Source: Bradyrhizobium sp. CB1650
GTDB taxonomy: Bacteria > Pseudomonadota > Alphaproteobacteria > Rhizobiales > Xanthobacteraceae
DNA: 64,000 bases
NCBI RefSeq assembly: GCF_029761915.1
Contig: NZ_CP121695.1
Location: 8,213,501-8,277,500 of the forward strand
Direction of reading: 5' to 3'
Position 1 is the stretch's first letter. Every line of letters begins with the position of its first letter. Shown here in pieces: positions 1 to 64,000 of the stretch. The notes beneath the pieces were generated by a model that saw nothing but the letters and a program-made list of their open reading frames with translations, did no database searches and was not told the DNA's origin. Position numbers and translations under genes: made by a program.

Positions 1-874
1 CAACGTGCGATATTCGCATAGACGCCGACATCGCTGTGGCGTGAACCTAACGCTCTGTCAGATTTCAGGCATTTTTGTTCCCGAGCAGACAGCGACACGC
101 CGCACAACGAAGGGGTAGCTTTTGACGCTCTCATAGATGCCTGTTTGATTCGTCGACGGCTCAACCGCCGCACTCGCCGCGCTGGCAATGGAACGGATCT
201 CAGCAAGACTGCCGTTTGGCAGTAACGGGAACGATCTAGCTGAGAAATCATCGTAATGCTGCTTCTGCGACGCGGCAAAAGGCACGAGGAGCCGAGAGCG
301 AAGGCCGCCTGCTTAATGCGCATCGCTAGCACAGGCCTGGAGACAATGCCCCGTGCGCGAACGAGCTTTGCCGTTGGCGACAACGCAGTGCATCGATCAA
401 AGATTCTTCCACGCAATCGAGTTCCTAAACCAGGCTTCCATCGCGTGGATGCCTACAATCCAAACTATGAATTTTACCGATGTCGCGTACTGTTGCATCC
501 ATCTCAGCAGTCGACGCATATCGATCACGCTAGGGCTTCGCGGCCGAGACGTGACTCCGCTAATGCGCCCAGCCGATCAAGTTACGAGTCACGCTGGAAC
601 TTTTTGTTCGACCTTGCGAACGCGGTCCGAGCACTCAAACCGATGCCGCCGGAGACAGACGGTTTGTCCGCCACTGCTTAGTCCGCGCATTTGGGCATCT
701 GGTGCAGATCTTGCTTAAGAGAAAGAATAAACGCAACTCGCCTGCCTTTGGAACGACGCGCCGACTCTCGGAACCGTCTTCAATCGCACACGGCTGAAAA
801 TGAGTCTCGTATGACGCTGTCGCCTCTCAAAGACGCGGCGGCTCACATTCGAGGATATTCGGGAAGGAAGCGTC
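1..874. other. Non-coding or decayed region upstream of dctA
   Basis: No reading frame here has a recognisable product or a convincing ribosome binding site. A 75-codon minus-strand frame at 58-285 looks mildly protein-like but I do not recognise it. The only functional signal I see is the -24/-12 promoter candidate near 700. Confidence 0.5.
699..715 (+). promoter_or_regulatory. Candidate sigma-54 (-24/-12) promoter of dctA
   Basis: The sequence TGGTGCAGATCTTGCT (700-715) has GG at 701-702 and GC at 713-714, exactly 10 bp apart, and keeps the TTGC of the -12 box. The -24 half departs from TGGCAC at two positions. It lies about 160 bp upstream of dctA. Rhizobial dctA genes are classically RpoN-dependent (DctB/DctD). 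I found no TGT-N10-ACA NifA site upstream. Confidence 0.5.
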
Positions 875-2185
875 ATGACCACCATGTCAACTGCGGCGCC
901 AGCGCGCGCGTCGCAAACTTGGTATAAGATTCTCTACGTGCAGGTGCTGATTGCGATCATGATTGGCGCCATGGTCGGCTGCCTATGGCCGTCCGTCGCG
1001 ACCAACGACTGGGTCAAGGCGCTCGGTGACGGATTTATCAAGCTCATCAAGATGGTGATCGCGCCGATTATTTTCTGCACCGTCACATCCGGTATTGCGC
1101 ATATTCAGGATGCGAAGAAAGTGGGGCGCGTCGGCGTCAAGGCGCTGGTCTATTTCGAGATCGTCTCCAGCTTTGCCTTGCTGTTGGGCCTTGTTATGGG
1201 CAATCTGATCCAAATCGGCCATGGCCTTGCGGTCAAGCCGGATTCTGCGGCGGTCGCCAATTACGTGAAGCAGGCGGAAGCCTCGAAGACCGTCGATTTC
1301 TTTCTCAACATCATTCCCGACACCGTGGTCGGCGCCTTCGCTCGCGGCGATGTTCTGCAGGTTCTCTTGTTCGCGATTCTATTCGGCTTTTCGTTGATGG
1401 CGCTGGGAAAGCGTGGGGAGCGGCTGCGCGGCATGATCGACGACGTCGCGCACGCGGTGTTCGGCGTAATCGCTATCATCATGAAAGCGGCTCCGATCGG
1501 CGCCTTCGGCGCCATGGCCTTCACCGTCGGCAAGTTCGGGCCGGCAGCACTCGGCAATTTGATCGCTCTGATCGCGCTGTTTTACGCGACTGCGGCGCTA
1601 TTTGTCGTGGTGGTGCTCGGTTTGATCGCGCGCCTCGTCGGCTTTTCAATCTTCAAGTTCATTGTCTATATCAAGGACGAGATTCTGATCGTGCTCGGCA
1701 CTTCGTCCTCTGAAAGCGCGCTGCCGCAATTAATGGAGAAGCTTGAACGGCTTGGCTGCTCCAAGCCCGTGGTCGGCCTGGTTGTGCCAACTGGCTACTC
1801 CTTCAACCTCGACGGCACCAATATCTATATGACACTTGCGACATTGTTCATTGCCCAGGCACTCGGGGTCGAGCTCACCTTTGGCCAGCAGCTCACGATA
1901 CTGCTCGTTGCAATGCTAACGTCGAAGGGAGCAAGCGGCGTCACCGGCGCGGGCTTCATCACGCTCGCTGCGACGTTGTCGGTGGTCAACCCAGCGCTGG
2001 TGCCGGGCATGGCAATCGTGTTTTCAATCGATAAGTTCATGAGCGAGGTGCGCGCCCTTACTAACATCACCGGCAATGGCATCGCCGCCGTGTTCATATC
2101 CTGGTGGGAGGACGAGCTCGAGCACGCGACGCTGCAGGCTCGGCTCAACCAGCCCGACGTTTCCACCACTATCGACGCACGATGA
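875..2185 (+). CDS. dctA: C4-dicarboxylate transporter DctA
   Basis: Inner-membrane symporter of the dicarboxylate/amino acid:cation symporter family. In rhizobia it imports succinate, malate and fumarate, the carbon source for nitrogen-fixing bacteroids. The 436-residue product has the family length. Family signatures are visible: the serine-rich TSSSESALP reentrant loop near residue 276, [10 protein letters not shown] near 305, and [11 protein letters not shown] further on. The start at 875 is backed by GGAAGGAAG at 862-870. The gene stands alone, with no dctBD nearby, behind a sigma-54-like promoter. Its position near nodVW suggests an island-borne copy; whether a chromosomal copy also exists cannot be seen. 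Intact, with no unusual residues in the signatures. Confidence 0.93.
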
Positions 2186-3253
2186 GATAGCTCCCGGGTC
2201 TTAACCACCGCCATTCGAAGACGGGTTGAATGCAAGCGCAGCCACATTTCTCGTAGTTCGAATCGGCACTCCGACTTGACACGAGCCCGGAACTTTCTAG
2301 CGCGATCTCCAGTGCGCAGACCTTGCTCCGCGTCGCGTCCCGGCAGCCGCCCTGAAAAGCTACCACCCGAGCAAAAGAGTAGGAGATTTTTAACAGTCAT
2401 TTTCAAGCGCGTCTTTAGCCGTGAAGCTCACGGCTATCTGAACGTTTCTGCAACATTTTGCCGTGCCAGATAATGGGACTGCGAGAGAACGGTCCACGCG
2501 ACGGACCTAGGTGTTGGTCCGCCTGCAATTGCCAAATGTGCGCGGTCACTGCACTGGCCTCGCCCGACGTGGTAGCGATCTTGCTGACGCAACTCGTCAT
2601 CCCTTGTTACGGTCCGCGCTGCCGCATTAGTCGTGATGGGTGTGATCAGCATGGATTAGATGGCACCTCGACGGAGCCATGGCGGCTCGCACACGGCTAG
2701 TGTCGGTTCGGCGTCGTTGGCGCGCGCTCACCGGCTAACCGGAGACAAGTCCTCTCACCGTAATGGCCCCAAGGCATACAAGGCAGTCGCGTAACTTCGC
2801 CTTCGTATCTCGGCACATACGATTGCGCTTTCTTCGGCATGCCGATCGTAACGGCGAGATGCATCGTCCGGCAGCTTGTCCCTGTTCTTTCCGCTTCGGC
2901 GAGGCGCGCCTGATTGTTTCGGTTCAACGTCTTGACCGAACTGCAGCCGCTGTCCTCGTCCGGCTGGCGTAAGGGGGTTGTCCTCGGCTGCAGCCTCAAG
3001 CGCCCCTGCGGAGGTTATTGGCAGCGGAGGAAAGCAGACATCTCAGCTTCCATTCTAGGCGTGTCAGCGCGCCATATTGAAAGGTTTAGGACAACTATAC
3101 GTATGTCTGTGATGCGTTTTTTCTTCGCGCGTGCTCAGTAGCAAGCAATCGATCTCGGAACCGCTCACAGCGGGTGCTGGTGCCGAGCATTGCCCCATTT
3201 TTGCCTAAAATGTTATAGCTCTCCCGCCGGAGAACAGGCCGGACGGTATCAAA
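2186..3253. other. Intergenic region between dctA and nodV
   Basis: About 1.07 kb with only short overlapping frames in all six phases and no recognisable product. It contains a strong hairpin at 2416-2436. Probably the dctA 3' region plus decayed DNA and the nodV upstream region. Confidence 0.5.
2416..2436. terminator. Hairpin downstream of dctA, possible terminator
   Basis: Perfect 9-bp inverted repeat, TAGCCGTGA at 2416-2424 and TCACGGCTA at 2428-2436, with a 3-nt loop. No long T-run follows, so classical intrinsic termination is uncertain. It lies 230 bp past the dctA stop. Confidence 0.35.
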
Positions 3254-5929
3254 ATGCGTAACCAGATCAGCAGTTTAAAGCGCCCAGCCTCTCAGTTTAC
3301 CTTCGGCTCCATAACGCTGGCGGTGGTAACACTGTCTTGCTTGTACCTTCACGCGCATTTCGCCGCGACGGCGTTCGCCTATTTGTTAGTGGTATTGCTG
3401 TTTTCGTTGATGGGCAGCTTCATCGCGTCGTCCGCGCTTTGCATCGTAGCCATCGCTGCTCTCGCTTACTACTTTGCGCCGCCGGCGTTCAGCCTGCGAA
3501 TCGATGACCCCCAAGATCTGCCCGTAGTTGTCGCATTCTTTATTGCCTCGATTGTCGGAGCGCACCTGATCGGAAAGCTGCGCCAGGAAAGAGAGGCTGC
3601 GCGTGTGGTAGCGGCCAAGCTTCAGCGGAGTGCGGCCGATTTGGAGGATCGCGAAAGACGGTGGCGCGCGATCTTCGAGCACAATCCGGCCATGTATTTC
3701 ATGGTCGATGAAGCCGGCACTGTCCTCAACGTCAATACGCTCGGCGCGACACAACTCGGCTATGCTCGTGCTGAACTGATCGGTCGATCCGTGCAGGAAG
3801 TATTTCTCGAGGAGGATCGCGCGTTCGTTCGCGAATGCGTTCGGACGTGCCTTGAGGATGTCGGACAAACGCGCACGTGGGACGTCCAGAAAGTCAGGAA
3901 GGACGGCTCGGTGTTGTGGGTACGTGAAAACGCCAAAGCCATGCTCTGGGCGAATGAGCAGCCCATTATCCTTATCGCCTGCGAAGATATCACGGAGCGA
4001 AGGCGGACCAAACTTGCCCTGCAGCGGAGCGAAGCACATTTAGCCCAGGCGCAGGAGTTGAGTCACACAGGGAGCTTCAGCTGGAACCCCACTACGGGCG
4101 AGGCCTTCTGGTCAAAGGAAACATTCCGGATTTTCCAATTAGATCCTCAGACAGTGCCACCGGGGCCGCAGCTCGTCGTTGAGCGCACTCATCCAGATGA
4201 TAGGGCTTCGGTTAGAGAAATTATCGATCGCGCGATGCGAGACCCGAGCGATTTCGAGCACGAATACCGGCTTCTGCTACCGGACGGCTCGGTAAAGCAC
4301 ATTCATGCGCAGGCACGAGCGACGAGGACAGCCTCTGGTGACATCGAGTTTGTTGGGGCAGCTACGGATGTTACAGCGGCGAGGCGAGCAGAACAGCAGC
4401 TGCGCCGGAGCGAGGCCTATCTGGCCGAAGCCCAGCATCTCAGTCACACGGGCAGTTGGTCCTGGGACGTCTACCGTCAAGATTTCATATATCGCTCCGC
4501 CGAGGTCGATCGTCTGTTTGGCTTTAGCCCACAAGAGCCGATATCGATAGAGATCATTCGATCGCGCATCCATCCCGAGGACTTGCCGCGGCTACAGGAG
4601 GTGCAGCGCCAGGCGATTGAACACGAGGAGGAGCGGTTCGAGTATGATTTTCGTATCCTTCTACCAGACGGCGGGATAAGACGCATACACTCCGTTGCGC
4701 ACGTGGTGATCGGCAGCGATGGTAACGTCAGCGAGCTGATCGGAACACATATGGATGTCACCGAGCAACACGCAGCTAGGGAACGCCTGGAAAATACACT
4801 TGCTGCGCTGCGCGAAAGCGAACAGCGCTTTCGCGACTACGCCGAAACAGCTTCCGACTGGCTCTGGGAGACTGGGCCAGATCATCAGGTCACTCACTTG
4901 TCCGAGCACACCAGCGCTGTGGGAATTTTGGCGACAGGATTGATGGGCCTGCTTCGTTGGGACATTGCGTGCGACGTCGAAGAGGAACCCGAGAAGTGGC
5001 GGCGGCATCGGGCGACGTTGGAAGCCCATCTTCCGTTTCGAGATCTCGTCTACCGTACCGTGAATCGGACAGGATCTCCGATCTACGTCCGCACGAGTGG
5101 CAAGCCTTTTTTCGATGGAAAGGGCAATTTTCTCGGCTACCGTGGCGTCAGCACTGACATCACCGCTACCATTCGCGCCGATCAAGCCGAACAAGAACTA
5201 CGAAAGGCACAGGCGGAGCTTGCGCATGTGACGCGTGTAACGACGTTAGGAGAGCTGACGACTTCCATCGCCCACGAAATAAACCAGCCACTCGCCGCTA
5301 TTATCAGCAATGCCGATGCCTGCCTCGGTTGGATGGGTCGCGAAGCTCCTAATCTTTCCGCCGCGCGCTCTTCGGTGGAGTGGATCATCGAAGACGCAAT
5401 CCGGGCAAGCGAGGTGATCCGTCGTGTTCGCGCACTCGCGAAGAAAGGCGAGATTGAGATGGTGCCGCTCGATATCAATGAGGTCGTTAAGGATGTCATT
5501 GCGCTGGTAACACGAGAGCTGGTGAGCCACCGAGTGACGTTACGAACCGAGTTGGCCGCAGCGCTGCCTACGATCCTCGGCGACCGAATTCAGCTACAAC
5601 AGGTGATCATCAATCTGGTGATGAACGGAATCGAAGCCATGGACGCTGTTACAGACCGGACGCGCGAACTGCTGATTCAATCATCAAAGGACGATCTGGG
5701 GCACGTCCAGATTGCCGTGACCGATTGCGGCGTCGGCATCGCCGAGAACGACGCGGACCGCGTCTTGGATCCCTTCTTCACCACGAAATCGAGTGGTCTT
5801 GGAATGGGTCTTTCGATCTGCCGCTCGATCGTGGAAGCTCATGGCGGACGGCTGTCAATGGTCCACAAAGATGGACCGGGCGCGACCTTCCAGTTCGCCC
5901 TGCCGCTGCATAAGGAGGCCGTCTCGTGA
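3254..5929 (+). CDS. nodV: NodV-like PAS sensor histidine kinase
   Basis: Sensor kinase of the NodV/NwsA family. In Bradyrhizobium, NodV responds to host isoflavones and phosphorylates NodW to switch on nod genes. The 891-residue product has about four hydrophobic segments in residues 15-110, then four PAS/PAC repeats (about 130-255, 262-385, 388-512, 525-640), several ending in the typical DVTxxR-type PAC tail. The HisKA H-box [10 protein letters not shown] puts the phospho-accepting histidine at 674. The ATPase domain shows an N-box ([10 protein letters not shown]), G1 (DCGVGI) and an F/G2 stretch ([15 protein letters not shown]). Length and domain order match B. japonicum NodV. The stop overlaps the nodW start by 4 bp, so the pair is translationally coupled. 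The ribosome binding site is weak. NwsA is the main alternative name. Confidence 0.85.
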
Positions 5930-6609
5930 CAGGACGATTTGACACGCCAGGTGAAGGCAGCAACGCCAAGGCCTCGACAAAGGCGATCGTCTTCGTCGTC
6001 GAGGATGACATCTCCATGCGTCGCTCGCTTACGAACCTTTTTCAATCGGTAGGGTTAGACGTCATTGCATTCGGATCGGCCCGCGAAATGCTGCAGAGCA
6101 CAATTCCGGACGTTATTAGCTGTCTAGTTCTTGATGTCCGGCTGCCAGGCTTGAGCGGCCTTGACTACCAGACCGAGCTAGCGAGGTTGAACATACATAT
6201 TCCGATCATATTCATTACCGGCCATGGCGACATTCCCATGACCGTCAGGGCCATGAAGGAAGGAGCGGTCGATTTTCTCAGCAAACCGTTTCGCGATCAG
6301 GAACTGCTTGATGCCGTGGTTGCGGCGACCGAACGCGATCGCAAAAGACGGGAAGCTCAGCAGACGGTCGCGAACCTGCAGTCTCTATTTGAGACCTTAA
6401 GCCCGCGCGAGCAGGCGGTGATGAAACTGGTCGCTGCCGGCCTGATGAACAAGCAGGTAGCCGCCGAGCTTGGGCTCGCCGAGATTACGGTCAAGATCTA
6501 CCGAGGACACGTAATGAAAAAGATGCGTGCACGGTCGCTGGCCGACTTGATCAGGATGACTGAGACGCTGGGAATTCGCGCTAATCGTCCTGAACAAACC
6601 CAAGTATGA
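5926..6609 (+). CDS. nodW: NodW-like response regulator (receiver plus LuxR-type HTH)
   Basis: Response regulator of the NarL/FixJ class and partner of the upstream NodV-like kinase; phosphorylated NodW activates nod genes together with NodD1 in Bradyrhizobium. At 227 residues it has the length of NodW. The receiver has the acidic pair E26-D27-D28, the phospho-acceptor D70 in [10 protein letters not shown], the switch threonine in ITGHGD and the lysine in LSKPF. The C-terminal LuxR-type helix-turn-helix spans about 155-215 ([20 protein letters not shown]). D70 agrees with the phosphorylation site known for NodW. It starts with GTG in the nodV stop (GTGA overlap). NwsB is a close paralogue and the alternative name. 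Confidence 0.85.
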
Positions 6610-6694
6610 TTTTACAATTTCATCAGTCGAGCCCACTTTTCGCCGAAGGTGGCTAATGCTTGCAGCCGCTATTCCCGCGTCAGGAGGGCTCGTC

Positions 6695-7081
6695 TTGTCT
6701 ACGCCTTTGATTTCCGTCGTTGACGACGACGCCTCAGTCCGTGCGGCGACAGAGAATCTTTTGAAATCGCGTGGCTACATCGCCCAAATATTTGCGTCGG
6801 CCGAGGAACTCCTGAGGTCCCCGCAATTGGACGAGACATCCTGTGTCATTACCGATGTGCAGATGTCGGCTATGAGCGGCCTGGAGCTGTTGGCAGAGAT
6901 GCGGACACGTGGTTACGACGCACCATTCATTTTCATTACTGCTTTCCCCAACGATCGCGTTCGCGCGTCAGCGCTGGGCGCCGGCGCGATTGGCTTCCTC
7001 GCCAAACCCTTTGCAGGACAAGCGTTAATCGAATGCCTCGACACCGCGCTGAACGCGTATTACGGCCGGCGCGACATCTGA
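6695..7081 (+). CDS. Single-domain response regulator (receiver only)
   Basis: A 128-residue CheY/FixJ-type receiver with no output domain. Key residues are present: D10-D12 acidic cluster, phospho-acceptor D54 (VITDVQMSAMSG), switch T82 (FITAF) and K104 (LAKPF). I place the start at TTG 6695 because AGGAGGG (6682-6688) sits 6 nt before it; an ATG at 6656 in the same frame has no such site. It lies 85 bp after nodW in the same direction, so it may be co-transcribed and could act as a phosphate sink or relay for NodV. It may instead be a NwsB/NodW paralogue that lost its HTH domain; no HTH-coding sequence is visible after the stop. Confidence 0.75.
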   Translation: MSTPLISVVDDDASVRAATENLLKSRGYIAQIFASAEELLRSPQLDETSCVITDVQMSAMSGLELLAEMRTRGYDAPFIFITAFPNDRVRASALGAGAIGFLAKPFAGQALIECLDTALNAYYGRRDI

Positions 7082-7999
7082 TGCAATCAACCTGCGGCTT
7101 GGGTTGATGTCCGATCTAAACGCTCCACGCGTCGATCTCGCCGCCGATCAACCTCTTCGAGTCAAAGATGCTACTTGCTCTAAAATCAAGCGAGCGAGAG
7201 GCCAATTGTCGCCTTGTCGATACTTTAAACCATCGCCGGGCGGCTACATTTGGTGCAGAACAACCTTATCGCTGCGAGTGCTGGAAGGGCACGCCAGCTC
7301 GACTCATTCTGCAGATCGACGTTCAACGTAATGCTCACCTAAAGCAATCGACGACCCTAAGCCCTTCTTAACTCGTCTGGATCGTTTCTATATATTCCAT
7401 TGCAGAGCGAAGCTGGCCGAGAGCGATCGACAAAGCAAGAGATTGGCTGTTCGCAGCCGACTGCAGTGACGATGATAATTGCGCTTCGCCCAGGACAACC
7501 GCCTCGCGTCTTCTGTTGAGGCTTTTCTCGTGAAAGTGCTCTGCACGATGATCGTGCTCTCGGCGTCGTTATGTCCGTTGACGCATGCCAGCCGTCTTGC
7601 CCATCGGGCTCCGCTTCGCGTTGCATTTTCTTGCCCACCGACTCACGGCAGGCGCCCACGCCCTTACTACTTCGTAGGCGTCATCTGTAGACGACTTCTC
7701 GCTCCAAGCCGTCCAAGGGCTCGGCACAACACGCCCGGCCCCTCGGCGGCCGGGCGCACTTTGGCGGCACCCCATGTAGGTCCTCGCCGCAGCGAGCATT
7801 GTCGCAATTGCCTTGCGCAGTGAGCCCCTACTTCCAAGGCTCAAACAAGTCAGCAACCGCTAAGCCAAGGAGCACTCTGGGGACAGTATTCTGAGCCAAC
7901 TCAGAAGAACTCTCAGCCGAAAAGGCGATAAACACAGAGGAGCCCGGAGCAGGCTAGATTGGTCTACTCCATCGGACCAAATCACCGGAGATCCCATTG
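7082..7999. other. Intergenic region with a GC-rich hairpin
   Basis: No recognisable gene. It contains a strong hairpin (7732-7756) and a 16-bp sequence (7114-7129) that recurs exactly at 11605-11620 upstream of noeL. Confidence 0.45.
7732..7756. terminator. GC-rich hairpin, possible terminator
   Basis: Perfect 9-bp stem, CGCCCGGCC (7732-7740) and GGCCGGGCG (7748-7756), around a 7-nt loop, followed on the plus strand by CACTTT. It is about 650 bp past the last response-regulator gene and about 240 bp beyond the nopP 3' end, so its partner transcript is unclear. Confidence 0.4.
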
Positions 8000-8827
8000 T
8001 CACATAAAATCATCCTCATAGTCGTATGTTGAGGGGCTCGCTGAGATCTCGGTATCACTACCTTCACTGTCGTCAGCTTTGGAAAGATACAGCGCAGCAG
8101 TACCTTTGCGCTGCCATTCGCCGTCGCTATTCCTTACCCACTTGTCTGACTTCTCTGGGTCGAGAACCATGTTGTCGGCGTCAACCTCGACGAATCCCAT
8201 CTTTGCCGCACGGGCTCTTGCTTCCGAATTAGCCGGACGCAAATTGAGCAGCGGCTGTTTTCCGTCTAGTCGAAGCTGGTGCTCGAGCAGGATATCGCCA
8301 GCGTTCTCGACAAGCGGATGAACGACTTGAAGATCCACAGTAGAGGTAGTCCCGTGGCGTCCAGGAAATAGCTTCTTCCACCTTTTGACGTCGAACTCGG
8401 TCATGCTGTCGCCGCCTTCCGTTCTTAGAAGTCCGACACTCTTGTTGCCCAATTGGTAGCTGAAGTATCGCGCATTTTCGGCGTCTCGGGTTCGCCCCTA
8501 GTCTTTGGCAACTTCTGCAGTTCGCCTTGCCTTGCCGGACACGAAGTCGGAGTACTCTTGGGGGTTGTCGGCGATTTTCATGATTTCGTCACCATGATAG
8601 GCCTCCGCGGCTTTTCGGAATGACTGACGATCCTTGAACTCTATTATGGGAGGGGTTGAAACGAGCGAATACGGTCTTGTTGCCGAAGATGAACTGCTAC
8701 TGGAACCAGATTCGGCTTAGCGCATATTTGCGAACGCATCCGCAAAGATGTCTGCGTCCATTTGCTCATCAGTTTCGGCAAAGTCAGAGGATTGGAAGTA
8801 GGACGAGCCATTGATCCGATTATACAT
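8000..8827 (-). pseudogene. nopP: Type III effector nopP interrupted by two in-frame stops
   Basis: Read from ATG at 8827, one frame runs 276 codons to 8000, the full length of rhizobial NopP (about 275 residues), but has a TAA at codon 37 (8717-8719) and a TAG at codon 110 (8498-8500). There is no frameshift. The N-terminus begins MYNRINGSSYFQSSDF, which I recognise as NopP-like; downstream are conserved blocks such as YFSYQLGNKSVGLL and HPLVENAGDILLEHQLRLDG, ending in an acidic tail (YDYEDDFM). NopP is a nodulation outer protein secreted into plant cells; some alleles trigger rejection by soybean carrying Rj2/Rfg1. The last 150 codons form an open frame from an internal TTG (8452), but a product from there would lack the secretion signal. 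A possible tts box lies 70 bp upstream. Annotation as a small hypothetical protein would hide this. Confidence 0.75.
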
Positions 8828-8896
8828 GGCGATTGGTGCTCCCGTCGGACATACATTTCCGCATCTAGTTTAGGCTTGTTAGGCCCAGCGGCGCTG

Positions 8897-8927
8897 ATAG
8901 CGAGCCTGGCTTACCCAAACCTGACGT
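8897..8927 (-). promoter_or_regulatory. Candidate tts box (TtsI site) of nopP
   Basis: On the minus strand the sequence CGTCAGGTTTGGGTAAGCC lies about 70 bp before the nopP start. It matches the GTCAG-TT and AAGC blocks of the tts box bound by TtsI, with mismatches in the TCGA centre and a shortened CC-rich tail. Position and strand fit an effector promoter; the match is imperfect. Confidence 0.4.
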
Positions 8928-9405
8928 GGCCGCCCTGACGTTGGCTTATCATAGGGCTTCCTTTCGAACGACACGGCGGCACGCTCGTGCCATCGGCACG
9001 TATCCGCCAGTGAATAAGCTGCGCCGGAGCGGCCCGAAGCCGTTGTGCGCCGACTTGTTCGTCGACATCGGCGAGGTGGGAGGATGAGTTAGAGAGTATC
9101 TTTTGTAAACCGAGCTTCAGGCTGACTTGGCGCTGCAAAGCAGATCGCGGGCTGGGTAACCGAGAGCCGACTTCGATCTTCCAATTGTCCGTAATCCCAC
9201 TTGTTATCGATCGTTCCGCTCGAACGGCAGGAAGGTAACGCTCGCTCCCAGTACGTTAGTCGGTTGACGATGGTGACGCAAGCAGGGCTGACTCTGCTCA
9301 TCGAGCTGGATCGGTCTATGATTGCCCTGTTGATACAGGGATCGTTCTCTTTCTGAGCTCGCCCAGGCCATTAGTGGCCTCAAGGTCCGATATAACACTG
9401 TAGCC
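8928..9405. other. Region between glmS and nopP
   Basis: About 480 bp without a recognisable product; short minus-strand frames here have no family resemblance I can name. Confidence 0.4.
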
Positions 9406-11232
9406 TCATTCCACAGTCACCGATTTTGCTAGATTACGCGGCTGATCCACGTCCGCGCCCCTTACGAGAGCGGTATGGTAAGCCAAGAGTTGGACCGGAA
9501 TGGCATAGACCATCGGCGTAAAGCTTGCGACCATCTCAGGCAGCACAATGGTCATGAGTGTGTCCACCGTCGCTTCCAAAGCACCCTTCGAATCGGTGAT
9601 CAGGATGATCTTGCCGCCCCGAGCCGCAACTTCTTGCATATTCGAGACGGTCTTCCCGAAGACATCATCATAAGGTGCGATCACCACCACAGGCACGGCC
9701 TCATCGATCAGTGCGATCGGTCCGTGCTTGAGCTCGCCGGCGGCATAACCTTCTGAGTGGATATAGGCAATTTCCTTCAGCTTGAGTGCGCCCTCCAACG
9801 CCAAGGGGGCCGATGTGCCACGACCGAGATAGAGCACGTCCCTTGAATCGGCGATATAACGCGCGAGCTTCTCGATCTGCGGCTCGATCAACAGCGCCGC
9901 AGCAATCAACCGCGGCACTTCGACAAGCTCACGCACGAGACTCGTTTCATCGATCGCAGACAGCTTACCGCGCTCTTTGCTTGCTGCGACGGCAAGCGCC
10001 GCTAATACCATCAGCTGGCAGACGAATGCCTTGGTGGAGGCGACGCCGATTTCCGGCCCCGCCAGCGTCGGCAGAACGGATTCGCTCTCGCGCGCAATCG
10101 TCGACGTTGCGACGTTGACCACAGATATCGTGTGCACGCCCTGGTTCTTGGCATATCGCAGTGCAGCTAGCGTGTCAGCGGTTTCGCCCGACTGCGAGAT
10201 GACGATCGCAAGATCGCCCCGGCGCAAAGGCGCCTCCCTGTAGCGGAACTCGGACGCTACATCGATCTCGACGGGCAAGCGCGCCAGCCGCTCGAACCAG
10301 TATTTGGCGATGTGCCCGGCATAGCTTGCAGTGCCGCACGCGGTAATTGAGATACGCTGAATGGTTTTAAAGTCGAACGGCAATGTGACCGGCAGGACGA
10401 CGCGCTTGGCGGCCATGTCGAGATAATGCGCCAATGTATTGCCGGCCACTGTCGGCTGCTCGTGGATTTCCTTGGCCATGAAGTGGCGATAATTCGCTTT
10501 GTCCACGAGGAGTGACGATACGCCAGCCTTTGATGTTTCCCGCTGGACGACAGATCCGTCTGCGCTATAAATCACGCACGTCGTGCGCGTAAGAACGGCC
10601 CAGTCGCCGTCTTCAAGATAGGTGATGGTGTCGGTCAGAGGCGCGAGCGCAATCGCGTCCGATCCTAGATACACTTCGCCGTCACCATGTCCGATCGCAA
10701 GGGGGGACCCCTTACGCGCACCGATCAAAAGATCGTCGTGGGCTTTGAAAAGGAATGCCAGCGCGAACGCACCGCGCAGTCGTGGCAGCGACGCTTGTAC
10801 TGCATCCCGCGGCGAGTAGCCCCTCTTGAGAAAAGATTCGACGAGATGCGCCACCACCTCCGTGTCTGTCTCTGAGTTAAAATGGGCTCCAGTCCGCTCC
10901 AGTTCGGCTCGCAGCTTGCGGAAATTCTCAATGATCCCGTTATGAACGACCGCGACATTTTCCGTCGCGTGCGGGTGAGCATTGCTCTCGGTCGGCTTTC
11001 CATGAGTCGCCCAGCGGGTATGACCGATGCCGGTATGACCCAACGGCGGATAATAGCGCAGCTGCTCTTCAAGGTTTCTCAACTTACCTTCAGCGCGGCG
11101 GCGCTCGATACGGAGACCTTCGAGAGTCGCGAGGCCTGCGGAGTCATAGCCACGATATTCCAATTGCTTGAGCGACGCGACCAACTGGCCAACGACCGGA
11201 CCACGCCCCAAAATGCCAACAATTCCACACAT
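9406..11232 (-). CDS. glmS: Glucosamine-6-phosphate synthase (GlmS/NodM type)
   Basis: Cytoplasmic L-glutamine:D-fructose-6-phosphate aminotransferase, which makes glucosamine-6-phosphate for UDP-GlcNAc. In symbiosis regions a second copy, NodM, supplies precursor for the Nod-factor backbone. I choose the ATG at 11232, not the in-frame TTG at 11241, because it gives MCGIVGILG and so exposes the catalytic N-terminal cysteine; the product is then 608 residues, the family length. The order is class II glutaminase (1 to about 220), two SIS isomerase domains (about 280-420 and 455-590) with CGTASYAG and SQSGETADT sugar-phosphate motifs, and the conserved end NLAKSVTVE. It stands alone, next to noeL-nolK but divergent. 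No nod box is evident upstream, so housekeeping versus nodM is inferred from context only. Confidence 0.92.
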   Translation of the reverse strand: MCGIVGILGRGPVVGQLVASLKQLEYRGYDSAGLATLEGLRIERRRAEGKLRNLEEQLRYYPPLGHTGIGHTRWATHGKPTESNAHPHATENVAVVHNGIIENFRKLRAELERTGAHFNSETDTEVVAHLVESFLKRGYSPRDAVQASLPRLRGAFALAFLFKAHDDLLIGARKGSPLAIGHGDGEVYLGSDAIALAPLTDTITYLEDGDWAVLTRTTCVIYSADGSVVQRETSKAGVSSLLVDKANYRHFMAKEIHEQPTVAGNTLAHYLDMAAKRVVLPVTLPFDFKTIQRISITACGTASYAGHIAKYWFERLARLPVEIDVASEFRYREAPLRRGDLAIVISQSGETADTLAALRYAKNQGVHTISVVNVATSTIARESESVLPTLAGPEIGVASTKAFVCQLMVLAALAVAASKERGKLSAIDETSLVRELVEVPRLIAAALLIEPQIEKLARYIADSRDVLYLGRGTSAPLALEGALKLKEIAYIHSEGYAAGELKHGPIALIDEAVPVVVIAPYDDVFGKTVSNMQEVAARGGKIILITDSKGALEATVDTLMTIVLPEMVASFTPMVYAIPVQLLAYHTALVRGADVDQPRNLAKSVTVE

Positions 11233-12219
11233 ATCGATCAATGCAGCCCAAGTTCAAGGAGTCCGAGGTCCCCCTACAGGACTCCGATCATGAAATTCGC
11301 TTGCCCGATGGGAACAGGTGTCAAGCTCGGGCTTTTTCGCGGCTGCCTGTATCGCCGCCGCATTCGCAAGCGTGAGTAAGACCTCCTTCAGCCATCATCG
11401 CTTCGCCCGGCCACATTCCGCTTTTGACTGCCGATCGAGTACAAACTGCGCAGCAGCTCTAGCTTGAATTGTCCTGTCTTACCGGAGACTTTTTTCCCGC
11501 GCGGGTCTAAGAGACTTATCATACTCGGACCGAGGCCAACTTACGCTCGGTCAAGGTAAAAGGATTAACGTCGAAGCTCCATTGTACGAACGTAAGCTTT
11601 CGATATCTAAACGCTCCACGATCTATACCAACGTTTGTTGCTCTTTCTCACTTTGTCTCGCGTCGGTCGTCCATTTCCTGCCGCGAATTGGATATTGGCA
11701 ACAGCGCTGATCATGGTTGATGAGTCGACCGCCAAGACTGCGTGTTCTGTTCGGAAGTTAACAGCGCTTTGTAGACTGCGACTCGATGCGCAGGCTTGAC
11801 TGGTGCTGGCTTGCATGCCGTCATTCCAACAAATGCATTGACGACTGCGGCCTCAACTCGCCGCTCTTCGCAATGACGAGACCACCACGAGAATGCGTAC
11901 ATGCGCCTGAGGATAGATAAGGAGCACAGACCGTTGCGGGGCGCGCGTAACGGCGTTTGCCATCCATCTCGCCTGCTTAGGATCATCGCGTTGCGAGGGT
12001 TAGTGGCTCCATTTTTGAAGCTCAATGTGTTGGCATCCTTCAGTCCAATTATAAATCAATGTATATAGTGTGCATTCCTGCATGATGTGTATGACTGGAG
12101 CTAACGATCGCTTTCCTTTAATTACGGGTGGAGCGCGCGTGCGCATCTAGATTTTTCGAGAAACGGCTTCGCAATGGCGCTTCACAGCGGGGCTCTTTAC
12201 GACGCAACTAAGGGAGACC
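11233..12219. other. Intergenic region between glmS and noeL
   Basis: About 990 bp between divergent genes, without a recognisable reading frame. It holds a 16-bp exact repeat shared with 7114-7129 (here 11605-11620), a REP-like pair CGTCATT (near 11819) and GCAATGACG (near 11870) in inverted orientation, and a degenerate nod-box-like stretch about 95 bp upstream of noeL (12077-12124). Confidence 0.45.
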
Positions 12220-13305
12220 ATGGCGGCTCAGGACTCAAAGCGGCGCGTTGCGCTGATTACCGGCGTCACCGGGCAGGACGGCGCATATCTCGCCGAGTAT
12301 TTGCTCGGTCTCGGCTACACCGTGCATGGGATCAAGCGCCGGTCGTCCTCGTTCAACACCGCGCGCGTCGATCATCTCTATCAAGATCTGCATGCCGGCG
12401 ACGTGCGGTTCCTGATGCACTATGGCGACATGACGGATTCGACCAATCTGATCCGGCTGGTACAGCAGATCCGGCCGACCGAGATCTATAACCTGGCCGC
12501 CCAGAGCCACGTTCAGGTCAGTTTCGAGAGCGCGGAATACACCGCCAATGCCGACGCGATCGGTGTGCTGCGCCTTTTGGAAGCGATCCGCATCCTCGGC
12601 ATGGAAAATGAGACACGGTTCTACCAGGCCTCGACCTCGGAGCTTTACGGGCTCGTGCAAGAGGTGCCGCAGAGGGAAACCACGCCATTCTATCCGCGTT
12701 CGCCCTACGGCGTCGCCAAGCTGTATGGCTACTGGATCACGGTGAACTACCGTGAGGCCTATGGCATGTTCGCCAGCAACGGCATCCTGTTCAACCATGA
12801 GAGTCCGATTCGCGGCGAGACCTTCGTGACGCGCAAGATCACCCGCGCTGTCGCCGCCATCGAGGTCGGCCTCGAGAACAAGCTTTATCTCGGCAATCTC
12901 GACGCCAAGCGCGACTGGGGCCATGCTCGCGACTATATCGAGGGCATGCACAGGATCCTGCAGGTCGACGAGCCCGGTGACTTCGTGCTAGCGACCGGCG
13001 AGACGCGGTCGGTCCGCGAGTTCGTCGAGCTGGCGTTTGCCGAGGTCGGACGCAGCATCGAATGGCGCGGCAAGGGCATCGAGGAGGTCGGCGTCGACAA
13101 GACGTCTGGCAAGACCTTGGTGCAGATCGATCCGACCTATTTCCGTCCGACCGAGGTTGATCTCCTGATCGGCGATGCCAGCAAGGCGCGCGCGAAACTC
13201 GGCTGGGCGCCGAAGACGCCGTTCTCGCAATTGGTGAAGGAAATGGTCGCCAGCGATCTCGTCCAAGCGAGGCAGGACGCAGCCGATGGCAAGCACGGCG
13301 TTTGA
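12220..13305 (+). CDS. noeL: GDP-mannose 4,6-dehydratase (NoeL)
   Basis: Converts GDP-D-mannose to GDP-4-keto-6-deoxymannose, the first step to GDP-L-fucose, used to fucosylate Nod factors and also surface polysaccharides. The 361-residue short-chain dehydrogenase has the NADP-binding [15 protein letters not shown] near residue 14 and the catalytic YGVAK with Y163 and K167; length and sequence are typical of Gmd. GGGAG at 12211-12215 supports the start. The next gene overlaps by 20 bp and completes the pathway. The same pair can be called gmd-fcl; the symbiotic name is inferred from the nodVW, nopP and glmS context. No fucosyltransferase gene nodZ is present in the window. Confidence 0.9.
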
Positions 13306-14293
13306 GCTGAAGGGCAAGACGGTTTTCGTCGCAGGCCATCGCGGCATGGTCGGCGCAGCGCTGATGCGCCGGCTGGCGCGCGAACAGGCCGATCTCTTGA
13401 CGGTGTCGCGCAGCGAGGTCGACCTGCGCGACCAGGCCGCGGTGAATGCCTGGTTTGCCGCGAAGCGGCCGCAGGCCGTGTTCCTCGCCGCCGCTAAGGT
13501 TGGCGGCATCGTCGCCAACAACACACTGCGCGCCGAGTTTCTCTACGACAATCTGGCGATATCGAGCAACGTGATCCAGGCGGCCCATGCCACTAGATGC
13601 GAGAAGCTGATGTTCTTCGGCTCCTCCTGCATTTATCCGCGCCTGGCGCCGCAGCCGCTGCGAGAGGATTCGATGTTGGCGGGCCCGCTGGAGCCGACCA
13701 ACGAACCCTATGCCATCGCCAAGATCGCCGGCCTCAAGATGGCCGAGGCCTATCGCGGTCAGTACGGCGCCGATTTCATAAGCGTGATGCCGACCAATCT
13801 CTACGGCCCCGGCGACAATTATCACCCCGAATACAGCCACGTCATCGCCGCGCTGATCCGCCGCTTCCACGAGGCCAAGATTTCGGGCGGCGGCAACGTC
13901 GTGGTGTGGGGCACCGGCACGCCGCGCCGGGAATTTCTCTACGTCGACGATCTCGCCGACGCCTGCATCCATCTGATGAAGACCTATTCCTCGCCGGAAT
14001 TGGTCAATATCGGTACCGGCGAGGACATCAGCATCGCCGAGTTAGCACTCATGGTGGCGGCCGCCGTCGGTTTTCGCGGTGAGATCAGCTTCGACGCGTC
14101 GCGCCCGGACGGCACGCCGCGCAAGCTGCTCGACGTCGGGCGGCTGTCCAGGCTCGGCTGGCGCGCCACGACCTCGCTTGAGGACGGGATTCGGCTGGCA
14201 TACCGGGCGTATCGCGCCGACAGCGACGGACGGCACCCGAGTGATCTGCCTGTTCCCGGTAACGGGCCGATCCTACGTATCAATCGGCGGTGA
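13286..14293 (+). CDS. nolK: GDP-L-fucose synthase (NolK)
   Basis: Bifunctional epimerase-reductase that turns GDP-4-keto-6-deoxymannose into GDP-L-fucose; works directly after NoeL in the cytoplasm. The 335-residue extended SDR protein shows the nucleotide-binding [15 protein letters not shown] near residue 13 and the catalytic YAIAK with Y142 and K146. The SSCIYP motif before it is typical of the WcaG/Fcl family. The ATG lies inside the last codons of noeL (20-bp overlap), so the two are one operon. In fast- and slow-growing rhizobia this pair feeds NodZ, which adds fucose to the reducing-end GlcNAc. Nothing looks damaged. Confidence 0.9.
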
Positions 14294-14707
14294 ACGTCCA
14301 CCCTAGCTGACCTCACGTAACAATCAATTTTGCTTCCCAGTTGAGCGCGGATGGCAAAACGATCGCCCAGGGGGATTGGATGATCGACCTCCTTGATGGC
14401 TTCAGCGTGATTGGGTTGAAGCTGGGATCATGGTCCTTATATGGACGCCTCAGGCGCGCCGTGGCTTTGTTGTCGACCGCGTCTTTGCCATTGGCAACCA
14501 GGCCCAGAGCAGCTTGACCTCCTTGCGTGCAAGGTCTGGTGTCCGAGGGCACCATCAGGACCGATGGTGACGAAGCGGTGCCGACCGAACGCTGGGTACT
14601 TGAGAACGTATGTCGCTTTGTCGCGTTGACGTTTACGGCGGGAAACGGCACGCCTTGATCATCCGTGTGTAGCGATACCGGATACGGTTGTTGCGAAGAC
14701 CAAAGGC
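14294..14707. other. Intergenic gap after nolK
   Basis: About 410 bp without a recognisable gene. A 112-codon minus-strand frame (14313-14651) has no family resemblance and no clear ribosome binding site. Confidence 0.4.
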
Positions 14708-17419
14708 ATGTCTAAAGCCTGGACGTATACGCGTCGTACGATGCTGTTGGGCAGTAGCTTCTTGGCTAGCGCGTTGTTCGGGGGCGTTATGGTGCCTACA
14801 CCCAATCGGCCGCAGCGCAACGTTGCCATGGTGTTGGAGGCGGCCGACTCTCCCTTCGTCGTTGGGTGCACACAAGACGGCATTACCTCGTTGCGTTATC
14901 GTAACGATACGTATGACACGGATTATGTTCTGGCTGGAGCCGTGCTGGGGACGGCTCACGCTAGAGTTCGCCGTGCCGGTTCCGAGTGGCATACGCTTCG
15001 AACCAGCGTTGATGCAACGAAGCCGATGCAAAGCGCGGCCCTTGAACTAGCAGCCCGTGATGCCGGTGTCCTTCTTACGACCCGCCTCGCAGTCGACGAG
15101 GCTGGATTGACGTGGGAGATCATGCTGCGGAACGACGGCATGGCCAGCGTGGAGGTTGGCGACCTCTATTTGCCCATGCCGATGAACACCGAATTTCCGG
15201 CAGGGCAACCGGTATCGGTGGCTGTTTTGAAGCACAGCTTCGTCTCGGGCCATGGATCGCACATCTTCTGGATTCGCGGCAACAGCACCGGTCCCTTCCT
15301 CATGCTCTTACCGGACGCGGACACGTCACTGGAATATTGGGATGTCCACAAGGATTCGGCCGAAGCCAGGGGGACGTGGTGCGCCTACATCTTGGGCGGG
15401 GCGGCCGCCAGCGAGGCAGTGGCGGGCGGGACTCGCTGGCGACAGCCGACCCATTCCCTGTCCCTGTCGCCGGCCGAGGAACGGCGTTATCGTCTCCGCT
15501 TCCAGTGGGTTGCCGATTATGAGGCGGCGCGCAGGGCTATTGCGGACGCCGGTCTGGTGGACGTGGAAGTAATGCCGGGCATGACGGTTCCCAAAGACCT
15601 GCATGTCGACATCGCGCTCGCGTCCTCCATTCCGGTGGAGCGAATCGAAGCCGAATTTACCGGCGACACGGTGGTGCAACGGTTGCCAGATCGGGCTGGC
15701 AGGCGACTGTGGCGGGTCCGGTTTTCGCGATTGGGCGAGAACCGGCTGACCCTGCACCAGGCGGGTGCGCGCCGGACCTTTCTTGAATTCTTCGCTACCG
15801 AGCCCGTCGAGACGATGATGAAGAAGCGCGCAGCCTTCATCGTGAAGCGGCAGCATCGTGACCCGTCCAAATGGTATGACGGTTTGTTTGGCGAGTGGAA
15901 CATGGAGACGCAGATCCTGCTTGGCCCGGACAATTACGACCGGATCAAGGGCTGGCGCATCTACGAGGTGACGTGCGACGATCCCGGGCTGAGCAAGCCC
16001 GCTTACCTCGCGACCAAGAATGCCGAGCATCCTAATGCGGCGGAAGTGGCGGCGCTGGACCGGTATATCGATACGTTCGTCTGGGGCGGGCTGCAGCGTA
16101 CCACACAGGAGGCATACGCCTACGGCCTCTACGGCATACCCGACTGGAAGCAGAACCGGGAAAGCAGCGATCCCGGCCCACAGGGCCGCCTGCATATCTG
16201 GCGGCCTTATGACTATCCGCACATCTTCGCAATGTATTTGGCCATGCACCGCATCGCGCGTGACCATCCCGCGATACCCACCCGCCAGAGCGCACGAGAT
16301 TATTTGGTACGCGCCTACGGTACGGCGCTCGCCATGTTCACGCTGCCGATGCGCGTGGTGATGTGGTCTGCCTACCACACCGGCTTCTACAACGAATGTG
16401 TGATCCCCGAACTGGTTTCGGCGCTCAAGACGGCGGGCTTGATGCGCGAGGCGACGACGTTGGAGGCGCACTGGGCACGTAAGGTGCGCGCCTTCGTCGA
16501 TCCGAAGGCGGACCTGTTCGGGTCGGAATATCCGTTCGATTCCACAGGCTTCGAATCAACGCAGGCACTCGCGCGCTCGGCCCTTGACGACCCTGTCGCC
16601 ATGGGGGTTTCGAAGGCGGCAGCCCGTGCCTTCGCGGAGCGCCAGATCGCTGCAAACCTGTTCTGCCGTGGCTGGCTGGAACCTGCTTATTACTACCTGG
16701 GCAGCGACTATCGCGGGAGTGCGGGGGACGCCTATACGCTGACCTACATGGCGCAGATGGGCGGCTGGGCGCTGCTTGATCATGCGCTGAACGATGCAGA
16801 CGACCCGCATCCGCTTCTTCGTCTCGGCTATGCGTCACAACTCAGCGCGTGGGCTTTGCTGAACAGCGGCCCTGCATCGGCCGGTCATGGCTATTGGTAT
16901 CCGGGCGAGGAGAATGACGGCGCGGCCGGTGGCGGCTTCGAGCCGGCGCCGAGCGGGACCACATGGCTCGGTCAGCCGCATCACCGTGGATCGTGGTATT
17001 ACTCGTGTGAGATCGACCTGGGATTTTGTGGGGCGGTCCGCGCTGCCGCGACGATAGTTGCCGACGATCCCATCTTTGGGCAGGTTTGTTACGGTGGCAC
17101 CATGGAGACGTTCGCTCACACCCTGCGTATCTGGCCACGTGATGGCGTGCGGCGACGGCTCAACGTGCGCCTCCAGTCTCTCCGATTGGACTTGGTCCTG
17201 CTCGACGCCCGATTCCGGGCGGATCGACCGATCATTCTGAATTTGGGGGAGGGGCGGATCAGCCTTATGCCTGAGCCCTTTGCCCCATCTGCATCGGGAG
17301 TGACGTTCGAATTGCGGTACAACGACGGGAGGAAGCGCAAGGAAGTCGTCGACATCACGGACAGCCAGATCGTCGTCCGCTTGCCTGCGGCGCGCTTACC
17401 GCGGGGTCAGGTTCGCTAG
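14708..17419 (+). CDS. Tat-exported large protein, DUF5695-like, probable glycan-active enzyme
   Basis: A 903-residue protein beginning with a twin-arginine signal (TRRTMLLG followed by a hydrophobic stretch ending near residue 30), so probably periplasmic or secreted. After a beta-rich half (about 30-380) comes a tryptophan- and tyrosine-rich helical half (about 390-760) with stretches such as FVWGGLQRT, YGLYGIPDW and a later GSWYYSCEIDLGF. This pattern resembles the DUF5695 family, found beside polysaccharide-degrading enzymes in Bacteroidetes and Xanthomonas; I infer, without a proven reaction, a role in plant glycan breakdown. The gene is monocistronic, with an IS481 remnant directly downstream, and is unusual for a symbiosis island. 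A second Tat-type plant-glycan enzyme (GH127) lies at 56430. The start has only a weak ribosome binding site. Confidence 0.6.
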   Translation: MSKAWTYTRRTMLLGSSFLASALFGGVMVPTPNRPQRNVAMVLEAADSPFVVGCTQDGITSLRYRNDTYDTDYVLAGAVLGTAHARVRRAGSEWHTLRTSVDATKPMQSAALELAARDAGVLLTTRLAVDEAGLTWEIMLRNDGMASVEVGDLYLPMPMNTEFPAGQPVSVAVLKHSFVSGHGSHIFWIRGNSTGPFLMLLPDADTSLEYWDVHKDSAEARGTWCAYILGGAAASEAVAGGTRWRQPTHSLSLSPAEERRYRLRFQWVADYEAARRAIADAGLVDVEVMPGMTVPKDLHVDIALASSIPVERIEAEFTGDTVVQRLPDRAGRRLWRVRFSRLGENRLTLHQAGARRTFLEFFATEPVETMMKKRAAFIVKRQHRDPSKWYDGLFGEWNMETQILLGPDNYDRIKGWRIYEVTCDDPGLSKPAYLATKNAEHPNAAEVAALDRYIDTFVWGGLQRTTQEAYAYGLYGIPDWKQNRESSDPGPQGRLHIWRPYDYPHIFAMYLAMHRIARDHPAIPTRQSARDYLVRAYGTALAMFTLPMRVVMWSAYHTGFYNECVIPELVSALKTAGLMREATTLEAHWARKVRAFVDPKADLFGSEYPFDSTGFESTQALARSALDDPVAMGVSKAAARAFAERQIAANLFCRGWLEPAYYYLGSDYRGSAGDAYTLTYMAQMGGWALLDHALNDADDPHPLLRLGYASQLSAWALLNSGPASAGHGYWYPGEENDGAAGGGFEPAPSGTTWLGQPHHRGSWYYSCEIDLGFCGAVRAAATIVADDPIFGQVCYGGTMETFAHTLRIWPRDGVRRRLNVRLQSLRLDLVLLDARFRADRPIILNLGEGRISLMPEPFAPSASGVTFELRYNDGRKRKEVVDITDSQIVVRLPAARLPRGQVR

Positions 17420-17474
17420 ATGTTTAGTCCCGGGCTTTGATGGTGCATCCTTATCGCACGATTCGAAGGAAGCT

Positions 17475-18185
17475 ATGGGACAAGTTTTACACGGCTGCGC
17501 CACCACGGCGGAAGCGGTCCGTCGAGTAATACAAAACAGTCAAGAGAGCTTAAGAGCGCTGGCTAAGCGCTACGGGATCAATCCCAACTCGGTCGCCAAG
17601 TGGAAGAGACCCGGCTCCGTCAGTGATCTGAAGACAGGACCCAAGAAGCCAAAGTCCACCTCTCTTTCGGTGGAGGACGAAGCCATCATCGTGGCCTTTC
17701 GCAAGCATACGCTGTTGCCGCTCGACGACTGTCTTTACGCTCTTCAGGCCACGATCCCGCATCTGACCCGCTCATCGCTTCATCGATGTCTTCAGCGCCA
17801 CAGCATCTCGCGGCTGCCGGACGTGGAAAATGGCAAAGGCATCAACGCAAGTTCAAGAGCTTTCCAATCGGCTACTTCCACATCGACATAGCTGAGGTTC
17901 GCACCGCCGAAGGCCGGCTCTATCTCCTGGCCGCCATCGATCGCACCTCGAAGTTCGCCTACACAGAGTTGCACGAGAGAGCCACCAGGCGCGTCGCCGC
18001 CGACTTCTTGCAGAATCTCATCACGGCCGTGCCTTATAAGGTTCACACCGTCCTCGCGGACAATGGCACTCACTTCACTGATCCGGCCGGCGACAGTTGG
18101 ACCGCGGCTGACATCAAGGAGAAGATAGAGCGGAAGGGGCTCTTCTCGGCGCATGCTTTTGTCGTGGCCTGCGCCAGCCACATCC
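17475..18185 (+). pseudogene. IS481-family transposase remnant (frameshifted, 3' truncated)
   Basis: The first frame (ATG 17475) encodes an N-terminal helix-turn-helix (LRALAKRYGINPNSVAKWK) typical of IS481-type transposases. Near 17830 the frame shifts, and the second frame carries the start of the integrase core (GYFHIDIAEV, LYLLAAIDRTSKFAY, VLADNGTHFTD), giving the first two DDE aspartates. Homology ends near 18180 before the last catalytic glutamate. The element is dead, and its left end lies within about 60 bp of the DUF5695-like gene. Confidence 0.85.
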
Positions 18186-18977
18186 GCTTGAGCGCGGAAG
18201 AGCTCTGTTTTTCGCTCTTCCCATTTCCGCATTTTTTCTGAAATCGCCAACGGTGGTGGATCGGCTATTTTCCCATCGCGAAGCAAACATGAGGTCCCTC
18301 AAGTTCTGAGCGCATTTGCTCCGCATCCGCTGCCACATTTGGACCGAAGAGAAAGTCTAATCTGAACTCTTTGGCAGGCCTGCGAAGCGAGATGATCGTC
18401 ACAGAGTTCTACGCATCTTAAGCAACCGACGTGCCAACGATGTTGCGCGAGAGTTCCTCAAAGAACAACGCGCCTATAGCCGCGATAGAGGAGTGTTACT
18501 GTGCGACTTGAGACATCGATGTCGTGAACAAGACACAGCTCAAACGACAACGACAAGACGCCGATCACCGAAACAAGCAACTGCCTGGGCGAAGATCTCT
18601 GCCTGCGACAAGACCTTTCCTATCGAAGTCGATTGTCCTCAGAAATATCGGGCGCTGCAGCATCACCATTGCCAAGTTTCATCTGCCCGTTTAGACCGGT
18701 GGCTGCGATAGCCCCATGGTCGCAACGGCTCCTCCATATCTCAAGCGACCGACGTGCCAATGACGTTTGTGAGTTCTCTTGACGGGCTAATGTACCTCTG
18801 GCTTCCTGACTGAATACTGCCGTCTTACTGTCTCGGTTTGGGCGGGCGTGGTCGGCCGCCGATCTCGATCGCCATTATTTTTATGAGATTCCACTGTTAT
18901 CTGCTCCAGCGCCCCTGATAGGTGTGATCAGCACCACGGTATTGTCGCCCACCAGATCGCGTTCTAGACTACGGTTT
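18186..18977. other. Decayed region with a pair of imperfect direct repeats
   Basis: No recognisable gene. Two related stretches of about 45 bp (18411-18455 and 18737-18780) share an AAGCRACCGACGTGCCAA core in the same orientation, about 325 bp apart. Probably the residue of mobile elements. Confidence 0.4.
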
Positions 18978-18993
18978 CTAGAGCGTGATGTAT

Positions 18994-19450
18994 TTACACG
19001 GAAACATCGCGTGAGTTTTTGAAGTAGTTGGTGCACTCCTCCTGGAAGAAGAGATCGAGGAGATCACTAACCTTTCGCCAGGTTGCCTCCACGTCACGAG
19101 GCTCTGCGGCTCGCATGAGGTGTTTGAGTTTGGCGAAGACCTGCTCGATCGGGTTGAGGTCAGGGCTGTAGGACGGCAAGAAGATAAAGTTGGCGCCTCT
19201 GGGGCGGATAGTTGGCGAGCCGCTTTGCCCTTGTGGCTGCCAAGATTGTCGAGAACGACCATCTCGCCCGGTGCGAGGGTGGGTGCCAACACCTTCTCGA
19301 CGTACAGCGTGAAGAGCTCACCATTGATGGGACCATCAATCACCCAAGGCACACTGATGCGAGCGTGACGCAGCGCCGCGATGAAGGTCATGGTCTTCCA
19401 ATGGCCGAAAGTGTAGATGCTTGGAGGCGCTGCCCACAAGGCCCCCAGCC
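18994..19450 (-). pseudogene. IS630-family transposase C-terminal remnant (frameshifted)
   Basis: Minus-strand frames encode the DDE_3 core of an IS630-type transposase: GHWKTMTFIAALRH, DGPINGELF and VVLDNLGSHKG in one frame, then after a frameshift near 19185 the block PSYSPDLNPIEQVFAKLKHL and the end YFKNS. The N-terminal DNA-binding half is missing. Not functional. Confidence 0.85.
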
Positions 19451-19606
19451 GCGTAGCGGCGCCATATTGTCGACAGAAGTCGCTTAAATAGAGGGGTTTT
19501 TCGTTACGCCAACTTTCGCTTCCCTCCGCCGGCTTCCGCAAAATCTGTTGGTACCGCCGTTCGTAGGGATCGGGTATTGGTACGGGGCCCTAGCGGGGAC
19601 GATCCA

Positions 19607-20000
19607 TGCCTTTGACCGATGCAGCCTGTCGCGCAGCCAAGAAAGCGGAGAAGGCGTACAAAAAGGCGATGCCGGTGGCCTATACATGCTTGTCGAAAAC
19701 GAGCGGGTCGTGGCTTTGGCGCCAGGCGCATCGGTTCGGTGGCAAACAAACGCTGATCGCGTTGGGCGCCTAGCCCGCGATCACTCTCGCTGACAATCGG
19801 CAGCCCACCTGTCGACGTTCAACGCGGTGGCCGATGCGTGGCTGGCCAAGTAGCGCGAGACGTCAAAGAGCGCGACGACCACAAGCCGACTTGGATTATC
19901 GACCTAGTCCGGCCGCAGATCGGTCATCGTCAGATCGGCGCCATCACGTCATCAGACGTGCTGGCGGCGCTGCGCAAGGTGGAGGCAACCGGCCCTTAGC
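19607..20000 (+). pseudogene. Phage/island-type tyrosine integrase remnant (DUF4102 N-terminus)
   Basis: Begins MPLTDAACRAAKKAEKAYK, the usual start of P4-type island integrases, and continues in shifted frames with DAGGLYMLV, SWLWRQAHRFGGKQTLIALGAYPA-like sequence and a later VADAWLAK and ITSSDVLAALRKVEATG. At least two frameshifts and a stop break it, and the catalytic domain is absent. The upstream DNA (near 19570-19590) has GGTATTGGTACGG repeats common before such genes. Integrases of this class insert islands at tRNA genes, so this is a relic of an earlier element. Confidence 0.75.
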
Positions 20001-20160
20001 AACGCAACGCGGGCGGTCAGTCCGAAATGCTCCTTCAAGAGCGCTTGGGATAATTGGCAACCACTTTTATCAGGCGAGCATCAATTCTCTCCTCCCCCAG
20101 CGTGAACCGGTCGAAGGCTCTTCCGCTCACCACACTGAGCGAACTGGCTTGAATTTATCG

Positions 20161-23100
20161 TCATTGCTTGGCCAGCTGGGCATCAGCAGCGCCGGTGAGG
20201 TCGAGCTCGGCGGCGATGTTCGCGCGGCCGGAGCTTGCATCGGCACGGTGATCGGACGCGATAGCGACATAGACCGCCGGCAGCACGAAGAGCGTGAACA
20301 GCGTGCCGACAGACATGCCAGAGACGAGCACGAGCCCGATCGAGAAGCGGCTCGCGGCGCCAGCTCCCGTTGCAGTCAACAAGGGTATGAAGCCCGCGAC
20401 CATCGCCGCCGTAGTCATCAAGATTGGACGCAGTCGGACGCGCGCAGCCATCTCTATAGCCGAGCGACGGTCAAGCCTCTCCTTGAGCTGCAGCTCATTG
20501 GCGAACTCAACCATCAGGATGCCGTGCTTGGAAATCAACCCGACCAGTGTCAACAATCCGACCTGGGTGTAGATGTTCATAGTCGCCCAGCCAAAGAATG
20601 GCGGGATCAAGGCGCCGACGATTGCCATCGGCACGCTGATCATGATGATGAAGGGATCGCGCAGACTTTCGAACTGCGCCGCAAGCACCAAGAAGATGAT
20701 GATGATTGCAAAAGCAAAGGTAATCGCCAGTTGGTTACCCTCGTGCACATATTGGCGGGCGTCGGCGAGAAAGTCGTGGCTGAAACCTTCGGGCAATTTG
20801 TTTGCCTCGGCTTCGAGGAAGTCCACAGCCTGACCGATCGTGACGCCGGGCATCGGCACGGCCTGAAAGGTCGCGCAGTTGAGCTGATTGTAGTGGGTGA
20901 GCGCGTTCGGATCGGTCGCAGTCTCGATGGAGACTACGGTAGACAGCGGGAGCATCGCCCCCGTCGCAGTCTTCACATAATAGCTCCCGATTGCTTGCGG
21001 CGCCAAGCGTTCCTCCCGTGCTACCTGCGGGATCACTTGGTAGGAGCGACCCTGCAAATTGAAGCGATTGACGTAGTTACCGCCAAGTAAGGTGGCGAGC
21101 GCGGTACCGATGGTCTGCATGGTGATGCCAAGCTCGTTGGCCTTGGATCGATCAACCTTGATTCGTACCACCGGCTGGTTGAACTCGAGGTCGGAGTCGC
21201 TCACCATGAACAGGCCGCTCTTGCGCGCGGCATCCTTCAGCTTCGACATTTGCTCGTAGACGGATTGGAAGCCGAGCGTCGAATTGATCACCATCTGCAC
21301 TGGTAGGCCACCAGAGCCGCCGGGAAGTGGCGGCAAGCTAAAGGCAAACGCGTTAATCCCTTCGATTTTCGACAGCTCGGCTTGGACAAGGGACTGTAGG
21401 GCGCTCGATGATCGCTTGCGCTCGTCCCATGGCTTGAGCAACATGCCGGCCATGCCACTCTGCTGGCCGCTAACGCCATTGAGCACGAAACTCAAATCAG
21501 TCTCGGAAAATTTCTGTAACGCTTTCTCAAGCTTGGTACCGTAGTAGTCGAGGTAGTCGATATTGGCGTATTTCGGCGCCTTGATTAGAGCGAATACGAT
21601 ACCTTGATCCTCCTCGGGTGCGAGTTCCTTGGAAATATTCATATAGAGAAAGCCGACGAGGCCCAACATGGTCAGCGCAAACAGCCCGGTAATCGGACGA
21701 TAGTCGAGCGAGCGGTCGAGCTTGCGGCCGTACCATCGTGTCATGGCGCCGAACCCGCGGTTCACAACTCTTGCGACCCGCCCCTCCTCAGCGCGCTGCA
21801 GGAAGAGCGAGCACATCATCGGCGACAGCGTCAAAGCGATCACGCCCGACACGATTACCGCTCCGGCTAGCGTAAACGCGAACTCGCGGAACAGCGCACC
21901 GGTGAGGCCGCCGAGAAATCCGATTGGGGCATATACAGCAGCCAAGGTAATCGTCATGGATACAACGGGGCCGACGATCTCTCGCGCGCCCCTCGTAGCA
22001 GCTTGGACAGGCGGCGCACCTTCTTCTAAATGGCGATGAATATTCTCCACCACCACGATCGCGTCGTCGACCACGAGACCGATCGCGAGAACCATGGCAA
22101 GAAGGGTCAGGAGATTCAATGAAAACCCGAGCGCCAGCATCATGCTGCAGACACCAACGAGCGACAAAGGAATAGTGACTACAGGAATGATGACCGACCG
22201 TAGCGAGGCCAGGAATAGGAAGATCACCACCACCACGACAACGACGGCCTCAATGAGCGTCTTCTCCACTTCATCGATCGATGATTGAATGAACTTGGTG
22301 GAGTCGTAGGCAACTTTCATCTTCAGTGACGGCGGCAAGTTACGCTCCATGTCTGGAAACAGGGCCCGAACGCCTCGCACTATGTTTAGCGGATTGCCTT
22401 GCGGGCTCGCCTGAACGCCGATAAAGACCGCGTGCTCGCCGTTCATGGCGACGCTGATGTCTGTGGTCTGCGCGGCAAGCTCGACTACGGCAATGTCCTC
22501 CATGCGCACAAAGCCGCCGTCATTGGCTTTGACGATCATGCGCTTGAAATCATCGACACTCCGCAGATCCGTGTTTGCAGTGACATCGGAGATAGTGAAA
22601 TTGCCTTTGGTCTGGCCGGCTGCGGCCTGGAAGTTGTTGGCGGCGATTGCAGCCGACACTTCAGCCGGCGACACGCCGTGCCCTGCCATTTTCGCAGGAT
22701 CGAGCCATAACCGCATCGCAAAACTCTGACCGCCCAGGATGTCTGCCGCTGCGACGCCATCGACGGTTGCCATAACGGGTTGCACGGCGCGCGAGAGGTA
22801 GTCGGAGATCGCGCTTGCCGTCAATTCCTCGCTGGAGAACGCGATATACATGACAGCGGTGGCCTGTCCGGTCGATTTGGTGACAACCGGATCGTTTGAT
22901 TCTTTTGGGATCAAATATTTGACTGAGTTGACCTTGGAGAGCACCTCGGTGAGCGCCTCGTTGGGATCAAAATTCAGTTTGATGTAAACTTGGATCGTCG
23001 AGGTACCGAGCACCGATGAGGAACTGATGTAGTCGACGCCCTCGGCGGAAGCGACTGCCTGCTCCAGGGGAGTCGTGATGAACCCCTGGATCATGTCGGC

Positions 23101-23265
23101 GGAGGCGCCCGGATAGGAAGTCGTGATATTGACGACCGTATTAGATAGCTTTGGATATTGCCGGATCGGCAGCACGGTGGCCGCGCGAAAGCCGATCAGC
23201 AAGATCAGGAGACTGACGACAATAGACAATACCGGACGTTTGATGAAAAGCTCGGTAAATGCCAT
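20161..23265 (-). CDS. RND efflux transporter inner-membrane subunit (AcrB/NolG type)
   Basis: Proton-driven pump subunit of the HAE1/AcrB family, normally part of a tripartite complex with a membrane-fusion protein and an outer-membrane channel. From the ATG at 23265 (MAFTELFIKRPVLS) it has 1034 residues, the family length; another ATG at 23277 is possible. Visible features are the N-terminal first helix, the AIGLVVDDAIVVVENIHR motif containing the proton-relay aspartate pair, two large periplasmic loops and C-terminal helices. Related proteins include NolG, encoded with NolF in fast-growing rhizobia. Here no membrane-fusion or channel gene is adjacent, so partners must be elsewhere. The long plus-strand frame opposite (19834-21090) is a shadow. 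Confidence 0.87.
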   Translation of the reverse strand: MAFTELFIKRPVLSIVVSLLILLIGFRAATVLPIRQYPKLSNTVVNITTSYPGASADMIQGFITTPLEQAVASAEGVDYISSSSVLGTSTIQVYIKLNFDPNEALTEVLSKVNSVKYLIPKESNDPVVTKSTGQATAVMYIAFSSEELTASAISDYLSRAVQPVMATVDGVAAADILGGQSFAMRLWLDPAKMAGHGVSPAEVSAAIAANNFQAAAGQTKGNFTISDVTANTDLRSVDDFKRMIVKANDGGFVRMEDIAVVELAAQTTDISVAMNGEHAVFIGVQASPQGNPLNIVRGVRALFPDMERNLPPSLKMKVAYDSTKFIQSSIDEVEKTLIEAVVVVVVVIFLFLASLRSVIIPVVTIPLSLVGVCSMMLALGFSLNLLTLLAMVLAIGLVVDDAIVVVENIHRHLEEGAPPVQAATRGAREIVGPVVSMTITLAAVYAPIGFLGGLTGALFREFAFTLAGAVIVSGVIALTLSPMMCSLFLQRAEEGRVARVVNRGFGAMTRWYGRKLDRSLDYRPITGLFALTMLGLVGFLYMNISKELAPEEDQGIVFALIKAPKYANIDYLDYYGTKLEKALQKFSETDLSFVLNGVSGQQSGMAGMLLKPWDERKRSSSALQSLVQAELSKIEGINAFAFSLPPLPGGSGGLPVQMVINSTLGFQSVYEQMSKLKDAARKSGLFMVSDSDLEFNQPVVRIKVDRSKANELGITMQTIGTALATLLGGNYVNRFNLQGRSYQVIPQVAREERLAPQAIGSYYVKTATGAMLPLSTVVSIETATDPNALTHYNQLNCATFQAVPMPGVTIGQAVDFLEAEANKLPEGFSHDFLADARQYVHEGNQLAITFAFAIIIIFLVLAAQFESLRDPFIIMISVPMAIVGALIPPFFGWATMNIYTQVGLLTLVGLISKHGILMVEFANELQLKERLDRRSAIEMAARVRLRPILMTTAAMVAGFIPLLTATGAGAASRFSIGLVLVSGMSVGTLFTLFVLPAVYVAIASDHRADASSGRANIAAELDLTGAADAQLAKQ

Positions 23266-23879
23266 CTCGACTCGCATTTCCAGAGGGGGATGCAAATACG
23301 CCAGCAAATTGCGGTACAGCAATCATTATCAATGCGGCGACTGCGCTAAAGCCCGTAATATGAGGGAAGCGTTATCGGCTACTCTAAGGACTCACACGTT
23401 GCGAAGCATAGCGTGCCCACTCCTCCGCTTCTTCACCTTCGTCGCTTGAATGCAGGTTGGTTGCGCTGTTCTGATCACTCATCGCGATCTCGAATAGTGG
23501 GCGCCTTCTTAAGACACAGCCCCCTAGTCTTTTTGCGTGCAACCGGCCAACGGTCAGGCTCAAGATGTTCGTCCTCACACCTGATTGGAACGCAACGACT
23601 TCTAGCAAGGCGTCACTTCGGGCTTCGCGCCGCCCCGTCGATCGAATGATCCGGGTTCGAGATCGAAAGTACAAACGACCTGACGGCTGCTCAACTCTAC
23701 AAAGGTAAGTGGGCAATATAGAATGGGCTGCAAAACACGATACCAAGGTTTGTCGAAACGCTCACTGATCGCAGCCCCGCGAAACTTGTGACCTTGCCAG
23801 ACGCAAAGTTCTCTGTCCTACAATATTCCGCAAGCCCCCCTCTCGCATCGCTAACTCGCCGAACAACGTCTGCTCGGAG
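23266..23879. other. Decayed region between the RND gene and the panC remnant
   Basis: About 600 bp with no recognisable complete gene. Part of the DNA near 23750-23880 may be continuing panC remnant, but the similarity is too weak to call. Confidence 0.35.
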
Positions 23880-24110
23880 TTCGCCCTTGGTACCAAGTCG
23901 ACACGTCTGTCGGAACGGTGGGCTTGAGCACTTCTTCCAGCTCAATATGCTGGAAATGACTTCGATAAACTTCCTGTGCATCCGGCGCAGAGAGGAACGC
24001 AACACCGGCGTCGCGGCACAGTCCTCCTGCAGAAGTCGGGCGTGTAGGTGCTGAGATCCTCGTTCAGTCCGAACTGAGTGGGGTCGACGAAGATGCTGAC
24101 GTTCGATCGC
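23880..24110 (-). pseudogene. panC: Fragment of pantothenate synthetase gene panC
   Basis: On the minus strand one frame reads NVSIFVDPTQFGLNEDLSTY, matching the VSIFVNPTQF signature of PanC (pantoate-beta-alanine ligase). A neighbouring frame continues with DAGVAFLSAPDAQEVYRSHF and HIELEEVLKP, which fits the next PanC segment. Both ends are missing and a frameshift separates the two pieces, so nothing functional remains. panCB copies are known on some rhizobial symbiotic replicons. Confidence 0.55.
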
Positions 24111-24309
24111 CGGGCTCAATCAAGCCAGCCCGGCGTCAGGTCGTGCCGGCGGCCGAGTGAGCGCATAGCCGCGCGCCAAAATGCGCGCTTACCATCGTCG
24201 TATGCCGGCGGGCCCGGAAGTCGACGTCGCCTTTTCTACTGAATGAAAGAGGCGGCCTCAGTTAGTGGCCTTACTTTGTCAAGGATCGCAGTCAAGCGCG
24301 GCCTCAACG

Positions 24310-24498
24310 TCAGAGGGCGACTCTTCGCTTAAACCATTTCCTTGGTAGGCCAATGTAGTAGCCACGCCTCCGAAGTTCCGGCTCGGACCTGTTGAGCGTT
24401 TCGCAAATGGACTCCACAGGCGCGCCTGCATCAACAAGCTCGCGCAACAGTTCATCTTCCCGTCTGGTCCAGCGAGGAGAGCGGAGAACCGCCTTCAA
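24310..24498 (-). CDS. Small SANT/Myb-like protein, conserved hypothetical
   Basis: A 62-residue basic protein. The N-terminal half (SPRWTRREDELLRELVDAGAP followed by VESICETLNRS) has the spacing of aromatic and acidic residues seen in SANT/Myb-like DNA-binding helices, and similar small proteins recur in Bradyrhizobium symbiosis islands. It starts with TTG at 24498, with AAGAGG (24504-24509 on the opposite strand) 5 nt before. No operon partner: it lies in decayed DNA between the panC and IS110 remnants. The function is unknown; a short regulator is an inference from composition. Confidence 0.5.
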   Translation of the reverse strand: MKAVLRSPRWTRREDELLRELVDAGAPVESICETLNRSEPELRRRGYYIGLPRKWFKRRVAL

Positions 24499-24899
24499 GT
24501 TAACCTCTTAGCCCTGAATTCATACGGTTCTAGAGAAGAACTGTCCGCCAGCCCGGCCAGCCTGTTCCGTGCCGAGCGCATTGCCACGCTTGCTCTGCGA
24601 TCTCCGCGTTCGTGTTCTGGAATGCGCAGTACAGTCCCAATCCGGATGACGAAAACTCATCTGAACAGATTTAAGTGTGATCAACTGTATGGCCTCCCAT
24701 AGCGTCGCCTCGGCTACCCAGTGATCGTGTCCTCCTCATAAATGCCGGCGGTGGAATTCCTTCGAAAGCTATACGTTGGCATAGCCGAAGCTGGTCCTAT
24801 GCCAACGAAATTTTGGAGCCACTAGGACTCAGCCAGACCGTGATGGACAACCTGTGAGATGGGAGAGCGGCCCTGGAGTTAACCTGCGTGCGATAGCCT
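24499..24899. other. Decayed region
   Basis: No recognisable gene. The part nearest 24900 may be the degraded 3' end of the IS110-type transposase. Confidence 0.35.
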
Positions 24900-25160
24900 A
24901 TCGCTAGGATCGCCCGCCGCGGCCAGAACCGGCAGTACCAAACGCATGCAGTGGACCGGGGTGCCTTGGTCGCAGCCAAGGCCGCCTCGACCAGCATGGC
25001 GCGCGCATAACTGCGGCCGATCTTGCTGATGCGGCCGTGATGGGCAGCTCCCAGTCCCGACAGCCGCATCCGCGGGTTGAGCCCGAAATCGCTCACCAGC
25101 TTCTGCGGGCTGTTGAACCGGCTGTCCTGCAGCGCAGCCCGCGTGATATCAATGCGGCCT
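24900..25160 (-). pseudogene. IS110/IS1111-family transposase C-terminal remnant
   Basis: Minus-strand frame with FNSPQKLVSDFGLNPRMRLSG, GAAHHGRISKIGRSYARAML and VEAALAATKAP, the conserved C-terminal domain of IS110/IS116/IS902 transposases. The N-terminal RuvC-like half is absent here, and a GT dinucleotide run sits just upstream. A short N-terminal piece of the same family lies at 25496, in the opposite orientation. Confidence 0.8.
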
Positions 25161-25169
25161 GCATGTGTC

Positions 25170-25187
25170 GTGTGTGTGTGTGTGTGT
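25170..25187. repeat. GT dinucleotide microsatellite, nine units
   Basis: Uninterrupted (GT)9 at 25170-25187, preceded by GCATGTGTC. Such runs are uncommon in high-GC alphaproteobacterial DNA. It lies at the edge of the IS110 remnant. Confidence 0.9.
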
Positions 25188-25495
25188 ATCGGGCTGCCCG
25201 CACCGTGCTTCCGGCGCCTCGGCTTGTGCACCATGTCGCTTCCGGAGCAGCGCGGACGTGCCCTCGGCGCCTCGAGTGAGTGAGAACCCCACGCTGTCCC
25301 TGCTACGCTCGCTAGCTGAGCGCGCGGCATCGCTTCAGCACAACTCCGAAAAGGCTGCTCGCGCCTGAAACCTCTCTGTTCCAAATGACCCGACGGGAGC
25401 TGTGGGCGACACGACAACTACGGATTCGCACTCTCGGCGCGTCAGAGGCGACCAGCCCTAAGTTCTCGGCTCATCGTGTCTGGCAGGAGTTGCGA

Positions 25496-25543
25496 ATGCG
25501 ACGGGTGATTGGCATTGATGTCCACCGAACCTCGGGGAATTGG
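25496..25543 (+). pseudogene. IS110-family transposase N-terminal scrap
   Basis: ATG at 25496 followed by MRRVIGIDVHRTSG, the start and first catalytic aspartate region of IS110-type transposases. Similarity ends within about 15 codons. Confidence 0.55.
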
Positions 25544-28500
25544 TGCTGGGTGCAAAACACGATCGACAGCGGGATTGGCTTGCAGCCTCGGAGTCAGTTT
25601 AAGGCCGTTTTCCCAATGCCGTTTGCGGATCGTGAGGGTGCGTAGTCTAAGCAGGGCCAAATGGATGTCTTTGGGCCCGGCGACCTCTCCGAACTGATGA
25701 GGACTCGCCCGAAGCGCCGGCCATGCGGCGTCATTTGTTGTCGCGATCCCGAGGAAATGCGTCGGCCAGCGAGATATTTGGTGGCGGCGTGAAAGTAGCG
25801 TTGTCGCCCAGGTATTATCCATCATCACGAAGCACCCGACTGGTGTGCCAGCACACGAGCGAGCAGTTCTAGCGCCTGATGGCCGACCCTGGCATCCTTT
25901 GCAGCATGAGCCGTTCCGGGAGGTGTAGGACGATGCGGCCACGTAGAGCTTCTTCTCTTCTCAAGACCGAACGGACGGCAGGATCTACAGAACCAGACGA
26001 GGCACGCGCCGATGTGTTCAGCTAAACTGAAAGATTTTGCAACAAGACCGGCAGGGACTCGACCACGCCTATGTCAGCCCGGTTGAGTTCGGGCGCAAGA
26101 CGGGTTAGCTGAACCCGGTGTCCATTAAACCGGCAGCAGCTCACTGACGTAAAGCGTGAGCACGTCGTCAACCTGCATGCGGCTCGTCGCATCGCACACG
26201 CCGCGACCGTATCACCACGGTTGTAGTGCCGGCTTGTCTGCGTCCTCGCCAGATATGCTCGGGGTCCGTTTCTACGTGGCTGAGGTGAGCGCCCGTCGTT
26301 GCCCAAGCTTTGGCGCCGCAATCGTGTTGATGTGCATGTGCCCGTCTCGTGCGGCCATTGCCACGCCGATAGTGCGCCTTTACGCCGTGGGCCAGCCACC
26401 AATCCTAGTAGGCGTCCCTTGATCGCTCTTGGCCTACAATTCCGCAGCCCGTGGGAGCTTGAGATCCTCCCGCGAAGGCGAGGTGGTTAGCGTTGTTATG
26501 GCAAGGTTGGCCACTGAAGTTAGTGGGGCGTGGTAGGGACAGCGCTTTTTCGGACCAGCACAAGCGCCGAGTCACGTCGAGGCTAACTTCACCGGCAGCG
26601 TGGGCGCGGCAGGGACAGCGTCGAGTTCTCTTGAGGGAAGGCGCCGAGTCGCACCTGCGTTGCCGTCAATATCAAAGGGGTTAACCCGCTAGTTAGCTAT
26701 GAAATGGAGGTATGAAACATACGCCGGGCTAGCCGAGATCATTATCGTGCCGAGAGGATGCGCCGTCTGGACTGTGATCGGTGTTGTGACCGGGCAGGCC
26801 GCATGCCAGGGCAACGTCACCTTCACGGGGCTTTTCATGAAGGACGCTGCCGACTTGGTCGACGCGCTGTCTTGGATCTCTACTTTCAAGCATCGTCGAT
26901 CGCGCAAGTTATGGCAGGGGCGGACTGCGCCTGTCCTCCAGCCCGACTTGATCCCCTCAACTAGCTCTGGGACGATCTGAAGAGCATCTGTTCGTCGATA
27001 GGAACGAGCGCTCGAGTACGGCAACAGATCACCGTATTCCTCCACGATAAGGCGTCAGGTCCGGATTGATTCGAGTCGCAATGGACGAGTACGGCACAGT
27101 AGCGCTTCGAGCATGCGAATCTTCAACTCGACAACGCTCGGCTCGTTACACAGTGCCAACCGTCCGCTCGATTAAGTCCGCATGGGGAAGCGCGTCCGCA
27201 GTCCAGCCGAGTGGCAGCAGCGTATCGGCGAAGCGCCAAACCACATGGCGCTAAGACACTATGGCAGCCGCTCCCAGGAGAGGAGCGCGCCAATACCATT
27301 TCGCCGGATTGAGCAACGGAACGACGGTAAGGCCGAACCCGATTCTGAAAGCGGCGTCTGCCAAACGAAATCGGCGTCAAGTACGGCGACAAAGGCAGTG
27401 GAAAGCGGCAAAGAGTCATGAGGGCAGCAGCATCAGAGCGCGTACCGCGTAAGAAACCGACGGAATTGTGCGATCGGGCCGCCGGTGAAGATAACGCGTC
27501 CAGTACTCCCAATCGCGCAGCCGAGATCTGACTCTCCTGCGAGATCTGAAACAATCACGGTGACATCAAGGCGCTGGAGGTGCTGCGCACTTGGACCCAG
27601 CAAAGGAGCCTCATTGTAGGACTCCTGACGAAGACTCCGTCGCGGGCTGGCGCGAGTTCGGCCTCGAGGTAGTTAACTCGAACCGAGAACTCGATCAGTG
27701 GCTGGCCGAACTTAATGTCGAGAGCGAGTAAGTGAAATCGCGCATCGTCCATAGGCGCCGGAGTCGCAAGCCACAGCAAATCGGCGGGGCGGACCAGACG
27801 CTCGCGACGCCGAGTCCGCCCCTAACATCTCCGTATCTGGAGCAATACGTGATGGTACCCCTAACCAAGCAAGGGCCGTGCCGAATTGAGAATTGGAGGT
27901 TCAGCAGGGACTTCGTAGCGGGCTGCAGGATCAAGTTGTCGACATTCGTTTGAGAGCTGACGTCCGTCGTCAGACTCCTTGAACCAGCTGTAATACATCG
28001 AGGCGGCAATGCCTTCTGGGCGGCAGATCTCGAGATGTTCTCCTTGCCGCGCACAGCACCATGCGGATCCTCTCTTCCGCCGAATAATGCCGGCGGGTCT
28101 GTCGTCTAATGTCTTTTTACAACTTGTTCTGCCGGTGCTTTGCCCGGTCCGGATTTCTGTTTTATCTTCGCTCCCGCTGGCTACTATGAACCAGGAACTC
28201 CTCCCAAAGCAAAATCACACTGCCTGTTTCACAAACCCTGACGGCGAATACTTTTTATATCAGCGTGGCGCCTCGGCTAGCTAAGTGCCGCGCAAGGTCA
28301 AGCGCCGGAAGAAGTGCATGTCTAAGACAGTTCGCGAAGCTGGACTGGCAGGCCCAAGCAAGCATCGATCGTTTGCGCCGGACCAAAACCGCGCCGCACC
28401 CCACGTGCGCGTCACTCGGAAATCTGCACGTACTTCGCTATGGCGAGTAAGGTCTCGGCTTGAGGCTGACGGCCCGGAAAGCTGTCGTAGGCTCGTGGCT

Positions 28501-29440
28501 CAACAACGGTCGCCTACTGTGCAGATTAGGCTGCTTCGCCGGATCATGCATCCTGCTGTAAGACGGGCTCGGCTTGAAGACTGTGAACGGTCTTTCGAAC
28601 GCATCCGGAAATGCGCAGCATCTTCTCGACTGAAACAATCTAAACGGCAGGGGATACTGCTTCGGTGGCAGTCCGAGGCAGCTTGCAATACTGAACTCGC
28701 TTGAGAAGCCGCGCTCTTGAGAGTGAACCAAATCAATGTCCATCGTTCATGGCAGCCGCTCGTCTTGTTAGTTCTTGTGCATGGTGGAATCTGCGCGAAG
28801 TTGATGGATGCTAGAGAGGGCAACAATGCGCGTATTCGAGACAACCCAAATTGGCCGGCCCACTGGTATCCGAAGAAGTGCCTCGGAGATTCCAGGCCGA
28901 AACCGACACGACCCCCGGTGCAGACCATCGCGCTCGATGCACCAGGTACTATCGCATCGAAACGTGAAGGCGCCAGCTTTGAAGTGACAGGGCTTCGTAG
29001 GTGCGAGCTCAAATGTTTGAGTATTTCCCTGAAAGCGCAGGTATGATCACCATCATTGGCGGGGAATTTCTTGTTCGAAGCCGCCGTCCGTCTCAGCCAG
29101 CTTCCGGAGCGTGCGGAGGTCGACACGTCCGCCTGAGGGAGTGTCAATATAGTCTATGTCTACTCCCGATCTCTCAAGACACTCCGCCTTACACAGGGCT
29201 TCTCTTGCGCTCAAACTTTGAACCGAAAAATGCCTTCGGCTAAACCCCGTTCGATGACACCTAATACTGTAGGGCACGGATCCCCCTCGTTGAGAGCGAC
29301 AGTATAACCAACTTCCCGTAACAGTGCGACCGACCATTCTTGGGAGGTCCTTGCGGGCGCGTTGGCGCCTCCTGCTCTCCGCTTCGGCTTCACGGTTCGA
29401 CATTAGAAGGGGAAGTTCGATGATCGAGTTCTTGTCACTC
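25544..29440. other. Long decayed accessory region
   Basis: Nearly 3.9 kb where all six frames are short and none is convincingly a gene. Fragments with protein-like composition occur but I cannot name them. A possible IS3 scrap is at 26055-26140. Two imperfect copies of a GGGACAGCG to GCGCCGAGTC segment lie at about 26529-26573 and 26605-26650. Probably an accumulation of pseudogene and IS debris. Confidence 0.5.
26055..26140 (+). pseudogene. Possible IS3-type transposase C-terminal scrap
   Basis: One plus-strand frame reads GLDHAYVSPVEFGRKTG, stop, then LNPVSIKPAAAH, similar to the YxSPxEFE end of IS3-family OrfB proteins. It is short and carries a stop, so this is a weak call. Confidence 0.3.
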
Positions 29441-29524
29441 GGTCCAACCATCGGCTCAGTTCGATGACTCGCGCCAAATACCATATTCGTTCGGTGCCAT
29501 TGGCGGTACCTGGTCGTCTTTCGC

Positions 29525-29541
29525 TTGGCACGATGCTTGCT
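29525..29541 (+). promoter_or_regulatory. Near-consensus sigma-54 (-24/-12) promoter
   Basis: TTGGCACGATGCTTGCT matches the RpoN consensus TGGCACG-N4-TTGCW at every defined position, with GG (29527-29528) and GC (29539-29540) 10 bp apart. It lies 61 bp before the ATG of the TauD-like dioxygenase. It suggests NifA or another enhancer-binding protein controls that gene. I found no exact TGT-N10-ACA site in the preceding 250 bp. Confidence 0.8.
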
Positions 29542-29601
29542 AAAGATCATTCGCTCCGAGAGGCGAGAGAGAGAAAAACTGCAAGGGCTTACAAAAACAA
29601 C

Positions 29602-30510
29602 ATGAGCACAACGGCTTTGATCGGTGGCGTCATTCCGAGCACCGATGTGGTGAAACGTGCAGCGCGCATTGGCGCCGAAATCAAAAATATCAAGCTATCA
29701 GGCGATCTACCGGATCACGCGATCGCTGCGATCAACAGCTTATTGCTCGAGCACAAGGTGATCTTCTTCCGTAATCAAGCACATCTCAATGACGCCGAGC
29801 AGGAGCGCTTTGCCGCTCGTCTCGGAAAGTTAGTGCCGCATCCGATGCTCGGTGCCACCAAGGGGATGGCGTCGCTCCTCGAACTGGACTCCACTCGCGG
29901 CGGCGGTCGCGCAGACGTTTGGCATGCGGATGGGACCTTCGCCGACGCCTATCCCAAGATTTTGGTCCTGCGGGCCGTTGTAATGCCAAGGTTCGGAGGC
30001 GACACGGTGTGGTCGAACACAGCTGCCGCTTATCTTGGTCTGCCGCCGCCCCTACAACGGCTTGCCGACGGCCTATGGGCCGTTCACAGCAACGTTTTCG
30101 ATTACGCCGGGATCGCGCGTGTCCGCGAGGTCGACAAGAAGCACTTTGACGAGGTGTTCACCAGAACGGTTTTTGAGACCGAGCATCCCGTTGTGCGCGT
30201 CCACCCCGAAACAGGCGAGCGGACGCTAGTGCTCGGCGCCTTGGTGAAGCACTTTGTAGGGGTCGGCAAATACGACGGACAAAAGTTGTTCGATCTTTTC
30301 CAATCTCACATCACCGCGCCCGAAAACACTGTGCGCTGGAACTGGATAGAGGGCGATATTGCAATATGGGATAACCGCGCAACGCAGCATTACGCGGTCA
30401 ACGATTACGGGGACCAGCATCGCGTCGTACGGCGGGCCACGGTCGAGGGTGACGTGCCTGTCAGCGTCGATGGCCGGAGCAGTGTAACGCGCTTCAAGGC
30501 GACCGAATAA
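29602..30510 (+). CDS. TauD/TfdA-family Fe(II)/2-oxoglutarate dioxygenase
   Basis: A 302-residue non-haem iron dioxygenase; family members hydroxylate taurine, phenoxyacetates, sulfonates or other small substrates using 2-oxoglutarate and O2. Predicted iron ligands are H108 and D110 (VWHADGTF) and H263 (NRATQHYAV), with the 2-oxoglutarate-binding arginines in HRVVRRAT (about 274-278). I start at ATG 29602 because the -24/-12 promoter at 29525-29541 lies inside the longer frame that opens at 29464. The substrate cannot be told from sequence. The gene is single, between decayed DNA and the convergent trb cluster. Sigma-54 control would fit expression under microaerobic or nitrogen-fixing conditions. 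Confidence 0.85.
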   Translation: MSTTALIGGVIPSTDVVKRAARIGAEIKNIKLSGDLPDHAIAAINSLLLEHKVIFFRNQAHLNDAEQERFAARLGKLVPHPMLGATKGMASLLELDSTRGGGRADVWHADGTFADAYPKILVLRAVVMPRFGGDTVWSNTAAAYLGLPPPLQRLADGLWAVHSNVFDYAGIARVREVDKKHFDEVFTRTVFETEHPVVRVHPETGERTLVLGALVKHFVGVGKYDGQKLFDLFQSHITAPENTVRWNWIEGDIAIWDNRATQHYAVNDYGDQHRVVRRATVEGDVPVSVDGRSSVTRFKATE

Positions 30511-30674
30511 CTGCAGTCGGCACCCAACGCCTCGCGTCTGAAAACTGAGAAAACCTGGTAATCGGAGTTGTATCGGGCGCGAACACAGCTTTCCGACAAG
30601 ATATCTCGGCTCTTGGCGCCAGCTTGGCAGCGCCTAGATTTAGCGTCGACCAACAGTTTCGGAAACCTTGAGCA

Positions 30675-30917
30675 TCACTGTCCTTCGCCAGCGGCCGGTA
30701 CGTGCCCTTCACGTTTCAGTTTAGAAAATCCTCGGTCCGTGGCCATAAAGCGCGCCAACATGGGAGCGATGAGCTTAGTCGGATCAACCACTTGACCACC
30801 CTGACGCGTAAGCGCTTCTGCATATGCAATGAGATCACGATGCACGGCCGCAGGCAGCTCCGTACTCACTTTGACCGGCTTGTCGTCTGGAAGCTCTCCA
30901 ATTTTGAGTTTTGGCAT
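30675..30917 (-). CDS. DUF2274 protein, end of trb operon
   Basis: An 80-residue protein (MPKLKIGELPDDKPVKVS start) of the DUF2274 family, regularly the last gene after trbI in alphaproteobacterial Trb clusters. Its role is unknown. ATG at 30917 follows GGAGGG; the longer frame upstream overlaps trbI and is rejected. The ribosome binding site lies at the trbI stop, so the two are coupled. Confidence 0.85.
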   Translation of the reverse strand: MPKLKIGELPDDKPVKVSTELPAAVHRDLIAYAEALTRQGGQVVDPTKLIAPMLARFMATDRGFSKLKREGHVPAAGEGQ

Positions 30918-30921
30918 GTTG

Positions 30922-32133
30922 TCACCCTCCGTAGGGCGTAAGTATGAGGTCATGATTGACAAGAACACGAACCGGGAAGCCAGGTCGTACAGTCAGAGTA
31001 GGCTGGATGCTGAGACTGCGGCGAACGACCTGCTGTCCGGTTTGATTCAGTGAGTCGGAGGCGCCGTGTCGCAATGCCTGGATGATTGCGCTGTCGTTGC
31101 TGTTGGTATCCGAGCCGGCACCCAATTCGGTCCCGACCGCCAGAAACGTCGATAGTGCCGCAGCCTTGAACAGTTCACCCCAGTGATTTTCGACCTGATC
31201 TTCGAGACCTGCATATCCGGCAGTATCAGCGCCAGGCTGCCGCTCGAGAACGATTGAACGCCCATTCGGCATAATCAGTCGGGTCCAAACGAGCAGAACG
31301 CGCGACTGGCCGAAAGTGACTTGGCTATCATAGACCCCGATTAGGCGCGCTCCTTGGGGCACTAACAAGAACCGACCGGTGGGCGTGTCGTATACGTTTT
31401 CGGTCACCTGCGCGGTGATTTGGCCTGGAAGATCCGATCTAATCCCTGTGATCAGAGCTCCCGGAATCACAGTTCCGGCCTGCACGATGTAGGGTGAAGC
31501 GGGTCTGGCGATGCGGTCAGAACTGACCGTGCGGCGATCCACAGAACCGCTCACAAAGGCAAGCTTTCGGTCTTGACCGTTTTGCGCAGATCCGTCATCG
31601 CCGGTCCCCGTTGCATTCGATGGCACAGCGCGGTCACTTCCAACAGCCGCAGCGGCGGGCGGACGTACTTCACGTCCATTGGTCGAAGCGAATAGATGAC
31701 TGATGCGAGCAGCTTCGGTCTCTTGATCCCGCCGCTGCTGGTCGGGATCAGCGCCGCTCGTCGGCAACTGACCTTGAGCGGCGAGGATCGGTCGACCGAG
31801 GTCCCCGGGGAGCGGCGGACCAAGCTGCGGGATCGACTGGCGCGGGACGCCAGTATAGTCCTTCGGCAGCGTCGTTATGCCGTCGGCCACGTTGTGGTGG
31901 TCGGTACTGTAAAGCCCATCGGCCGCTTGATTACGTGAGCGATTGTTCTGTAGCGACCACAGCACCGCTCCGCCAATGACAAGCAGGGCAACCGCGCTCC
32001 CGCCGGCGAAGACCTTCCGCGACAACCGCATCACGCGCGGATGCTCTGCTCTCAAGCGGAACCTTTCGGACTGCTCCCCTTGTGTCTCCGAGGGAACTGC
32101 TTGCTCGTCATCGTTTGCATTCCGGGTGTTCAT
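30922..32133 (-). CDS. trbI: Conjugal transfer protein TrbI
   Basis: VirB10-like component of the type IV mating-pair apparatus, bridging inner and outer membranes. 403 residues: cytoplasmic N-terminus (1-40), a single transmembrane helix at about 43-62 (VFAGGSAVALLVIGGAVLW), a proline-rich periplasmic segment and a C-terminal VirB10 barrel domain (about 190-400) with ALITGIRSDLPGQITAQVTE and RLIGVYDSQV motifs. It overlaps the end of trbG by 4 bp and is followed by DUF2274. Typical length and intact. Confidence 0.92.
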   Translation of the reverse strand: MNTRNANDDEQAVPSETQGEQSERFRLRAEHPRVMRLSRKVFAGGSAVALLVIGGAVLWSLQNNRSRNQAADGLYSTDHHNVADGITTLPKDYTGVPRQSIPQLGPPLPGDLGRPILAAQGQLPTSGADPDQQRRDQETEAARISHLFASTNGREVRPPAAAAVGSDRAVPSNATGTGDDGSAQNGQDRKLAFVSGSVDRRTVSSDRIARPASPYIVQAGTVIPGALITGIRSDLPGQITAQVTENVYDTPTGRFLLVPQGARLIGVYDSQVTFGQSRVLLVWTRLIMPNGRSIVLERQPGADTAGYAGLEDQVENHWGELFKAAALSTFLAVGTELGAGSDTNSNDSAIIQALRHGASDSLNQTGQQVVRRSLSIQPTLTVRPGFPVRVLVNHDLILTPYGG

Positions 32134-33143
32134 GTCGACGGCCTCCCGTCAGTCCTGACAATCCTGACCTTCTGCTGATGCTCGCCGCCAAGCCGCAGTT
32201 CGGCGGCAGCAAACAGCCGATCGACGATCAATACGTTGGCGTAATCGCGATAGTTGACCAGCTCGGTCTTGCCGTCTGGACCAATGACGAAGAGCGGAGG
32301 CATCTCGCCCTGCACGATCCCTGCCGGAAATTCGATGTAGACCTTGCGGCCATCGTCATATGCGGCGAGCGGCCGCCAGGGAGGACTGTCCCCTTCGATG
32401 GTATAGCGGGAGATGCGGTGCGGCGGCTCCGGAAGGACGGGCTTCAGAGCCACCGAGCGCGATCGTTCCCGTACAGTTTCTGGATAGTACCAAGCAACGG
32501 AGGGCATGTAAGGCCGCTCGCGGGAGCGGAGCTCGATTAGGTAGGTGCGCCGGTCAGTATTGACCACAAGGTTGGTCTCGATCGAAGCTCGCGTCGGCTT
32601 GACCAGGATATGGACGCGCCGTGTGTCCCCGCTCCCGCTCTCGGTATCGCCCACGACCCAGCGTACGGTATCTCCAGCCGCGATCGGTCCTGATCCCGTC
32701 AACTGTTCTCCCTCCTCGAGCGCGATATCCGTTATTTGCCCCGGTGCGGCGTAAATCTGATAGAGCGCTCCGGGACTGTAGGCGTAGATTTGGGCTGCGT
32801 TGAAATACCCCCGCTTGCGCGGCTCAACACGAGCCGCGCTGTTTGCCGTCTCGACCCGGCTCACCGGCTCCGCGTCTTCCTTCCCTCCTGACTTACCGCC
32901 GAGTGCTGGCTTCCAGAGGGGTGGAACGTGAAGGGGTCTTGGTTTGTCGTCGAGAGCCGCAGGCGGTGCCGGCAACGGAGGAACTTCAGCGTCATAGCTG
33001 ATCTCCGGCGGAATGTAGGTCGCGCACCCGCCAAGCATCGACGAACTAAGCAGGAGAGCGAACAGAAAGGCACGTTTCGAGTTCACGAACTCGCGCCGAG
33101 CCGAATGTTGGATGCGACGCTTCGTAGATACTTCTAACGTCAT
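32130..33143 (-). CDS. trbG: Conjugal transfer lipoprotein TrbG
   Basis: VirB9-like outer-membrane-complex component of the mating channel. From ATG 33143 it has 337 residues; the longer frame upstream overlaps trbF and is rejected. A lipoprotein signal with lipobox LGGC lies near residue 43. The C-terminal VirB9/CagX fold (about 170-335) includes WVVGDTESG and YLIELRSRER and the VIGPDGKTELVNYR strand. It starts just past the trbF stop and overlaps trbI by 4 bp. Confidence 0.9.
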   Translation of the reverse strand: MTLEVSTKRRIQHSARREFVNSKRAFLFALLLSSSMLGGCATYIPPEISYDAEVPPLPAPPAALDDKPRPLHVPPLWKPALGGKSGGKEDAEPVSRVETANSAARVEPRKRGYFNAAQIYAYSPGALYQIYAAPGQITDIALEEGEQLTGSGPIAAGDTVRWVVGDTESGSGDTRRVHILVKPTRASIETNLVVNTDRRTYLIELRSRERPYMPSVAWYYPETVRERSRSVALKPVLPEPPHRISRYTIEGDSPPWRPLAAYDDGRKVYIEFPAGIVQGEMPPLFVIGPDGKTELVNYRDYANVLIVDRLFAAAELRLGGEHQQKVRIVRTDGRPST

Positions 33144-33148
33144 ATCGT

Positions 33149-33832
33149 TCACTGACTCAACTCCTTCGACCAGTTGATGGCGCGGACGTAGACGCCAAGG
33201 GGATTCTTGCGCAGACGTTCGGCATCGCGCGGCGTTTCGATTACGATCGTGAGAATGGCAGTCCAACGCTCGATCGAACTCAACGCGCCGTTGTCGTAGA
33301 CGCGCTCGGTCCACGCGACCCGAAAGCTTTCTGACGAAGCGCGAATGACGCTCGATACGTCGACGGAGATTTGCGCCTTACCCAGCTTGGCAAAGGGATC
33401 ATTGTTGCGCGCGTAATCGTTGAGCGCAGCGGCGCCGCGATCTGTCGTAAAATCATAGGCACGGAGCCAGTTTTGGCGCAGAACGATGCCGTCGGCTGGC
33501 AGACCTCTGACATCCTCGATAAAGCGCGCCAGATGGTAGGCGATCTGCGCATCGGTTGGTTGATAGTCGATGTTGGCCGGCGCAACCCTTTGGGCCTGGC
33601 CGAGATGATCGACTTCTACTACCCAAGGCGTGATCGATCCCTGGTTCGATTGCCAGACAAGGCTGCCAGCGAGACCGGCCGACATCATCAAGCAGCCGAA
33701 CGCCATCAGGCGCCAGTTCTTGGCTTGCACCCGCGCTGATCCAATGCGTTCGTCCCACACTTGCGCCGCCTTTTGATAAGGCGTAATCGGCTCGGGCATG
33801 CGCCCGTAGTGAACTGATGGTCGTTTGAACAT
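33149..33832 (-). CDS. trbF: Conjugal transfer protein TrbF
   Basis: VirB8-like inner-membrane assembly factor of the mating channel. I prefer ATG 33832 (MFKRPSVHYGRMPEP), giving 227 residues, since TrbF proteins normally begin there; the frame opens upstream at 33868. A transmembrane helix lies at about 43-62 (LMAFGCLMMSAGLAGSLVW), followed by the periplasmic VirB8 domain ending in GVYVRAINWSKELSQ. Placed between trbL and trbG in the usual order. Confidence 0.92.
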   Translation of the reverse strand: MFKRPSVHYGRMPEPITPYQKAAQVWDERIGSARVQAKNWRLMAFGCLMMSAGLAGSLVWQSNQGSITPWVVEVDHLGQAQRVAPANIDYQPTDAQIAYHLARFIEDVRGLPADGIVLRQNWLRAYDFTTDRGAAALNDYARNNDPFAKLGKAQISVDVSSVIRASSESFRVAWTERVYDNGALSSIERWTAILTIVIETPRDAERLRKNPLGVYVRAINWSKELSQ

Positions 33833-33924
33833 CGATCGTTGCCCCTGATATCGAGTGATCGCTTTCAAGTCGTGGGATGGAAGGATTTGAGGCGCGCTGT
33901 GCGGCGGAGGTGCACTGGTCCGTC

Positions 33925-35151
33925 TCAGCGCTCTCGTTCGGACAAATCAACGGAGGAACCGCTGCCACCATGATCGCCCGAGCGGACGGCGTGGCCAGCA
34001 GCCGAGGCACCGTGCCGAATGGTCTGAGCACGCTTCATGCGGCGAGCCCAATCAGGCTGCCCTTCGGCCGAGGTGCTCGTGGCCTGCTCGCCGGCTTGGC
34101 CACCCCCGAAGGCAACCGCCGCTCGGCGCAAAGGACTCATCGCAGCCGAGGCGCCGGCCTCCGCGACGCCAGCAAGGCCGCCGCTTCGATAGGCGGCTGA
34201 TGCTCCGCTAATGACAGTGCCGCTACCGCGCGCGGCGCCTGCAATCGCGCCGCCAGCGAGACCAGCACCGCCGACGGCGACACCTGCGCCTACCGCAACA
34301 AGGCCGCCGGCCGCAAGGCCTGTTCCAATCGCGGCACCGGCGCCGAGTTGGGGTCCACCCGACACTAGGCCGTTTGCGATACCCGGACCGAAGATACCGA
34401 GGCCCAGCAAAGAGAGCGCCGCAAGCACCAGGGTCATCGCGTCTTCAATGGTCGGCTGCGCGCCGCCGAAACCAGAGGTGAACTGTGAGAACAGGGTCGA
34501 GCCGATGCCAACGATGACGGCCAGGACGAGGACCTTGATCCCTGAAGATATAACGTTGCCCAAAATCCGCTCCGCCGCAAAGGCGGTCTTGCCAAACAGG
34601 CCAAAGGGAATGAGCACGAAGCCGGCCAGCGTCGTAAGCTTGAATTCAATCAGGGTGACGAAGAGCTGGATCGACAGAATGAAGAAAGCGAGCAGCACCA
34701 TGCCCCAGGCGAACAGGAGAACGACGATCTGGACGAAATTCTCGAAAAAACTGATGTAGCCCATTAGGTTAGAAATGGAATCGAGCAGCGGTCGACCGGC
34801 GTCGAGTCCGACTTGGGCGATCCTTCCCGGTCGCAGGAAATCTGCCGCGGAGAGACTTGCGCCAGACGCTTTCAGCCCAAGTCCGGCAAAACTCTCGAAC
34901 ATGATGCGCGCCAGGCTATTCCAGTTACCGATAAGGTATGCAAAGACCCCGACGAAGAGCGTCTTCTTGACGAGGCGCGCGATGATGTCCTCGTCCGTTC
35001 CCCAGCTCCAGAATAACGCGGCGAGCGTGATGTCGATCGCGGCAAGGGTCGTTGCGAGATACCCAACATCGCTACCGAGCAGCCCGAAGCCGTTGTCGAT
35101 ATAACGTGTGAACGTTTCCAGGAACTGATCAATGATCCCCGTACCGGTCAT
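33925..35151 (-). CDS. trbL: Conjugal transfer polytopic membrane protein TrbL
   Basis: VirB6-like inner-membrane channel component. 408 residues: a periplasmic N-terminus, about five to six transmembrane helices between residues 25 and 260, a glycine/alanine-rich stretch (about 260-330) and a hydrophilic C-terminal tail. Starts just before the end of trbK-alt. A 92-bp gap separates it from trbF. Family length and intact. Confidence 0.9.
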   Translation of the reverse strand: MTGTGIIDQFLETFTRYIDNGFGLLGSDVGYLATTLAAIDITLAALFWSWGTDEDIIARLVKKTLFVGVFAYLIGNWNSLARIMFESFAGLGLKASGASLSAADFLRPGRIAQVGLDAGRPLLDSISNLMGYISFFENFVQIVVLLFAWGMVLLAFFILSIQLFVTLIEFKLTTLAGFVLIPFGLFGKTAFAAERILGNVISSGIKVLVLAVIVGIGSTLFSQFTSGFGGAQPTIEDAMTLVLAALSLLGLGIFGPGIANGLVSGGPQLGAGAAIGTGLAAGGLVAVGAGVAVGGAGLAGGAIAGAARGSGTVISGASAAYRSGGLAGVAEAGASAAMSPLRRAAVAFGGGQAGEQATSTSAEGQPDWARRMKRAQTIRHGASAAGHAVRSGDHGGSGSSVDLSERER

Positions 35152-35519
35152 GGCTTGCTCGTGTCAGGTGTCGCCAGCGGTGGATATCCTTGTGGGATTC
35201 GGCTCTGATCCTTGGGGGCGGGCGCTAGGCCCGCGGTGGAATCGCTTTGGCCAGGATTTGCGGGACCGTTCTTCTTGCCAAAAAAACGGCGCCTGTTTTC
35301 GGACCAAACCTGCTGGCAATGGCGGTAGCTTGCCGTTTCCTCTGGAGCGACACCGCGGCAGCGCGCGAGGTCGGCGCTAGTTGGATAGGTTGTCTGCTCT
35401 GCGTTCGGTGCCCGTGGAGAATCGTCTTCACCACGGAGTTGGATCGTGCAGGCGGCGACGGCCACTAGGCCGATTGTCGTAAGCAGCGAGAGCGCGCTGA
35501 ATGCCTTTACATCGGTCAT
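35148..35519 (-). CDS. Putative entry-exclusion protein TrbK-alt
   Basis: A 123-residue small membrane-anchored protein placed between trbJ and trbL, where proteins called TrbK-alt occur. The N-terminal hydrophobic segment ends at AACTIQ, a possible lipoprotein cysteine. The middle has the C-x13-C-type conserved pattern (ARCRGVAPEETASYRHCQQVW) followed by a proline-rich tail. The ATG overlaps the trbJ stop by one base. The inferred role is blocking entry of identical elements. Confidence 0.8.
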   Translation of the reverse strand: MTDVKAFSALSLLTTIGLVAVAACTIQLRGEDDSPRAPNAEQTTYPTSADLARCRGVAPEETASYRHCQQVWSENRRRFFGKKNGPANPGQSDSTAGLAPAPKDQSRIPQGYPPLATPDTSKP

Positions 35520-36247
35520 CAATGGAACATCTGCACGTTGGAGGATTGATAGCCCTGTCCTGGCGTCAGGAATCGTCTGAGCTGCTCTCGCCCCAGATCC
35601 TGGGCTGAGGCGCGCTGAGCGGCTTCGAGGCTCTGCGCCCTACCCTGCGCCGCCACGGCCGCCGTGAGATCGGCAAGCTGTTGCGCTTGAAGCGCGAGGA
35701 TCTGGTTGCCGGCTTGAGTTGCCTGCAGGGCGCCGCCGGCACTTTGGCTTGACGTTACAAGTGCGGACGTTTGGATGCGATTGGTGTCGAGGTTGCCGAC
35801 GATTCCGGCCTGAACCCGGAGCGCGTCTTGCGTTGCCGCGTACGTATTTTGCCACCGCGATTGCGCGTTTGTGACAAGCATTTGGCTGGACTGGCTACCA
35901 GTAGCTGGCGCGTAGCTCGTCGAGAAGGCGCGATCAATCTGCTGGACGTCGTAGGCGATGCGCTGCGCCTGGGCGAGCAATTGCTGGGTGCGCTGGATCG
36001 AGGATTGCAGTTGCTGCAGCGACGAATATGGCAGATTTGCCAGATTCCTCGCCTGATTGATCAGCATCTGCGCCTCGTTCTGCAAAGACGTGATCTGATT
36101 GTTGATCTGCTGGAGTTCCCGAGCGGCTGTCAGGACGTTCTGGACGTAGTTGTTGGGATCGAAGACGATCAGTGCCCGCGCGGGCACCGCGACGCCAAGC
36201 ACAAGCGCGACGGTGCCGGCGGCTGCCAATAGGCCAAGACGCCTCAT
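35519..36247 (-). CDS. trbJ: Conjugal transfer protein TrbJ
   Basis: VirB5-like periplasmic/pilus-associated component. From ATG 36247 it is 242 residues with a signal peptide (about 1-25, cleaved after ARA), then long glutamine-rich coiled-coil helices and a conserved end GQGYQSSNVQMFH. The start overlaps the trbE stop (ATGA). Intact. Confidence 0.9.
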   Translation of the reverse strand: MRRLGLLAAAGTVALVLGVAVPARALIVFDPNNYVQNVLTAARELQQINNQITSLQNEAQMLINQARNLANLPYSSLQQLQSSIQRTQQLLAQAQRIAYDVQQIDRAFSTSYAPATGSQSSQMLVTNAQSRWQNTYAATQDALRVQAGIVGNLDTNRIQTSALVTSSQSAGGALQATQAGNQILALQAQQLADLTAAVAAQGRAQSLEAAQRASAQDLGREQLRRFLTPGQGYQSSNVQMFH

Positions 36248-38685
36248 AGCGATTTCTCCAGATTGACGAGATTGGGGATCAGGTCTAGGGCCCAAGCGAC
36301 GCCACGGTGCTGGAGCCAGGCCGGCACAAAGCCGTCAGGTCCGTGTTCGGCGAGGAGCTGCGCGATGGCAACCTGGTCTGTCTTTGACGACGCCGCGGTG
36401 AATGCGAGCGCAACCTCACCGAGCCCGAGTTCGAACATCCGGTTGCCACGACGGGATTGACAGTAGTAGTCGCGCTTCGGCGTGGCCCTGCTCAGTAGCT
36501 CGATCTGGCGGTCATTGAGGCCAAAGCGGCGGTAAGTGGCAGTGATTTGCGGTTCGATCGCGCGTTCGTTCGGCAGCAACAGGCGGGTTGGGCAGCTTTC
36601 GATGATTGCCGGCGCGATTGCGGACCCATCGATGTCAGAAAGCGACTGGGTGGCGAAGATGACGGATGCGTTCTTCTTCCGAAGCGTCTTTAGCCATTCC
36701 CGGAGCTGACCGGCGAAATCCTCATCATCGAGGGCAAGCCAACCCTCATCGACAATAAGGAGCGTGGGCCGGCCATCGAGACGGTCCCCAATACGATGGA
36801 AGAGATATGCCAGCACGGCCGGCGCAGCACTCGTTCCGATCAAGCCTTCGGTCTCAAACGCCTGGACCGATGCCTCACCGAGACGCTCGAATTCGGCATC
36901 AAGCAACCGACCAGAGGATCCGCCCAGGCAATAGGGTTGCAAGGCGCGTTTTAGGGAGTGCGATTGCAACAGGACTGACAGGCCCGTGAGGGTGCGTTCC
37001 TCCCTCGGGGCCGAGGCGAGAGATGTCAGCGCTGACCACAAATGATCCTTGACCTCCGGGGTGATCTCGACCTTTTCCCGTGCCAGGATCGCGCAGATCC
37101 ATTCCGTGGCCCATCCGCGCTCGGAAGCATCATCGATCCAAGCCAGCGGCTGCAGCGCAACGGGGTTTTCGCTTCCGTCGGACAGCGCGCCGCCGAGATC
37201 ATGCCAGTTGCCCCCCATGGCGAGCGCGGCCGCCCGGATTGAACCACCGAAATCGAACGCAAAGACTTGAGAGTTCGGGTAACGGCGGAATTGCAGTGCC
37301 ATCAGAGCGAGCAGTACCGACTTGCCAGCCCCCGTCGGTCCGACCACAAGGGTATGGCCGACGTCACCGACGTGGAGCGAGAATCGGAACGGTGTTGATC
37401 CCTCGGTCTTGCCAAACAGAAGAGGCGGACCCTTCAAGTGCAGGTCCCTGGCTTCGCCGGCCCACACGGCCGACATCGGAATCATATGGGCGAGGTTGAG
37501 TGTCGATACCGGCGGCTGCCTCACATTTGCATAGACATGCCCCGGCAGACTGCCGAGCCAAGCTTCGACGGCGTTCACCGTCTCGATCATGCAGGTGAAA
37601 TCGCGCCCCTGAATGACCTTCTCGACCAACCGTAGCTTTTCGTCGGCCGCATTGGGATCGCGATCCCAGATGGTAATGGTTGCCGTGACAAAGGCTTGTC
37701 CGATCTGATCCGACCCGAGCTCCTGCAACGCCGCGTCGGCGTCGATAGCTTTGTTGTGAGCGTCGGTATCGAGCAGCGTCGACGCCTCGTTGGTCATGAC
37801 CTCCTTGAGGATGGCGCCGATAGACTTTCTCTTTGCGAACCACTGGCGACGAATTTTGGTCAACAGCTTTGTGGCGTCGGTCTTGTCGAGCATGATCGCC
37901 CGGGTTGACCAGCGATACGAAAACGCCAGACGATTTAGGTCGTCCAGGATCCCCGGCGTCGTGGTGCCCGGGAAGCCGACAATAGTCAGCACCCGCACAT
38001 TGGCCGAACCCAGCATCGGCTCGAGCCCGCCGGTCAGCGGCTGGTCCGCCAAAAGCGCATCGATGTACATCGGAATTTCTGGCACCCGAACGCGATGACG
38101 CTTGGTCGAGATCGTCGAATGCAGGTAGGTCAGCGTGTCCTGATCATCGAGCCAGATGCATTCCGGCATGAACCCTTCGACGAGTTGAAGCACGCGGTTC
38201 GTTTGGTCGATAAACCCCTGGAGGATCTCGCGCGCGTCGGCTCCGACGGTGCGGTCGCGCCCCTCGTAAAGCAGTTGCTCTGCCCTGGCGGCCCCTTCCT
38301 CTGGAGGCAGATAGAGGAAGGTCAGGAAGTAGCTGGACTCATAATGAGCACCCGCCTCCTCGAACTGAGCTCTGCGTTCCGCGTCAACCAGCGCAGACGC
38401 GACATCCGGAAAGGAGTTAGGCGGGTAGGCCCCCGCAAAATGACGCTGCGCCTCGACGAATACGGCCCAGCCCGATCCCAGGCGACGCAAGGCGTTATTC
38501 AGGCGACCGGCGACGCCGACAAGTTCGGCCGGTACCGCGCTGTCGAGGTCAGGCCCACGGAACTTCGCCGTCCGCTGGAACGAACCGTCTTTGTTGAGGA
38601 TGATTCCCTCGTCGACCAAGGCTGCCCAGGGCAGAAAGTCGGCAAGACGGGCGTTGAAATGGCGATATTCGGCAAGGTTCATCAT
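36244..38685 (-). CDS. trbE: Conjugal transfer ATPase TrbE
   Basis: VirB4-like ATPase that powers assembly of the mating channel at the inner membrane. From ATG 38685 (MMNLAEYRHFNARL) it is 813 residues, the usual size. Walker A is VVGPTGAGKSVLLALM near residue 450 and Walker B is LLIVDEGWLALDD near residue 645. It follows trbD closely and overlaps trbJ. The in-frame extension upstream to 38862 runs through trbD and is rejected. Confidence 0.93.
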   Translation of the reverse strand: MMNLAEYRHFNARLADFLPWAALVDEGIILNKDGSFQRTAKFRGPDLDSAVPAELVGVAGRLNNALRRLGSGWAVFVEAQRHFAGAYPPNSFPDVASALVDAERRAQFEEAGAHYESSYFLTFLYLPPEEGAARAEQLLYEGRDRTVGADAREILQGFIDQTNRVLQLVEGFMPECIWLDDQDTLTYLHSTISTKRHRVRVPEIPMYIDALLADQPLTGGLEPMLGSANVRVLTIVGFPGTTTPGILDDLNRLAFSYRWSTRAIMLDKTDATKLLTKIRRQWFAKRKSIGAILKEVMTNEASTLLDTDAHNKAIDADAALQELGSDQIGQAFVTATITIWDRDPNAADEKLRLVEKVIQGRDFTCMIETVNAVEAWLGSLPGHVYANVRQPPVSTLNLAHMIPMSAVWAGEARDLHLKGPPLLFGKTEGSTPFRFSLHVGDVGHTLVVGPTGAGKSVLLALMALQFRRYPNSQVFAFDFGGSIRAAALAMGGNWHDLGGALSDGSENPVALQPLAWIDDASERGWATEWICAILAREKVEITPEVKDHLWSALTSLASAPREERTLTGLSVLLQSHSLKRALQPYCLGGSSGRLLDAEFERLGEASVQAFETEGLIGTSAAPAVLAYLFHRIGDRLDGRPTLLIVDEGWLALDDEDFAGQLREWLKTLRKKNASVIFATQSLSDIDGSAIAPAIIESCPTRLLLPNERAIEPQITATYRRFGLNDRQIELLSRATPKRDYYCQSRRGNRMFELGLGEVALAFTAASSKTDQVAIAQLLAEHGPDGFVPAWLQHRGVAWALDLIPNLVNLEKSL

Positions 38686-38695
38686 GACCGAGATC

Positions 38696-38959
38696 TTAGA
38701 CGTTGAGATGGCTGGGAATGCGCAGATGTCGGCGCACCACATCGACGAAGGCGGGATCGCGCTTGGCGGCCCAGACGGCGGCCATATGGCCGATGAACCA
38801 GAGGACAAGACCGGCGATCCACAGCCGAAGTCCGAGCCCAAGGGCTGCCGCAAGCGTGCCATTCACGATCGCAACTGATCGCGGCGCGCCGCCCATCAGA
38901 ATTGGTTCAGTGAGCGCGCGATGAACGGGCACGACAAAGCCTGCCACATGATCATCCAT
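38696..38959 (-). CDS. trbD: Conjugal transfer protein TrbD
   Basis: VirB3-like small inner-membrane protein of 87 residues with one or two hydrophobic segments (about 28-62) and the HRALTEPILMGG motif typical of TrbD. The start overlaps the trbC stop and trbE follows after 10 bp. Confidence 0.9.
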   Translation of the reverse strand: MDDHVAGFVVPVHRALTEPILMGGAPRSVAIVNGTLAAALGLGLRLWIAGLVLWFIGHMAAVWAAKRDPAFVDVVRRHLRIPSHLNV

Positions 38960-39282
38960 CAGATCACCACGCCGCCGCCGAAGGAGAAGAACGACAGGAA
39001 GAAGCTCGAGGCGGCAAACGCGATCGACAGACCGAACACGATCTGGATCAGCCTGCGGAAACCACCTGACGAGTCCCCGAACGCGAGCGTGAGCCCGGTC
39101 ACCACGATGATGATGACAGCGATTATCTTAGCGACCGGACCTTCGACCGATTGTAAGATCTGATTGAGTGGCTGCTCCCACGGCATGTTCGAGCCAGCCG
39201 CCCATGCCGGCGCCGCTCCCAAAAGCACCGTGCTGAAGGCTGCCAACGATGCACCTCGAAGAAAGCGAAATTGCTGACACAT
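38959..39282 (-). CDS. trbC: Conjugative pilin subunit TrbC
   Basis: VirB2-like pilin precursor. From ATG 39282 it has 107 residues with a signal peptide ending at APAWA (about residue 28) and two hydrophobic helices (about 50-70 and 80-105). In RP4 the TrbC pilin is trimmed and cyclised by TraF; a TraF homologue is encoded at 47297. It directly follows trbB. Confidence 0.9.
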   Translation of the reverse strand: MCQQFRFLRGASLAAFSTVLLGAAPAWAAGSNMPWEQPLNQILQSVEGPVAKIIAVIIIVVTGLTLAFGDSSGGFRRLIQIVFGLSIAFAASSFFLSFFSFGGGVVI

Positions 39283-39283
39283 G

Positions 39284-40246
39284 TCAGTCTCCTGCTGTTG
39301 AAAGGCTGTAGTCGCCGGCGGCGCCAAGCCCCGAGACCAGGGCGAGCTCAGCGAGGCGACGGTCAGTACCGCGCCCCGCCAGCACGGGGATAATGTTGAT
39401 GGTCTCGGCGATCAGGGCACGCGGAACCGTGATGACGGCTTCCTGGATGAGTTGCTCGAGCCGCCGCAGCGCTCCGAGCGCGCTGCCCGCATGGATAGTG
39501 CCGATGCCCCCGGGGTGACCGGTGCCCCAGGCCTTGAGCAGGTCGAGCGCCTCGGCACCGCGGACCTCTCCAATCGGGATACGATCGGGACGCAGTCGCA
39601 ACGAGGACCGAACGAGGTCCGATAGCGTGGCCACACCATCTTTTGTCCGCAAAGCGACGAGATTGGGTGCCTTGCACTGCAGCTCGCGCGTATCTTCGAT
39701 CAGCACGACCCGATCGGAGCTCTTCGCGACCTCGGCCAGGAGCGCGTTCGTCAAGGTTGTCTTGCCGGTCGATGTCCCGCCGGCGACGAGGATATTCCTC
39801 CGTGCGGCGACCGCATCCTTCAGGGTCCTGGCCTGCTCCGAGGTCATAATCCCCGTGGCGACGTAGTCGTCGAGCGTAAACACGGCGACGGCGGGCTTGC
39901 GGATAGCAAAGGTCGGTGCTGCAACGACCGGAGGCAAAAGACCTTCGAAGCGCTCGCCGGTCCCAGGCAGTTCGGCCGAGATCCGTGGCGAACCGGCATG
40001 CACCTCGGCACCGACGTGATGCGCTACCAGGCGAACAATGCGTTCGCCATCCGCTGCGGACAGAGTTTCGCCTGTGTCGATCAGGCCATTCGATAACCGG
40101 TCGACCCACAGCCGCCCATCTGGGTTGAGCATTACCTCGATGATCGTTTCATCTTCGAGGTAGCCAGCAACCGCCGAGCCAAGCGCGCTGCGCAGCATTC
40201 GCGCACCGCGCGAACTCGCTTCCGATTGAATAGAATGGATTGCCAC
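39284..40246 (-). CDS. trbB: Conjugal transfer ATPase TrbB
   Basis: VirB11-like hexameric ATPase on the cytoplasmic face of the mating channel. 320 residues with Walker [19 protein letters not shown] near residue 155, the Asp box ED in [11 protein letters not shown], Walker B-like [19 protein letters not shown], and a His box [15 protein letters not shown]. First gene of the trb cluster proper; its usual upstream neighbour (the ribbon-helix-helix gene after traG) is displaced by an MFS gene. Confidence 0.93.
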
Positions 40247-40342
40247 CGTTCGCCCCCACGAATGAGGACGCCCAAAGAGCGCCCTCAGATGGGGACAATT
40301 AGAAAAGCGACCGATGGACTTGGCGCAACAAGCGCTTTCGGT

Positions 40343-40374
40343 GATCGTAGGCTGGCGTACAAAAAGAAAGACTG
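40343..40374. repeat. Direct repeat, copy 1, upstream of trbB
   Basis: 32-bp sequence beginning GATCGTAGGCTGGCGTA, matching 41839-41870 at 28 of 32 positions in the same orientation. The two copies bracket the MFS transporter gene. Confidence 0.85.
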
Positions 40375-40427
40375 AGAACCGATTTTTGACGGCGACTTAA
40401 TCGTATCAGTTCGCCGCGAGTTGCTGC

Positions 40428-41762
40428 TCACCACTCCGCATCGTGATCCGCGGGCAGGAGGATGACCGAATCCTCATACAATCCAACTGACTCGACAGCG
40501 CAGGAAACATCAGTCGGCTTGAAGAAGAGGATTGAAGTCATCCACGAAGCGATGGATCGGCGCCAGGGCATCGCGAACCAGACCAACGCCGCGATCTGCA
40601 GTGCTACATTGAGACCGAACGCGACTTGATAGGCTTGGACGGACCTATGGCCATCATTCGCAGACCATTGCTCCAAGATAAGACCTGTCGCGTATTGTGC
40701 CAGAAACGCCCAACCAAAGTGCAAAACGTTCAAGGCGCCGTTGGCACGACCGGCAAGCTCCGGCGGAAAGTAATCCGCTATCGCGGCGAAGCTGACCACG
40801 GTTGCCGTTCCGACAATTGCGACAACAGACCAAGGCAAGATGGATGGCAGAGGCGCTCGCAGGATCAAGGCAAACTCAGCTGCGATAAATAGTACTGCAA
40901 CCAGCGCCAATATTGTCTCCGCCCCGATTCCCCTTCGTTTGATGCAATGGACCGTCATACCGAACAACCAGGCACCACCGCTAAGTACGATCGACATCAT
41001 GAAAAGCTGTCTGACGAGACTTGCGCGATCAAGCCCCTCCACGTCGGTCATCCATGGCGATGCCCACAATCCCTGCAGGGACCAGGCCGATCCAATACAA
41101 GCCGCCGACAACGGGGCCGTTCGCCAAAAGCGCCGATCGCCGAAAACGGAACTAAGGGTCGCGGGGGTTGACGCCATCGATGAGACAATGCCTCGTTCGG
41201 GCACCACGACATAGATGAGAGCGGCCGTCGCACCGGTAGCCGCCGCCAGGATCCCAAAGAGCTGCCGCCAGCCCATCCAGGCGAGCAGGTGTTCGACGGG
41301 AGCCGTAGCGGTCACCGCTCCTAGCGACCCCAGCATGATCATGTAGCCGTTAAGCAAGGCAACTCGTTCCCTGGGGAACCAAAGAATGATGGACTTCAGT
41401 CCTGCCGTCAGCGCCGCCGCCACGCCAAGCCCGATCATGGCACGCGCGATCAAGAGCGACAGGAAGCCAGTCGACGCTGCGAACACTCCGGCGCCCACTG
41501 CTGCGAGCAAGAGCAAAACACTCTGGACGCGACGCGGGCCAAAGCGGTCCAACAATATGCCGACGGGGATCTGAGCCGCCGCGAAAACAAGGAAATAGAC
41601 TGACGTAAGCAACCCGAGATCGGCAGACCCAAGCCCGGTATCCGAGCTGAGACGACTGGCGATCAAAGCGTTGATCGTTCGAAACAGATACGAAAGATAG
41701 TAACCAGCAGCAAACGGGAGAAATACGCGCGCGGTGAGACGCCATGCCCCTGAAACTTGCAT
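40428..41762 (-). CDS. MFS transporter inserted in the trb region
   Basis: A 444-residue major facilitator superfamily permease with about 12 transmembrane helices. The A-motif is between helices 2 and 3 (GILLDRFGPRR) and the ARAMIGLGVAAALTAGLKS stretch is in helix 4. The last about 35 residues are a hydrophilic tail. It most resembles nitrate/oxalate-type or general MFS_1 antiporters; the substrate is unknown. It lies between the traG/RHH pair and trbB on the same strand, where these genes are normally contiguous, and is flanked by imperfect 32-bp direct repeats, which suggests it is cargo added to the conjugation operon. Confidence 0.8.
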   Translation of the reverse strand: MQVSGAWRLTARVFLPFAAGYYLSYLFRTINALIASRLSSDTGLGSADLGLLTSVYFLVFAAAQIPVGILLDRFGPRRVQSVLLLLAAVGAGVFAASTGFLSLLIARAMIGLGVAAALTAGLKSIILWFPRERVALLNGYMIMLGSLGAVTATAPVEHLLAWMGWRQLFGILAAATGATAALIYVVVPERGIVSSMASTPATLSSVFGDRRFWRTAPLSAACIGSAWSLQGLWASPWMTDVEGLDRASLVRQLFMMSIVLSGGAWLFGMTVHCIKRRGIGAETILALVAVLFIAAEFALILRAPLPSILPWSVVAIVGTATVVSFAAIADYFPPELAGRANGALNVLHFGWAFLAQYATGLILEQWSANDGHRSVQAYQVAFGLNVALQIAALVWFAMPWRRSIASWMTSILFFKPTDVSCAVESVGLYEDSVILLPADHDAEW

Positions 41763-41838
41763 GCTGACCCTTCTTGCTCCTCAACTCATTGGAGCCGATA
41801 GCGCGTCCAGCTTTTTGTTGGCTTGGCCAAATTGCTAC

Positions 41839-41870
41839 GATCGTAGGTTGGCGTAGAAAAAGAAGGACCG
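41839..41870. repeat. Direct repeat, copy 2, downstream of the RHH gene
   Basis: 32-bp partner of 40343-40374 (GATCGTAGGTTGGCGTA start), four mismatches, same orientation. It lies in the 135-bp gap between the ribbon-helix-helix gene and the MFS gene. Confidence 0.85.
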
Positions 41871-41897
41871 GCGAAATGGTCCGCCTACATGGTTCAA

Positions 41898-42323
41898 TCA
41901 GGTTTCTTCGGCCGGTACCTGACGGCGGATATCTTCTGGAATCTCGCGGAGAAAGCTTTGCCCCTTTTGCAAGCGGCGCCCGAGCGCCTCGACAAATCCT
42001 TCGAAGCGCTCCCTACCCTTTATTTGCGCGGCCGATTGCGCATCGTTGGGCAAAGGTGGCGTAATCGTGAGCCAGAAACGGATGAAGAGACCCAAGGTCT
42101 CGGCCGTCAAACCAACGTCACGCTCCAGCCTCTGCATCTGACGCGACAGCCGATCCAGGCGACGGGTAAACGCCGCCTCCCGCCTGTCCGCTCCATCGGG
42201 CGAAAGAAAGGAGGCGACCGCAGCTTCCACGATGGCAGACCGGGAAAGCCTCTTGCGATCGGCGAGCTCCGAGATCTGTTTCAGCAGCTCTGGCGGAAAA
42301 TATACGTTCATCCGGTCGCGCAT
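41898..42323 (-). CDS. CopG-like ribbon-helix-helix protein
   Basis: A 141-residue protein with an N-terminal ribbon-helix-helix (MNVYFPPELLKQISELADRK then LSRSAIVEAAVASFL) and a C-terminal domain of unknown function. Such a gene is regularly found between traG and trbB in alphaproteobacterial ICEs and may regulate the cluster or act at oriT. It starts 7 bp after the traG stop. Confidence 0.85.
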   Translation of the reverse strand: MRDRMNVYFPPELLKQISELADRKRLSRSAIVEAAVASFLSPDGADRREAAFTRRLDRLSRQMQRLERDVGLTAETLGLFIRFWLTITPPLPNDAQSAAQIKGRERFEGFVEALGRRLQKGQSFLREIPEDIRRQVPAEET

Positions 42324-42329
42324 ATTGCT

Positions 42330-44318
42330 TCAGAGCTCCATACCGTCATTGGGATCCATGGTGACTTGACGCGCGACACCGCGCATCTGCTGGCGTATGA
42401 GCCGGGACTGGCGGACCGCGTCCTCGTCGTCGTCAAGAACGGCGGCAAATTCCTCTGCCGGCGTTGGTTCGGTCGTTTCCTTGGCGATCGCGACGTGATC
42501 AGGGAGTTCGGGCTCACGACGGAGCCCGCTGTTTGCCGTGTCTCCCTCGGCCTCCGCGCCTCTGGCAGTTGGACCTCCCGCCGGTTTCAGCACTTCGAGC
42601 GCTGACCATCCGTCTGTTCGCGATGGCCGACCGGATGCCGCCGGATCGGGCGGCGGCAAGACACGCTCGGTGAATCGCCGATCCTCATAGTAGCGGACCT
42701 TCTTCGCCCTGATCGGCGCCGTCCCTGCCACCATGACGATCTCGTCCATCGGTGGAAGCTGCATGACTTCGCCCGGCGTCAGCAGCGGCCTTGCCGTCTC
42801 CTGGCGCGAGACCATCAGGTGCCCCAGCCAGGGATTCAACCTATGACCGGCGTAGTTCTTCATCGCCCGCATTTCGGTCGCAGTGCCCAACGCATCGGAC
42901 ACCCGCTTGGCGGTCCGCTCGTCGTTGGTCGCGAAGCTGACGCGGACGTGACAATTGTCGAGGATGGCGTTGTTGGGTCCGTAGGCCTTCTCGATCTGAT
43001 TGAGAGACTGCGCGATCAAGAAACTCTTGATGCCGTACCCCGCCATGAAGGCGAGCGCGGACTCGAAGAAATCAAGACGCCCCAGCGCCGGGAACTCGTC
43101 AAGCATCATCAGGACTCGATGCCGGCGGTCACCGGTGTGCAGGTCCTCGGTCAGGCGCCGGCCGATCTGATTCAGCACGAGACGAATTAGCGGCTTCGTC
43201 CGTGAGATATCCGAGGGAGGCACCACAAGATACAGCGTCGTAGGGCGGCTATCTGCGATTAAATCAGCGATCCGCCAATCACAGCGGCGGGTCACCTGGG
43301 CGACGACAGGATCACGGTAAAGCCCGAGGAACGACATCGCGGTGGATAGGACGCCAGAACGTTCATTCTCCGACTTGTTGAGCAGTTCTCTCGCGGTCGA
43401 AGCGACCACGGGATGCGCACCCTGCTCGCCAAGATGGGGCGTTGTCATCATCGCCTTCAGCGTCGCCTCGATGGGCCGCTTCGGGTCGGACAGAAAACCG
43501 GCCACGCCGGCCAACGTCTTGTCCGCCTCGGCATAGAGGACATGGAGGATGGCGCCGACCAGGAGCGAATGACTGGTCTTCTCCCAATGGTTCCGCTTGT
43601 CGAGTGAGCCTTCGGGGTCAACCAGAACGTCGGCGACGTTCTGGACGTCACGAACCTCCCATTCCCCGCGCCGGACCTCGAGCAGCGGATTGTAAGCTGA
43701 GGATTTCGGGTTGGTCGGGTCGAACAACAGCACGCGGCCATGTTGCGAGCGAAAGCCGGCCGTCAGTTGCCAGTTCTCACCTTTGATGTCGTGCACAATG
43801 GCCGAGCCCGACCAGGCCAGCAACGAAGGAACGACCAAGCCCACACCCTTACCGGACCGAGTGGGCGCAAAGCACAAGACGTGCTCCGGCCCGTCATGGC
43901 GCAGGTAGTCGTGGTCGAGCTTGCCCAGCACCACACCATCCGGGCCAAGAAGTCCGGCCGCTCGAACCTCTTCCGCATCAGCCCAGCGCGCCGAGCCATA
44001 AGTCTCGACGTTCTTGGCCTCGCGCGCCCGCCACACCGACATGCCGATCGCCGCCGCGATCGAAACGACGGTCCCCGACGCCGCGATGAAGCTACCCTCG
44101 ACAAAGACCTGCGGCGCATAGGCGTCGTAGACGAACCACCACCAGAAGAAGACCGGTGGGTAATAGATTTTGAAGCCGAACAGCTCAAACCAGGGTCGCC
44201 CAAGCTCCGGCTGCCAGGCGAGCCGCCAAGCCGTCCACTCAGTTGCCCCCCAGATGGCCACTAAAACGATCAGGCCGACAACGATCACTTGTCCCCAGAG
44301 GATTTTGGTTCCGGACAT
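42330..44318 (-). CDS. traG: Type IV coupling protein TraG (VirD4-like)
   Basis: Inner-membrane ATPase that hands the relaxase-DNA complex to the mating channel. 662 residues: two N-terminal transmembrane helices (about 8-27 and 75-95), Walker A APTRSGKGVGLVVPSL near residue 150, Walker B VLMMLDEFPALGRLDF, and the AQSLNQIEKAYG segment of the TraG family. It follows the relaxase gene (36-bp gap) and precedes the RHH gene. Intact. Confidence 0.93.
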   Translation of the reverse strand: MSGTKILWGQVIVVGLIVLVAIWGATEWTAWRLAWQPELGRPWFELFGFKIYYPPVFFWWWFVYDAYAPQVFVEGSFIAASGTVVSIAAAIGMSVWRAREAKNVETYGSARWADAEEVRAAGLLGPDGVVLGKLDHDYLRHDGPEHVLCFAPTRSGKGVGLVVPSLLAWSGSAIVHDIKGENWQLTAGFRSQHGRVLLFDPTNPKSSAYNPLLEVRRGEWEVRDVQNVADVLVDPEGSLDKRNHWEKTSHSLLVGAILHVLYAEADKTLAGVAGFLSDPKRPIEATLKAMMTTPHLGEQGAHPVVASTARELLNKSENERSGVLSTAMSFLGLYRDPVVAQVTRRCDWRIADLIADSRPTTLYLVVPPSDISRTKPLIRLVLNQIGRRLTEDLHTGDRRHRVLMMLDEFPALGRLDFFESALAFMAGYGIKSFLIAQSLNQIEKAYGPNNAILDNCHVRVSFATNDERTAKRVSDALGTATEMRAMKNYAGHRLNPWLGHLMVSRQETARPLLTPGEVMQLPPMDEIVMVAGTAPIRAKKVRYYEDRRFTERVLPPPDPAASGRPSRTDGWSALEVLKPAGGPTARGAEAEGDTANSGLRREPELPDHVAIAKETTEPTPAEEFAAVLDDDEDAVRQSRLIRQQMRGVARQVTMDPNDGMEL

Positions 44319-44354
44319 CTGGAACGCCCTTCCGCAACTGAATTGGAGAGATTG

Positions 44355-46118
44355 CTAGAGGCCGAGGTCGCGCTTTCGACCAAAGGCCCATTCGATACCG
44401 CCGCCGTCCTTCACGACGCCGGTGACGTGCTGGCCGAGCCTCTTTTCGAGTTCGCGCGACCAGGGCACGAAGTGGAAGCCGAGCCCGTTGTCGATCATGG
44501 CGAAGCGCCCCGAGCTGAGCGTCAGCCGGCGGCGGTACGTGCCCGCCACATGCTCCCCGGACGCGGCGTTCACATGAGGCAGGCTGGCGTCGGCCGAGAC
44601 TTTTGAAGCCACCTCGTCCAGCTCGCGTCGGCGCAACGTGTTCAGGAGGTCGCGCTGCAGAATGACGCGCTGTCCCTGCCGTCGCGCCAGACCTTCCTGA
44701 ACCAGATGCTCGGCGCGCGCTTTCATGGCGTTGCGGGTCTCTCGGCCGAATCCACCCATGGCGAGCGGCATGGGATCTCGGTCAACCAGCCTGTGGTCGA
44801 GCCAGGTGGCCCCTCTCGCAGTGATCTGCTCACGGAGATCGAGATCGGAACGGGTTGCGAGCACTACGGTTGGCCGCGGATCGCCGGCTTGGCCGAAGCG
44901 TCGGACTTCAACGATGCCGCCCGCTGGCGGAGCATATTCGAAAGCCTCTAGGCCTCGAAAGCGCACGTGGTGCGCCCGTCCATCTGTCCCATCGATCAGG
45001 GCATAGGCCTCGCCGGTCAGTTCGTCATGCAGTCCTCGGTCGACCAGTCGTCCGATGATCTGAGATGTCGGCTGTTCACCCTCGATGACGTAGTCGGAAA
45101 TGCCGCGAGCTTCTCCGCGCTCGGTGAAGGCGCGGTGCATGGTCTTGATGATGTCGCCGCGCATGCCGAGGTCGCGCAAGCTGCGCTCGGCTTCCAGCCC
45201 GACCATCCACTCCCCGGGCGCGGCGGATGCAGCAAGGCCCATCTTCTCCAGGTGCTGAAGGCGACCGATCATCAAACGCCTGATCTCGGGATCGGACTTG
45301 CCGGGATTCTCTGGGCGAAGATCGATATAGCCGGTCTCATCTGCCGCCAGCCGGATCTCCCGATCGAGCCGCGTCCATCGCTCCGCTGTAACTTCCCTCT
45401 CCAGCGAATTGCGGATCTCGTGCTCTGGTTTTGGTCCCAGTTCGATGGCGACCAGTTCCTCGGCGCGTGAGCGCAGGCCCTGGCTGATGTAGTCGCGGGA
45501 GATCACGAGATCCGTCCCTTCCTCATCTATTCCCCGAACGAGAAGATGAACATGAGGGTTGTCGGTGTTCCAATGATCGACAGCCACCCAATCAAGCCGC
45601 GTGCCGAGATCGGTCTCCATCTGCTTGACGAGATCGCGGGTGAAGGCCTTGAGCTCGGTCATGTCGCCGGCGTCCTCTGGCGAGACGATGAACCGGAAAT
45701 GGTGGCGGTCGCCCTTGCAGCGTTCGGCGAAGGCGGTGTTATCAGCACGGTCGCTGCCAGCATCGAACATCTCGGCCCGCTGACCGCTTCGGGTCACGCC
45801 GTCGCGCTTCAGATATGAAAGGTGGGCGGTCAGTGGCGCTGACCGGAAGGCTCGCCCTTTGTGACGAACCACGCGCGCTTTCACCACGACGCGCCGCGTC
45901 GGGCTGAACAATCTGGCGCGGCTGAAGGCGAGGCGCCCCCGGCCAAACGTGGAGCGCCCATAGGCCGCCGAACGCCTGCCCGACCGTGTCTGACCCGAGG
46001 TGTGTCCTGCTTTCTTCGCCGCCCGCAGCACCTGGTTAATGAAGCTCTTGGGCTTCGGCGAGCGCGTGCTGCGGATGCGCCCAGGCCGAATTTGCAGATC
46101 GCTGTCGCCCACGCTCAC
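44355..46118 (-). CDS. Relaxase (VirD2-like, DUF3363 type; RlxS-like)
   Basis: The nuclease that nicks oriT and leads the transferred strand. The start is GTG 46118, because GGGAGG lies 7 nt before it and the product then begins MSVGDSDLQIRPGRIRS, the family start; the frame opens at TTG 46133. 587 residues: a basic N-terminus, a candidate catalytic tyrosine in AHLSYLKRDGVTR (about residue 108), the metal-binding motif NTDNPHVHLLVRG near residue 190, then a long DUF3363 region. The same relaxase class (RlxS) serves the Mesorhizobium symbiosis ICEs. An oriT-like region lies directly upstream. Confidence 0.9.
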   Translation of the reverse strand: MSVGDSDLQIRPGRIRSTRSPKPKSFINQVLRAAKKAGHTSGQTRSGRRSAAYGRSTFGRGRLAFSRARLFSPTRRVVVKARVVRHKGRAFRSAPLTAHLSYLKRDGVTRSGQRAEMFDAGSDRADNTAFAERCKGDRHHFRFIVSPEDAGDMTELKAFTRDLVKQMETDLGTRLDWVAVDHWNTDNPHVHLLVRGIDEEGTDLVISRDYISQGLRSRAEELVAIELGPKPEHEIRNSLEREVTAERWTRLDREIRLAADETGYIDLRPENPGKSDPEIRRLMIGRLQHLEKMGLAASAAPGEWMVGLEAERSLRDLGMRGDIIKTMHRAFTERGEARGISDYVIEGEQPTSQIIGRLVDRGLHDELTGEAYALIDGTDGRAHHVRFRGLEAFEYAPPAGGIVEVRRFGQAGDPRPTVVLATRSDLDLREQITARGATWLDHRLVDRDPMPLAMGGFGRETRNAMKARAEHLVQEGLARRQGQRVILQRDLLNTLRRRELDEVASKVSADASLPHVNAASGEHVAGTYRRRLTLSSGRFAMIDNGLGFHFVPWSRELEKRLGQHVTGVVKDGGGIEWAFGRKRDLGL

Positions 46119-46159
46119 GGCAAGGCCTCCCAACTATCGAAAACGTACACGGTGCCGAA

Positions 46160-46390
46160 AACGCCTTTGATTGCATTAATCAAAATGCAAGGCGCGGCAC
46201 GCGCCCCGACCGACCGGCACGCCAGAACACAAGCCATGTCAATGGCTTGCGGTTCGACCGGCGAGCCCCTTTTATCTCGCCGTCCTGCCGTCGTGGTCTC
46301 TCGGTCGCCGATTCCCGAAGAAGCCGCCGCGACTTGGCAGCCAACTCGCGACCCGAAGGGCCGAGACACCCGAAGGGTGGCTCGGTGAGG
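46160..46390. other. Candidate origin of transfer (oriT)
   Basis: The gap between the relaxase and the transglycosylase genes has three inverted repeats: TTTGATT-5 nt-AATCAAA (46166-46184), CAAGCCAT-4 nt-ATGGCTTG (46230-46249), and CCGAGACACCC-GAA-GGGTGGCTCGG (46361-46385, one mismatch). Between the second and third lies GTCCTGC (46282-46288), similar to the IncP/VirD2 nick core ATCCTGC. Location upstream of the relaxase gene and the repeat pattern fit oriT; nicking is not shown. Confidence 0.5.
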
Positions 46391-46463
46391 AGCGAAGCGA
46401 CGAGTAGAGCGCGGGCCGAAGGCATCGCCCATACGCCATCGGCTTGCGAACCCACATACTTAG

Positions 46464-47294
46464 TCATTGCGATACTCCCGAATCCGGTCGAGGGACGAAC
46501 ATGCCAATAGGCCGGGGGACCATGGGCGAAACATCGGGCGCCGAGTTTACGGTCGTGAGACCGCTCGACGGCATGAGCGGCAGCAACCGACCGCGCGCTT
46601 TCATGAGATCGGATCGCCTAACGAATAGCGTCGCAGCTGCTGATGACTGTCCACCGAACGTCCACCTCGGCGGCAGTTCGATGGCAAGCAGATTTGCAAG
46701 CTTTGCGACGTATGCTCGCGTCTCGTCTGGCAGAGAGCCGCCGGCGAGATGCTCTTCATAGCGAGATGGTCCCACGTTGTACGCGGCAAACGCGCCTGGC
46801 GATCCATATCGGTCGATCAGTTCTCGCAGATAGGCTGTGCCGGCAAGAATGTTGTCGTGCGGGTCGTAGGGGTCGTTCCCGAGATTGTAGCGCTCGCGAA
46901 GTTCGGCCCAAGTCGCCGGCATGATTTGCATCAGGCCCATTGCGCCTTTTGGCGATCTGGCGTGCACGTCACCAGCACTCTCGATGCTTTGGACTGATCG
47001 GATCCAATTCGGCGCAATCGCAAAGCGTTGTGAGGCTTCCTTGATGAAACCGGCAAATGAGTGAGCGGTCTGACTGATCGCCGGCTGGGCGGCTGATCCG
47101 CTCTGGGCCAAGGCAGCACTGTCGAACGAGGTCAGAAGAAGCATCAGGGGCACGACAGTACAAAGGCGCGTGCCTGACCGTCTCAAGCACGCGGTAGGGC
47201 TCGCACCAGCCTTGCAGACATCGATCGAGACGGAGGACGGATCCCGCAATCGATCGAACAGGGGCATGGCGACGAGAACACGCCGGATACGCAC
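46464..47294 (-). CDS. Lytic transglycosylase (VirB1-like)
   Basis: Periplasmic muramidase that opens peptidoglycan for the mating channel. About 276 residues from GTG 47294, with the GGGAGGA site inside the end of traF; GTG 47300 is an alternative. A signal-like hydrophobic stretch (VVPLMLLLTSFDSAALAQ) lies near residues 48-65. The SLT domain has the catalytic glutamate in SVQSIESAGD, then GAMGLMQIMPATW and AAYNVGPSRY. Typical gene between traF and the relaxase. Confidence 0.88.
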   Translation of the reverse strand: MRIRRVLVAMPLFDRLRDPSSVSIDVCKAGASPTACLRRSGTRLCTVVPLMLLLTSFDSAALAQSGSAAQPAISQTAHSFAGFIKEASQRFAIAPNWIRSVQSIESAGDVHARSPKGAMGLMQIMPATWAELRERYNLGNDPYDPHDNILAGTAYLRELIDRYGSPGAFAAYNVGPSRYEEHLAGGSLPDETRAYVAKLANLLAIELPPRWTFGGQSSAAATLFVRRSDLMKARGRLLPLMPSSGLTTVNSAPDVSPMVPRPIGMFVPRPDSGVSQ

Positions 47295-47296
47295 GA

Positions 47297-47809
47297 TCAC
47301 TCCTCCCGCGTCCACACCGGCATCGCATGGCCGATCACGGCAGACGCCGGAAGAAATCCAAAGTACCGGCCGTCAAGAGAGTCGTCCGACTGCCAGTTCA
47401 TCAGAAACAGCTCGCCGTCGCCGACAACGCGGCAGCCCTGCCATTTCGGCAACGGCCGGCCGCGTCCGTCGCGATCCCGCGCTTCCCCCATTTCAATGTC
47501 ATCGACCGAGATCGTGGGCCCGCTTCTGCAGACCGTCTGCCCGGGCAGCGCAAGGACCCGCTTGAGCATGGGGACGCCGATGGGCAGATAGCCGTTAAGG
47601 TCAAGGAACGTCGCGAGCGGCTCCGGCGGCTGCACGGCGACCAGCTCGGTAATGTGGAAGCGTTCAGCCGCTCGCAGGCGATAGAGACCGATCGGCACGC
47701 TTGCCGATGCATTCCAGATGTAGAGCGGCAGCGGCTCCAGGACGAGTGTCACGACGAGCGCGGCAGTGGCACCAAACGTTACCGCCAGCGTCTTCAAGCG
47801 TCCCATCAT
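47297..47809 (-). CDS. traF: Conjugative transfer signal peptidase TraF
   Basis: S26-family serine protease; in RP4, TraF matures and cyclises the TrbC pilin. From ATG 47809 it has 170 residues, an N-terminal membrane anchor (about 8-28), the catalytic serine in ASVPIGLYRL and the lysine in LKRVLALPGQTV. It overlaps the DUF2840 stop and the start of the transglycosylase gene. Intact. Confidence 0.9.
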   Translation of the reverse strand: MMGRLKTLAVTFGATAALVVTLVLEPLPLYIWNASASVPIGLYRLRAAERFHITELVAVQPPEPLATFLDLNGYLPIGVPMLKRVLALPGQTVCRSGPTISVDDIEMGEARDRDGRGRPLPKWQGCRVVGDGELFLMNWQSDDSLDGRYFGFLPASAVIGHAMPVWTREE

Positions 47810-48270
47810 CGCATTACCCTCTGCCGGTGAAGCCAAGCCTGGTGGCGCGCTTTCGTATACGGGCGCGGGTTTTCGTTGACGGACAAACGGTTATGAACGT
47901 GATGCCAATGATCAGGCGCGACATCAGCGGGATCGATGCCGAGTGCCTCAACGGCATCGGCCATCTGCAGCACGCGCTCCACCTTCGGCCAGCCGGACAG
48001 ACGCAGCAAGATCTCTCCGCCGGGTGTCACATAAGGGACGGTGGAGCAGCGCTGTCCCGGCGCGACCGCGCGCAGGATATCGATGCGCGATATGATCGTG
48101 CCAAAGTCGTTGGAGGTCCAACGGACGAAAGCAAAGATGCTGCCAGGCGCGAATGACAGGACGCGCCGGTGGCGATCAAGCTTCAGATCCTTGACGATGC
48201 GACCGAACCGGATACGGTTTTCGATACGCTTCTCGACCCACAGCACCTCCACTTCGGTGAGATCGCTCAT
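47806..48270 (-). CDS. DUF2840 protein
   Basis: 154 residues of the DUF2840 family, constantly found between the partition/replication genes and traF in these ICE modules; function unknown. The N-terminal half carries FGRIVKDLKLDRHRRVLSF and the C-terminal half DHWHHVHNRLSVNE. Translationally coupled to traF. Confidence 0.85.
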   Translation of the reverse strand: MSDLTEVEVLWVEKRIENRIRFGRIVKDLKLDRHRRVLSFAPGSIFAFVRWTSNDFGTIISRIDILRAVAPGQRCSTVPYVTPGGEILLRLSGWPKVERVLQMADAVEALGIDPADVAPDHWHHVHNRLSVNENPRPYTKARHQAWLHRQRVMR

Positions 48271-48483
48271 GCTGCCGCTCCCGGAGAGGTCAATGGGGAG
48301 TCGTAAGTATTAGCGGTGAAGCACCTGTGCGGCTTCTGCCGATGAGGATTGGCGGCCCGCGGTTGCCAGTCGCCTGCGATGCGGTTTCCAGCTTGGTCCG
48401 TTAGAAGAAATCCGAAGGATTTCTGGTTAGTAAAGTTAGAGCGGCTGGAAAGCGCGCAGAAACAAGCTCTTAAGCTCGATTCC

Positions 48484-48548
48484 GGTCCCCGATAGCACGA
48501 GGATCGGGTCCCCGATAGCACGAGGGTTATGGTCCCCGATAGCACGAG
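48484..48548. repeat. Three 18-bp iterons beside repA
   Basis: Three identical copies of GGTCCCCGATAGCACGAG at 48484-48501, 48507-48524 and 48531-48548, with 23- and 24-bp periods, all in the same orientation, just past the repA stop. Spacing near two helical turns is typical of initiator-binding iterons of a replication origin. Confidence 0.9.
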
Positions 48549-48553
48549 CTGAT

Positions 48554-49435
48554 TCACAGGTTGTCCTCCGAATTTGGAATGAGACCGCGCCGGCGCAAGC
48601 GTGCCGTTAAGGGATCGACGGGCGTAGGCGCGAAGTTCAGCCGCTCGCTGCCGTTCGGATCGCGTGTGAGCACGAGCTGATATCCAGGCAATGTCTGGCG
48701 CTGGACGATCTGACGGACGTCGTAAGCAAAGTGCTTGAGCGGCGAGAGGATGCCGGACTTGGCATGGAGGTGCACAAGGTCAAAACTCCAGCCGCCGTCC
48801 TGGCGTCCACCGTGCTTGCGCATGAGCCGATAGAGCCAGCGCTCAAGTCCGACCGTCAGATCGAAATAAGCGCGGTCGATGGTCAGCACGAGCGCGTCGT
48901 CGATGACGCCGGCATAGAACCAATCAGGCAGGATCAATTCGAGTCCAAATGGGCGACCATCTGCGTCGGCCGTTTCCTTCCACTCGTTGATCCAGGAGAA
49001 GCGATGCCGTCGCCGCTCTGTCGGCTGGCGGATCGATGTCAGCACGGTCGTTGACTGAAGTCTGTCAAGACCAGCCTTCAGCCGATTATAGTCGCGCGCG
49101 CTGGTGCCGCGGCCGAAAAACGTCAGAATCTCGTATGGCGTTGCAGCCATCAAGCGCGAGGTCTTCAAGCCCGCGTCTCGCGCTTCGACGATCTGCGACG
49201 CAGCCCAGATCAGGACATCTGCATCCCAGATGGTCGCCATGCCGTGTTCCGGCACGGCTTCGACACGAATAGCGATCGCGCCGGCACGAAAATCGATCGG
49301 CACCACACGTTTCGTCTTGGTGAGCGAAAAGAAGGGATAGGCCATCAGATCCTGCGCGTCGCGCGGCGCGAGATCGCCGGGCAACGCCCGGAAGAGCTCA
49401 AGCTGCTCGCGCTCGGAACGGTGCTTGCGCCACAT
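48554..49435 (-). CDS. repA: Replication initiator protein RepA
   Basis: Initiator of the RPA/RepA family found in alphaproteobacterial ICEs and plasmids. From ATG 49435 (MWRKHRSEREQLELF) it has 293 residues. Conserved stretches include LMAYPFFSLTKTKRVVPIDF, ATPYEILTFFGRGTSARDYN, and a C-terminal winged-helix-like part (YRLMRKHGGRQDGGWSFDL, SGILSPLKHFAYDVRQIV). Three iterons directly follow its 3' end. No parA gene is present between repA and DUF2840, where one is often found. Confidence 0.9.
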   Translation of the reverse strand: MWRKHRSEREQLELFRALPGDLAPRDAQDLMAYPFFSLTKTKRVVPIDFRAGAIAIRVEAVPEHGMATIWDADVLIWAASQIVEARDAGLKTSRLMAATPYEILTFFGRGTSARDYNRLKAGLDRLQSTTVLTSIRQPTERRRHRFSWINEWKETADADGRPFGLELILPDWFYAGVIDDALVLTIDRAYFDLTVGLERWLYRLMRKHGGRQDGGWSFDLVHLHAKSGILSPLKHFAYDVRQIVQRQTLPGYQLVLTRDPNGSERLNFAPTPVDPLTARLRRRGLIPNSEDNL

Positions 49436-49457
49436 GGTCACTGCTCTCACGCGGCAA

Positions 49458-49739
49458 TCAGCGACGTTCCTGGCCCGCATAGGGGCGCAGCGCGGGATGC
49501 TTCTTGGCCGGCAGCACCGTTCCCTTGCCGGGGTCGGAGGTCGACGTCTTAGCGCCGCGGTCGGCCCACGCTTTCAGGTCATCGACGGCGTAGACGACAC
49601 GTCCGCCAATCTTCCGATAGGTGGGTCCGGTGCCGTACGTGCGATGCTTCTCGAGCGTACGACCGGACAGGCCAAGATATCGCGCCGCCTCCGGCGTACG
49701 CAGGAACCGCGGGGGAAGACCGGCCATCGGATCGGGCAT
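49458..49739 (-). CDS. AlpA/excisionase-like helix-turn-helix protein
   Basis: A 93-residue protein with a MerR/AlpA-type helix-turn-helix (RFLRTPEAARYLGLSGRTLE, then YRKIGGRVVYAVDDLKAW) and a basic, disordered C-terminus. Similar proteins sit before repA in ICE modules; related excisionases such as RdfS act as recombination directionality factors. The start at ATG 49739 fits the conserved MPDPMAGLPPRFL beginning. Confidence 0.85.
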   Translation of the reverse strand: MPDPMAGLPPRFLRTPEAARYLGLSGRTLEKHRTYGTGPTYRKIGGRVVYAVDDLKAWADRGAKTSTSDPGKGTVLPAKKHPALRPYAGQERR

Positions 49740-49871
49740 TTGAGAACTCCAGGAGGACAGCGCACGACGCTTGGCTAGGCCGGCGTGTGTGCGGTCATCA
49801 TGGAGAAGCAGCATCTCGGAGGGGATGCCGAATGTTGGGGGTACGATTTTCGGCACCCCTCGGGGACTGCG

Positions 49872-50330
49872 CTACTCGTCCTTGCGTCCGGGCCGCAGGA
49901 GTTTGCGGTAACCGCCTCGCATCAAGGCGAGGCCGCGTCGCACCAAGCGGACCGTTCGATTGCGCAGATCATGCGTCTTCCACGCACGATCGGGAATCCG
50001 TTTTTTGCCGAAGAGCGCCTCGGCGATCGTGCGATAGCTATTGCCGGCGCTGTGCGCATCGAGCGCACGGATCGCGGCGCTCAGGCGTTCGCGCCGTTGT
50101 TGAGAGACTTTGTGAAATGCAGGACCTGAGGCGCGTCCATTCATCGCGCGCCACAGCCGGCGCGCTGTATGCGCACGCGCGTCGAAATTGGCATCAAGCG
50201 GCAATTCGGCTGCGTATGACGCGCCGAGCACCGGCGGGTCCTTGGACCAGACACGGTGATTTACCGCACCAATGCGTAGCACGGCATGCCAGCCGTCGGC
50301 GGCGCGGCACACCTGGCCAGCTTTAAGGTC
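49872..50330 (-). CDS. DUF2285 half of a split regulator (FseA-like C-terminal part)
   Basis: DUF2285 helix-turn-helix-variant domain: RAADGWHAVLRIGAVNHRVW, ARRLWRAMNGRASGPAFH, SYRTIAEALFGKKRIPDRAW and the end RRGLALMRGGYRKLLRP. It is in the +1 frame relative to the DUF6499 frame upstream and has no convincing start or ribosome binding site of its own. The junction is GCT TGA C: skipping one base at the upstream TGA (50331-50329) reads straight into GAC CTT AAA of this frame. Fused, the product would be about 255 residues. This is the layout of FseA of Mesorhizobium ICEs, made by +1 frameshifting. A plain frameshift mutation is the alternative. Confidence 0.8.
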   Translation of the reverse strand, partial: DLKAGQVCRAADGWHAVLRIGAVNHRVWSKDPPVLGASYAAELPLDANFDARAHTARRLWRAMNGRASGPAFHKVSQQRRERLSAAIRALDAHSAGNSYRTIAEALFGKKRIPDRAWKTHDLRNRTVRLVRRGLALMRGGYRKLLRPGRKDE

Positions 50331-50640
50331 AAGCGGTGGCTGAGACGGCGCTCCGCCGGCGTGACCCTGCGATCTTGACAGGAACGACCGCCGCTAGAAC
50401 CTCAGGCGCCCAAAAGATCGTCTGCTTGTCGAAGGACCTCTGCGGGTCATGGGCGAAAGCAGAGGCCCACCTCCTCCTGAATTCCGCGGTCACTTCGCCA
50501 TCTGGGCTGCTGGCGACCATCGCCTCATATTCGCGTCGGTAGTCCGCGTTGCGGCGTAGACATTCCCAGGCGATGTCGGTGATTTCGGCGTCTTGTAGGC
50601 TCTTGTAGGATTCCGGCGACCGCCAGTCGAATTCAGGCAT
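50329..50640 (-). CDS. DUF6499 half of a split regulator (FseA-like N-terminal part)
   Basis: 103 residues from ATG 50640. The DUF6499 domain is complete: MPEFDWRSPESYKSLQDAEI, TDIAWECLRRNADYRREYEA, FRRRW and TIFWAPEVLAAVVPV. It ends at TGA 50331-50329, exactly where the DUF2285 frame takes over. In many genomes the two domains are one continuous protein; in Mesorhizobium ICEs the pair msi172/msi171 is joined by programmed frameshifting to form the excision and transfer activator FseA. Confidence 0.82.
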   Translation of the reverse strand: MPEFDWRSPESYKSLQDAEITDIAWECLRRNADYRREYEAMVASSPDGEVTAEFRRRWASAFAHDPQRSFDKQTIFWAPEVLAAVVPVKIAGSRRRSAVSATA

Positions 50641-50804
50641 TGCTTCCGCCCCATTGCACACAGCTAACAAGGATTGCGGCGCAATAGGTATGAACGAGGC
50701 GGTTGTAGGAAGCCCCTAGTTTGGCACCACGTGGTGCACTGAAATGACCACCGGTAAGCGGAAGAAAATAGTTCTGCCTGCAAGTTGCCGGCAACGATTT
50801 CCTT

Positions 50805-51076
50805 CTATCTTGAGCCGCACCCGCGTAAGAGCCGTCCCTGCTCGGTTACCCATTTAGCGCGTGCAAGATGACTTTGATATGCGCGCCGCGCTCGATCCGG
50901 CTCTCGCTCTGGGTCCATGTGCAAGACCACTTGCGCCACTTCGCGCCAGCCCGCCCCTCCCCCTCCGCTTGCAGAAGGCGCATGTACGTGACGACATGCT
51001 GTTCGTCATGGGCGGTCAGCACCGGCTCGTTCGGCGCGGCATCTTCGACGTGAGGATCTAGTGGCTGCTTCGACAT
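50805..51076 (-). pseudogene. Small DUF2285-like protein, frameshifted (QseM-like)
   Basis: From ATG 51076 the frame reads MSKQPLDPHVEDAAPNEPVL and DEQHVVTYMRLLQAEGEG, then leaves the family pattern. After a one-base slip in a G-rich tract (GAGGGGGAGGGGCGGG, near 50970) the expected continuation appears: GWREVAQVVLHMDPERE, RARRAYQSHLARAKWVTEQG, ending at 50805. Intact relatives of about 85 residues include the QseM type, which antagonises FseA. A true mutation or a base-calling error in the G-run are both possible. Confidence 0.65.
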
Positions 51077-51310
51077 CAAAAGCTACAATATGCGCGGCAT
51101 TGAAAATCAAATCGTGAGGCGCCAACCTCGGCGCCTCGAACTGTTCCCTGCTGTAGCATATTGCATGCCACCCGCTCGGGCGAGCATTCAAGAAGCCGTA
51201 TTCCGCACAACATTTTCGGCAATCAAAGCTCCGTCGGAGACCTCAAAACACCCAACTCCGCGTATTATAACACGTAGCGCCAAAATACGCGATTGCTTCC
51301 TATCCTGCGG

Positions 51311-51536
51311 ATGGACATTCGCAAGGTCTTTGGGCAAACGCGCGTCGATTTCGACTGGCCCTTGGCTTGAGCCAAGAGGCCGTCGCGGAACGCATGGGCG
51401 TCGACCGGGCCTTCGTGAGCAGCATGGAGCGTGGGCTCCAAAACGCAACACTCCTCACAATCTGGCAGATCGCCCAAGCGCTAGGGTCAGGCCGGCAGAT
51501 CTGCTCGAGGAGAAGGCGTCCAAAGTTCGGTCCTGA
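51311..51536 (+). pseudogene. XRE-family HTH regulator, two frameshifts
   Basis: Joining three frames gives MDIRKVFG, ANARRFRLALGLSQEAVAER, MGVDRAFVSSMERGLQNATL, LTIWQIAQALG, VRPADLLEEKASKVRS, a standard small XRE repressor of about 75 residues. Each break needs one extra G in a G-run (TTTGGG near 51330; CTAGGG near 51485). Divergent from the DUF2285-like gene. Regulators of this kind often control ICE transfer genes. Confidence 0.7.
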
Positions 51537-51746
51537 CCTTCCGCGAGCCGGCGGCCGGAGAGTGCCGGAGTGGGCGCGCGTCGCGATCGCCGATCCAGCT
51601 TGCTGGAGCGGCGGCGATCAGGTCTCCAACAGCGATGTTCCAGGGGCCCGCCTAAGCGGACCCATCAATCGACTTTTCTCTCAGATAGTCATCAATAATG
51701 CTAGCCGATGATTCAATTCGATCCATCGCCCGAGCGAGGATTTGGG

Positions 51747-51776
51747 AAGCCCCGCCCGGCGGACCGGACGGGGCTT
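51747..51776. terminator. Terminator-like hairpin after DUF736
   Basis: Inverted repeat AAGCCCCG (51747-51754) and CGGGGCTT (51769-51776), extended by CCGG/CCGG with one mismatch, around a 4-nt loop. It lies about 10 bp past the DUF736 stop on the minus strand. Confidence 0.6.
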
Positions 51777-51787
51777 GGTGGGCGCTC

Positions 51788-52108
51788 TTACTCGCCGTTC
51801 TTGCGCGGCCGCGACCACAGGAGGGTGTAGCCTTCACCGCCCTCGTCATCGAACAAGTTCGCGTAGATCGGCGCGTTGAACGAAGGATCGTCGAGCTTGA
51901 GCGAGAGGTAGTCGCGGCCCTCTTCGGAGCGCTTCGACCAGGCGGCCCCGATCTCGGCCCGGCCCACGTAGATGCGATGGCTCGGGGCGTTGTCGTTGGA
52001 CCGGTTCGTCTCGGCGACGATGCGGACGCCCTTGGCTTGTAGGCTCAGAGTGACGATCTCGCCCTGGAAATCGTTGCCGACCTTCTTGAAAGAACCGATG
52101 TTAGCCAT
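51788..52108 (-). CDS. DUF736 protein
   Basis: 106 residues of the DUF736 family, small proteins carried by many alphaproteobacterial ICEs and plasmids, function unknown. Starts MANIGSFKKVGNDFQGEIVT; the middle has RIYVGRAEIGAAWSKRSEEG and the end is YTLLWSRPRKNGE. AGGAG precedes ATG 52108. Its common partner (an ArdC-type antirestriction gene) is not seen. Confidence 0.88.
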   Translation of the reverse strand: MANIGSFKKVGNDFQGEIVTLSLQAKGVRIVAETNRSNDNAPSHRIYVGRAEIGAAWSKRSEEGRDYLSLKLDDPSFNAPIYANLFDDEGGEGYTLLWSRPRKNGE

Positions 52109-52797
52109 GTCATTTCTCCTGTTGTGTTTCGAGCCTGCGACCACCGCGGCCTCGATGGCGATCTAGGGCCGAGGACGATCGGCGACCGCACCCGCTCGGG
52201 CCGGAGCGCAGCGGAGGACGCCGTTGTGGCGACTTTCTTGTCTCGCGAGGAATGGGCGAAGCCCAGGGGAAGAAAGTCGTATCAACGGCGTTGCGGCTCA
52301 GACGATCGAGGCGAAGCCGGTCTTCGGCCAGATCAAGCCATCAACGAGGCCACGTGCGTCGCGTGCTGAACCGCAATATCGGGAAAAGACGTGGCGTATC
52401 TCGGTTGTGCTGAACAAGAGGTCGGAACGATTCAGCGCAGAAAGAGAAACAATCTCCTGCAAAGGGCGGTATCGTCTCCCAAGAACGGATCGAGGCAACA
52501 CCGCTCCGCCGCGGCTACGTGAGACTGGCCGAAATGCCGGCGGCTTGATCGAGGAGCTCCGAGGAGGACTGCCTCTCTCGCACTCAGGTTCTTGATCATC
52601 TCCCATTCAGCGCGCCGATCTAACCGAACCTCGTCGACGGTGAAGGCGGTAAACGGTCATGCCTCGGGCCTTGCGGCCGAAAGAACTGATCAGGATAGAA
52701 CATTACAAGAACTTCCGCAACTCATAGCTGCACCTTGGAGCCCAATAACCGGTTGATAAATCTAAGGTATTGTCCAAAACATGGCAAACCTAGTAAA
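52109..52797. other. Intergenic region before hipBA
   Basis: About 690 bp without a recognisable gene; short frames only. The composition becomes AT-rich after about 52680, leading into the hipB operator region. Confidence 0.5.
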
Positions 52798-52918
52798 TGC
52801 TCTTAAGAGCAGATTATATGCTGTTAAAGGCTCTCAAAAGCAAATCATTGCAAAATGCCCTACAATTTATGTATGCTCTTAAGAGCACAATACATAACTT
52901 ATATGGCTTTTAAGAGCA
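52798..52918 (+). promoter_or_regulatory. Operator array of the hipBA operon
   Basis: Perfect palindrome TGCTCTTAAGAGCA at 52798-52811 and 52874-52887, plus degenerate copies GGCTCTCAAAAGCA (52829-52842) and GGCTTTTAAGAGCA (52905-52918), the last touching the hipB ATG. The copies form two pairs with the same 31-bp step. The AT-rich DNA between them probably holds the promoter. The expected binder is the HipB-like antitoxin. Confidence 0.75.
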
Positions 52919-53259
52919 TGGTAGCAACCAACAAACTTCAAAAGGCGCCACCTTACCCCGTGTCGCGGGCTCTCACGCAATTGGGGGCGGATCTTCGTAC
53001 CGCACGCATCCGCCGTAACATGACTATGGAGGATGCGGCCAGCAGAATCGGAACGGGCCTACGCGCTGTTATGGACGCCGAAAAGGGCAAAGCATCGACA
53101 GGTATCGTGGTCTATGCCGGGCTGCTGTGGCTCTACGATATGCTCCAGCCCCTTGAAGAACTCGCTGACCCCTCAAAGGACAAGGAAGGGATTGCCCTGC
53201 AAGCGACGCGGGAACGCAAGCGGGCACGCAAATCCGGGGGGCTCGACAATGACTTCTAA
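52918..53259 (+). CDS. hipB: HipB-like XRE antitoxin
   Basis: 113-residue helix-turn-helix protein (ALTQLGADLRTARIRRNMTM, then DAASRIGTGLRAVMDAEKGK) followed by a basic C-terminal tail. It would bind and neutralise the HipA kinase and repress its own promoter. I start at ATG 52918 (MVATNKLQK); the frame is open upstream through the operators, so those codons are probably not translated. It overlaps hipA by 11 bp. Confidence 0.82.
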   Translation: MVATNKLQKAPPYPVSRALTQLGADLRTARIRRNMTMEDAASRIGTGLRAVMDAEKGKASTGIVVYAGLLWLYDMLQPLEELADPSKDKEGIALQATRERKRARKSGGLDNDF

Positions 53260-54511
53260 AGGCAACACCGAATGCTTCGTCTACATCACGCTGCCCGGTC
53301 AGACCGAAGCGATAACCGCTGGTCGATTCCAGCTCGCCAAGGATCGCCGTGGCAATGCATTGGGCCGCTTCGTCTACGGCAAGTCGTACCTCTCAAACGG
53401 AGATGCGGTCGCGATTGATCCTGTCGAACTTAAATTATCGGGCGAGACTTACGAAACGGGCCGGCTGAATGGCGTCTTTGGCGCGTTACGCGATGCAGGC
53501 CCGGACTATTGGGGTCGCCGTGTCATCGAGAAGCATGCCGGGGTTCCTCAGCTTGGCGAACTTGATTACCTGCTAAATTCAGCCGACGACCGCGCAGGGG
53601 CGCTTGGTTTTGGACTCGGACAACAACCTCCGGCACCACGTCGCAAATTCAACAAGACGCTCGAACTCGCAAAGCTTCAGGAAATCGCCGAAGCCTTGAT
53701 GCGTGAGGAAGATGTAAAAACCGAGGAAGCCGCACAGGTTCAAGACTTGATGCTCCTGGGCACCTCGATGGGCGGAGCCCGTCCGAAAGCTGTCGTCGAG
53801 GACGACGACGGACTCTGGATCGCAAAATTCAACCGCCCGGACGACCGCTGGAACAACACACGCGTCGAGCGCGCGATGATCGAGTTGGCCAAGGCATGCG
53901 GTCTTCGCGTCGTTGAGAGTCGGGTTGTCAGCGTCGGGGCGAAGGACGTTCTCCTCGTCAAGCGCTTCGATCGCACGAAGACGGACAAGGGATACATGCG
54001 TTCGCGGATGATCAGCGGATTAACTGTGCTGCGAGCGGATGAAGCCGTCGAGATGCGCGATCGCTGGTCTTATGTATTGATGGCGGAGGAGATGCGCCGG
54101 GTCACGGAGGAGCCGGAAAAGGACGCCAAAGAACTTTTCCGACGCATGACGTTCAATGCACTGATTTCCAACCTCGACGATCATCCTCGCAACCACGCGC
54201 TGGTAGCGAAGGAGCGGACTTGGCAGCTTTCACCAGCCTATGACCTGACACCCTCCCCCGTTATTTCACTGGAACATCGTGATCTAGCGCTGGAGGTTGG
54301 CGATCAGGGGCGATTTGCAAATGCTAAGAACGTGTTGTCGCAACATACCCGCTTTCTGCTGGATGCAGAAGAGGCCAAAGCGATTGTCGCGAGCATGACC
54401 GAACAAGTGCGCGCCTCGTGGTACGATGTCGTTCGCGGTCAAGGGGTCAGCGAGAAGGACGCCGAAACGATCAGAGGCGCCTTTGTATACCCGGGCTTTC
54501 TGACGGAATAG
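53249..54511 (+). CDS. hipA: HipA-type serine/threonine kinase toxin
   Basis: 420-residue kinase; E. coli HipA phosphorylates glutamyl-tRNA synthetase and causes dormancy and persistence. Visible parts: the N-terminal HipA_N region (about 10-110), a glycine-rich loop with an autophosphorylation-type serine (GTSMGGARPKAVV, about 170-180), the catalytic loop NLDDHPRNH with D310/D311, and the metal-binding YDLTPSP about 20 residues later. All key residues are present. ATG 53249 lies inside the hipB end; the larger frame from 53033 overlaps hipB and is rejected. Next to the ICE module it may act in element maintenance. Confidence 0.9.
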   Translation: MTSKGNTECFVYITLPGQTEAITAGRFQLAKDRRGNALGRFVYGKSYLSNGDAVAIDPVELKLSGETYETGRLNGVFGALRDAGPDYWGRRVIEKHAGVPQLGELDYLLNSADDRAGALGFGLGQQPPAPRRKFNKTLELAKLQEIAEALMREEDVKTEEAAQVQDLMLLGTSMGGARPKAVVEDDDGLWIAKFNRPDDRWNNTRVERAMIELAKACGLRVVESRVVSVGAKDVLLVKRFDRTKTDKGYMRSRMISGLTVLRADEAVEMRDRWSYVLMAEEMRRVTEEPEKDAKELFRRMTFNALISNLDDHPRNHALVAKERTWQLSPAYDLTPSPVISLEHRDLALEVGDQGRFANAKNVLSQHTRFLLDAEEAKAIVASMTEQVRASWYDVVRGQGVSEKDAETIRGAFVYPGFLTE

Positions 54512-54534
54512 AGTGAGGGACGCTTGCTTCCCGC

Positions 54535-55121
54535 CGACTATTTGGATTTGATCGCGACCCTGCGCGGAGATGCGGGGCCATTCTCCATTCCTGGCCAATG
54601 CCGGGAAAGCCAGACAGCTTTCCAAGCTTCGATAGCCTTGCCGATTGGCGAGCCTTTCTGCTGCAATTCGATTTGAACCCCGGTATTCCGCACATCGGTC
54701 GCATGGCTTGATTTCGATCTTATCAAAGCGGGCGAGTTGGTCGGTTTGACCGCGCTAGAGGCTCGCGCTGAACGACAGGTATGGCGGCAAAGAGTTATTG
54801 AGGCGTAGACAGTTCGTCACAGAAAAAGCCAAGCAAGAAACACGCCCCGTCCGAAAGGGCGAAAAGTGGTGGGTCGAGAACGCGACTTTTGCCGATCTGC
54901 TCAAGCATATGGTCGAGCATGATGGTCTAACGGATAGTCAGGTGCCGATGAACCAACGTTGCGGACCGCCATCCAGCGTGGTTGGGCTTCTAACCGGAAC
55001 AACGAGGCCAAGCCTCGCCGAAATCCGCAATGACCTGGCGCATGGGATTCCGTTTCGCGAATTGCCCTGGGCTGGCTTGCTCGAATTGATACGGGACCTC
55101 ATAAACTACGCCTACCGGTAA
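54535..55121 (+). pseudogene. Fragmented gene of unknown function
   Basis: Two protein-like stretches in different frames: SVAWLDFDLIKAGELVGLTA (about 54700-54800) and, after a frameshift near 54795, a 107-codon stretch ending LAEIRNDLAHGIPFRELPWA, GLLELIRDLINYAYR at 55121. The composition suggests one formerly continuous coding region. I do not recognise the family. Confidence 0.4.
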
Positions 55122-55304
55122 TTGTGCGCTCAGGCATCGGGGGCGGAGACAACTCTTCGGCTATCGTCAGTTCTCCGTGCCGTTGCGTCGGCGTCTGGTC
55201 TATGGTCGCGCATGTGCACAAGACGATTCGAATGTTGTTGGCTGGAAAGATCGGTCCGACGGATTTTTTTTAGCGCACTCTTCAAGAATTAGCGCGGTTA
55301 TGGC

Positions 55305-55709
55305 CTACGCCTGCGCCGTAGGTGCACCGTTCTTTGCATCTAGATTTGCCCCGGAGAAGTTGAACTTAAGCAAAGTCATCTCGCGATGCTCGATGCAGCC
55401 CTTTTCTCGAGCGTAATACGCTTGGTAGAACTTGAAATCGGTTCGATTTGCGGCACGGCATTTGTCTTCGATGATTTTACAGATTGCGATTTTCTTGTCG
55501 GTCGGCGTTTTGATCCCGAAAATAATGCCCACCAGATCCTCGAAATGGTAGTGCGCGACGCGGCTCGTGGGATCGGTGAAGTCGTGAAGCATTCCCGTCA
55601 GGATCAGTCGCTGTTCTTTCTCGTAGTGCCAAGCCTCAAGCTTCCGCGTGACACCGTGATTGAACGTGTCCCAGTAACGCTTTTGCCATGCCTGTTCGTC
55701 ATTAAACAT
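55305..55709 (-). pseudogene. DUF2971 protein, C-terminal fragment
   Basis: 134 codons from a possible ATG at 55709. The stretch KLEAWHYEKEQRLIL and HYHFEDLVGIIFGIKTPTDK resemble the C-terminal half of DUF2971 proteins, which are normally about 250-300 residues, so the N-terminal half is missing. Function of the family is unknown; members are common near mobile elements and defence loci. No ribosome binding site is obvious. Confidence 0.55.
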
Positions 55710-56116
55710 ATCGTCCGCACAAGCGCTACGCTGACCGGCACGGTTTGTGTACCACGCTCGCGACAGGATAGGGATTGGCAGGCGACCAAGTGATCGGAAG
55801 AAGAATCTGACGCGTTCTGGACCCATTGTCGGAGACCTGCCGCGCCGATGTCAGCCTTAAGACGACAATCGACCTGTTCACAACAAACAGATCACAAAGC
55901 GCCTGCGATAAGCAGCAATTTTCAATTCGGCACGCCACTTGCTCTATCCACAGCAACGTCACCGATCATTTCGGAGGATTGGTGATGTAAGGCGGGCTCG
56001 GTCGCGCAGTTCACCGCCCAGAGCCTGGTCCGCCGCCGGTTTGCTGGGATTGCGCTTGACATTGCTGTTCGGTAACAGCCGTTGCTCTGGTAGATGTTTG
56101 TCTTGGCATGGGAGTA
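55710..56116. other. Gap between the DUF2971 and IS3 fragments
   Basis: About 400 bp of short frames with nothing recognisable. Confidence 0.35.
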
Positions 56117-56338
56117 AAGAAACGAGCCTGGCGCGACAACGTTTTCGTCAGCGGCTGTGGCGCAGCGTCAAAATTCGAGGAGGTCTATCTGCGCGCCAAC
56201 GACACCGTGCCCGACGCCCGCGCCTCGATCCGCCGATACATCGACTTTTACAATGGCCCGCGTCCCCACTCGCGCCTTGGCGGCGGCCCCCCGGATCAAG
56301 CTTACTTCAACCCGCTGCCGTTCCGCGCGGCGACCTAA
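56117..56338 (+). pseudogene. IS3-family transposase OrfB C-terminal remnant
   Basis: Reads WRDNVFV, then a local frame slip (RLWRSVK is in the neighbouring frame), then FEEVYLRANDTVPDARASIR, RYIDFYNGPRPHSRLGGGPP and DQAYFNPLP, the standard end of IS3-type OrfB. Only the last third of the transposase remains. It ends about 90 bp upstream of the GH127 gene. Confidence 0.85.
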
Positions 56339-56429
56339 CTCTGGCAGAAGCTCCACTTATCGACGCGGAATTGCTGTCCAGAAAACCGCGACCACTCAGT
56401 TTACAATATTCCACAGGAGCTTGCCGGAA

Positions 56430-58811
56430 ATGAGAAGCAGTCGACGCGAATGGATGGCAGGCGTGGCGACGACGACCATCTGCGGATTCCATCTTGAGGC
56501 GGGCGCAGCGACTGTCGGGCCCAAACTTCCGCTGAAGGCCAACCCACTGCCGCTGACCGATGTGCGCCTTCGCCCGTCAAATTATACAAGCGCGGTCGAG
56601 ATCAACATCAAATTCCTACTCTCGCTCAGTCCGGATCGCCTGCTGCACAACTTCCGCAAGTACGCCGGGCTCGAACCCAAGGCGCCTATCTATGGCGGCT
56701 GGGAATCTGAGACAATCGCGGGACACACTCTCGGCCACTACATGAGCGCTCTGGTGCTAGCATGGCAGCAGACCGACAACGCCGAGTGCCGCCGCCGCGC
56801 CGATTACATCGTCGACGAGATCGCCCTCTGCCAGTCGAAGCGCAAGGACGGTTATGTCGGCGCACTCGGTCGAAAGGCAGGGGACGGCCGAATCATCGAT
56901 GGTCAGGAAATCTTCAGAGAAATCGTGCGCGGCGAGATCAAGCCGGGCCGTTTCGAACTCAATGGTTCATGGGTCCCGCTTTACACCGTTCACAAAATAC
57001 TAGCAGGGCTCCTGGACGTTCATGCGGCCTGGGACAATGCGACCGCCCTCAAGGTTGCCACTCTGCTTGGCAGCTACTTCGAGAAGGTCTTCGCTGCGCT
57101 GAACGATGAGCAGATGCAGGAGCTGCTTGTCTGTGAATACGGCGGTCTGAACGAGAGCTACGCAGAGCTCTATGCTCGCACCGGGGATCAGCGTTGGCTG
57201 AAGCTCGCCGAGCGTCTCTGCGACCGCGAGTTGCTCGATCCTCTTGTGGCGCGGGAGGACAAACTTTCCGGCTTCCACGCAAATACGCAGGTTCCCAAGT
57301 TGATCGGCCTCGCGCGCATCCATGAGCTGACCGGCAAGGACGCTCCAGGCGGCGCCGCTCGGTTCTTCTGGGAGCGCGTCACCCGCCACCATAGCTACGT
57401 CATAGGCGGCAACTCCGATCACGAGCACTTTTTTGAGCCCGATACGATTGCGTTGCACCTCACAGAATCGACGTGCGAGCATTGCAACACGTACAACATG
57501 CTCAAGCTGACGCGACAGCTCTATTCCTGGGCCCCGAACGGTGCGTTTTTTGATTATTACGAGCGGGCGCATCTCAACCACGTCATGGCGGCGCATAACC
57601 CAGAGACGGGCGGCTTCAATTATCTGATGCCGATGATGAGCGGTGCTTCCCGCAGATATTCCAAGCCGGGAGAGGAGGTGTTCTGGTGCTGCGTCGGCAC
57701 GGGGATGGAAAGCCATGCCAAGCACGGCGATTCCATCTTCTGGGAAGGACACGATACGCTGTTTGTCAATCTCTACATCCCCTCGACCGCTCAATGGCAA
57801 GCGAAAGGCGTCGCACTCACACTTGAGACCGACTATCCGTTTAGCTCTGAGATCAAGCTCGTGTTCGATTCGGTGAAGCTAGATCGGTTCGCGTTAGCAT
57901 TACGCATTCCAGGCTGGGCCAATGGCTGCGCGGAGATCATGGTCAACAGTGACCCAGTACCCTCAACGCCGGTCAACGGCTATGCCGTGATCCACCGTTG
58001 TTGGAAAAAAGGCGATGTGGTCTCCCTCAGCGTGCCGCTGGAACTTCGCCTCGAGACGGCTGAAGGCTCCCAGGATGTCGTCGCCGCCATGTACGGCCCC
58101 CTCGTTATGGCCGCGGATCTCGGCCCGGAAACGGAATGGAGTGGCGTCGAACCCATCATGGTAGGGGAGGACCTACTGAGCGCCTTCGCGCCTATGGCTT
58201 CGGATCGCCCTCGCTTTCGGGCGCAGGGTATCGTTCGCCCCGCAGACCTCACATTCCTGCCGTTCTACAGCCAGTACGATCGGCGCAGCGCGGTTTACTT
58301 CAAGCACTTCACCGAATCGGGTTGGAAGCAAGAGGAAGCTGCCCTTGTTGCGGAGCAGGCGCGCCAGAACGACATCGCTGCCCGTTCGATTGACGTTATG
58401 CACCTCGGCAAAATGCAGTCCGAACGTGACCATGACCTGACCTCCGACATCTCGTATCCGCTCACCTACCGTGGTCGCCAAGGGCGTGATGCCCGCTCTG
58501 GAGGCTATTTCGAGTTCACGATGAAAGTGATACCCAGCCCGCTGCTGCTGCAGGCCAGCTACTGGGGCGGGGCGCGTTTGCGCACGTTCGACATCCTCGT
58601 CGACGGCGTGAAGATCGCGACGCAGAAGCTGGACCAAAATGCACCCGGCAAGTTTTTCGACGTCGATTACCCGCTGCCCAGCAAGCTGACCAGGGATAAG
58701 GAGAGCGTCAAAGTGCGCTTCGCGCCCCATCACCTCAGCTCGGCTGGACCCGTGTTCGGCGTCCGTTTATTGACGGTCAAGACTCCGAAACATAACGAGC
58801 GTGCCCCATAG
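56430..58811 (+). CDS. GH127 beta-L-arabinofuranosidase, Tat-type signal
   Basis: 793-residue glycoside hydrolase family 127 enzyme; the characterised HypBA1 releases L-arabinose from beta-1,2-arabinofuranosyl chains such as those on plant hydroxyproline-rich glycoproteins. ATG 56430 follows AGGAG (56415-56419) and gives a twin-arginine-like leader SRREWMAGVATTT, so export is likely. The cysteine/zinc site is intact: EHC with E350 and C352, and WCCVGTG with C420 and C421 as nucleophile/zinc-ligand candidates. The catalytic barrel spans about 45-450, with beta-domains after. The longer frame upstream runs through the IS3 remnant and is rejected. Plant-glycan enzymes of this class are unusual in a symbiosis island. 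Confidence 0.85.
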   Translation: MRSSRREWMAGVATTTICGFHLEAGAATVGPKLPLKANPLPLTDVRLRPSNYTSAVEINIKFLLSLSPDRLLHNFRKYAGLEPKAPIYGGWESETIAGHTLGHYMSALVLAWQQTDNAECRRRADYIVDEIALCQSKRKDGYVGALGRKAGDGRIIDGQEIFREIVRGEIKPGRFELNGSWVPLYTVHKILAGLLDVHAAWDNATALKVATLLGSYFEKVFAALNDEQMQELLVCEYGGLNESYAELYARTGDQRWLKLAERLCDRELLDPLVAREDKLSGFHANTQVPKLIGLARIHELTGKDAPGGAARFFWERVTRHHSYVIGGNSDHEHFFEPDTIALHLTESTCEHCNTYNMLKLTRQLYSWAPNGAFFDYYERAHLNHVMAAHNPETGGFNYLMPMMSGASRRYSKPGEEVFWCCVGTGMESHAKHGDSIFWEGHDTLFVNLYIPSTAQWQAKGVALTLETDYPFSSEIKLVFDSVKLDRFALALRIPGWANGCAEIMVNSDPVPSTPVNGYAVIHRCWKKGDVVSLSVPLELRLETAEGSQDVVAAMYGPLVMAADLGPETEWSGVEPIMVGEDLLSAFAPMASDRPRFRAQGIVRPADLTFLPFYSQYDRRSAVYFKHFTESGWKQEEAALVAEQARQNDIAARSIDVMHLGKMQSERDHDLTSDISYPLTYRGRQGRDARSGGYFEFTMKVIPSPLLLQASYWGGARLRTFDILVDGVKIATQKLDQNAPGKFFDVDYPLPSKLTRDKESVKVRFAPHHLSSAGPVFGVRLLTVKTPKHNERAP

Positions 58812-58886
58812 GTGTGGTGGAGCAAAGCCGAAGGAGGCGCTTCTCATAGGTTCGAGATTCGACGATGCGGAGAACGGAGAACCGCT

Positions 58887-59516
58887 ATGTATGTGCCCCC
58901 CGCCTTCCGGGATGACAACATCGAGAACATCCGAGCGACCATCAGCTTCGCACGCTTGGCGAACCTGATCACAGCCACGGCGGAAGGGCCGCTCGCAACC
59001 CCCCTTCCGCTGTTCCTCGACGCGATGGAAGGCGAACAGGGGGTCCTGTACGGCCACCTGGCCAAGGCCAATCCGCAATGGCGCTCGGCTCCGATCGGCG
59101 AAGCCCTGGCGATTTTCATGGGTCCGGAAGCTTACGTGACGCCCTCGTGGTACGCCACCAAGCAGGAAACTGAAAAGGTAGTGCCGACGTGGAACTACAT
59201 CGCCGTCCATGCTTACGGTCCGGTTGAGTTCTTCGAAGATACCCAACGTCTGCTCGATGTGGTCACCCGACTGACGAACATCCATGAGGGCTTACGGGCG
59301 GCACCTTGGTCTGTCAGCGACGCTCCGGCAGATTTCATCGCCGCCCAGTTGCGTGGGATTGTCGGCATCCGCATTCCCGTTACCAGGTTCGAGAGCAAGC
59401 GCAAGATGAGCCAGAACCGTCCCCTCGCCGACCGTATCGGTGTCGTCGCCGGCCTTGCCGCGAGCGAAAAACCGCGCGATCAGGAAGTCGGTCTCCTGGT
59501 CCCAACGCTGGCCTGA
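58887..59516 (+). CDS. paiB: PaiB-like FMN-binding protein
   Basis: 209 residues, the PaiB family length. Begins MYVPPAFRDDNIENIRATIS with later ATPLPLFLD, GVLYGHLAKANPQW and NYIAVHAYGPVEFFED, the split-barrel flavin-binding signature. Named as a negative transcriptional regulator in Bacillus, though DNA binding is not obvious from the fold. ATG 58887 is preceded by GGAGAA. It lies 75 bp after the GH127 gene in the same direction. Appears intact. Confidence 0.87.
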   Translation: MYVPPAFRDDNIENIRATISFARLANLITATAEGPLATPLPLFLDAMEGEQGVLYGHLAKANPQWRSAPIGEALAIFMGPEAYVTPSWYATKQETEKVVPTWNYIAVHAYGPVEFFEDTQRLLDVVTRLTNIHEGLRAAPWSVSDAPADFIAAQLRGIVGIRIPVTRFESKRKMSQNRPLADRIGVVAGLAASEKPRDQEVGLLVPTLA

Positions 59517-59574
59517 GCCAAGACGCTTCAGACCGCAAGGAAAGGCCAAGCCGTGTTCGGCTACCAGATCTTCC

Positions 59575-59642
59575 TTTTATGGCAGCGGCGCTGCTTGTCG
59601 CCGTCACGCCGGGACCGGGCGTCTTCTATCGCGCGAACGCTT
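59575..59642 (+). pseudogene. LysE-family exporter N-terminal scrap
   Basis: Encodes MAAALLVAVTPGPGVFY, the conserved start of LysE/RhtB translocators, then breaks off. Fragment only. Confidence 0.5.
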
Positions 59643-59855
59643 GCTGGCGGCAGATGCGAAGGACGAAAACAAGTCGCCCGGGGACGCCCGCAAGATAGTC
59701 AGCGATGCGTTGCAGGACGACCGCTTCGCGGATCAACCCGAAGCCCGCAACAATTGCGTCAGGGTCACCGGCATCGCCCTGGGATGAATCGGCGCCTCGT
59801 CCGCCTTCGCCAGGACGCGTAGAGTGGCCATACCACGGCAATTCCAGAACTCCCG

Positions 59856-60010
59856 ATGATTAAAGCCTTTCTCGCCGTTGCGATCTTGATATCGACATAC
59901 CTTGCGACGCCCGCCCCGGCGCAGGATGCGGCTGCACCGTTCGATGGCAAGCTGCAGCGACTGGCCGAGATCCTCGGGGCCCTGCACTATCTGCGCGGCA
60001 TCTGCGGCTC
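59856..60010 (+). pseudogene. TIGR02301-family protein, truncated
   Basis: Starts MIKAFLAVAILISTYLATPA with a signal peptide (cleavage near PAPAQ) and continues PFDGKLQRLAEILGALHYLR GICGS, matching the N-terminal part of TIGR02301 proteins of Rhizobiales (normally about 125 residues). After residue 52 the family pattern is lost; the open frame goes on to 60173 with unrelated sequence. Confidence 0.6.
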
Positions 60011-60606
60011 TCGCAGAGGGAGCTATGAATATGAATTCGACGGCTGGAAACACCTCAGCATGGCTATCGAAGAGCCCGGCGGATGCCGCGACACTGGCAC
60101 CAGCCGTGGCTGCCTTCGGCATGATCGGCATGTCACGAGCTTCGGATCAATGTTGCGTATCCCGATACGATAACGATTGGCGGCGGCAAGGGGGACGAAT
60201 TTGCCGGAAATCTGCATCATGTACGTGATAGCGGATTCAAATCCGAACAGGCAGGCTGAAGACATTCGCGACGAAAGCAGCGTGCCGCCTAGGGCGGGAG
60301 CGACATTGAATGAACCTTCAACTATCCTTTCGCGCCCGAGCTGATCGCGGCCCGTCGAAGAAGTCGGCATTGCGAGATTGTCAACCCCGATCTCCGTAGG
60401 AGAAGAGTTTAAGACCAAAGACCGTCACGCGGTCTCGATATTGCTGACCGTCATCTGAATGGCAATTCGCCGGAAGTGCTCGACGCATTGGCAGGAGCCC
60501 CCACGCAAGGTAAGCAATCGTACTTGCGCTGGACTAGCGACTAGGTTCTTGTCCTCGGGACGAGCAGGACCCTCGCTCCCCAAAGACTTGAATGGAAAGT
60601 AAGACC
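60011..60606. other. Decayed region
   Basis: No recognisable gene. A frame reading MNMNSTAGNTSAWLSKSPAD (about 60027-60230) looks protein-like but I cannot place it. Confidence 0.35.
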
Positions 60607-60894
60607 ATGGCCAGTTATCGCATTGATTGTGTTCACAAGCCGAACCGTATGAGTCCGCATGAGCATATCACGGATGTCGGTGGACCCAAGCCCGAGGGAG
60701 GAAGATGGCGGGAGAAGGTGGAAAACGTTGTTCGTTTTATCGAGAACAAGCAGCACAGGTTCTACACGCAAGGCGGTAATTCGACCGCTTGGGTGGCCGT
60801 ACGAAAAAGCCCCTCGGGACGCAAATTTATTCAGACCCATGCAGATGGGGTCTGGAATGACAATTTGCTTGCTCTCGACGAGTGCTCGACCTAG
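60607..60894 (+). CDS. DUF3892 protein
   Basis: 95 residues from ATG 60607 (MASYRIDCVHKPNRMSPHEH). The pattern HITDVGG, a central lysine/arginine-rich part and the end KFIQTHADGVWNDNLLAL is typical of DUF3892, a small family of unknown function common in rhizobia. Stands alone among fragments. A GGAAAGTAAG stretch precedes the start. Confidence 0.75.
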   Translation: MASYRIDCVHKPNRMSPHEHITDVGGPKPEGGRWREKVENVVRFIENKQHRFYTQGGNSTAWVAVRKSPSGRKFIQTHADGVWNDNLLALDECST

Positions 60895-61691
60895 CTTAAC
60901 CGCGGCGCGCCCACGAGCGGCTTTCTCGTCGATGAGCGCGGGGCGAAGCAATTCTCCAGCGCCGAATCCACGAAGATGATCCTGCGCAGACGGCCGCGCT
61001 CGTCGTGATCAACAACGATGCTGAATACAGAGCCCTGCCAAGCACGCACACCGTGCTGCCCGATCGCGTCGTAGATTTTGTGAGGGATGCGTGTGCAGGC
61101 ATTGTCCCGTGATTGCCGGCTCTTCGTGCTGACAGGGCCGGACCGCAATCTGATGGCCGGGGAGGTTGTTGCCGAATTCAGCAGCATGGAGTTTTTCAAC
61201 GCTTACGCGATCTCACCTGCATTAGGTTCGGTGAAGACGCATAAGCGGCTGGGTTCACACCCGATGCGGCGGTCGGAAGTATCGGCTAATCGGAGGATCT
61301 AGACAACTGTTAGCCTGATCAGGCGGCCCATTCTTGAGTCGGCCGCCGAGAGAGATTCTGTTGTCTGGCGTAACGTGGTCAGTATGACTACGAATAACTC
61401 GCAACACGCCGAAGAATCGTATATTGCCGCTCTTACGCGAGACGGATAAGCGGCCCCGTGCAGTGTCTCAATTGCATCATGAGAGCGTCCTTGATTTCAT
61501 CGGCAATACGCAACGCGAGATCATGATCCTAGACCGTCAGCGGCTCGCGATCGTTGACCTGCAAATCAAAAACGCGGACTGCTCGCAAGCCCCTTGTACG
61601 CTGTAATCGATCTTGGAGTTGCCGGAACGCCGGCGGACCTGTAAACGAATCCCGCGCGCCGCCGGTCGCTTTTTTGCGGTCGCCCGCGGCT
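60895..61691. other. Region before the tRNA gene
   Basis: About 800 bp without a recognised gene. A minus-strand stretch (about 60900-61100) with IPHKIYDAIGQHGVRAWQGS and VDHDERGRLRRIIFVDSA looks coding but has no clear start or family. Confidence 0.35.
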
Positions 61692-61767
61692 GGGCCTGTA
61701 GCTCAATGGTTAGAGCCGGCCGCTCATAACGGTCTGGTTCCTGGTTCGAATCCAGGCGGGCCCACCA
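61692..61767 (+). tRNA. tRNA with CAU anticodon (Met or Ile2)
   Basis: Folds as a full cloverleaf: acceptor GGGCCTG/CGGGCCC, D-arm GCTC-GAGC, anticodon stem GGCCG/CGGTC with loop CTCATAA (anticodon CAT), T-arm CCTGG-TTCGAAT-CCAGG, discriminator A and an encoded CCA at 61765-61767. A CAU anticodon fits elongator Met or lysidine-modified Ile2; the GGGCC acceptor resembles Ile2 genes but I cannot settle it. tRNA 3' ends are common island insertion points. Confidence 0.93.
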
Positions 61768-61901
61768 GCCGCCTCCTCTTCTTCTCCTCCTCCTTCCTCT
61801 GTTGCGCTCGCGCGCGCTCTTCCTGTGCAAAGCGGGTCTTCCCGAATGATCCTGACTGGTCGTTCGTCTTGATCCTCGCTGCTCAATCCTCGCGATTCTT
61901 G

Positions 61902-62927
61902 CTAGGGAGGCAGCACCGCGGATGGAGACACGCCTGCTTGCATGTCGCCGGACACAACGTCCGGCCAGGGGGCAAGCTTTTTGAGACTCGGGAGGATCGA
62001 AGTTTCCACGCAATGGTGACAAAGCTCGATGATTTGTTGCGTAATCTGCACCAATTCACCTGGACGATAGACAACGCATATCCGGCGGAAACACAGCGGT
62101 GGCGGCAGAGGAAGCACTTCGATATCGAGCGCTTTCAAGTGCGACTGGAGCAAACAGAGCGGCGTTGTAATGGTCCAACCGATGCCGCTCGAGACCATGC
62201 GCAGGACGGCTTCGCTGGCATCGAACTCAAGATCCTTCCGCGGGGCCAGCCTGCGTTGGCTGAGATAGTATTCAACCATCCTGCCTAGCTGTGACCGCTT
62301 GGTGAAGCGTACGAGAGGCAATTCGGAGCACATGGCTTCGAGCGACATCTCATGGAAACGACCGGCCGCATGACGAGGAACGGCTGCGACCAGCGCCTCG
62401 CGGAACAAAATCTGGCGGGCCAATTCCGGATGCTCTGCCATGGGATCACTCGCGACGATGATGTCCAAAGAGCGGTCGAGCAATTGCCCCGCGAGTACGG
62501 GCGAAATTCCGGACCAAATGAGAAGCTGGTCGACCCGCTCGCGGAGCCCTTTGACAATCTCAGGTCCCGCCGTTGTCGCGAAGGAGTCAACGAGTCCCAA
62601 CCGCACGATTGGAATATTGCCTTTCGACCCTAGCCGCACCTCCTCGACCGTTCGCTGAATGCTCTCCAGGATTTCGGATACGCCTTGTCGCAGCAATTCG
62701 CCCGAGTGTGTAATCCGAATTGGGCGGCTCGAGCGATCCACAAGCTCGGTCTCGAGCCAGCTTTCAAGCCGCGCGACCGACTGCGAAACGGCCGATTGCG
62801 TGACGCCGATCCGCTCGGCAGCCAGAATCATGCTTCTTGCCTCAGCAAGAACATGAAAGACCTGAAGGTCCCTCAGGTTTACTCCGAAATACGAGCCACC
62901 CTCCAAATACCGTGTCTTGGCTTGCAT
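61902..62927 (-). CDS. LysR-family transcriptional regulator
   Basis: 341 residues. N-terminal winged helix (LRDLQVFHVLAEARSMILAA, then AERIGVTQSAVSQSVARLES) about residues 17-80, followed by a LysR substrate-binding domain and a C-terminal extension of about 35 residues. It lies 34 bp after the end of the MFS gene on the same strand, so the two probably form one transcript and the regulator may control the transporter. Effector unknown. Confidence 0.88.
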   Translation of the reverse strand: MQAKTRYLEGGSYFGVNLRDLQVFHVLAEARSMILAAERIGVTQSAVSQSVARLESWLETELVDRSSRPIRITHSGELLRQGVSEILESIQRTVEEVRLGSKGNIPIVRLGLVDSFATTAGPEIVKGLRERVDQLLIWSGISPVLAGQLLDRSLDIIVASDPMAEHPELARQILFREALVAAVPRHAAGRFHEMSLEAMCSELPLVRFTKRSQLGRMVEYYLSQRRLAPRKDLEFDASEAVLRMVSSGIGWTITTPLCLLQSHLKALDIEVLPLPPPLCFRRICVVYRPGELVQITQQIIELCHHCVETSILPSLKKLAPWPDVVSGDMQAGVSPSAVLPP

Positions 62928-62960
62928 CCGTCCTACTCCGAACCAGCAAAGCGGCCGACT

Positions 62961-64000
62961 TCAGGTCGATCGCGTTGCGTGATCGTTGACGTCGACCACA
63001 GTCGGTTCACTGTACCTCGAGCGCGAAGCGCGTGCCATGGGCGCGTCGTCGCCGATACAGCCAAGGGACACCTTTCCGGTCTCAGGAGCCCATAGCTGGC
63101 AAACCACGCCTCCGACGAGGGTGACGACGACGCAGGCGCCGAGGGCAACCTGTACCCCGTAAGCCTGGACGATGATGGGCAGCAGGAACGTGCTCATCGC
63201 CGATCCAATCCGGCTTGCCGCCACGGCCAGCCCGACGCCCGACGCCCTCAGGTGAGTTGGAAACAATTCCGGCGGATAGATGAACTCAAGGTTGGCTGCC
63301 GCCGACAGGACGAGGGCAAAGAGGCCGAAGACCACAACAACCCCTGCGGACCCAAGCGCATTGAGTGTCAGCAATGCCAGCAGCGCAGCGGCCAGATAGA
63401 ACGTACCGACAAGAAACACCCGGCGCGGCATCTTGTCGATGACCATCATGCCCAGAACGGCGCCCAACATCAGGAACACATTGTAGACGAGGCCGCCCGT
63501 ATATTTATCGGTGACATGCAGCGACTCCAAGATCTTCGGCAGGAATGTTCCCAACGCGAAGTATGGAATCACCTGACAGGCATAGAATATGGCGCCAACC
63601 GCAGCGTTCGTTCGCCATTTCTTCGAGAACAGTTCGGCCCACTCCCCGCCCGACTTGCGCACCTGGATGAGCGGCTCGGGCAATGCAATTCCTTGCCCTA
63701 GTTTCGCGGACACAATCCATTTTGCCTCCTCGATACGCCCTCGCTTCATCAGCCACAGAGGCGATTCCGGAATGCCCAGCCGGAACAGGAAAATGCAGAT
63801 GGCGGGACCGGCGCTCAAAAGAAGCATGTAGCGCCATGCGTCGGGTCCCAAGTCCTGGAGAAAGAAGCCTGCGACATAAGAAAATGAATAGCCGGCAGCC
63901 CAGGCGATCGCCATGACGCTCAGGAGACGGCCTCGAAACCGAATGGGCGAGAGTTCGGTGACCAGCGATTTGCTCACCACGTAGTCCGCCCCTAGCACCA
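62961..64000 (-). CDS. MFS transporter, 3' part (runs off the window)
   Basis: About 346 C-terminal residues of a sugar-porter-like major facilitator. Visible: a conserved ELSPIRFRGRLLSVM loop after helix 4, GIPESPLWLMKRGRIEEAK before the central loop, and the late FPTHLRASGVGLAVAASRIG motif. The family includes carriers of sugars, organic and aromatic acids; substrate not assignable. The start lies beyond the right edge. Confidence 0.85.
   Translation of the reverse strand, partial: VLGADYVVSKSLVTELSPIRFRGRLLSVMAIAWAAGYSFSYVAGFFLQDLGPDAWRYMLLLSAGPAICIFLFRLGIPESPLWLMKRGRIEEAKWIVSAKLGQGIALPEPLIQVRKSGGEWAELFSKKWRTNAAVGAIFYACQVIPYFALGTFLPKILESLHVTDKYTGGLVYNVFLMLGAVLGMMVIDKMPRRVFLVGTFYLAAALLALLTLNALGSAGVVVVFGLFALVLSAAANLEFIYPPELFPTHLRASGVGLAVAASRIGSAMSTFLLPIIVQAYGVQVALGACVVVTLVGGVVCQLWAPETGKVSLGCIGDDAPMARASRSRYSEPTVVDVNDHATRST

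What the first reader, a model, noticed from the sequence alone, without database searches (positions are those of the whole stretch)
49872..50640. Split DUF6499/DUF2285 regulator with a GCT-TGA-C junction: likely programmed +1 frameshift
The DUF6499 frame ends in TGA precisely where the DUF2285 frame begins in +1, with no start or ribosome binding site for the second half. The junction resembles the RF2-type slip context (codon, UGA, C). In Mesorhizobium ICEs, FseA is made by +1 frameshifting of the same two domains and switches on excision and transfer. Here the split lies next to alpA-repA rather than beside a traI quorum-sensing gene.
Basis: partly seen in the sequence, partly recalled or inferred. 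Interest (0 to 1): 0.75.

Follow-up and report, generated by a model that had tools for sequence, protein, structure and literature searches.

The report
Broken frameshift-controlled excision switch (fseA)
A gene that in its relatives switches on excision of a mobile element, and is read there through a built-in ribosome slip, carries length changes here that bypass the usual slip site and break the frame further on, so it is most likely a decayed copy rather than a new kind of programmed slip.

Summary
The split gene is real and belongs to the FseA family (DUF6499 + DUF2285), but GCT-TGA-C is very unlikely to be a programmed slip site. The two frames do not abut: they overlap by about 60 nt. 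In 67 of 73 compared loci the DUF6499 frame closes about 117 nt earlier, two codons after an invariant TTT (TGC-TTT-CGC-NCA-TGA), the family's +1 site. The window copy is one base shorter just before that site, so its first frame passes it already in the DUF2285 frame; a net two-base shortfall in the linker then breaks the frame again. GCTTGAC is the coding sequence (CTT GAC) of the conserved LLDL motif. Best reading: a recently decayed excision-control module on a Bradyrhizobium ICE. A local sequencing error is the main rival; a relocated slip site is unlikely. By-product: a tandem AGG-AGG pair precedes the family's slip site in 55 of 61 distinct junctions although AGG is 1.7% of arginine codons in the DUF2285 part, a candidate stimulator.

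The parts
50329..50640 (-). fseA-like, first frame: DUF6499 plus the linker, 103 aa, ends at TGA 50331-50329
   Evidence: PF20109 E 6e-18; frame runs past the family's slip site
49872..50393 (-). fseA-like, second (+1) frame with DUF2285; open from 50393, no convincing start
   Evidence: PF10074 E 4.9e-33; overlap with first frame about 60 nt
50446..50461 (-). Sequence of the family's +1 slip site (TGC TTT CGC CCA TGA C in relatives); letters kept here but entered in another frame, hence bypassed
   Evidence: 67 of 73 compared loci end the first frame two codons after TTT; window one base shorter at about 50465
50355..50370 (-). Linker stretch where the window is a net two bases shorter than relatives, throwing the frame out again
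   Evidence: alignments (placed at 50362; exact placement uncertain in this variable stretch)
50328..50334 (-).
   Evidence: same heptamer in 17 of 73 loci, in frame as CTT GAC; no relative's first frame ends here
49827..49854 (-). FseA box, GCCGAA-N16-TTCGGC, upstream of rdfS, perfect in the window
   Evidence: perfect in 20 of 29 aligned relatives, near-perfect in the other 9; architecture as in PMC10359603 section 18; the bare pattern is not rare in the genome
   Evidence: PDB 8dgl RdfS E 3e-11; HTH_17; no window-only indel
50805..51079 (-). qseM-like antiactivator gene, split over two frames here
   Evidence: intact homologue matches QseM 7uqt E 7.5e-17; split in the window, in one frame in 61 of 79 named loci, split in 0
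51311..51536 (+). XRE (HTH_3) regulator gene, possibly qseC-like, split over frames here
   Evidence: HTH_3; split in the window, one frame in 53 of 79 named loci, split in 0
44355..49480 (-). repA, DUF2840, traF-like peptidase, SLT transglycosylase, rlxS: transfer/replication genes downstream of rdfS without window-only frame-breaking indels
   Evidence: families (RlxS model below its cut-off: 598 of 850 bits)

Best explanation
This is an fseA-family gene in the excision-control module of an R7A-type ICE in a Bradyrhizobium genome (order: XRE regulator, qseM-like, fseA, FseA box, rdfS, repA, DUF2840, traF, transglycosylase, rlxS). In relatives a +1 ribosomal slip, most likely at TTT-C (inferred from the invariant site and the two frames), joins DUF6499 to DUF2285. 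Here a one-base shortfall just before that site bypasses the programmed slip, and a net two-base shortfall in the linker breaks the frame again about 100 nt on. The qseM-like and XRE genes beside it are frame-broken too, while flanking genes are not. The module most likely decayed recently, leaving an element with its transfer genes but without its own switch for rdfS; it is silent or depends on an activator in trans. Shown: frames, length differences, conservation in relatives, intact box and rdfS frame. Inferred: loss of function, its recency, the exact slip codon.
For: Window-only shortfalls at 50465 and 50362 in fseA, 50954 in qseM-like, 51333 in XRE, a further one near 51487 in XRE seen; none in rlxS, SLT, traF, DUF2840, repA, rdfS, DUF736. 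qseM-like and XRE split in the window but in 0 of 79 named loci. Frame-broken fseA copies also occur elsewhere: 2 of 73 have a stop between same-frame halves (L053, L060), 2 have an early nonsense codon (L034, L058), and 5 of 75 named loci have a linker frame loss (L114, the same record as L053, L122, L135, L139, L141). A second module 17 kb away in the same genome is damaged. Terminal-branch omega 0.33, rank 5 of 47.
Against: The protein halves still look constrained (window omega 0.169 against a median of 0.132 in the DUF2285 part; 0.122 against 0.119 in DUF6499), so loss must be recent or not real. The window-only changes inside the three genes are all losses, two of them in runs of G, which is also how a local sequencing error would look. 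No reads were available.
Confidence: 0.62

Rival explanations
1. Local sequencing or assembly error: the true DNA carries the family's ordinary fseA with its slip site, and intact qseM-like and XRE genes.
For: Window-only changes inside the three genes are losses of one or two bases, two in runs of G; constraint is largely kept; the DUF2285 half (P0003) is a cluster of one sequence with no second isolate.
Against: The changes cluster in about 1.1 kb while seven flanking genes and the visible trb/traG rows (output cut in part) show none; the second module of the genome is damaged by larger changes.
Confidence: 0.25
2. A new, non-canonical +1 shift somewhere in the 60-nt overlap still makes full-length FseA.
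For: The two frames overlap and remain +1 to each other; both halves look constrained.
Against: No conserved or recognisably slippery sequence; the place is the variable linker; the antiactivator and XRE genes are broken as well.
Confidence: 0.05
3. RF2-type programmed slip exactly at GCT-TGA-C.
For: UGA followed by C at the end of the first frame.
Against: Heptamer is ordinary coding in relatives (17 of 73); no relative ends its frame there; GCU cannot re-pair well as CUU and no close Shine-Dalgarno-like stretch (by eye; RF2 rules recalled).
Confidence: 0.03
4. The two pieces act separately, for example the DUF2285 piece from GTG 50312 as a QseM-like antiactivator of the other fseA copies.
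For: QseM is a lone DUF2285 protein that binds DUF6499 (PMC10359603, abstract and passages); other fseA copies with the ordinary site exist in the genome (L003, L004).
Against: No ribosome-binding site seen before GTG 50312 (by eye); no evidence of selection on either piece alone.
Confidence: 0.05

Closest known systems
FseA (msi172-msi171) of ICEMlSym-R7A and its homologues (PMC10359603, passages and section 18)
   Same: Same two domains, +1 relation, conserved slip site beside the WGL motif in relatives, FseA box of two hexamers 16 bp apart upstream of rdfS, qseM-like gene nearby
   Different: Slip site bypassed in this copy and frame broken again in the linker; lies beside rdfS with no luxI-type gene near (single match at 9.185 Mb)
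Single-frame fseA homologues (L027 = Bradyrhizobium sp. CCBAU 51765; P0065 of B. shewense)
   Same: The DUF6499 frame passes the slip site without a shift
   Different: They stay open to the end of DUF2285; the window breaks again in the linker
rihF1a/rihF1b of Azorhizobium caulinodans ICE-Ac (PMC9601964, passages)
   Same: msi171/msi172 homologues as two ORFs promoting ICE transfer
   Different: There each ORF is said to have its own start and stop; here the second has no convincing start
Decayed quorum-sensing/antiactivation loci on Mesorhizobium ICEs (PMC8627217, passages)
   Same: Pseudogenised transfer regulators beside conserved transfer genes
   Different: There traR, traI, qseC and qseM; here fseA itself as well

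Membership tests
FseA family | DUF6499 followed by DUF2285 | tested here: met
   PF20109 E 6e-18 and PF10074 E 4.9e-33
FseA family | FseA box upstream of an rdfS gene | tested here: met
   binding not tested
FseA family | One polypeptide, in a single frame or through the conserved +1 site | tested here: not met
   Slip site bypassed, frame broken in the linker; so it is filed as a damaged member by descent
FseA family | Activates rdfS | not testable with these tools
   needs reporter assay
RF2-type programmed +1 site | CUU-UGA-C with a Shine-Dalgarno-like stretch 3 nt upstream (recalled) | tested here: not met
   GCU instead of CUU; none seen upstream (by eye)
RF2-type programmed +1 site | Junction conserved among homologues | tested here: not met
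   0 of 73 compared loci end the first frame there
QseM family (neighbour gene) | Lone short DUF2285-type protein in one frame | tested here: not met
   Intact homologue matches 7uqt, window copy split over two frames

The most novel reading that the evidence does not exclude
Having lost the family's frameshift brake, this copy acquired a second, non-canonical +1 shift zone in the linker that restores low-level FseA production: a programmed frameshift that moved by about 100 nt within one gene.
Probability: 0.05. Interest if true: 0.6.

Novelty: new member of a known kind. Interest (0 to 1): 0.27.

Why it matters
The +1 slip is one of several brakes on a potent excision activator: FseA overexpression is reported to be bacteriostatic in M. 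japonicum R7A (PMC10359603, discussion passage). L027 shows that a one-base loss before the slip site can remove that brake and leave one open frame; in the window copy the gene is broken again further on, and its antiactivator and XRE neighbours are broken too. If reads confirm it, this is a natural case of an ICE losing its excision switch while keeping transfer genes. The comparison also gives a testable candidate stimulator of the real slip site, a conserved AGG-AGG pair.

Tried and rejected
Rejected: RF2-type slip at GCT-TGA-C (coding heptamer, no slippery codon, no conservation). Held unlikely: the two halves as separately started genes (no convincing start for the second). Rejected: sequencing error spread over the whole region, because flanking genes examined are clean; a local error stays open. 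A guessed pattern search found nothing and carries no weight. The FseA-box pattern alone says little genome-wide (5 forward matches, 7 for its control); only its place and conservation count. L003, L004 and L005 showed no perfect hexamer repeat with 15-16 spacing downstream of fseA, and L002 none in the stretch scanned, so activation in trans is neither shown nor excluded. Ramsay 2015 (PNAS) and two related papers are not held, so the published slip codon was not compared. No structure prediction was run.

Full report
Observation. On the minus strand the window holds a DUF6499 frame (ATG 50640 to TGA 50331-50329, 103 aa) followed in +1 by a DUF2285 frame ending at 49872. The DUF2285 frame is open from 50393, after a TAG, so the frames overlap by about 60 nt; the TGA marks only the end of the first frame, not the point of change. 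The window lies in a 9.43-Mb single-contig genome whose same-genus relatives include a contig identical in length to one named Bradyrhizobium sp. CCBAU 51765, so the genus is Bradyrhizobium by inference.

What relatives show. I compared 73 other loci: 69 from the same-genus search (195 genomes drawn, 147 with a match; 29 loci came with the search, 40 more were fetched; many listed matches, mostly weaker, were not fetched) and 4 paralogues of the own genome (L002-L005). DUF2285 is in +1 to DUF6499 in 70, in the same frame after a stop in 2 (L053, L060) and in one open frame in 1 (L027). In 67 of 73 the first frame ends two codons after TTT; the six others are L005, L017, L027, L034, L058 and L060. 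Among 66 of these (L002 left out of the base counts), TTT is in 66, TGG in 65, TGC in 64, CGC in 64, TGA in 65 and TAA in 1, TGA-C in 57. In the closest relatives the DUF2285 frame is open for about 206 codons, against 173 here. Of 79 named loci 75 have both halves recognisable: 54 show the same TTT site (31 already in the first set by exact sequence), 19 are arranged otherwise (14 of them still in +1), 2 are in one frame; 4 lacked a recognisable first half. The conserved +1 site beside the WGL motif is what PMC10359603 describes for FseA (passages); that paper counts about 61% of 4709 homologues in two frames.

What differs here. Aligned to relatives the window is one base shorter in the run of G after the TGG codon, at about 50465, just before the site. 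Its first frame therefore reads GCT TTC GCC CAT GAC, already the DUF2285 frame, and the slip site is bypassed. At about 50362, in the poorly conserved linker, it is a net two bases shorter, which throws the frame out again until the TGA.

The neighbourhood. Upstream of it lies a perfect GCCGAA-N16-TTCGGC repeat (49827-49854), perfect in 20 of 29 aligned relatives and near-perfect in 9, matching the published FseA box (PMC10359603 section 18). The bare pattern is not rare in the genome (5 forward matches, control 7). Upstream of fseA is a gene whose intact homologue matches QseM (7uqt, E 7.5e-17; Pfam DUF2285 only below its cut-off), and beyond it a divergent XRE gene (HTH_3). Both are frame-broken here: the qseM-like gene is in one frame in 61 of 79 named loci, partial in 10, not found in 8, split in 0; the XRE gene is in one frame in 53, partial in 3, not found in 23, split in 0. 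Two of the four close relatives (G068, G140) have only a distant XRE there (39-43% identity).

Where the damage lies. In a 7.9-kb alignment with four relatives, window-only losses of 12 bases or less are at 48313 (3), 48346 (3), 49824 (1) and 50791 (1), all outside my gene limits, and at 50362 (2) and 50465 (1) in fseA, 50954 (1) in qseM-like and 51333 (1) in XRE; window-only gains are at 51211 (3), 51544 (1, just past the XRE stop at 51536), 51637 (1) and 51734 (8). None falls in rlxS, SLT, traF, DUF2840, repA, rdfS or DUF736. The relatives have private indels too, in the region labelled XRE (G140, G068) and between genes. A second XRE shortfall near 51487 shows and in the split, but not. The trb and traG rows that are visible match in one frame (the output was cut in the middle). 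A second copy of the module 17 kb on in the same genome is damaged as well. No luxI-type gene is near; the single match is at 9.185 Mb.

How recent. In the DUF2285 part the window's mean omega against 68 relatives is 0.169 (others: median 0.132, range 0.105-0.194); in DUF6499 it is 0.122 (others: median 0.119, range 0.075-0.253). Its terminal branch carries 18 synonymous and 17 nonsynonymous changes, omega 0.33, rank 5 of the 47 tips with 15 or more changes (parsimony on a FastTree tree). Constraint was lost recently or not at all. This speaks against old decay, but does not separate recent decay from sequencing error.

Mechanism. Published for the family (PMC10359603 and PMC11963761, passages): TraR drives fseA, a low-frequency +1 slip makes FseA, FseA dimers bind the box and activate rdfS and transfer genes, QseM binds DUF6499 and blocks FseA. 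Inferred here: the shortfall before the slip site alone would leave the halves in one frame without the brake, as in L027; the linker change abolishes full-length FseA. The order of the two events cannot be told. With qseM-like and XRE broken too, the element most likely cannot induce its own excision. Other fseA copies with the ordinary site (L003, L004) might act in trans, but no matching box was found beside them.

By-product. In 61 distinct junctions with the family's site, the two codons that precede the R/K-W pair are AGG AGG in 55, although AGG makes up 1.7% of 1316 arginine codons in the DUF2285 part of the same genes. The paper notes a ribosome-binding-site-like UGGGGG at this place (discussion passage); the AGG-AGG pair, itself Shine-Dalgarno-like and ending 15 nt before TTT, was not mentioned in what I read. 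It could stimulate the slip by pausing or rRNA pairing, or be shared ancestry alone. The distant copies L003 and L004 lack it. The window keeps it at 50473-50478.

Literature. Searches for FseA with frameshift and Mesorhizobium, DUF2285 or DUF6499, msi171/172, Bradyrhizobium with ICE and FseA and frameshift with ICE, excision and pseudogene listed, in the rows shown, no paper whose title or start of abstract describes a frame-broken fseA in Bradyrhizobium. I saw passages of seven papers (PMC10359603, PMC8627217, PMC5009743, PMC5882170, PMC9601964, PMC9973854, PMC11963761) and one full section of the first; none was read whole. Decay of transfer regulators on Mesorhizobium ICEs is reported (PMC8627217, passages).

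Noticed in passing
window 50473-50478 (-) and the same place in L006-L086: Tandem AGG-AGG arginine codons just before the R/K-W pair and the family's slip site in 55 of 61 distinct junctions, although AGG is 1.7% of 1316 arginine codons in the DUF2285 part: a candidate stimulator of the +1 slip.
   Followed up: partly
L043 (own genome, directly after the window), about 3.4-4.4 kb and beyond: A second fseA/qseM-like/XRE module with an rdfS copy (89% identical) about 17 kb away, also frame-damaged, by larger changes.
   Followed up: partly
L017 and L136: In these fseA copies the first frame runs on to +237 instead of ending at +192 while DUF2285 stays in +1; in L017 the usual TGA is changed.
   Followed up: no
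L027 (same contig as L102, Bradyrhizobium sp. CCBAU 51765): A single-frame fseA in which one base fewer before the slip site leaves DUF6499 and DUF2285 in one open frame: a natural loss of the frameshift brake.
   Followed up: partly
window 52855-54511 (+): HipA-like gene (PF07804) preceded by a small HTH-like ORF that overlaps it, possibly a hipBA pair just beyond the DUF736 gene.
   Followed up: no
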